Source of the DNA: a virus
Strand: one strand, 5' to 3'
IMG/VR virus record: IMGVR_UViG_3300021364_001337
Coordinates: 1-25,655 of that record
DNA: 25,655 bases
A program made the position numbers and the translations under genes. How positions within the stretch are numbered: the first letter of the stretch is position 1; each line of letters starts with the position of its first letter. This document shows positions 1 to 25,655 of the stretch, piece by piece. Below the pieces are notes generated by a model. That model was not told the DNA's origin. It saw only the letters and a list, made by a program, of their open reading frames with translations, and searched no databases.

Positions 1-1
1 C

Positions 2-124
2 CTGTCGATAATCGAAACCCTGCCGCCAAATAACCAGGGGGTGGGTCAAAGACAAAAACGACGTTTGCCCGAACCGGCAGGCTGGCACGACATTTTTAGC
101 GTTTTAGGATTTTTACCAGGATGA
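2..124 (+). CDS. C-terminal end of a possible upstream gene (5' cut by window edge)
   Basis: Frame 2 is open from the first bases to a TGA at 122-124, about 40 codons. The peptide begins LSIIETLPPNNQGVG and ends SVLGFLPG. The stop overlaps the terS start as ATGA (121-124), the same coupled arrangement seen at many borders in this operon, and this is the main reason to believe it. No family is recognised. Forty open codons can arise by chance, and in other phages the gene before the small terminase is often an HNH nuclease, whose motifs are not visible here. A 7-bp inverted repeat (CCTGCCG at 19-25, CGGCAGG at 75-81) lies in the same stretch. If the region is non-coding, it could instead be a terS leader or packaging-site region. 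Confidence 0.35.
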   Translation: MSIIETLPPNNQGVGQRQKRRLPEPAGWHDIFSVLGFLPG

Positions 125-576
125 AAAACAAACAGACGAACAGCAAGGAGAGCGCTGTCGAGATAATGAGGGCGGCAGCGCAGCCGGTATTGCCTCCGAG
201 CAATATTCCCCTGGACAAATCGGACCTCCCTTTTTTCGTCAACGTGATTTCTGAATTTGCTCGAGCTCAATGGACCGACCACGCTCGAGAGGTTGCGGCG
301 ATGCTCGCCAGGACAATGAATGATCTCAATCGGGAGCAGCAAGAGCTGCGTCGCGAGGGGTTCATTACAGTCCGACAAAATGGGACAACTGTCGAAAATC
401 CCAGGGCGCGAGCTGTCAAGAGTTTGACCGGAGACATCCTGTCTCTGAGGAGGTCGCTCGGGGTGAACGCGCGCGCGCGCGAAGAAGCTCACAGCGCGGC
501 AAATAAGACTGCAATCGCGAAGAAAATCGAGGCGAGCAATCCGCTCGATGACGGGCTGATTGCTCGACCACAATGA
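121..576 (+). CDS. terS: terminase small subunit (P27-like)
   Basis: This 151-aa protein sits directly before the large terminase, which it overlaps by ATGA at 573-576. Small terminases bind the packaging start site on phage DNA and hand it to the motor. The central region is helical, and the C-terminal half carries the P27-family pattern NPRARAVKSL followed by LRRSLGV (roughly residues 97-120). In that family a similar block follows a helical DNA-binding N-terminus. Length is normal for the family. The start is the first ATG of the frame, with a weak AGGA about 11 nt upstream and the stop of a possible upstream ORF overlapping it. The assignment rests on the motif plus position. The DNA-binding specificity cannot be read from the sequence. 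Confidence 0.85.
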   Translation: MKNKQTNSKESAVEIMRAAAQPVLPPSNIPLDKSDLPFFVNVISEFARAQWTDHAREVAAMLARTMNDLNREQQELRREGFITVRQNGTTVENPRARAVKSLTGDILSLRRSLGVNARAREEAHSAANKTAIAKKIEASNPLDDGLIARPQ

Positions 577-2087
577 CGCGCGGGACAGACGTCTGCGACT
601 TTGTCGAAAAGTATTGTCGCATTCCGGAGGGAAGCAAAGTCGGGCAGCCGATGAAGCTGCTCCCTTTTCAGCGGCAATTTATCCTGGACGTTTTTGACAA
701 CCCGTCCGGAACATCGAGAGCATATCTTTCGGTCGCCAGGAAAAACGGCAAGTCAGCTCTGATTGCTGCGATCGTTCTTGCGCACCTGGTCGGACCTATG
801 GCTCGACAAAACAGTCAAATAATATCTGGCGCTCGATCACGAGATCAGGCGTCCCTGGTTTTTAAGCTCGCCGAGAAAATGGTTCGGCTGTCTCCGGAGC
901 TGAATAAAATCGTCCGGATTGTACCGTCGCAAAAGGTTCTGCTCGGGCTTCTCTGTAATGTTGAATATAAAGCTATCTCAGCGGAGGCGGGAACAGCTCA
1001 CGGTCTCAGCCCTGTCCTGGCGGTATTGGACGAGGTCGGTCAGGTTCGAGGCTCGCATGATCCTTTCATCGAGGCGATTGAAACGGCGCAGGGAGCGCAT
1101 GACGATCCGCTCTTGATTGCGATCTCGACGCAAGCTGCGACCGACGGCGATCTGTTCTCGATCTGGTTGGACGATGCGGCGAACGCTAAGGATCCTCGCA
1201 TTGTCTCGCACTTATACACGGCTCCGAAAGACTGTGATCTTATGGATCGCGCAGCCTGGCGAGCTGCAAATCCAGCGGTCGGGACTTTTCGATCGCTGAC
1301 GGACATTGTCGATTTTGCTTCCCAGGCGGAACGCTTACCGGCGAAAGCGAATTCTTTTCGCTGGCTATACTTAAACCAAAGGATTGAGGCTCAGAGCCCT
1401 TTTCTGTCCCGAGCTGAATGGGAGGCGAACAATGCGGAACCTACTGTCCAGGATGGTCAAGTTTGTTTCGCCGGTTTGGACTTATCCGCGTCGCGCGATC
1501 TCACAGCTTTGGTCCTGGCTTTCCCAAATGACGACGGCTTTGACATCGTCCCTCACTTCTGGCTTCCGGAGGATGGGCTCCGCGATAAAGCAAAAGCTGA
1601 AAAAGTTCCCTGGGATCTCTGGGCAGAACAGGGATACCTGACGACAATTCCTGGTCCGGTAATTGTTCCGGCGGTGATTGCCCTGGCTGTCGCCGAGGTC
1701 GCGGAGCGCTACGATCTCCAGCTCTTGGCATATGACCGCTGGAGAATAAACGACTTTAAGCGAGAGCTCGACGCGATCGGATCTGCAATCCCGATGCAGC
1801 CGTTCGGACAGGGCTTTCGTGACATGGCTCCAGCTGTCGACAAGCTCGAGCAGCTCGTCGCCGAGCGCAAGCTCCGGCACGGCAGCAATCCGATTTTAAA
1901 CATGAACGCAGCGGGAGCTGTGACGCAGTCGGATCCGGCAGGAAACCGGAAGCTGCATAAAGCGAAATCATACAGCAAGATTGACGGTCTGGTCGCTTTG
2001 GCGATGGCCCTCGGCTGCATGAGTTCGGAGGAAATTATTCAAACGTCGAGCCCTTGGGACGATCCCGAGTTTAGGCTTGCAGTGTAG
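573..2087 (+). CDS. terL: terminase large subunit, HK97-type (Terminase_1 family)
   Basis: This 504-aa DNA-packaging motor acts at the procapsid portal. The N-terminal ATPase shows a Walker A variant ARKNGKS (residues 55-61), Walker B LAVLDEV (149-155, D153/E154) and a coupling motif ISTQ (184-187). The C-terminal RNase H-like nuclease shows acidic positions D303 in GLDLS, D388 in AYDRW and D471 in KIDGLVALA, the usual three-aspartate arrangement of this family. Length is typical. The start overlaps the terS stop (ATGA), indicating coupled translation. The portal gene follows after 7 bp, as in HK97-like genomes. All expected catalytic motifs are present, so the protein looks intact. Whether packaging is by cos, pac or headful cannot be decided from the window. 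Confidence 0.97.
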   Translation: MTRGTDVCDFVEKYCRIPEGSKVGQPMKLLPFQRQFILDVFDNPSGTSRAYLSVARKNGKSALIAAIVLAHLVGPMARQNSQIISGARSRDQASLVFKLAEKMVRLSPELNKIVRIVPSQKVLLGLLCNVEYKAISAEAGTAHGLSPVLAVLDEVGQVRGSHDPFIEAIETAQGAHDDPLLIAISTQAATDGDLFSIWLDDAANAKDPRIVSHLYTAPKDCDLMDRAAWRAANPAVGTFRSLTDIVDFASQAERLPAKANSFRWLYLNQRIEAQSPFLSRAEWEANNAEPTVQDGQVCFAGLDLSASRDLTALVLAFPNDDGFDIVPHFWLPEDGLRDKAKAEKVPWDLWAEQGYLTTIPGPVIVPAVIALAVAEVAERYDLQLLAYDRWRINDFKRELDAIGSAIPMQPFGQGFRDMAPAVDKLEQLVAERKLRHGSNPILNMNAAGAVTQSDPAGNRKLHKAKSYSKIDGLVALAMALGCMSSEEIIQTSSPWDDPEFRLAV

Positions 2088-2094
2088 GTGACAC

Positions 2095-3309
2095 ATGGCA
2101 TTTTTTGACAGGTTTAGAAAGCGCGAGGAGCGCAACCTTGAAAATCCGAATGCTCCTGTCAGCGCGGATGATTTTTTGCATTTAATGGGTTGGGGAGATT
2201 TCAGCTCGTCAGCTGGCGTGACGGTCAACATCGACAACGCTCTCGGCGTCCCGAGCATTTGGGCAGCCGTCAACTTTATCTCCGGCACTTTGGCGAGTTT
2301 GCCCCTCGAGGTTTATCGCGGAAATCAGCGCGTGACCGACGGGATCGGTGTCTGGTTAGATCGAGCGGTCAATCCTGGCATGAGCTCGTTTGCCTGGCGG
2401 AAGTATTCTTTCGAGCAAGTTTTGACCGGCGGACGCTCTGTGACTTTAATCGTCCGAGGTGGCCCTGGTCAGGTCACTGATCTGGTTCCTCTGGATCCGG
2501 CAAACTTGCACGTCTACGAAAAAACCGGCGAGGAATATCCGACCAAAACTTACCGAACCGGTTCAAGAGTTTACGCAGCTGACGAGGTTATTGACCTGAC
2601 GTTTATGCTCAAACATAACCAGGTCGACATTCGCGGCCCGATTATGACGAACAAAGACATCGTCGGGCTCGCAATCGCAGCTGCACGATATGGCAGCAAG
2701 GCATTTCAGAGCGGGGGAATTCCTCCGGCTGTATTGCAAGGACCGTTCAACTCTGGAGCGGCGGCGTCTAGGGCAAGCGAGGACGTCGCCAAAGCGACCG
2801 CAAAGCTGGCGAAAGAAGGTCGTCCGATTATGGCTTTGCCGGTGGGTCATGAGCTGAAGTCTGTCGGTTTTTCTCCTGAGCAGATGCAGCTCCTCGATCT
2901 CCAGCGTTATTGCGTCGAGCAGATTGCACGGATCTATTCTTTGCCTCCGGTATTTCTCCAGGATCTCTCTGGCGGAACGTATTCGAACACCGAGCAACAA
3001 GACTTGCACTTTGTGAAGCACACGCTGCGCAGATGGATCGAGCAGTCCGAGCAGGAAATGAATTTAAAACTGTTCGGTCGTGAAAGCGATATGTCGGTTC
3101 GATACAACGTCGACAGCTTACTGCGCGGAGATCTCCTGACGCGGATGAATGCGGGAGCGACCTCGATCCAGAACGGAATTAAGACACCAAACGAGGTCCG
3201 TCGCAGTGAAGGGCTCGAGCCTCTCGAGAATGGCGACGATCTTATGATCCAGGGCGCGACGGTTCCGATCGGTGCTCAGGTTGGCGGGTTAAATGCCGAT
3301 CCCGAATAA
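2095..3309 (+). CDS. portal protein, HK97 family
   Basis: This 404-aa protein is expected to form the dodecameric DNA channel at the unique capsid vertex, docking the terminase and later the head-tail connector. The sequence has the family's features: a short basic N-terminus (FFDRFRKRE), then GVPSIWAAVNFISGTLASLPLEVY (given in two parts: GVPSIWAAVNF, residues 49-59, then ISGTLASLPL), a central PLDPANLHVY block and a C-terminal region with YSLPPVFLQDLSGGTYSN near residues 280-300, a hallmark block of phage_portal (PF04860) proteins. Length and gene order (terL, portal, protease, capsid) fit exactly. The last 17 nt overlap the next gene's first possible ATG. There is no sign of truncation. Confidence 0.96.
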   Translation: MAFFDRFRKREERNLENPNAPVSADDFLHLMGWGDFSSSAGVTVNIDNALGVPSIWAAVNFISGTLASLPLEVYRGNQRVTDGIGVWLDRAVNPGMSSFAWRKYSFEQVLTGGRSVTLIVRGGPGQVTDLVPLDPANLHVYEKTGEEYPTKTYRTGSRVYAADEVIDLTFMLKHNQVDIRGPIMTNKDIVGLAIAAARYGSKAFQSGGIPPAVLQGPFNSGAAASRASEDVAKATAKLAKEGRPIMALPVGHELKSVGFSPEQMQLLDLQRYCVEQIARIYSLPPVFLQDLSGGTYSNTEQQDLHFVKHTLRRWIEQSEQEMNLKLFGRESDMSVRYNVDSLLRGDLLTRMNAGATSIQNGIKTPNEVRRSEGLEPLENGDDLMIQGATVPIGAQVGGLNADPE

Positions 3310-4375
3310 AGCAATGCAGGACCAGGCTCGCCAGGGCTTGGAGCTGCGCAGGGAATGGAACAGAGGCGGGACAGCGGTCGGCGTTGCTCGAGCTCGGGAC
3401 ATTGTAAACGGCGCAGATCTTTCGATGGATACTGTGAAAAGGATGCGAAGCTATTTCGCCAGGCATGGCGCAAATTATTCAAAAGACTATGGCAAAAAAG
3501 AACCGGACGGAGGACCGAACGCTTTTACAATTGCCTGGAAACTATGGGGCGGCAGTCCAGGGAGAACCTGGGCGAACAATTTAGTCGAAAAAGAGGACGA
3601 GCGAATGAACACTCGAGGAGACGCTGACGAGCTCTCTGTCGATCATAAGTTACATGATGATCACGACAACGAGCAAAAGCGGCACATAAAGCGGATCACT
3701 GAAACTGACGACGAGGTCATTGTTGTCTTTGGCAAGTCTGACGAATACGGCGAGAGCGAGCCTGACGAGGCACAGGACGAGCCGAACGTCGCCGGATGGA
3801 ACAAGGACAAGGACAAGCGAGAAGCGCGTCCTGCGCAGCAATTAGAGGTCCGAGAGGCCCAGGACGGCACAGTGACCGTCGAGGGTTATGCGGCAGTCTT
3901 TAACGAGGAAACAATAATCGGCGGACAGTGGCGCGAGCAGATCGCTCCTGGAGCGTTTACAAACGCGATCGGTCGAGACGATGTTGTTTTTCTTATCAAT
4001 CACGCAGGGCTTCCCCTGGCGCGTTCGCGCTCGGGAACCCTCCAGCTATCCGAGGATGATCGAGGATTAAAAATTCGAGCATCCCTGGACACGTCGGATC
4101 CTGACGTTCGGAGCATTGTTCCGAAAATGAAACGCGGGGATCTCGACAAAATGTCTTTTGCGTTTGTACCGACCCGCCAAGCCTGGGACGACGAGGAGAA
4201 AATGCCTCGCCGGACGATCCAGGAGGTGGAGCTGTACGATGTAAGCATTGTGACGACCCCAGCTTATGAGGCGACAGAAATCGGTCTCAGGAGCTTGGAG
4301 CAGTACAGAGCGCAGAAGCGAAAGAGCCAGGCAGCTAGACGGCTGCGAATGAAGGCTCGTCAATCTAAACTCTAA
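3293..4375 (+). CDS. prohead maturation protease (HK97 U35/S78 type) with an extra N-terminal domain
   Basis: This 360-aa protein is the protease that trims capsid proteins after procapsid assembly. The protease domain spans about residues 185-335: VEGYAAVFNE, then H237 in FLINHAG and S288 in KMSFAFV, matching the His and Ser of HK97-type proteases, then YDVSIVTTPAY. The N-terminal ~100 residues are an additional domain with RMRSYFARHGAN (51-62) and IAWKLWGGSPGRTWA (80-94). A similar block precedes head-protease domains in some other phages. A highly charged linker (about 105-180) joins the two. The frame opens at 3293 inside the portal gene. An ATG at 3314, just after the portal stop, is an alternative start that would cost only 7 residues. 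Capsid follows 13 bp downstream. Confidence 0.92.
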   Translation: MPIPNKAMQDQARQGLELRREWNRGGTAVGVARARDIVNGADLSMDTVKRMRSYFARHGANYSKDYGKKEPDGGPNAFTIAWKLWGGSPGRTWANNLVEKEDERMNTRGDADELSVDHKLHDDHDNEQKRHIKRITETDDEVIVVFGKSDEYGESEPDEAQDEPNVAGWNKDKDKREARPAQQLEVREAQDGTVTVEGYAAVFNEETIIGGQWREQIAPGAFTNAIGRDDVVFLINHAGLPLARSRSGTLQLSEDDRGLKIRASLDTSDPDVRSIVPKMKRGDLDKMSFAFVPTRQAWDDEEKMPRRTIQEVELYDVSIVTTPAYEATEIGLRSLEQYRAQKRKSQAARRLRMKARQSKL

Positions 4376-4388
4376 AAGGAGATGTCTC

Positions 4389-5630
4389 ATGAGTGAGATC
4401 AAAAACCTTCGCGAGCAGATGGCACATATCGCAACTGAAGCTCGTAATAAATTATCAGAAGTGACTGACGAAACACCGGAGGAACGCGCGGCAGAGATCG
4501 AGCGTGAATTCGACAAAATGATGTCAGACCATGACAAACTTGCAGCTCGTGTCGAGCGCGAGGAACGCGCGGCAAAAGCTCTTGCTGATTATGCAAAGCC
4601 TGACACGTCAAAGATCCCTCCAGCCGAAGGTCGGTCAGCTCCGGCGTTTGATGATGGTCTAAAAATGGACTATCGCCAGGCGTTCGCAGAAATGATCTCA
4701 GCGGGTGGCGATGCCTATGTCGACGCAGAGGTCCGCAACGTTCTGAAAGAATATCGCGTCCAAACCGGCGGCACTAATTCAGCCGGTGGATTTACGGTTC
4801 CGACCGAGCTTGCAACGTTTATCAACGAGGCGATGAAAGCTCACGGTCCTATGTATTCCAGCGATCTGTTTACAGTAATCGAGACGGCTGCCGGAAACAC
4901 TTTCAACATTCCAACCGTTGACGACACAGCTGTGACAGCGGAGGCGCACACGGAAGGCACTGCACCAACTGACGATGGCGGAAAAGACGTCACGTTTGGT
5001 CAGAAAAGCCTGGGCGCATACGCTTTCAATACAGAATGGGTTCGCTGGAGTGCGGAGCTCAATGCTGACAGTGTTCTTAACATGGAAGCGTTTCTCGGTC
5101 GTATCTTGGGCGAACGGATGGCTAAGACCGCAAACTCAAAGCTGACGACAGGTTCCGGCTCGTCTGACGTCGAGGGCATTGTGACCAATTCGACGGCTGG
5201 CGTGACAGCGGCGAGCGCAACTGCGATCACCTCTGACGAGCTGATTGACTTGGTGCATTCTGTCGATCCAGCATATCGCGCATCACCTTCGACCGCGATC
5301 ATGATGAACGACGCAACGTTGAAAGCGGTCCGGAAGCTGAAAGACAGTCAAAACCGTTATCTCTGGGAAATCGGTGGTTATGCGCAAGGAATGCCTCAAA
5401 CAATCCTTGGCTATAACGTCGTCGTGAACCAGGACATGGCGGACATTGCCACCGGCGCAAAGACAGTTTTGTTCGGTGACATGGCACAATTCTATGTCCG
5501 CAAGGTTGGCGCTCCGGCGATCTACGTCGCTCGTGAGCGTTTCGCTCCTGACTTTGGGATCCTTGGATATATCCGTTTCGACGGCGTCCTCGGAAACACA
5601 GCGGCGGTCAAGCACCTGGCGCAAGCATAA
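4389..5630 (+). CDS. major capsid protein, HK97 fold
   Basis: This 413-aa shell protein begins with a charged, coiled-coil-like N-terminal segment (about residues 1-75, rich in E, R and K). That corresponds to the delta or scaffolding domain that the upstream protease removes in HK97-like phages. The remainder matches phage_capsid (PF05065): VQTGGTNSAGGFTVPTE (about 130-145), then ETAAGNTFNIPTVDD, FNTEWVRWSAELNADS, and the C-terminal LGYNVVVNQDM and GDMAQFYVRK blocks. No separate scaffold gene is seen, consistent with the fused delta domain. A good ribosome site (AAGGAG about 6 nt before ATG) fits high expression. A strong hairpin lies directly after the stop. The exact cleavage residue cannot be fixed by eye. 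Confidence 0.96.
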   Translation: MSEIKNLREQMAHIATEARNKLSEVTDETPEERAAEIEREFDKMMSDHDKLAARVEREERAAKALADYAKPDTSKIPPAEGRSAPAFDDGLKMDYRQAFAEMISAGGDAYVDAEVRNVLKEYRVQTGGTNSAGGFTVPTELATFINEAMKAHGPMYSSDLFTVIETAAGNTFNIPTVDDTAVTAEAHTEGTAPTDDGGKDVTFGQKSLGAYAFNTEWVRWSAELNADSVLNMEAFLGRILGERMAKTANSKLTTGSGSSDVEGIVTNSTAGVTAASATAITSDELIDLVHSVDPAYRASPSTAIMMNDATLKAVRKLKDSQNRYLWEIGGYAQGMPQTILGYNVVVNQDMADIATGAKTVLFGDMAQFYVRKVGAPAIYVARERFAPDFGILGYIRFDGVLGNTAAVKHLAQA

Positions 5631-5637
5631 TGAACCA

Positions 5638-5659
5638 GGGAGGGCGTTTGCGCCCTCCC
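5638..5659 (+). terminator. 9-bp GC-rich hairpin after the capsid gene (possible attenuator or mRNA stabiliser)
   Basis: A perfect inverted repeat GGGAGGGCG / CGCCCTCCC (5638-5646 and 5651-5659) with a TTTG loop starts 8 nt after the capsid stop. It lies in one of the few non-overlapping gaps of the operon. There is no run of T afterwards, so it is not a standard intrinsic terminator. Partial attenuation or protection of the capsid mRNA 3' end are the likelier roles. Confidence 0.5.
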
Positions 5660-5678
5660 CTCCTCTGGGAGAATTCTC

Positions 5679-5954
5679 ATGAAAGTTAAAATGCTGACGT
5701 CAATGGCTGGCATAGATTACACCTGGAACGTCGGAGACGTCGTCGAGGTAGATGCTGCGACAGGAAAACGTTTCATCGAGCGCAACATTGCCGAGCCTGT
5801 TTCTGTGCCTAAGCGAGCGCGAAATGCCGACGGCACTTTGAAAGCCGATGATCCGAGCACCGAAATCAATGAGGCATGGACTGACGGCGTCGGTCCAAAA
5901 CGCGAAACTGCGTCAAAGAAAACACCGAAAAAGCGCACAGCGACAAAGAGGTAA
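5679..5954 (+). CDS. small head-region protein with basic tail (function unknown)
   Basis: This 91-aa protein starts after GGGAGA, 8-9 nt before the ATG. The N-terminal half (MKVKMLTSMAG, then WNVGDVVEVDAATGKRFIERNIAEPV) resembles a short conserved phage protein often found between capsid and adaptor genes, with a small beta-barrel-like pattern. The C-terminal ~20 residues are strongly basic and lysine/threonine-rich (ASKKTPKKRTATKR), which could contact DNA or the inner capsid surface. No catalytic motif is visible. Its place between major capsid and head-tail adaptor suggests a minor head or connector role. This is inference from position. The next gene starts 3 nt after its stop. Confidence 0.75.
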   Translation: MKVKMLTSMAGIDYTWNVGDVVEVDAATGKRFIERNIAEPVSVPKRARNADGTLKADDPSTEINEAWTDGVGPKRETASKKTPKKRTATKR

Positions 5955-5957
5955 AAA

Positions 5958-6557
5958 ATGACGCTCACGCTCCAGCATCGTGTTTCCCTGGTCACTGGTC
6001 CGGTCAACGAACCGATCACGGTTTCGGACGCGAAAAAACATATGCGGATCGAGCATAATGACGACGACGCTTTTATTGCGAGTTTGATTAATGTCGCGAT
6101 CAGTTTCACAGATGTGACCGGTGCTCTGGGCAAAGCAATGATTTCGCAAACCTGGGCAGAGCACGTCGGAGCAAATCCTTCGACCGTTTATCTTTCGCTT
6201 GGACCAGTTCAATCGGTTTCTGCGATAAAATACTATGACACCGACAACGCTTTACAAACAGCGACGCTGTCGGACTTTCACCTGATCGGTCAGCCTGGTC
6301 GATACTTGATTTATCCAAAAGCCGGAAAGTCCTGGCCTACGACCTTCTCTCGCGACGATGCAATCAGGATCGAATATTTGATCGGCTACGGAGACAACGC
6401 GACAGACGTTCCGAACACTGTCAGACATGCGCTTTTGATGCTGGTCGCTCATTATTACGAGAACCGAGAGAATGAGCTGATCGGTACAATCAGCAAAGCG
6501 TTGCCCTTTGGCTACGATGATTTAATCGGTCAAGAGCGAGCTGCCTGGTATGGCTAG
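5958..6557 (+). CDS. head-tail connector/adaptor protein (gp6-like, phiE125 gp8 type)
   Basis: This 199-aa protein carries the conserved N-terminal pattern of the gp6-like adaptor family: GPVNEPITVSDAKKHMRI (residues 15-32), then DDAFIASLINVA and a tryptophan further on (SQTWAEHV). A C-terminal YGDNATDVPNTVRHALLMLVAHYYENRE block is the usual last-helix region (shown here only as YGDNATDVPNTVRHALLM). Such proteins form a ring under the portal and begin the connector. Order (capsid, small protein, adaptor, closure, neck, terminator) matches HK97-like siphophages. The gene overlaps the next by 8 nt. The assignment is strong. It could be described as either an adaptor or a DNA-packaging protein in annotations of relatives. 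Confidence 0.88.
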   Translation: MTLTLQHRVSLVTGPVNEPITVSDAKKHMRIEHNDDDAFIASLINVAISFTDVTGALGKAMISQTWAEHVGANPSTVYLSLGPVQSVSAIKYYDTDNALQTATLSDFHLIGQPGRYLIYPKAGKSWPTTFSRDDAIRIEYLIGYGDNATDVPNTVRHALLMLVAHYYENRENELIGTISKALPFGYDDLIGQERAAWYG

Positions 6558-6885
6558 AGCTGGACTGCTCCGCGATCGAGTGACATTCCAAAGAATGGCG
6601 TCGACGACGGACGACTTTGGCAATACGACCGGCACGTTCTCAGATCACTTTTCGCGCAATGCGGAGCTGATCGAGCGGATCGGAAAAGAGGAGATCCAGG
6701 GCGGAGCTCTCGCAGACGTATCGACCGCAAAGCTCCGAGTGAGGTCAGACACAAAGACCAAAGCGTTGACGGCTGCCGACCGAGTTTCCGCGCGAGGGAC
6801 AACCTGGGCGATCCGGTCGATCGTTCAGATTTCGGCAAAAGGCGACATGCTCGAGCTGGCTCTCGAGAAAGGCGTCGCGCCATGA
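6550..6885 (+). CDS. head closure / head-tail joining protein
   Basis: This 111-aa protein has the size and pattern of the phage_H_T_join family (SPP1 gp16-like stoppers): LLRDRVTFQRM near the N-terminus (residues 6-16), followed by DDFGNTTGTF, a strand-rich middle, and ending with a hydrophobic LELALEK strand. These proteins bind the adaptor ring and help close the portal channel to retain DNA. It overlaps the adaptor gene by 8 nt and the next gene by ATGA (6882-6885). Sequence identity in this family is usually low, so gene order adds much of the confidence. There are no anomalies. Confidence 0.87.
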   Translation: MARAGLLRDRVTFQRMASTTDDFGNTTGTFSDHFSRNAELIERIGKEEIQGGALADVSTAKLRVRSDTKTKALTAADRVSARGTTWAIRSIVQISAKGDMLELALEKGVAP

Positions 6886-7361
6886 GCTTCAAATTTGAGG
6901 GAAAACTCACCGGCAATCAAAAACTGTTTAAAGGTTTTTCAAAGCTGCCGGATCGCACATTTGAGCATATCGAAAAAGCAATTCGCAAAAGCGTTGACGA
7001 AGGCGTCAGGATGGCTCGGGTGTTGGCTCCCGTTGGCAGTGGAAAGCCGGATCCGGAGCTCGGTCGATTGAAGGACGGAATTCACGGAAAATTTGTGAAA
7101 CGTGACGATATTATCATGGGCTCCGTCGAAGCTGCTCCACCTAATAAAGAGGCGCAGATTAAAGCGCGAGCTGTTGAATTTGGACGAAAGCAATCGCGGG
7201 TCGGTTTGGGAACCAGGCTCAAAGGCACTCCCTCTCGGACGGGGACGACAAATCCTCACCCGTTTATCACAAGAGCGAAAGAGCTGCTCGAGGACAAGCA
7301 CAAGCGGCGGATCCGCTCCGGAATAAGGAAAGCAATCAAGGAGACCGTAGGTGGCAAATAG
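6882..7361 (+). CDS. HK97-gp10-like neck / tail completion protein
   Basis: This 159-aa protein fits the HK97-gp10 family by size, position and pattern. It has an N-terminal strand-helix (FKLPDRTF-like: SKLPDRTFEHIEKAIRKSV, residues 21-39), then ARVLAPVGSGKP, the glycine-rich central segment, AVEFGRKQS and the characteristic NPHPFITRAKELLE near the C-terminus. These proteins link the head closure ring to the tail terminator. It is basic overall. The start overlaps the preceding stop (ATGA), and the end overlaps the GTG start of the next gene by 11 nt. Function within the neck is inferred from the family. The sequence offers no enzyme motif. Confidence 0.87.
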   Translation: MSFKFEGKLTGNQKLFKGFSKLPDRTFEHIEKAIRKSVDEGVRMARVLAPVGSGKPDPELGRLKDGIHGKFVKRDDIIMGSVEAAPPNKEAQIKARAVEFGRKQSRVGLGTRLKGTPSRTGTTNPHPFITRAKELLEDKHKRRIRSGIRKAIKETVGGK

Positions 7362-7764
7362 TTTTGCCCTGGAGCTGCAAAAGGGAATTAGGGCAGCGCT
7401 TGTCTCGGACACCGACGTCACGGCTCTGGTTTCAACTCGGATATATGACGAGCCTCCTCAAACAGTGACATATCCGTTTGTCCGGTTCGGCGACATAATT
7501 CCCAGGGCTGCCGACACCGACGGCAAAATCGGAATGGAAATCACGATGTCTCTCCATGCGTTCTCTCGAACGACGGGAAGGGTCGAGGCGGCGCAGATTG
7601 CGGAAGCGCTGCGCGAGAGCTTGCACCGGCAAGAGACAACGGTCTCTTTGACCGGTTTCAATTTAATCGAATTGATCTGCGAAACTTACTTTGTCGACCA
7701 AGACAATGAGGGGCGCGGTCACGAGGCGAAGGTCGTCTTTTCGGCGATCCTCGAGGCTGTCTAG
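7351..7764 (+). CDS. tail terminator protein (DUF3168)
   Basis: This 137-aa protein matches the DUF3168 pattern: LQKGIRAALVSDTDVTALV (residues 9-27), IYDEPPQTVTYPFVRFGD (32-49), then MSLHAFSRTTGRVEAAQIAEAL and a terminal strand. DUF3168 proteins cap the tail tube at the head-proximal end and stop its polymerisation. The start is GTG at 7351, inside the preceding gene, with GGAG upstream at about 7340. No ATG in the frame would preserve the conserved N-terminal helix. The position between the neck protein and the tail tube gene is the canonical one. It is intact and of normal length. Confidence 0.92.
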   Translation: MANSFALELQKGIRAALVSDTDVTALVSTRIYDEPPQTVTYPFVRFGDIIPRAADTDGKIGMEITMSLHAFSRTTGRVEAAQIAEALRESLHRQETTVSLTGFNLIELICETYFVDQDNEGRGHEAKVVFSAILEAV

Positions 7765-7826
7765 CAGCTAGGTTTGCCCTTTCGCGAGGTGGGCGCTCGC
7801 ATTCCTAAAAAATGAAAGGTCTCCCT

Positions 7827-8249
7827 ATGGCGAAGCAATTAGGGCGCAGTTTCTTGCTACAGGTTGGAGACGGCGCTAGTTCTGAAGAATTCACAACGGT
7901 CGCTGGCATAAACAGCAAGTCGATCACAATCAACAACAGCGCGATCGACGTCACGACGCCGGACGCGACAACTCCAGGCGGCGTTTTATTCGCGTCCTCA
8001 TTAAACGGACTAAAATCCGTCAGCGTTTCCGGCGACGGCATTTTTATTGATGAGAGCGCTCAGGAAGGTCGACTAAACGATGTTGCGATGCAAGCGGATC
8101 CGGTCGCGAATTTTCAGCTCGTCGTCCCTGACTTTGGCACGTATTCCGGAGAGTTTCGGATAACATCGTTTGAGCTCGGCGGAGAAACTGAGGGAGCTGT
8201 CACGTTCTCAATCAGTCTGGAAAGCAACGGAACGATCACTTTTGAATAA
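7827..8249 (+). CDS. major tail tube protein (TP901-1 type)
   Basis: This protein is about 140 aa and forms the stacked rings of the tail tube. The N-terminus MAKQLGRSFLLQVGDG and the following TTVAGINSKSITINNS, IDVTTPD and GEFRITSFELGGETEGAVTFSI blocks match the TP901-1-type major tail protein pattern (N-terminal strand pair, DVT motif, C-terminal strand hairpin). The frame is open from an ATG at 7812, but I chose 7827. It has AAAGG 7 nt upstream, and the family normally begins with the MAKQxG segment. The stop overlaps the next start as TAATG. About 60 nt before it are non-coding, with only a weak 5-bp GCGAG/CTCGC inverted repeat (7783-7799). Confidence 0.9.
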   Translation: MAKQLGRSFLLQVGDGASSEEFTTVAGINSKSITINNSAIDVTTPDATTPGGVLFASSLNGLKSVSVSGDGIFIDESAQEGRLNDVAMQADPVANFQLVVPDFGTYSGEFRITSFELGGETEGAVTFSISLESNGTITFE

Positions 8250-8644
8250 TGACGATCACAGCTGAAGCTCCAAGAGGTGGCGTCGTCGATCAAATCGGCG
8301 GCGTGACCTACACTTTGATTTTGAGAAACGGGCAGATCGAACGTTTCGAGGATAAACATCGTGGGATCTTTGAGCTCTGGGATGGCTTCTTTGATCGTGG
8401 CGTCAAACCGACGTCGACCGAGGTCAAAGACATTGTTGCCCTTGCACTCGTAGGCGGTGGGCTGACAGACACAAAGGCGGATCGTGTCGTCTCTGAAGGC
8501 GGGACCGAAAACCTTTTGCACTTCTACCAGCTCGCCCAGGCGATCCTCGGCGTGGCATTTATGCCGGATGTGTTTGACGATCCGGTCGTAAAAAAAAAGA
8601 TAAACCAGGACGAAAACCCAGGCGTCTTGGTGTCCGAAAAATAA
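8249..8644 (+). CDS. tail assembly chaperone, short form (GTA-gp10-like)
   Basis: This 131-aa product lies between tail tube and tape measure, the universal slot for siphophage tail chaperones. The sequence pattern (GGVTYTLILRNGQIERFE, then a helix with GIFELWDGF, and EVKDIVALALVGGG) fits the GTA-gp10 / Phage_TAC group related to rhodobacterial gene transfer agents. In lambda, the short form (gpG) coats the tape measure protein and the frameshifted long form (gpGT) recruits the tube protein. Here codons 114-117 read GTA AAA AAA AAG, which contains a canonical slippery heptamer. A longer product is therefore expected and is listed separately. The start overlaps the tail tube stop (TAATG). Confidence 0.85.
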   Translation: MTITAEAPRGGVVDQIGGVTYTLILRNGQIERFEDKHRGIFELWDGFFDRGVKPTSTEVKDIVALALVGGGLTDTKADRVVSEGGTENLLHFYQLAQAILGVAFMPDVFDDPVVKKKINQDENPGVLVSEK

Positions 8645-8814
8645 TACACAACGCGGTCGTCGCCGGTTACAAGCCGAGCGAGATCCGAGACATGATCCCG
8701 AAAGACACGTTTATCGTGTTTGACGGATGGAACGCAGCTCACAGTCCTCCCGCTCCTGGCGCGAATGCGCCAAGCCTGGAGGAAGCTAGAGCTCTCGCTG
8801 AAAGGTACGGATAG
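8249..8814 (+). CDS. tail assembly chaperone, long form made by -1 ribosomal frameshift
   Basis: Ribosomes that slip back one base on A AAA AAG (8593-8599) leave the short frame after residue 117 and enter a frame that stays open for 71 codons. That frame runs from GAT at 8599 to TAG at 8812-8814, giving a product of about 188 aa. The added part begins with a basic linker (DKPGRKPRRLGVRK), continues with VVAGYKPSEIRDMIPKDTFI and ends LEEARALAERYG. The GY-P-E--xMxP segment resembles the small T-type chaperone domain found after the tube gene in related phages and GTAs. The extension has no plausible start or ribosome site of its own and ends 1 nt before the tape measure ATG. No clear downstream pseudoknot was found by eye. 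Confidence 0.82.
8593..8599 (+). promoter_or_regulatory. -1 programmed frameshift slippery site A-AAA-AAG
   Basis: The heptamer is positioned in the 0 frame exactly as X XXY YYZ requires (codons AAA 8594-8596 and AAG 8597-8599, preceded by A). It is the 3' end of a run of nine A (8590-8598) followed by G. A-AAA-AAG is the efficient bacterial slippery sequence known from dnaX. The long A run could also permit transcriptional slippage, but the reading frames fit -1 translation slippage. Confidence 0.82.
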
Positions 8815-8815
8815 G

Positions 8816-10834
8816 ATGGCGATCACAGCGCAAGAGCTGAATATCATTCTGTCGGCAAAGGATAAGAATTTTGCGAAGGCAATGAACACAGCGGCAAACC
8901 GTGTTGAGTATTTTCGCAAAAAAGCACAGACCGAAATGGGAAAAACCACTAAGGCGATGAACAGTCTCAGTGGCGCAGCTAAAAGATTGGCTCCAATTTT
9001 AACGGCTGCTCTTGGCGTCCGCGCAGCAAAAGCAGCTCAACGCAATGCCGTCGAAATTGGTCGTCTTTCGAGACTTGCAAATGCGACGTCTGTTGAATTT
9101 CAAAGGTTTGCGATTGCGTCAAAAACTGTCGGGATCGAGCAGGATAAAGTCGCCGACATTTTAAAAGACGTGAATGATCGGGTTGGTGATTTTCTTGCGA
9201 CCGGCGGCGGTCCGATGAAAGATTTTTTTGAGAAAGTCGCTCCCCTGGTGGGCGTGACCGCTGACAATTTTCGCAATTTATCGGGTCCAGATGCTTTGCA
9301 GCTTTATGTCAAAACGTTGCAAGAAGCAGGAGCGAACCAACAAGATTTTACGTTCTTCCTGGAAGCTATGGCCTCAGATGCAACAGCGTTGCTTCCGTTG
9401 CTCAAAAACAATGCGGCGGGTTTGCGCTCTATTGGAGACGAGGCTGCGCGTGCCGGTCGGATTATTGAGGACGATGCGGTTGACGCTGCAACCAAGTTTC
9501 AGCTTCGCATGGATGCACTTGATGAAAAAATCCAAGCTGAGTTTTTAAACTCATTGATGGATTTGGAAGATGAAATTCAAACTCTAAAAGATTTTGTGAC
9601 CGACTACGGCATTCCGGCATTTGACGCTTTGGTTACAGGAGCGGCTGCCGCAGTAAAAGGGATTGATGCGCTTGTCTTAAAGTTCAGAGAATTTAAGGGG
9701 CTTGATGGGAAAAGCGATCTTTTTGGTTCAAGTGATCTTGCAAAATTAGAGGGTCAATTAGCAACAGCAATAGAACGGCGAGCGTCACTCCAAGGAACGA
9801 TCGCACAAACTTTTAAGGACGCTGGCGTTTCAAATTTTGAAGACCTTGGATTTTTTGATAAAATAGCATTAAGCAATTTCTCAGGCTATGGCAGTTTAGA
9901 TCTCGTCAATAGACTTAACGGCGAGATTGAGATGCTAGAAATCTTAATCGCCAATATGAAAAAAGAAATTGCTGGGAAGCCGAACGCCGGAAATCCAAAT
10001 CAGTCTTTACCTGTAATAAACGCTGCACCCCCAGGCGTTTCCTCTCCGTTGCGGATAGGAATAACTGAAGGCACTGTAATCAATCCCGACGGCCCTGGCT
10101 TAAACATCACGAGCGATGAGACGAACCAAAAGGCTCAAGATCTAAAAGACGCCTACGAGGCATTACTTAACCAAATGATGCCGTTGGTTGAAATTGAAGG
10201 CACACACGTCGCCAATCTCAAAACAATAAACGAAGCAGTCGCAGCGGGTTTGACTGATAAAGAAACCGCAAACATGCTGATCGAAAAATCTCGAATTCAA
10301 ATGAGCAGAGCTAAAGACGAAATGTCAGGGATGGCAGACGTTGCCGACACCCTCGAGGACAGCCTCACAAGCGCGTTTATGTCAGCGCTCGATGGTGCAA
10401 AAAGTTTTGAGGATGGAATTCGTGAAATGGCGCGAGACGTCATTCGTGCTCTTTACCGCGTCTTAGTCGTCCAGCAAATGGTCAATGCCGCGATGGGCGC
10501 TTTTGGTTTTACACCGGTTGAGGGCGGCGGTTTTACCAGGACGGGAGCCGGTGGTCGTCAGATGCAAGCGGGAACGCCTGTGCTCACCGGAGAGAGCGGG
10601 AGAGAGCTTTTTGTTCCGTCAACACCTGGACGCCTTTTAAGTCCCGTGCAGACGAACAGAGCGCTTGCTGGAGGTGAGGCAATATCGGTCAATCAGACAA
10701 TAAATGTCACAACCGGCGTTCAGCAAACAGTCAGAGCTGAGGTGATGTCAATGATGCCTCAGATCGGCGAGGTTGCAAAGGCAGCTGTGCTCGATGCGAA
10801 ACAGCGCGGCGGTGCATTTGGGAGGGCGCTATAA
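8816..10834 (+). CDS. tail length tape measure protein
   Basis: This 672-aa protein sets tail length and is expelled at infection. An ATG at 8720 is in frame but lies inside the chaperone T frame. I chose 8816 (MAITAQELN) because AAAGG lies 10 nt upstream and it follows the TAG of the long chaperone by 1 nt. The sequence is mostly helical. It has an N-terminal coiled-coil-like region, hydrophobic segments (RLAPILTAALGVRAAKAA near residues 55-75; IPAFDALVTGAAAAVKGIDA near 265-285), a low-complexity asparagine/proline linker around 385-400, and the C-terminal signature TGESGRELFVPSTPGRLLSP (about 592-611) common in lambda- and GTA-type tape measures. The usual rule of about 0.15 nm per residue would predict a tail near 100 nm (inference). 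Confidence 0.93.
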   Translation: MAITAQELNIILSAKDKNFAKAMNTAANRVEYFRKKAQTEMGKTTKAMNSLSGAAKRLAPILTAALGVRAAKAAQRNAVEIGRLSRLANATSVEFQRFAIASKTVGIEQDKVADILKDVNDRVGDFLATGGGPMKDFFEKVAPLVGVTADNFRNLSGPDALQLYVKTLQEAGANQQDFTFFLEAMASDATALLPLLKNNAAGLRSIGDEAARAGRIIEDDAVDAATKFQLRMDALDEKIQAEFLNSLMDLEDEIQTLKDFVTDYGIPAFDALVTGAAAAVKGIDALVLKFREFKGLDGKSDLFGSSDLAKLEGQLATAIERRASLQGTIAQTFKDAGVSNFEDLGFFDKIALSNFSGYGSLDLVNRLNGEIEMLEILIANMKKEIAGKPNAGNPNQSLPVINAAPPGVSSPLRIGITEGTVINPDGPGLNITSDETNQKAQDLKDAYEALLNQMMPLVEIEGTHVANLKTINEAVAAGLTDKETANMLIEKSRIQMSRAKDEMSGMADVADTLEDSLTSAFMSALDGAKSFEDGIREMARDVIRALYRVLVVQQMVNAAMGAFGFTPVEGGGFTRTGAGGRQMQAGTPVLTGESGRELFVPSTPGRLLSPVQTNRALAGGEAISVNQTINVTTGVQQTVRAEVMSMMPQIGEVAKAAVLDAKQRGGAFGRAL

Positions 10835-11455
10835 ATGGCGATCAATTACCCTCTGACGTTACCAACTCACACTGGCTTGATGAACGTGAACCTCCGAGCT
10901 GTGAATACGGTCGCGATTTCGACCTCTCCGTTTACATACAAGCAGCAAATTCATTCTCATTCTGGGCAGCGTTGGGAGGCTGAGATTTCATTGCCTCCCA
11001 TGCGTCGCGCAAATGCGGAAATATGGGTTTCGTTTTTGCTCTCTTTAAAAGGACCGAAAGGCACGTTTCTCCTGGGAGATCCGATCTGCAAAACAGCGCA
11101 GGGCAACCTGGGCGGAACGCCTCTTGTAAATGGAGCGGATCAAACTGGCGACACTCTCGTGATCGACGGCTGCTCGGCAAGCGTGACGGATTGGGTGAAG
11201 GCTGGCGATTACATTCAGCTCGGAAGCGGTTTGAGCTCGACATTGCACAAAGTTTTGCAAAACGCGGACAGCAATTCCTCCGGCGTTGTTTCCCTGGATA
11301 TATGGCCTTCGATACGGACTGCACCGGCGGACGACGCAGCGGTCACGACGTCAAACGCTGTCGGACTGTTTCGCCTGGCGTCAGGCATTCAAGATTGGAG
11401 CGTCAACAATATCGAGGTCTACGGAATAACTTTCGCCTGTGTTGAGGCTATCTAA
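10835..11455 (+). CDS. distal tail-like / minor tail protein
   Basis: This 206-aa protein lies directly after the tape measure, the usual place of the distal tail protein that nucleates tube assembly and holds the hub. It opens with YPLTLPTHTGLM (residues 4-15), then FTYKQQIHSHSGQRWEAEISLPPMRRANAEIW (residues 33-64; key features are the KQQIH strand, W and LPPM), then GPKGTFLLGDP and a C-terminal WSVNNIEVYGITFACVEAI-like strand. This pattern occurs in tail-tip proteins of several proteobacterial siphophages. The lack of enzyme motifs and the all-beta prediction suit a structural role. The start is immediately after the tape measure stop, and the end overlaps the next start as TAATG. Whether it equals gpM, gpL or Dit of other phages is inference. 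Confidence 0.72.
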   Translation: MAINYPLTLPTHTGLMNVNLRAVNTVAISTSPFTYKQQIHSHSGQRWEAEISLPPMRRANAEIWVSFLLSLKGPKGTFLLGDPICKTAQGNLGGTPLVNGADQTGDTLVIDGCSASVTDWVKAGDYIQLGSGLSSTLHKVLQNADSNSSGVVSLDIWPSIRTAPADDAAVTTSNAVGLFRLASGIQDWSVNNIEVYGITFACVEAI

Positions 11456-12045
11456 TGACCAGGTCAATCAGTGAAATTCTGAGCTCACTTTCTGACGACG
11501 AGATCAAACCAGTTTTTGCGCTCGATCTTATGTTCGACACAACGACGACGACGTTTGCTGGCGATACTGTGAACAGCGCTCCTTTGTATTTGCACACGGG
11601 GCTCGGCGACCTGACGATCGGTTCGACGACTTACACAGGGACCGGATCTCTTTTGCAGATCAGCGAGGTCAGTGAAGGATCGGACATTTCAGCTCGCGGG
11701 ATCTCGATCCAGCTGTCGGGTATTCCGATCGACATCCTGGCGGTCGCCTTAACACTGCCCTATCGCGGACGGGTGTTCCGTCTCAAAATGGGGATGCTCG
11801 ACGCAAATGACACGACGACGAGCCTGGCGCTGATCTTCACCGGATACATGGACAAGATGGATATTGCAGAGGGTCCAGAAACTAGCTCGATGACGCTCAC
11901 GGCTGAAAGCAAACTGATTAATCTTACTCGTCCACGGATCCGGCGATATACCTCGGAAAACCAGAAATCTCTTTATCCTGGCGATCTGGCTTTTGATTTC
12001 ATCAATGATCTGATCGACAAACCGTCGGCTTGGGGTCGCACGTAA
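11455..12045 (+). CDS. tail tip / baseplate hub-like protein (DUF2163-like)
   Basis: This 196-aa protein resembles the N-terminal part of DUF2163 proteins, which follow the distal tail gene in gene transfer agents and related siphophages. Visible elements are PVFALDLMFD (residues 19-28), LYLHTGLGDLTIGSTTYTG, GSLLQISEVSEGSDISARGI, then a GYMDKMDIAEG strand, and a C-terminal RPRIRRYTSENQKSLYP plus GDLAFDFINDL. The last block (R-RY--E-Q---PGD-AF-F---L) is the part I recognise most clearly. It is likely a hub component connecting the distal ring to the gpJ-like protein. The start overlaps the preceding stop (TAATG), and the stop likewise overlaps the next ATG. It has no cysteine-peptidase features. 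Confidence 0.72.
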   Translation: MTRSISEILSSLSDDEIKPVFALDLMFDTTTTTFAGDTVNSAPLYLHTGLGDLTIGSTTYTGTGSLLQISEVSEGSDISARGISIQLSGIPIDILAVALTLPYRGRVFRLKMGMLDANDTTTSLALIFTGYMDKMDIAEGPETSSMTLTAESKLINLTRPRIRRYTSENQKSLYPGDLAFDFINDLIDKPSAWGRT

Positions 12046-14657
12046 TGGCGATTGATTTCAAAAAACGACTAGAGGAATTTGTAAAGGAAACGGTCGTCCA
12101 GTACGTCGTCGCGGCTGGATTGATTTTATTGGGGGTTCCTCCTCAATTTGTTGGGACGATGTTCTGGGGCGGTGTTGGTGCGTCAGGGATGCGAGCGCTA
12201 AGACCCGAGGATCCTCCTCTCAACGCGGCTGACAATGGTTACATGATCAATGAGGTCGTCGACACTGGACCGGCAGCCGTCATATATGGCGAGACGCGCG
12301 TCGGTGGCGTGATCTTTTATCGAGAGACAACGGAGAGCAACAAAGTCCTGCACATGCTCATTGCTTTGGCGGGGCATGAGGTAAACGCAATTAATACCGT
12401 TTACGCGAATGACGAAACACTGACTATCGACGGCAGCGGCAACGTGACAGCTCCGTCACGTTATGTTGGAAAGTTAAAAATTTACAAACACCTGGGGACA
12501 AGCACCCAAAGCGCAGACGCAAACCTGGTCGCAGAGAGTACGAAATGGACGTCAAACCATTCTGCGAAAGGTATTGCTTATATCTATTGTCGCCTCGTTT
12601 ACGACGCGGACGCTTATCCGAACGGGGTTCCGACGTTCACAGCGATCGTTCAAGGCAAAAAGGTTTTTGATCCTCGTGATACAAATCACGACAGCTCTGA
12701 CAGCTCGACCTGGTCGTACTCAAACAATCCTGCGCTTTGTCTCAGGGATTATCTTGTTTATGCCGGTCTCGCAGATCACGACGAAATTGACGACACCTAT
12801 GTCGAGGACGCCGCTGACATTTGCGATCAGTCGGTCACAGTGAACGCAGGAACGCAGTCAAGATACACGACGAACGGATCTTTTACGCTCGACGCCTCTC
12901 CCGATAAAGTAATTAACAATCTTAGCCAGGCGATGGCTGGATTGACCTGGTACACCCAGGGAACCTGGGCGATGAAAGCTGGCAGCTACACGTCGCCGGT
13001 TTTCTCCGGAGCGACCGCAATCACAGCTGACGATTTTCGGTCTCCGATCCAGATTACGACAAAGAGCTCGAACCGAGACAGCTATAATAAAATCACCGGA
13101 ATATATCGCGGATCTGAAACAAACTATTTTAAGACCTCTTATCCTACGCTCGCGCCTTCAACGTTTTTGTCAGAGGATGCAAACGTCGAGAATGCGCTCG
13201 AGGTCAATCTGCCGTACACGGACACGTCGGCAATGGCTCAGAGGATTTCAAAAATCCTGCTCTATAAAAACCGGCAAGACGTCAGCTTTACGTCGACTTT
13301 CAGTTTGCGGTGTTTACAGCTTTCGATCGGAGACGTGGTCGAGGTCACTTATCCTCGGCTTGGCTGGGACGGAAAAACGTTTGAAGTCGTCGATTGGGGT
13401 TTTGCACTTAATTCGGAAATGGTGCTCGAGGTCCGGCTGTCTTTTGTCGAAACGAGCTCGTCGGTTTATGATTTTGCCCTGGCTGACGAGACAGTTTTCA
13501 TTCGTGACAACACAACGCTCCTCTCGCCCTTTGATGTTCCTGCCGTTTCGATCAGTCTCGCTCAGGAATATCGGGTTTTTAACGAGAGCATTACGAACGC
13601 TTTGATCGCGACAATTAGTTCGCCAAATCCTGAGCGTGTTGATTACGTCGAGGTCGAGTTTAGGAAAACAACGGACAGCGATTTCAGCATTTTGGGAACA
13701 GGTGATCTCGGAAAGTTTGAGATCCTGGACATCGAAACGCCTCTGGCAACCGATACAACTCAGATCACTTATGAGGTTAAAGCTCGAGCGATCAGCGCTC
13801 TCGGTGTCAAAGGCAGCTCGACAACGGTTTCAAAAATTGTTGCGGCGGACACGACGGGACCAAGCGCACCTGGATCGTTTGCGCGTCAGCTGTCAGGGGG
13901 CAGCGTTTTTTTGAATTGGACAGCCTCGCCGGACCTGGATCTTTCTTATTATAAAATCCACCACTCGAGCTCGACCTCCGCAACATTTACAGACGGCTCG
14001 CCTCAAGTGATTATTCAAAAGGTTGCGAGGCCAGCGACGTCGGTTTCATATCCGGCTCTTTCCGGCACTTTCTTCATTGAACCCTATGACAAGTCCGGCA
14101 ACGGTGGAGGCACATCGTCCGTCATTGTTCTCCCTGCTGAAATCCCACAGCTAAACATTACAACCACCGATACTGAAAACCCGTCGTTTGGTGGCACGAA
14201 AACAAACGTCGCGGTCGCGACCGGTCCAGATCCGGACGAGCTGCGTTTGTCCAGCTTTGCGACCAGCTCTAATTCGGGGACATATGAATTCACCGGTTAC
14301 ATTGACACCGGCACAGTCAGGACGGTCCGGATTTCATCGAACGTGACAGCGACAAGACACGCCTCAAATGCAGTGAGCGGCTCTGTGAATTGGGACGACA
14401 TCCCTGGCAACTGGGACACATGGCCCAGCAACTTTAACAACTGGACAGACGAGACAGCTGCGTTTGGTGACTTTAGTGTCGGGGTTTACGTCAAAGCGAC
14501 GAACGATGATCCGTCTGGATCTCCGACATATGGAAATTGGGTCGTCGCCGCTGGCGAAGTCGTCGGACGAGCCTTCAAATTCAAAGCAGAATTAGCGTCG
14601 ACAACGGCAAACATCTCGCCGAGCATATCCGTCCTTGAGGGCGTTGCGGAGTATTAA
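12045..14657 (+). CDS. tail tip hub / host-specificity protein (gpJ-like)
   Basis: This protein is about 870 aa. A TTG at 12030 is in frame, but ATG 12045 overlaps the previous stop (TAATG) and begins MAIDFKKRLEEF, so I use it. It has a hydrophobic N-terminal stretch (YVVAAGLILLGVPPQFVG, residues 24-41), a strand-rich gpJ-like region (AAVIYGETRVGGVIFY, then HMLIALAGHEV, near 85-120), a hub fold around 330-490 (SIGDVVEVTYPRLGWDGKTF), a fibronectin-III-like domain near 600-700 (GPSAPGSF, then VFLNWTASPDLDLSYYKIH) and a tryptophan-rich segment (VNWDDIPGNWDTWPSNFNNW, about 780-799). Such proteins form the central tail tip and contact the receptor or carry the fibres. The GTA-type NlpC peptidase expected just upstream is absent. 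Confidence 0.87.
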   Translation: MAIDFKKRLEEFVKETVVQYVVAAGLILLGVPPQFVGTMFWGGVGASGMRALRPEDPPLNAADNGYMINEVVDTGPAAVIYGETRVGGVIFYRETTESNKVLHMLIALAGHEVNAINTVYANDETLTIDGSGNVTAPSRYVGKLKIYKHLGTSTQSADANLVAESTKWTSNHSAKGIAYIYCRLVYDADAYPNGVPTFTAIVQGKKVFDPRDTNHDSSDSSTWSYSNNPALCLRDYLVYAGLADHDEIDDTYVEDAADICDQSVTVNAGTQSRYTTNGSFTLDASPDKVINNLSQAMAGLTWYTQGTWAMKAGSYTSPVFSGATAITADDFRSPIQITTKSSNRDSYNKITGIYRGSETNYFKTSYPTLAPSTFLSEDANVENALEVNLPYTDTSAMAQRISKILLYKNRQDVSFTSTFSLRCLQLSIGDVVEVTYPRLGWDGKTFEVVDWGFALNSEMVLEVRLSFVETSSSVYDFALADETVFIRDNTTLLSPFDVPAVSISLAQEYRVFNESITNALIATISSPNPERVDYVEVEFRKTTDSDFSILGTGDLGKFEILDIETPLATDTTQITYEVKARAISALGVKGSSTTVSKIVAADTTGPSAPGSFARQLSGGSVFLNWTASPDLDLSYYKIHHSSSTSATFTDGSPQVIIQKVARPATSVSYPALSGTFFIEPYDKSGNGGGTSSVIVLPAEIPQLNITTTDTENPSFGGTKTNVAVATGPDPDELRLSSFATSSNSGTYEFTGYIDTGTVRTVRISSNVTATRHASNAVSGSVNWDDIPGNWDTWPSNFNNWTDETAAFGDFSVGVYVKATNDDPSGSPTYGNWVVAAGEVVGRAFKFKAELASTTANISPSISVLEGVAEY

Positions 14658-14659
14658 GA

Positions 14660-15307
14660 ATGGCAACACACGATTATGAGATTGCAAACCAGACGGCGTC
14701 GAGCGCCAGGACGGATATAAATAACGTTCTGCAAGCGATCGCGACCAACAACAGCGGGACGTCAGCTCCCTCGACGACGTTTGCAAATCAATGGTGGGTC
14801 GATACACAGAACGATATTCTTTACATTCGGAACGAGGCAAACACAGCTTGGATTAAGCTCGGGCAGCTCAATCAGACGAGCAACACCTTTTCAGCTCAGA
14901 TCCCCGCTGGAATGGTCCAGGCATACGCAGGATCAACGGCTCCGACGGGTTGGCTGAAGTGCAATGGCGATGCTGTTTCGCGCACCACATATGCCACGTT
15001 GTTTGCAGCAATTGGGACAACATATGGATCGGGCGATGGCACATCTACATTTAACGTTCCTGAGCTGCGCGGTGAATTTGTCAGGGGTTGGGATGACAGT
15101 CGAGGCGTTGACAGCAGTCGATCTATCGGATCGTTCCAGGCTGACGAGTTTAAATCACACACTCACACTTTCGCAGGTAGTGTGGCTTCCGGCGGTTCAG
15201 GTTCATCAAATAGAGACGGGTCGCGGGCAACTAAGACAACAGACCCAACGGGAGGAAGTGAAACCAGACCGCGCAACATTGCGATGTTGTACTGTATAAA
15301 ATTCTAA
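14660..15307 (+). CDS. tail fibre protein with phage tail collar domain
   Basis: This 215-aa protein has two parts. Residues 1-77 (HDYEIANQTASSARTDINNV, then STTFANQWWVDTQND, and IRNEANTAWIKLG) form an attachment region common at the N-terminus of marine phage fibres. From residue 81 the collar domain (PF07484) begins: IPAGMVQAYAGSTAPTGWLK, CNGDAVSRTTYATLFAAIG, then FNVPELRGEFVRGWD, followed by SHTHTF and a C-terminal RNIAMLYCIKF, all diagnostic of this family. Histidines in the SHTHT segment often bind a metal ion in such fibres. It follows the gpJ-like gene by 2 nt. It is likely a short tail fibre or receptor-contacting tip. Confidence 0.9.
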   Translation: MATHDYEIANQTASSARTDINNVLQAIATNNSGTSAPSTTFANQWWVDTQNDILYIRNEANTAWIKLGQLNQTSNTFSAQIPAGMVQAYAGSTAPTGWLKCNGDAVSRTTYATLFAAIGTTYGSGDGTSTFNVPELRGEFVRGWDDSRGVDSSRSIGSFQADEFKSHTHTFAGSVASGGSGSSNRDGSRATKTTDPTGGSETRPRNIAMLYCIKF

Positions 15308-15392
15308 TTTCAGCGGCAATCTCGTCGCTGTCATAACGCTGCCCTGGCAGCTCAATTTGCACATTCTCAAAAACGGTTGAAGGAGAAATAAA

Positions 15393-15767
15393 ATGGCAAG
15401 TTTAACGAACACCGTTCTCGATGCTGCACTGAATGTGCTCACGACGAACGGCGACAGAATTGATCTCTGCACGTCAGCACCGACGACTTACGCAGGGATA
15501 AGCTCAGTCTCAGTAGGAAATTTCGGCAGCCTTTCAATAGGCTCTCCAGCTGACAGAAGCGGCGGCGGTCGGGAGGTTACTGTTGCGGCTGTTTCCTCGG
15601 GGTCACCTGGGAGCATCACGGCGGGAGGCACTGCATCACACTATGCAATCTCAAACGGATCGACCACGCTCTATGCGACCGGCACTCTCTCAGCCGACCA
15701 GGTCGTGACATCTGGAAACACCTTTACACTCGCCAGCTTTACGATCGGAATTCCGGATCCGGCGTAA
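15393..15767 (+). CDS. conserved virion-associated protein, unknown function
   Basis: This 124-aa protein sits between two fibre genes, with GAAGGAG about 9 nt before the ATG. Sequence blocks ALNVLTTNGDRIDLCTSAP (residues 12-30), SPADRSGGGREVTVAAVSSG and the ending GNTFTLASFTIGIPDPA recur, in my recollection, in small proteins of the fibre region of many siphophages. The function is not known to me. It has high serine, threonine and glycine content and alternating hydrophobic positions, suggesting an all-beta structural protein. An 85-nt gap precedes it, holding only a weak 5-bp hairpin (GCTGC/GCAGC near 15339-15352). It could decorate fibres or the tail tip. Confidence 0.75.
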   Translation: MASLTNTVLDAALNVLTTNGDRIDLCTSAPTTYAGISSVSVGNFGSLSIGSPADRSGGGREVTVAAVSSGSPGSITAGGTASHYAISNGSTTLYATGTLSADQVVTSGNTFTLASFTIGIPDPA

Positions 15768-15789
15768 TTTAAGCTAAGGAGGCGAACCC

Positions 15790-17454
15790 ATGCCAGTAGT
15801 CGGGAACAGAATTAAGGTCTCGAGCAGCTCCACAGGGACCGGCAACATTATCCTGGGAAGCGCCGACGCTGGTTTCCAAACCTTCGCGGACGGCGGAATT
15901 TCAAACAATGACGTCGTCCGTTACACAATTATCGAGGGCTCGGCTTTCGAGATCGCTACCGGAACATATTTGACGTCCGGTCCTACGTTGCAAAGGAGCT
16001 CGTCAAATCTACTCGAGAGCTCGACCGGTTCTTTGCTCGACCTGGGCGGATCGGCAACGGTGTTTGTCACGCTCGCAGATGTTGATGTCATGCAGACGGA
16101 AGGCGGCACTTTCACGGGTGATGTAATTTTTGACGGCAACACCGTTGACATCACCTTCGATCAATCCGCAAATGCTTTGTCTTTCGATGATGGAGCGAGA
16201 GCTTACTTTGGTAGTTCCTCAGACCTTACGATTTACCATGAGGGGGTTAGCTCTGAGACACGTCTTTGGAACGTAACTGGCGACCTTAATCTTACAAACT
16301 TCGCAAACGACAAAGACATTGTGATCGCCACAGATAACGGTTCTGGCGGCACTGCAAACTATTTTCTTGCAGATGGGTCAACGGGCGAAGCAAAATTATT
16401 CTTTTACGGATCGGAAAAACTCGCAACTAAGACGGGCGGTGTCGAAGTGCAAGGCACAGTCACAGCATCTACCATTGCAACTAGCTCTGGTGATTTTACG
16501 GCTGATATAGTTGGTGACATTATTCTTGACGCTGGTGGTGGTCAATTAATATTTAAAGATGATAACACCCAAATAGGACAAATATCAAATGTAGATAGTG
16601 GTAATTTGACGTTTCAATCAGATGTTTCAAATAAAGATATGGTTTTCAAAGGAAATGATAATGGAACAATTGTAACCGCTCTCACTCTTGATATGTCTGA
16701 TCGCGGCACGGCTTTCTTTAACCATGACATAGTCCTTGCGGATTATGGTATAGCGCGTTTTGGTGATGGCAATGACCTCCAAATTTTCCATAATTCATTT
16801 CACACATTCATAGATAATGCGACAGGTGATTTAACAATAAGAAATCGTGCAGATGACAAAGACGTAATCATTGAGTGTGACGATGGCACTGGTTTCAATA
16901 CAACCTATTTTCTTGCCGATGGCAGCACGGGTGAGGCGGTTCTACATCATTATGGAAGCCAGAGGCTGGCAACACAAACAGGCGGCGTTTCTGTAACGGG
17001 TGATATGCTTGCAAGCGGAAAAATTGGTTTAGACAGTACCGATTACATCACCTTTACAGACAACACTCAAATGGACGTTTACATAAACGGTTCAAATGAG
17101 TTTCGCTTTGAGGCTGATGGTGACTTCCACGCGGATGGAAACGTGATCGCTTATTCAACCACAATCGCATCCGATGCTTCCCTTAAAGAAAATATTCAAC
17201 CCGTGTTGGGCCTTCAGAGCGTCATGGCTCTAGATGGTGTCAGCTTCGATTGGAAACGTGACGGTAAAAAGAGCGCGGGTGTCATTGCACAGCAAGTCCA
17301 GAAAATCATGCCAGAGGCAGTTACAGAGGTGAAAGCTATGAACGGCTCAAAGCACCTTTCTGTTAATTATAATGCTCTGACGTCCGTTCTGATCGAAGCA
17401 ATCAAAGACTTAAAAACAGAGATTGAGGATTTGAAGAATGGCTCTCACAAGTAG
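15790..17454 (+). CDS. tail fibre/tailspike with C-terminal S74 intramolecular chaperone
   Basis: This 554-aa protein starts after a strong GGAGG. The C-terminal ~94 residues are a Peptidase_S74 endosialidase-type chaperone: SDASLKENI begins at S461, with K466 completing the Ser-Lys pair that performs self-cleavage in this family, followed by VSFDWKRDGKKSAGVIAQQV and a terminal coiled coil (LIEAIKDLKTEIEDLKN). It should trimerise the fibre and then be released. The middle has two related units about 184 residues apart: SDLTIYHEG with YFLADGSTGEAKLFFYGSEK, and NDLQIFHNS with YFLADGSTGEAVLHHYGSQR. The first ~130 residues use GC-rich, operon-like codons. From about 16190 onward the gene is clearly AT-rich, suggesting that a new distal part was acquired. 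Confidence 0.92.
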   Translation: MPVVGNRIKVSSSSTGTGNIILGSADAGFQTFADGGISNNDVVRYTIIEGSAFEIATGTYLTSGPTLQRSSSNLLESSTGSLLDLGGSATVFVTLADVDVMQTEGGTFTGDVIFDGNTVDITFDQSANALSFDDGARAYFGSSSDLTIYHEGVSSETRLWNVTGDLNLTNFANDKDIVIATDNGSGGTANYFLADGSTGEAKLFFYGSEKLATKTGGVEVQGTVTASTIATSSGDFTADIVGDIILDAGGGQLIFKDDNTQIGQISNVDSGNLTFQSDVSNKDMVFKGNDNGTIVTALTLDMSDRGTAFFNHDIVLADYGIARFGDGNDLQIFHNSFHTFIDNATGDLTIRNRADDKDVIIECDDGTGFNTTYFLADGSTGEAVLHHYGSQRLATQTGGVSVTGDMLASGKIGLDSTDYITFTDNTQMDVYINGSNEFRFEADGDFHADGNVIAYSTTIASDASLKENIQPVLGLQSVMALDGVSFDWKRDGKKSAGVIAQQVQKIMPEAVTEVKAMNGSKHLSVNYNALTSVLIEAIKDLKTEIEDLKNGSHK

Positions 17455-18157
17455 CGGTCAGATTGATCTTAATGCCATGCACGTCGAAGCTGGCGGCACT
17501 ACTGGTACTGAATGCACTTTAAATGACGCAGATATTCGGGACATGATTTCTAAAGCCTCTGGCGCACAGATGGGCTTCAATGAATGGTATGGTGCTTCCT
17601 CAGTGTCATACACAATCTACACACTGACAGGCACATCTTATACCGCAGGACAGGGAGAGAGTACATATAAAGGGAACAGGCTAGCTGAAACCCCGCCTTA
17701 TATACAGTTTCGTGGGAATAGCACCTCAGTTTATATGCAAGCCTCCGATGACTTTTATGACTACAATGAAAATTATACCGACGATTATTATTCAAACGGC
17801 TATGATCCTTCACTTGATGTTAATTGGATAATGAGAGACGGGGAAGATGATAGTAGCGGTGGAGAGAATGCTTTCCCTTCATACCCCAGCATAACGACAT
17901 CGCATTTTCGCACGAGCACAAGTTCGAACGGTATAGATGAAGATGAAGGTTCACATACAACAGGAAGTTACATTGAGGCTTATTATAACGGCACTTTGAT
18001 GGATACTTTTGATGTTTTAACGACAGGTGCAGGAACCCCCGCAACTTTAGTCACACAAAACTGGACAACAGCGCCGAGTGATCCAGAGAGCCTAAACATC
18101 ATTGGAAGCAATACGACTGCGAGCCTTTGGCAGTTAAAAGTTTATGCAGCAAATTAA
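17438..18157 (+). CDS. putative tail adhesin (fibre-tip protein)
   Basis: This 239-aa protein overlaps the S74 fibre gene by 17 nt. The first ~50 residues (SSGQIDLNAMHVEAGGTTGT, then LNDADIRDMISKASGAQMGF and NEWYGA) match a module I recognise at the N-terminus of adhesin-like tail proteins in marine phages. The rest is rich in Tyr, Asp, Ser, Gly and Asn (for example DDFYDYNENYTDDYYSNGYD), with no recognised enzyme motif, consistent with a variable, acidic receptor-binding domain. Low GC marks it as part of the AT-rich cassette with the fibre's distal part and the next gene. Receptor binding is inferred from module and position, not shown. Confidence 0.72.
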   Translation: MALTSSGQIDLNAMHVEAGGTTGTECTLNDADIRDMISKASGAQMGFNEWYGASSVSYTIYTLTGTSYTAGQGESTYKGNRLAETPPYIQFRGNSTSVYMQASDDFYDYNENYTDDYYSNGYDPSLDVNWIMRDGEDDSSGGENAFPSYPSITTSHFRTSTSSNGIDEDEGSHTTGSYIEAYYNGTLMDTFDVLTTGAGTPATLVTQNWTTAPSDPESLNIIGSNTTASLWQLKVYAAN

Positions 18158-18170
18158 AAGGTAGTGGATC

Positions 18171-18689
18171 ATGTCTTACACTTTCACAAGATCAGATACC
18201 TTTGAAGAAGCTGACTTTGATGCAGCCTATGAGGGCGACAAAGCAGCCGTCGAAGAATTGCTGTTCGAAAAAATTCCAGAAGAAATTGTAAGCATAATAG
18301 GGTCAGCAAAGAGTTTCTTTCGTCAAACATTTATTCTCAACAAAGAAAATAATAACGGTTTTTTTGTTAAAATAACTAAAACTAGGGAAGATGGGTCGCA
18401 GTCTCTTGTTGGTATAAGTGTTTCCTACCTTGACGGTGACAATAACTTTTGCACTCCGATTGGCATTGCGACAGCTAATTCTGAATTTATAGCAATGGAC
18501 GCTCAATGGTATTATTCCTATATAGATTTCGCAAAACGACAGCACCCAATATGCAAAACATTTGTTTTTGAAAGTCATCCAAGTGCGAGATTTTGGAAAT
18601 TTCTTAAACGCATTGGTCCCGATCTCAATTATCCTGTCACTTATTCTGAGGAAGGTGACAGCGCGACGATGGCCATTGATTTGAGGTAA
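18171..18689 (+). CDS. hypothetical protein in adhesin cassette, possibly GNAT-like
   Basis: This 172-aa protein has AAAGG upstream of the ATG. It has mixed alpha/beta character: an acidic N-terminal helix region (TFEEADFDAAYEGDKAAVEE), a strand pair (FFVKITKTREDGSQSLVGIS), a central strand, and a C-terminal TFVFESHPSARFWKFLKRIG (about residues 129-149). That last block resembles the end of GNAT acetyltransferases, where a final helix precedes a loop and strand. The acetyl-CoA-binding loop (Q/R-x-x-G-x-G/A) is not evident, so catalysis is doubtful. Genes between adhesins and fibres can be fibre-assembly chaperones or fibre-modifying enzymes, and either would fit. Base composition is AT-rich like its upstream neighbour and unlike the downstream repeat gene. 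Confidence 0.65.
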   Translation: MSYTFTRSDTFEEADFDAAYEGDKAAVEELLFEKIPEEIVSIIGSAKSFFRQTFILNKENNNGFFVKITKTREDGSQSLVGISVSYLDGDNNFCTPIGIATANSEFIAMDAQWYYSYIDFAKRQHPICKTFVFESHPSARFWKFLKRIGPDLNYPVTYSEEGDSATMAIDLR

Positions 18690-18693
18690 GTAA

Positions 18694-20865
18694 ATGCTCG
18701 GTTTTACCCCTCTTGCGTCCGGTCCACTAGCAGACAGCGGATCCGTAAACTATGAGGTCACAGCTGACAATATTGTCACCGGCGCTCCGGTCGTCAGCTC
18801 GGCGAGCGTCACGCAAAATCACAGTCTAGGAGCCTCGAGCATCGTCACCGGCGCTCCGGTCGTCAGCTCGGCGAGCGTCACGCAAAATCACAGTCTAGGA
18901 GCCTCGAGCATCGTCACCGGCTCTCCGACATTGGGCTCGCCGGATCTTGACCAGGTTCACACTCTAACAGCCTCGAGCATCGTCACCGGCTCTCCGACAC
19001 TTGGCTCGCCGGATCTCGACCAGGTTCACAGTTTAACAGCCTCGAGCATCGTCACCGGCTCTCCGACACTTGGCTCGCCGGATCTTGACCAGGTTCACAC
19101 TCTAACAGCCTCGAGCATCGTCACCGGTTCCCCTGCCCTGGGTTCTCCAGATCTTGACCAGGTTCATTCTCTAAGTGCGAACAATATCGTCACGGGCGCT
19201 CCTGTTGTCTCTGACGCGAACGTCGCAGAGGAAGAAACGTTCGCGATCGCGGACCTGGTCACAGGAGCTCCGACACTTGGATCGCCCGAGCTCGATCAAA
19301 CGCACAATCTGACAGCCTCCTCGATTGTGACGGGCGCTCCCGTCGTCAGCTCGGCAAACGTCACCATTTCAATCGCGATCTCAGCTGACAACATCGTCAC
19401 CGGTGCTCCGACATTGGGCTCGCCAGATCTTGACCAGGATCACAGCTTTACAGCGGACGACATTGTCACCGGTGCTCCTGAGCTCGGTTCTCCTATCCTT
19501 TCCAGTCCGTTGGCACTCACTGCAAATTCAATCACCGCTGGCGCTCCTGTCCTGGGATCTCCAGAGCTCGACCAGGATCACAGTCTCACAGCCGACGGAA
19601 TTGTCACAGGATCTCCCGAGCTTGGGCAGCCAGAGCTCGATCAAAGTCACACTCTGAGCGCTGACAACCTGGTCAGCGGATCCCCTGCCCTTGGCTCTCC
19701 AGATCTCGACCAAGAGCACGAGCTGACGGCGAACGCGATTGTCACGGACGCTCCGACATTGGGCTCGCCAGAGCTCGACCAGGAGCACAGCATTGCAGCC
19801 GACAACCTGGTCAGCGGATTTCCTGTCCTGGGCTCTCCAGATCTTGACCAGGAGCACGAGCTCACAGCTGACGGCATTGTCTCTGGATCGCCTGATCTGG
19901 GGCAGCCGGAGCTCGATCAAAGTCACACTCTGACCGCTGACGATATTGTGACAGGATCTCCTGCCCTGGGCTCTCCAGATCTCGACCAGGTTCACGCTCT
20001 CACTGCAAACAATATTGTCACGGGAGCTCCGGTCGTCTCTGACGCGAATGTTGCAGAGGAAGAAACGTTCGCGATCGCTGACCTAATCACGGGAGCTCCT
20101 GAGCTTGGTTCTCCTGGACTTAACCAGGAACATGACCTGGCAGCCGACGACGTCGTCACAGGCTCGCCTGTGGTGTCACAAATTGACGTCCTGCAAAATC
20201 ACGAGCTCGGAGCTGACAGCATCGTCACAGGTGCTCCGATTGTCCCTGCGGCCTCAGTGTTTGAGGAGGAGACAGTCACAGCCGACGACCTGGTCACAGG
20301 ATCTCCCGTTCTTGGCTCTCCTGGACTTAACCAGGAACACGAGCTGGCAGCCGACAGCATTGTCACCGGCTCGCCCGAATTGTTCAGTCCAAGCGTCAAC
20401 CAGGATCACAGCTTTACAGCCGACAGCATTGTCGGCGGATCTCCGGTCCTGGGATCTCCAGGGTTCGATCAAAGTCACACTCTAAGCGCTGACGATATTG
20501 TCACCGGTCCTCCGGACGTCGGATCCGCTCCGGTGTTTGAGGAAGAAACTTTTGCGGCGGATAACATCGTCACAGGAGCTCCGGAGCTTGGTTCTCCTCA
20601 ACTTAACCAGGAACATGACCTGGCAGCCGACAGCATCGTCACCGGCTCGCCTGTTCTTGAAAGTCCTCTGCTAAATGGATCTGTCGGTCGAATTGTCTCG
20701 ATTACGTCCAGCTCCCAAAACACCGTCGAGATTGTATCTGACAATTCAGCGACACTCTCGCTATCGTCAAATAATCACGTCCTCTTGGCGTCTGATAATT
20801 CGGCAACGCCGGTCAGCTCGAGGCGCACTGTCACCCTAGACGAAAACGAAAATAAGGCTGCATGA
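18694..20865 (+). CDS. 28 x 23-residue tandem-repeat protein (probable fibre or baseplate shaft)
   Basis: This 723-aa protein divides exactly into a 21-residue start, 28 repeats of 23 residues without any insertion or deletion (644 residues), and a 58-residue end. The repeat consensus is LTADSIVTGSPxLGSPxLDQxH plus one residue. Invariant or nearly invariant positions are A3, I/L6, V/I7, G9, P11 and a hydrophobic pattern suggesting one strand pair per turn, as in a beta-solenoid or fibrous repeat. There is no enzyme motif or signal peptide. The C-terminal tail contains a smaller internal echo (VSDNSATLSLSSNN and ASDNSATPVSS). Its stop overlaps the start of a BppU-like gene, so a structural role at the tail tip is likely. 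Similar short-repeat proteins exist in some proteobacterial phages; their function is unknown to me. Confidence 0.85.
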   Translation: MLGFTPLASGPLADSGSVNYEVTADNIVTGAPVVSSASVTQNHSLGASSIVTGAPVVSSASVTQNHSLGASSIVTGSPTLGSPDLDQVHTLTASSIVTGSPTLGSPDLDQVHSLTASSIVTGSPTLGSPDLDQVHTLTASSIVTGSPALGSPDLDQVHSLSANNIVTGAPVVSDANVAEEETFAIADLVTGAPTLGSPELDQTHNLTASSIVTGAPVVSSANVTISIAISADNIVTGAPTLGSPDLDQDHSFTADDIVTGAPELGSPILSSPLALTANSITAGAPVLGSPELDQDHSLTADGIVTGSPELGQPELDQSHTLSADNLVSGSPALGSPDLDQEHELTANAIVTDAPTLGSPELDQEHSIAADNLVSGFPVLGSPDLDQEHELTADGIVSGSPDLGQPELDQSHTLTADDIVTGSPALGSPDLDQVHALTANNIVTGAPVVSDANVAEEETFAIADLITGAPELGSPGLNQEHDLAADDVVTGSPVVSQIDVLQNHELGADSIVTGAPIVPAASVFEEETVTADDLVTGSPVLGSPGLNQEHELAADSIVTGSPELFSPSVNQDHSFTADSIVGGSPVLGSPGFDQSHTLSADDIVTGPPDVGSAPVFEEETFAADNIVTGAPELGSPQLNQEHDLAADSIVTGSPVLESPLLNGSVGRIVSITSSSQNTVEIVSDNSATLSLSSNNHVLLASDNSATPVSSRRTVTLDENENKAA
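18757..20688 (+). repeat. 28 tandem 69-bp coding repeats
   Basis: Repeats are 69 bp (23 codons) and stay in register throughout. Units 1-2 share 78 identical nt at an offset of 69 (18775-18852 and 18844-18921). Units 3-5 are also nearly identical. Units 7-8 (from 19171) recur as units 19-20 (from 19999), with a 26-nt identical core, 828 bp apart. Elsewhere the units diverge, often synonymously, including alternative EEET-type ends in units 7, 19, 22 and 26 in place of the QxH end. Confidence 0.93.
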
Positions 20866-21188
20866 TGACTTTTAAAATTAAACAAAACGACACAAGTCCG
20901 ATTTTGGCGGCAACCCTCAAAGATGCTGACGGGACAGCCGTCAATTTAAACGGAGCCTCAATTCGTTTTCACATGCGCAAAGTGGGGAAAGCGACGGCAG
21001 CCGTCGACGCAGCGGCGACCATAACAGGCGCACTCACAGGCCAGGTTCAATATGCCTGGAGCGCATCTGACACAGCAACAATCGGAACGTACCACGGCGA
21101 ATTTGAAGTCACATATTCTGACAGCTCAATCGAAACGTTTCCAAATTCCGGCTTTATAGCGGTTGAGATTACGGACGACCTGGCATGA
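20862..21188 (+). CDS. BppU-like baseplate/tail protein
   Basis: This 108-aa protein has the pattern of the BppU N-terminal domain family (DUF2479-like): FKIKQNDTSPILAATLKDAD (residues 4-23), GTAVNLNGASIRFHMRK, a VQYAWSASDTATIGTYHGEF block and IETFPNSGFIAVEITDDL. In lactococcal phages BppU anchors receptor-binding proteins to the baseplate. Many proteobacterial phages carry such a domain alone. The start lies on the stop of the repeat gene (ATGATGA; ATG 20862 or 20865), indicating translational coupling, which ties the repeat protein to the tail tip. It ends overlapping the next gene by ATGA. It may be the attachment ring for one of the upstream fibres. Confidence 0.8.
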   Translation: MMTFKIKQNDTSPILAATLKDADGTAVNLNGASIRFHMRKVGKATAAVDAAATITGALTGQVQYAWSASDTATIGTYHGEFEVTYSDSSIETFPNSGFIAVEITDDLA

Positions 21189-21415
21189 TGGAAATGATCG
21201 AATTTATTATGCAGTGGCTTGCCGCTCCGGTGGCTGCATTTGTCTGGATGTTGCATACCAGGGCGCAACGCCAGGAGACCAAAATCGCCGTGCTCGAGGC
21301 GGAGATCAACGCGGACAAACAAAGTCGAGATCGTGAGATGAAAGATGTCAAAGAGGCGTTAAAGTCTATCAGCGGCAAGCTCGACGAGCTGCAACTATCT
21401 TTACGAGCTAAATGA
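21185..21415 (+). CDS. small membrane-anchored coiled-coil protein
   Basis: This 76-aa protein has one N-terminal transmembrane segment (about residues 5-24, IEFIMQWLAAPVAAFVWMLH) followed by a charged heptad-like coiled coil to the C-terminus (IAVLEAEINADKQSRDREMK and beyond). This topology resembles Rz-type i-spanins or holin-associated proteins, and it heads the lysis-side gene group. No sequence family is recognised with certainty, and the coiled coil is short for a spanin. It is coupled to both neighbours by ATGA overlaps (21185-21188 and 21412-21415). A role in lysis is inferred from topology and location only. Confidence 0.75.
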   Translation: MMEMIEFIMQWLAAPVAAFVWMLHTRAQRQETKIAVLEAEINADKQSRDREMKDVKEALKSISGKLDELQLSLRAK

Positions 21416-21750
21416 CCTGCATCATAGCGGCGATCGTTTTCGGTCAAGTTTTTATCCAGGGAACGGGATCGGTGCTCGTACAATATTGTCGCTATCAGTG
21501 TTCGGACGGTTCGACCAAGGTTTACGCTGTCCCTTACAATTTTGTTTGTCAAAGGGAGCTTTATGATGTTGGCGGAGCTGGCACTCGCGACAAGCGCGAT
21601 GACGCAGATCACGAAATTTCTAAAAGCGGGAAAAGATCTGAGCGACGCAGGGTCCGAGATCAAGAAGCTCGTCACGAGCGAGGAGGATCTGAGAGCTCGA
21701 GGCAAGCGGAAAGAACGATCGCTGTTTCGCAAGCTCTCTGGTGGAAATAA
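21412..21750 (+). CDS. small hydrophobic/cysteine-containing phage protein with long 3' overlap
   Basis: This 112-aa frame has an ATGA start on the stop of the preceding gene. The first ~54 residues look genuine: a hydrophobic start (MTCIIAAIVFGQVFIQGTGS) followed by VLVQYCRYQCSDGSTKVYAV and PYNFVCQRELYDVG, a three-cysteine pattern resembling small phage proteins I have seen but cannot name. The remainder (from about residue 55) is charged and overlaps the next gene (start 21563) by 188 nt in a different frame, so it may be non-conserved tail sequence. It is not a clear lipoprotein, so an Rz1-like reading is weak. Coupling and a protein-like N-terminal half support it. Confidence 0.55.
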   Translation: MTCIIAAIVFGQVFIQGTGSVLVQYCRYQCSDGSTKVYAVPYNFVCQRELYDVGGAGTRDKRDDADHEISKSGKRSERRRVRDQEARHERGGSESSRQAERTIAVSQALWWK

Positions 21751-22024
21751 CGACCTCGAGGAATTTTTAGCGCTCGAAAAAATCGAACAGCAAAAGAAAG
21801 AGCTCGAGAGCACAATGCGCCTGTTCTGTCCACCTGGGACATACGATCGGTATGTGGCTTACTGTGGGAAAATGCGAAAGCTCAGGAAAGAGGAAGCGGA
21901 AGAACGCGAGAGACAGATCGCAAAAAACATTCGATATGCAGTATATGGGGCCGCTGCATTGCTGTCATTGGCGGGTCTTTATGGCCTGTTCTTGATGACA
22001 AACTTTTTGAAGGGATTGCAATGA
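21563..22024 (+). CDS. coiled-coil protein with C-terminal transmembrane helix
   Basis: This protein is about 153 aa. The frame is open from 21542, but ATG 21563 has GGGAG 6-7 nt upstream and gives the N-terminus MMLAELALATSAMTQITKFL, which resembles a family found in many marine phages (LAEIALA---I---I--GK--SD--GEI). The middle is highly charged (EEDLRARGKRKERSLFRKLS; LEEFLALEKIEQQKKELEST). A CPPGTYDRYVAYCGKMRKLR segment follows. The C-terminus holds one membrane span (YAVYGAAALLSLAGLYGLFL, about residues 127-146). The function of the family is not known to me. Position before the holins suggests a membrane-associated virion or lysis role. The stop overlaps the next start by ATGA. Confidence 0.78.
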   Translation: MMLAELALATSAMTQITKFLKAGKDLSDAGSEIKKLVTSEEDLRARGKRKERSLFRKLSGGNNDLEEFLALEKIEQQKKELESTMRLFCPPGTYDRYVAYCGKMRKLRKEEAEERERQIAKNIRYAVYGAAALLSLAGLYGLFLMTNFLKGLQ

Positions 22025-22272
22025 CGAGCATTTCGGCGACGTCGGACGCGATGCCCTTCAAAATTACTGAGCAGCTTTCAGAGCAACGGAGAACACAGGA
22101 GCGGATCGAGAACGCTGTAGCGCAAACAGATGCAGCTCGAGATCATTCTATCGCTCACAGGCGCTCCCAGGCGCTCGAGGAGCAAAGAGCTGCATTGCTG
22201 CATTCCTACGATCGGCTCGGTCAGGCGAAAGCGGTCCGGAAACAGGGTCAGATCTTAGATATAGAGGTGTAA
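22021..22272 (+). CDS. small hypothetical coiled-coil protein
   Basis: This 83-aa protein is coupled to the preceding gene by an ATGA overlap. It is hydrophilic and strongly helical, rich in Glu, Arg, Gln and Ala (ITEQLSEQRRTQERIENAVA, then IAHRRSQALEEQRAALLHSY), ending GQILDIEV. No membrane segment, cysteine or catalytic pattern is visible, and no family is recognised. It lies within the co-translated group of small proteins ahead of the holin genes, so a structural or lysis-accessory role is possible. Coding is supported by overlap, codon choice like its neighbours and absence of competing frames. Confidence 0.68.
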   Translation: MTSISATSDAMPFKITEQLSEQRRTQERIENAVAQTDAARDHSIAHRRSQALEEQRAALLHSYDRLGQAKAVRKQGQILDIEV

Positions 22273-22273
22273 A

Positions 22274-22486
22274 ATGGCTGACTTGACGATGGAAAGAATT
22301 TTGAAGTGGAAGCTCGTTCCACGGCTCATGATGTTTGTGATGACCTTGGTTTATATCAGGTGCATAGAATTCGGACTTAGCCAGGAAAATTTATCAACTC
22401 AACATAGCGCACTGATTTCAGTCGTCACAGGCGCAATGACAGGCAGTTTCGCCGTGTTCCTATCAGGTGAGAGGGAAACAAAATGA
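22274..22486 (+). CDS. small membrane protein, holin-like (two TM segments)
   Basis: This 70-aa protein has two predicted membrane helices: residues about 14-32 (LVPRLMMFVMTLVYIRCIEF) and 46-63 (ALISVVTGAMTGSFAVFLSG). The SVVTGAMTGSFAVFLSGE segment resembles a short membrane protein found before the lysis genes of many marine phages. Length, two-helix topology and charged C-terminus suit a class II holin or an antiholin for the larger holin encoded right after it, which it overlaps by ATGA (22483-22486). The start is 1 nt after the previous stop, with GAGG about 8 nt upstream. Experimental function is unknown to me. Confidence 0.72.
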   Translation: MADLTMERILKWKLVPRLMMFVMTLVYIRCIEFGLSQENLSTQHSALISVVTGAMTGSFAVFLSGERETK

Positions 22487-22878
22487 TCGACAAACTAATC
22501 GCACCGGTTTCCAACATCCTGGATAAATTTATTGAGGATAAGGATCAAAAGGCAGCCCTGGCACACGAGATCGCAACCATGTCGTCTCGTCACGCGCAGG
22601 AGCTTGCCCTCGCTCAAATTTCAGTCAACCAAGCAGAAGCAGCAAGCGGAAGTATTTTTAAAGGTGGCTGGCGTCCTTTCATTGGTTGGGTCTGTGGGTT
22701 TGCTTTTTTCTATCACTTTGTTGGGCAGCCTCTTGCCATTTTTGTGATCGCGATGCTTGGAATTTTTGTCCCCCCTTTGCCGGAATTTGACATGTCGACT
22801 TTGTTGACGGTGCTCGCCGGTATGCTCGGGATCGGCGGTCTCAGGACATACGAGAAGCAAAAAGGAGTAGCTCGTTGA
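22483..22878 (+). CDS. holin, GTA-type 3TM family
   Basis: This 131-aa protein matches the GTA_holin_3TM pattern (PF11351). It has an amphipathic N-terminal region (KLIAPVSNILDKFIEDKDQK), then NQAEAASGSIFKGGWRPFIG (about 47-67), whose E-A-S--F--GWRPFIGW block is the family hallmark. Hydrophobic segments follow (WVCGFAFFYHFVGQPLAIFV; then MLGIFVPPLPEF; then LLTVLAGMLGIGGLRTYEK). In gene transfer agents this holin permits release of particles by endolysin. The same pairing is seen here, with the muramidase gene about 85 nt downstream. It starts on the stop of the small membrane protein (ATGA), and its own stop overlaps a TTG that opens a tiny ORF. Confidence 0.9.
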   Translation: MIDKLIAPVSNILDKFIEDKDQKAALAHEIATMSSRHAQELALAQISVNQAEAASGSIFKGGWRPFIGWVCGFAFFYHFVGQPLAIFVIAMLGIFVPPLPEFDMSTLLTVLAGMLGIGGLRTYEKQKGVAR

Positions 22879-22979
22879 TTGATTGGCATTCAGCGCTTTT
22901 GACAGCTGTCACTTTGAACACTGTCGCGAACATTTACCGGCTTTATCTGGAGGTCAGAAAAAATGAAAAAAAACTTTAA
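22875..22979 (+). CDS. 34-codon TTG-start ORF between holin and endolysin
   Basis: The frame reads TTG ATT GAT TGG and so on to TAA at 22977-22979, giving 34 residues: (M)IDWHSALLTAVTLNTVAN, then IYRLYLEVRKNEKKL. AGGAG at 22863-22867 lies 7 nt before the TTG, which is ideal. The TTG overlaps the holin stop as TTGA, the same coupling used by its neighbours with ATGA. The peptide has an amphipathic or weakly hydrophobic helix followed by a basic end, and its 3' end overlaps the endolysin start. It explains why a strong ribosome site sits far from the endolysin ATG, which has its own GGAGG. The function is unknown. It could be a lysis-associated micropeptide or only a coupling device. Confidence 0.5.
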   Translation: MIDWHSALLTAVTLNTVANIYRLYLEVRKNEKKL

Positions 22980-23475
22980 AGGCTGTCTAAAAATGCTGCT
23001 CGTTCATGAGGGCGGTTTCGTAAACCATCCAGAGGATCCAGGCGGAGCGACAAACCTGGGCGTCACAAAAGCAACGCTCCAGGCATATCTTGGACGACAT
23101 GTCTCAATGCAGGAAATGAAAGATCTGACGCCGGATGACGTCGAGCCAATATATCGAAAGCGCTACGCTGACGCGGTGCAATTTGACGAGCTGCCGAGCG
23201 GCGTTGATTGGGCTGTCCTGGATTGGGCTGTCAATTCCGGTCCTGGGCGAGCTGCAAAAGCATTGCAAAAATGTGTTGGCGCGACGCCGGACGGAGCAAT
23301 CGGTCCGAAAACTTTGGCAGCTGTAAAAAAAGCAGACCCTCAAAAAATTATCGAGGATCTGCACAAAGATCGTCAGGTTTTTTATGAGGGTCTCAAAGCG
23401 TTTAAAACGTTTGGAAAAGGTTGGACCAGGCGCAACACCGAAACCCTCGAGCAAGCGCTGCACCTGGCGTCCTAA
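22963..23475 (+). CDS. endolysin, glycoside hydrolase family 108 muramidase
   Basis: This 170-aa protein matches GH108 (PF05838) followed by a PG_binding_3 domain (PF09374). The catalytic glutamate is E16 in LLVHEGGF, followed by HPEDPGGATNLGVTKATLQA (residues 23-42), the family signature, and IYRKRYADAVQFDELPSGVD with NSGPGRAAKALQK further on. ATPDGAIGPKTLAAV (about 107-121) is the peptidoglycan-binding part. It cleaves cell-wall glycan to release virions. No signal peptide is seen, so export depends on the holin upstream. The ribosome site GGAGG lies 9 nt before the ATG. It is the last gene of the late operon and stops 2 bp from the stop of a gene on the other strand. Confidence 0.95.
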   Translation: MKKNFKGCLKMLLVHEGGFVNHPEDPGGATNLGVTKATLQAYLGRHVSMQEMKDLTPDDVEPIYRKRYADAVQFDELPSGVDWAVLDWAVNSGPGRAAKALQKCVGATPDGAIGPKTLAAVKKADPQKIIEDLHKDRQVFYEGLKAFKTFGKGWTRRNTETLEQALHLAS

Positions 23476-23477
23476 AA

Positions 23478-23711
23478 TTACTCGGCAGCCGTTGCCGCTC
23501 GAGCTTCGTCAATATGCTTTTTTGCAAGCGAAAGCTCGGCTCGAGCAATTGATAAGTTACGACGCAAGTTTTCAATTTCGAGCGCAGCTTTTCTAATCTC
23601 AAAGCCGATTTTGTAACATTTTTTATGATCTAAAGACAGGAATTGTCCTTCCATAACTGTCATGAGATCGGCGGCGGTATCATACATATAAACGATCTTT
23701 AGAGAGGACAT
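23478..23711 (-). CDS. small hypothetical protein, early cluster
   Basis: This protein is about 77 aa on the minus strand. The frame opens at GTG 23714, but ATG 23711 has AAGGAGG with ideal 7-nt spacing and overlaps the stop of the upstream gene, so I prefer it. The N-terminal part is MSSLKIVYMYDTAADLMTVM. The C-terminal half is a charged heptad-like helix (FEIRKAALEIENLRRNLSIA and beyond) suggesting a coiled coil. No family is recognised. It is the last gene of the minus-strand cluster and converges on the endolysin gene with 2 bp between the stop codons. A regulatory or host-takeover role is possible but nothing in the sequence shows it. Confidence 0.7.
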   Translation of the reverse strand: MSSLKIVYMYDTAADLMTVMEGQFLSLDHKKCYKIGFEIRKAALEIENLRRNLSIARAELSLAKKHIDEARAATAAE

Positions 23712-23929
23712 CACGCATCCTCCTTGATCACCGGCTGCAACCAGGTCATTCGATGCTCTTTAATATAACCCAGCTCGACGAGTTTCCTGACCATGACGTT
23801 TGCAGGAGTTTTTGTCCGGTTGGTCCCGTCGGCGACCTCTTGGCTCGTCGGAAAACGTTCCTTCTCAAGATAAAACTTACAGATAAAATCGTATGTCTGG
23901 CGCTGGCGATCAGTTAATGGAGGACGCAT
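23711..23929 (-). CDS. small winged-helix regulator resembling the LexA DNA-binding domain
   Basis: This 72-aa protein begins MRPPLTDRQRQTYDFICKFY, followed by ERFPTSQEVADGTNRTKTPA and VRKLVELGYIKEHRMTWLQP. The pattern LT-RQ---Y-FI--F-----FPT--E-A--------A---VRKL-E-GYI is that of the LexA N-terminal winged helix. The family normally continues with a linker and an S24 autoprotease domain. This protein ends right after the wing, so it cannot self-cleave. It may bind DNA constitutively, possibly competing with a full-length LexA or repressor. AAGGAGG lies 7 nt before the ATG. It overlaps the upstream gene by 16 nt, and its stop overlaps the start of the next. Confidence 0.8.
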   Translation of the reverse strand: MRPPLTDRQRQTYDFICKFYLEKERFPTSQEVADGTNRTKTPANVMVRKLVELGYIKEHRMTWLQPVIKEDA

Positions 23930-24177
23930 GTCTCGCCCTCCTTTTTAGTGAGCTGGATCTCGTCACCGGTCAAAACGATTTTAAATTTTTTGTTTTCGTA
24001 TTCGTCCAGGTGAAGCAATCTCAGAACCTCGATCGCTGATTTTTCAGCCTCCTGGAACGCCTCGAGCAAAAACTTTGCAGCGGTCAAAAATTCCTGGCGT
24101 GTGTTTTCAGCAAAATTCATATCGTGAATTAAGCTGTCGAGATCTTTTGCGATCTGACTGTCAAGTTTCTCCCTCAT
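23914..24177 (-). CDS. small hypothetical protein, early cluster
   Basis: This 87-aa protein starts at ATG 24177, which overlaps the upstream stop (ATGA) and has AGGAG 10 nt before it. An in-frame start at 24198 exists but lies within the upstream gene. The sequence is helical and acidic (REKLDSQIAKDLDSLIHDMN, then FLTAAKFLLEAFQEAEKSAI), with a short C-terminal strand pair (KKFKIVLTGDEIQLTKKEG). No family, metal site or membrane segment is recognised. The gene sits between a small membrane protein and the LexA-like regulator in a tightly packed operon. Function is unknown. Confidence 0.7.
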   Translation of the reverse strand: MREKLDSQIAKDLDSLIHDMNFAENTRQEFLTAAKFLLEAFQEAEKSAIEVLRLLHLDEYENKKFKIVLTGDEIQLTKKEGETCVLH

Positions 24178-24401
24178 TGCAGCACCGCTCCTGCCCAAAG
24201 AGCAACAAACAAAATCACAAAAAGAGAGGCTGCTCCGAGCAGCTCAAAGATAAACGCAAAAACCAGTGTGATCTGATTTTTCTGTTTTTCCTGTTCTAAC
24301 AGTTTTGACTGTACTGATGTCAGAGGGATGCTGTCACGACTAACGATATACTTATTATGCGTGTCCCTTGGCTCTGTTTTTAGGTAAGTTTCTGTATTCA
24401 T
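24174..24401 (-). CDS. small single-span membrane protein
   Basis: This 75-aa protein starts at ATG 24401, preceded by AAGGAG at 4-nt spacing. The longer frame from 24443 lacks such a site. It has a hydrophilic N-terminal half (NTETYLKTEPRDTHNKYIVS) and a hydrophobic C-terminal half (ITLVFAFIFELLGAASLFVI, then LFVALWAGAVLQ), long enough for one span or a hairpin. No family is recognised. Early phage membrane proteins of this size often act in superinfection exclusion or modulate the host envelope. That is a guess from context. It is coupled by ATGA to the next gene. Confidence 0.68.
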   Translation of the reverse strand: MNTETYLKTEPRDTHNKYIVSRDSIPLTSVQSKLLEQEKQKNQITLVFAFIFELLGAASLFVILFVALWAGAVLQ

Positions 24402-24464
24402 TGGGCTCCTTGCCTCCTGCCATTTTTGCGCCTTCTCAGGCATTAGATTGCGCTCTCCCAGATC

Positions 24465-24884
24465 TTACTCCGGACGAGCTCCGGTCCGGTGCTTCCGCAT
24501 GTTCGGACCAGGTTCAAATTGTTCATCCAGGTCGTCCCTGGCTTGAACATGATCGACGCCGTTCATATTCGTCATATATGTTCGACCGTCCATATACTTG
24601 GACATTGCTGCCCCGCGCTCCCTGGGATCGTGTGGCGTCAGCCGACTAGCGTCCCAATTTAGCCTTTGGATCTGCCATTGTATCAGGCTGACCTTTTCGT
24701 GATTAAGCATCGTCTCCATTTTTCCGATCTCCTCGATGCTCTTTCCGTATTCAATTAGCAACCGAGCAATTTTTTCGATGTGCTCGTGATGCCAACAAGG
24801 GAGATCAACACGACGTTTAAAGCGCAAACCGTTCTCGATCATTTTGAACGCGGTCGGGTTCCAGGCGTTCTTTTTGCGTCTCAT
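24465..24884 (-). CDS. hypothetical protein, first strong-SD gene of the minus cluster
   Basis: This 139-aa protein starts at ATG 24884, which has a near-perfect AAAGGAGG at 6-nt spacing. The frame is open further upstream to 24923 without such a site. It is basic at the N-terminus (RRKKNAWNPTAFKMIENGLR, then FKRRVDLPCWHHEHIEKIAR). The CWHHEH cluster could bind a metal but has no partner motif that I can see. The centre is helical (LIEYGKSIEEIGKMETMLNH), and the C-terminal ~50 residues are polar and proline-rich. No family is recognised. It follows a 66-bp intergenic region carrying a palindrome and AT-rich promoter-like sequence, so it may be independently regulated. Confidence 0.72.
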   Translation of the reverse strand: MRRKKNAWNPTAFKMIENGLRFKRRVDLPCWHHEHIEKIARLLIEYGKSIEEIGKMETMLNHEKVSLIQWQIQRLNWDASRLTPHDPRERGAAMSKYMDGRTYMTNMNGVDHVQARDDLDEQFEPGPNMRKHRTGARPE

Positions 24885-24950
24885 TGTCGTCCTCCTTTCG
24901 TACCATTCATTAATAAATACCAAAATCTTATCCGTAAATGTAAACCAACT
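24885..24950 (-). promoter_or_regulatory. intergenic regulatory region (possible promoter for the downstream early genes)
   Basis: This is an AT-rich gap between the wHTH regulator gene and the 139-aa gene, in an otherwise gapless operon. On the minus strand TTTACA (24944-24939) resembles a -35 element, with AT-rich -10-like hexamers (TATTTA, TTATTA) about 19-22 nt further on, which is wider than ideal. The palindrome listed next overlaps the -35-like element. The promoter call is tentative. Confidence 0.35.
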
Positions 24951-24955
24951 TTACA
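24939..24955. promoter_or_regulatory. operator-like palindrome TGTAAA-N5-TTTACA
   Basis: A perfect 6-bp inverted repeat separated by CCAAC overlaps the stop of the wHTH regulator gene and the -35-like hexamer for the downstream gene. The half-site spacing (11 bp centre to centre) suits a dimeric helix-turn-helix protein. The stem is AT-rich and lacks a following T run, so it is a poor terminator. It is likely a binding site for one of the two regulators encoded nearby (inference). Confidence 0.4.
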
Positions 24956-25397
24956 CTTTTTCGCGCTCTTTAATGACAGACAAAAGCCAATCGGTATCGC
25001 TTAAACCTATTGAAAACCAAGCATCATGCGTCCAAGACGCAGTTTCTTCCATGGCTTCAGCTAAAACGTCAGAAGCCCTATAAAACTTGCGGTTTCCTTC
25101 GCTGCAGCACTGCACGACCCACCCTGCTGGGATTGTCTCATTTATTATATTATGAACAGCAGTCCGGCTAATGTGCAGCGCGTCTGCAATATCACTTGGA
25201 CTGTAAAGCTGGTTTGCACTCCGAGCCAAATACATAAGGCGCGAAAAAGCCATTTTCTCAGGGGTGGACTGAAAATATTTGTTCATTTTATTCTCCGATA
25301 ACCAGCCACCTTGCTCATATCGCGCTGTGTAAAGTTGTATTTCGTACTGACAAAGCTTGTACGTCAGTTCTTTAAGAGTATCTTTGTAAGTGATCAT
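24951..25397 (-). CDS. winged helix-turn-helix transcriptional regulator (MarR/IclR-like)
   Basis: This 148-aa protein starts at ATG 25397, which overlaps the stop of the upstream recombinase-like gene (ATGA). The frame is open to 25454, but that part runs inside the upstream gene. The N-terminal helical region (ITYKDTLKELTYKLCQYEIQ) is followed by a HTH at about residues 64-95: LYSPSDIADALHISRTAVHN, then IINETIPAGWVVQC. It ends with a wing-like GNRKFYR segment and a C-terminal aromatic-rich helix region (WTHDAWFSIGLSDTDWLL). It most likely binds DNA as a dimer and controls phage early genes, and the palindrome just downstream is a candidate site. The ribosome site is weak, so translation may depend on coupling. 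Confidence 0.78.
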   Translation of the reverse strand: MITYKDTLKELTYKLCQYEIQLYTARYEQGGWLSENKMNKYFQSTPEKMAFSRLMYLARSANQLYSPSDIADALHISRTAVHNIINETIPAGWVVQCCSEGNRKFYRASDVLAEAMEETASWTHDAWFSIGLSDTDWLLSVIKEREKV

Positions 25398-25655
25398 TTT
25401 GATTTCTCGCTTTTCCATTTGTTGACGATCCGGCTGACGCCGTACTGCGTCCACAGTTTGCCGCGATAAGTCCGCACGCCTTTTCTGTTTAGAGCAGCGG
25501 CAATTTTTCCCTGGTTGACACCTCGAGCGAGCAGCGGCTCGATTATCGCAAGTACCTCTCTCGCATGAGCTTCAATGCGTTTTGATTTTTCCGCGTTCCC
25601 CGCCTGGCTCAGAGCATCCTGCCCTATGGTGGCTCCGAGCTTACTGATCTTTCGA
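25394..25655 (-). CDS. C-terminal part of a recombinase-like DNA-binding protein (cut by window edge)
   Basis: The minus-strand frame entering at 25654 stays open for 86 codons to TGA at 25396-25394, which overlaps the start of the wHTH gene. The readable part is RKISKLGATIGQDALSQAGN, then AREVLAIIEPLLARGVNQGK, IAAALNRKGVRTYRGKLWTQ, YGVSRIVNKWKSEKSK. The pattern GVNQGKIAAALNRKGVRTYRGKLW followed by V--I (shown broken above) resembles the helix-turn-helix 'recombinase' segment of serine recombinases, where IA--LN--G--T--G--W contacts DNA. The catalytic N-terminal domain, if any, lies beyond the window. It could be a resolvase/invertase or a stand-alone HTH protein with this domain. Confidence 0.65.
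   Translation of the reverse strand, partial: RKISKLGATIGQDALSQAGNAEKSKRIEAHAREVLAIIEPLLARGVNQGKIAAALNRKGVRTYRGKLWTQYGVSRIVNKWKSEKSK

Follow-up and report, generated by a model that had tools for sequence, protein, structure and literature searches.

The 723-aa product of a tandem-repeat gene in a siphophage fragment from IMG/VR (25.7 kb; the whole stretch of 25,655 nucleotides is called the window below) is on balance probably a modular spacer or adaptor of the adhesion apparatus of a marine phage, with its C-terminus directed toward the tail and its N-terminus toward an exchangeable adhesin cassette. At the level of sequence, comparison with relatives revealed a two-gene unit, a match between C-terminal tail type, partner gene and tail machine, length variation by whole repeat units and DNA mosaicism that ends at a short N-terminal motif. 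An adaptor is the simplest explanation of this pattern: the C-terminal tail would fit the tail machine of the recipient, the repeats would be an adjustable spacer and the N-terminal motif would travel with the cassette. Stand-alone collar proteins and repeat fibres are each known separately; as far as our searches go, a coupled unit with an exchangeable repeat class, a tail-matched C-terminus and a fixed N-terminal exchange point has not been described. The literature search returned neither a description of such phage repeat proteins nor virion proteomics or EM of a BppU-linked member, and the available parts of the OANV2 and CRP-6 papers contain no virion proteomics.

The gene order of the window runs from TerS, TerL, portal, protease, HK97-type capsid, head-completion and tail-completion proteins through the major tail protein, tape measure, Dit, a tail protein, a J-like tail-tip protein and collar-domain and S74 fibres to the repeat gene, a BppU_N-like gene, a holin and a GH108 endolysin (Table 1). 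The initial annotation had placed the repeat gene behind adhesins and beside a BppU-like gene; this arrangement was confirmed, with the tail-tip J protein, the collar fibre and the S74 fibre upstream and the BppU_N-like gene downstream. A profile search detected no chaperone domain in the 172-aa ORF directly upstream, unlike in several relatives, which is a point against the adaptor. ORFs with MarR/HTH matches at the right end of the window (23711-25454, minus strand) are probably regulatory.

Table 1. Features of the window around the repeat gene (positions in the window).
Feature	Position	Strand	Remarks
Distal tail protein (Dit)	10835..11455	+	phrog_1302
Central tail fibre / J-like tail-tip protein	12030..14657	+	
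Tail collar-domain fibre	14660..15307	+	PF07484
Tail fibre with S74 intramolecular chaperone	15790..17454	+	PF13884
phrog_26746-type protein, function unknown	17438..18157	+	
172-aa ORF adjoining the repeat gene on its 5' side	18171..18689	+	no confident family
Repeat (spacer) protein, 723 aa	18694..20865	+	ATG start; pI ~4.05; Cys and Trp absent
N-terminal motif MLGFTPLASGPLADSG (family form MLGFSPLASAPLADDG)	18694..18741	+	shared upstream DNA ends here in relatives
28 x 23-residue repeat array, 69-bp units	18757..20688	+	
58-aa Asn-rich C-terminal tail, RIVSI...NTVEIV...NNHVLL...NENKAA	20689..20862	+	tail type predicts BppU-like neighbour in relatives
BppU_N / p132-like collar protein, 108 aa	20862..21188	+	PF10651 and fold match
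Lysis genes: GTA_holin_3TM holin (22483-22878), GH108 endolysin (22963-23475)	22483..23475	+	

Read in register, the repeat protein consists of 21 + 28 x 23 + 58 residues without any indel; the copy number of 28 is taken from a metagenomic assembly, and long reads could change it. Self-identity reached 0.41-0.50 at lags of 23, 46, 69, 92, 115 and 138 residues, whereas the maximum over all lags in 500 shuffled sequences was 0.134, and the architecture that the initial annotation had read from the ORF thus held both in register and by autocorrelation. The most conserved repeat columns are P11 (28/28 units), G9 (27/28), V7 and A3 (26/28 each) and I6 (22/28), followed by S15 (22/28), Q20 and H22 (21/28 each) and P16 (20/28); units 7, 19, 22 and 26 carry an EEET variant instead of Q.H. 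Tandem Repeats Finder detected the array only as 69- and 138-bp arrays. DNA identity between adjacent units is 35-70% for most of them and rises to 71-96% only among units 1-6. The strict phasing is therefore not merely the result of recent duplication: by this comparison the array is old, with a more recent expansion near its 5' end, where units 1-6 look recent. Between units, pN/pS averaged ~0.54, with pS near saturation. Strict 23-residue phasing is a property of the window copy; a relative (L006) has 22-residue units. Searches with the 723-aa protein gave no match in Pfam and no relative in the PDB, and in PHROGs two weak unnamed families with no stretch passing alone and no named PHROG.

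The partner gene directly downstream starts, in its family form, at the second ATG (20865), which creates a TGATG overlap with the repeat gene. This 1-base overlap is the commonest junction between the two genes (37 of 63 loci). The window partner matched PF10651 (BppU_N) with 24.1 bits at a cut-off of 23.1, and 63 of 65 members of its family matched this profile at E<=1e-3. AlphaFold2 modelled the 108-aa protein with a pLDDT of 93.4 and a pTM of 0.85. Searched as a profile against the sequences of the PDB, the BppU-like family yielded nothing, but fold comparison of the model with Foldseek matched 8hqz, 7qg9, 6v8i, 9m8o, 4v96 and 3uh8 at TMq 0.60-0.78. These comprise the T5-type tail tip (8hqz, 7qg9), the 80alpha baseplate (6v8i), the NF5 baseplate (9m8o) and TP901-1 BppU (4v96, TMq 0.69-0.76; 3uh8, 0.72). 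By its predicted fold the partner is a stand-alone Ig-like domain of the baseplate or side-fibre collar type. It has 107-108 aa in the window and in nearly all relatives and is not the N-terminus of a longer fibre or RBP carrier. Apparent BppU fusions in four loci (L041, L076, L078, L048) were rejected as out-of-frame reading or reading beyond the usual start; the N-terminal extensions in L041, L076 and L078 are another gene read out of frame. The closest partner homologue in genome contigs (77%) lies behind a repeat protein in a contig titled Rhodobacteraceae AG-319-F15. The scan of genome contigs gave only four loci, three of them titled Rhodobacteraceae or Rhodobacterales and one titled as a euryarchaeal MAG.

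Direct searches detected few relatives of the repeat protein; most were found through the neighbouring gene and then through the N-terminal motif. The family is common in environmental viral contigs, where one exact form of the motif occurs in at least 120 stretches and the partner at 212 loci, whereas among 50,697 phage records only two or three revealed it (CRP-6, OANV2 and EBPR siphovirus 2), with repeat proteins that are unnamed or misnamed. A repeat protein lies directly upstream of the BppU-like gene in 79 of 80 IMG/VR loci fetched with the partner, so that the coupling noted initially for the window is a family-wide rule, with a partner fold of the collar or side-fibre type. Most repeat proteins upstream of the partner start with M(L/F)GFSPLASAPLADDG, and those linked to BppU typically end in an Asn-rich stretch (..RRxVxVxxxSNNVxxV..PNxVxV..NEAA). 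Between these ends at least three repeat classes occur, with units of 23 residues as in the window, of 22 (PAADVTLAALAPSIS) or of 20 (SFALAGQDAFKAISE). In two loci (L014:4154-6004 and L053:4160-6004) a Gly_rich_2 domain (PF21722), above the cut-off only in L014, lies between the start motif and the 23-residue repeats. The repeat protein is linked to fibre genes: the fibre-assembly chaperone PF16778 is encoded upstream in four relatives (L006, L032, L035, L009), and S74 and collar fibres in the window.

Several other observations concern the surroundings of the repeat genes. The 22-residue PAAD repeats of L031 (5078-6001) match the Pfam family Mucin-like (PF16058, 7e-10), some of whose members may accordingly be spacer repeats of phages. 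A gene of the 2OG-Fe(II) oxygenase type (PF13640) lies directly 5' of the repeat gene in L049 (3923-4519), with similar ORFs in L120 and L158; its product might hydroxylate repeat residues. Two further kinds of conserved, enzyme-like proteins are encoded upstream of repeat genes, a 183-aa 'LEIGASNFDTLLPLAKAGW' protein (L043:2303-2854 and eight similar loci) and 'YQISLHGSAYDARGK' proteins of ~600 aa (L052:2247-4082 and 31 similar ORFs). In the archaeal tailed virus HRTV-25 (L086; MZ334521.1, gp7-gp8) the gene of a BppU_N protein overlaps and directly follows that of a large laminin-G adhesin; this pair adjoins the terminase and shows the same pairing logic with another adhesin.

A second set of loci, chosen by the N-terminal motif alone, gave 49 non-redundant testable proteins, whose C-terminal tails divide by their neighbours. 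Tails with a Trp motif (WTEQ and similar) had a BppU-like neighbour in 0/25 cases and a 'PTVGxSxDTWG' fibre gene downstream in 18/25, whereas the remaining tails had a BppU-like neighbour in 19/24 and a fibre gene of this WG type in 0/24. A tail HMM trained on the BppU-selected set, with shared tails removed, predicted the BppU neighbour with an AUC of 0.92. The tail machines differ correspondingly: Dit was found in 18 of 26 BppU-linked records (CRP-6 included) and in none of 22 records of the mainly Trp-tailed set, whereas the virion protein phrog_3287, which the podovirus OANV2 has, was found in 15 of these 22 and in none of the 26. The set of 22 includes a few records whose tails are of neither type (L103, L127), the counts carry no correction for relatedness, the Fisher tests take related phages to be independent, and many of the records are fragmentary. 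Among BppU-linked records >30 kb, nearly all encode Dit and a J-like protein, the exception being that of L033. Judged by gene content, siphophages with Dit combine Asn-rich tails with the collar protein, and podovirus-type phages combine Trp tails with a different fibre gene. The correlation between tail and partner could stem from physical linkage of adjacent sequence instead of binding, which makes it a weak argument for polarity. Both tail types usually end in -AA (NEAA, TEQEAA, SDAA), for example at 20857-20862 in the window and in L100 and L104.

The opposite end of the gene marks a mosaic boundary. The podovirus-type locus L105, whose upstream genes include collagen-like and adhesin-like ORFs, shares two upstream blocks of 0.8 and 1.4 kb with the BppU-linked locus L171 at 94-96% identity. 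This identity ends 62 nt into the repeat gene, just past MLGFSPLASAPLGDDGVVSA, and beyond it repeat class, tail and downstream genes are completely different. Four podovirus-type loci, all with phrog_3287 (L105, L094, L154, L095), have upstream DNA 84-96% identical to that of BppU-linked loci, and the identity stops 38-69 nt inside the repeat gene; for one BppU-linked counterpart (L040) the record encodes Dit and a J-like protein. Altogether 62 locus pairs, including some contig-end truncations and one recurring locus, have an upstream identity >=80% without further homology within the repeat gene, and in 50 of the 62 the junction lies 30-69 nt into it. Unrelated loci differ greatly in the synonymous codons that they use for the motif, with only some enriched (e.g. 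GGG at codon 16), so that the motif is constrained mainly as a peptide. A DNA-level recombination site within it was considered and rejected, the codons being too variable between unrelated loci. In L121 (334-411) a stop codon follows 26 codons after the start motif; this copy may be broken, or it may have recombined recently at that same junction.

The initial annotation had proposed a rod-like tail-tip component, possibly a spacer of variable length, with for example one solenoid turn or strand pair per repeat. Close relatives with matching ends differ in length by 23 or 46 aa, or by 60 aa where the units have 20 residues; length within the family thus changes mostly by whole units, which supports a variable-length spacer. 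The predicted shape fared less well. AlphaFold2 modelling of nine units and the tail gave a mean pLDDT of 55 and a pTM of 0.40 and no interpretable fold; this low-confidence model has periodic strands, one long and one short per unit, and found no meaningful match with Foldseek. Confidently predicted disorder, which would have spoken against the proposal, was not obtained either. The result fits a simple monomeric solenoid poorly and would be expected for an intertwined oligomer, yet it is not evidence for one.

We therefore envisage the adaptor as follows. The Asn-rich C-terminal tail would dock directly onto a collar ring of the coupled BppU_N/p132-like protein (20865-21188), and this ring would sit around the Dit end of the siphophage tail in the virion. 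The 23-residue repeats would form a beta-rich shaft, trimeric or solenoid, whose length is set by copy number. The N-terminal motif would face the host-recognition side as part of a cassette of adhesin, fibre-assembly chaperone and start of the repeat gene, and this cassette would move between phages of different tail type. Rather more tentatively, and at less than even confidence, the repeat gene could be a universal coupler, in which the motif of 16-20 codons serves as a fixed junction for swapping cassettes (adhesin, chaperone and connector peptide) between long- and short-tailed phages, while the spacer and the C-terminal dock stay with the recipient's machine.

The orientation of the protein is what separates the adaptor from a conventional side tail fibre. 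Such a fibre would be attached to the virion through its N-terminal motif, with the repeats as shaft and the Asn-rich C-terminus at the far end, and gene order alone would link it to the BppU-like collar component. Most phage fibres have N-terminal-proximal polarity, and a short conserved motif could well be an anchor peptide. The long tail fibre (LTF) of T5 is likewise thought to enter the p132 collar by its ~50 N-terminal residues (PMC10038345). However, the motif is common to Dit-containing and podovirus-type phages, whereas the C-terminal tail changes with the machine, and the upstream cassette DNA runs into the motif and not into the tail; we regard this arrangement as a serious but unlikely alternative. 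Neck structures, too, can be anchored by rings of the BppU_N type, and the pair may therefore sit at the head-tail joint instead of the tail tip: 80alpha fibres possess rings of such N-terminal domains, a ring of this kind has been modelled for the neck passage structures of TP901-1 (PMC10747895), the CRP-6 pair lies between tail fibre and capsid genes, and homologues in HRTV-25 and HGTV-1 adjoin terminase and portal genes. A head or neck fibre is nevertheless improbable given that the window pair comes after the tail-tip and fibre genes, that Dit and J-like proteins accompany it in nearly all the longer BppU-linked records and that fibre-assembly chaperones precede it in several loci. Slightly more doubtful still is a non-virion product, be it a repeat protein that is secreted or bound to the cell or the product of a moron gene inserted before the lysis cassette; the position just before the lysis genes and the poor AlphaFold2 model of the repeats would suit it, but the fixed pairing with a collar-fold protein, the dependence on tail type, the exchange with adhesin genes and, in L014 and L053, the Gly_rich_2 domain behind the motif argue against it. 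An artefact of low complexity or misassembly is hardly credible: metagenomic assemblies of repeat arrays are prone to wrong copy numbers, and the number 28 could still change, but as regards the existence of the array this explanation is already refuted, as 30-65% of DNA positions differ between most neighbouring units and the isolate CRP-6 and many independent contigs have the same array type with the same neighbour.

Which bacteria a phage can bind is decided by its side fibres and by what anchors them. Should the protein be an adaptor, this would account for the ability of host-recognition genes to move between phages whose tail machines are unrelated: recombination takes place at a fixed peptide, the spacer can be adjusted in length and the dock is specific to the tail. 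The contacts of each protein end with the collar and the determinants of spacer length then become open to experiment. A universal coupler would amount to a natural plug-and-socket for host recognition across morphotypes. Beyond the initial annotation, the comparison adds the interchange of repeat classes, the correspondence of C-terminal tails to the tail machine and the exchange boundary at the start motif.

Among known systems, Roseobacter phage CRP-6 (MK613348) is similar in that gp57 and gp56 comprise 23-residue repeats, with the start motif MFGTSPFA, followed by a BppU_N-like protein 50% identical to that of the window, in a phage with Dit and a J-like protein. Its repeat protein, annotated as hypothetical only, differs in length (422 vs 723 aa) and C-terminal tail, and the gene cluster lies, unlike in the window, between portal and capsid genes. 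Octadecabacter Antarctic DB virus 2 (OANV2) shares the same kind of tandem repeats in gp11 ('LTADNVESASETTAPEIGQTHV'), followed by a Trp-rich tail and a WG-type fibre protein; in contrast to the window it is a podovirus with another N-terminal domain, in which BppU-like and Dit proteins were not found. This gp11 (MW805364.1, L005:7065-8591) is annotated as 'ribonuclease E', a name unsupported by its sequence of tandem repeats. TP901-1 BppU (PF10651) and the N-termini of 80alpha FibU/FibL share domain family and fold with the window partner; there, however, the domain is the N-terminus of a longer fibre- or RBP-bearing protein, whereas in the window it is a stand-alone protein of 108 aa coupled to a repeat protein. 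The T5 protein p132, likewise Ig-like and stand-alone, resembles BppU-N by structure and forms a dodecameric collar carrying three side fibres (PMC10038345). The window partner, whose model matches 7qg9/8hqz chains, is likened to this fibre-anchoring collar by predicted fold only, a sequence relation not being detected; and whereas the L-shaped fibre pb1 of T5 is thought to enter its collar N-terminus first, the polarity proposed for the window protein is the reverse.
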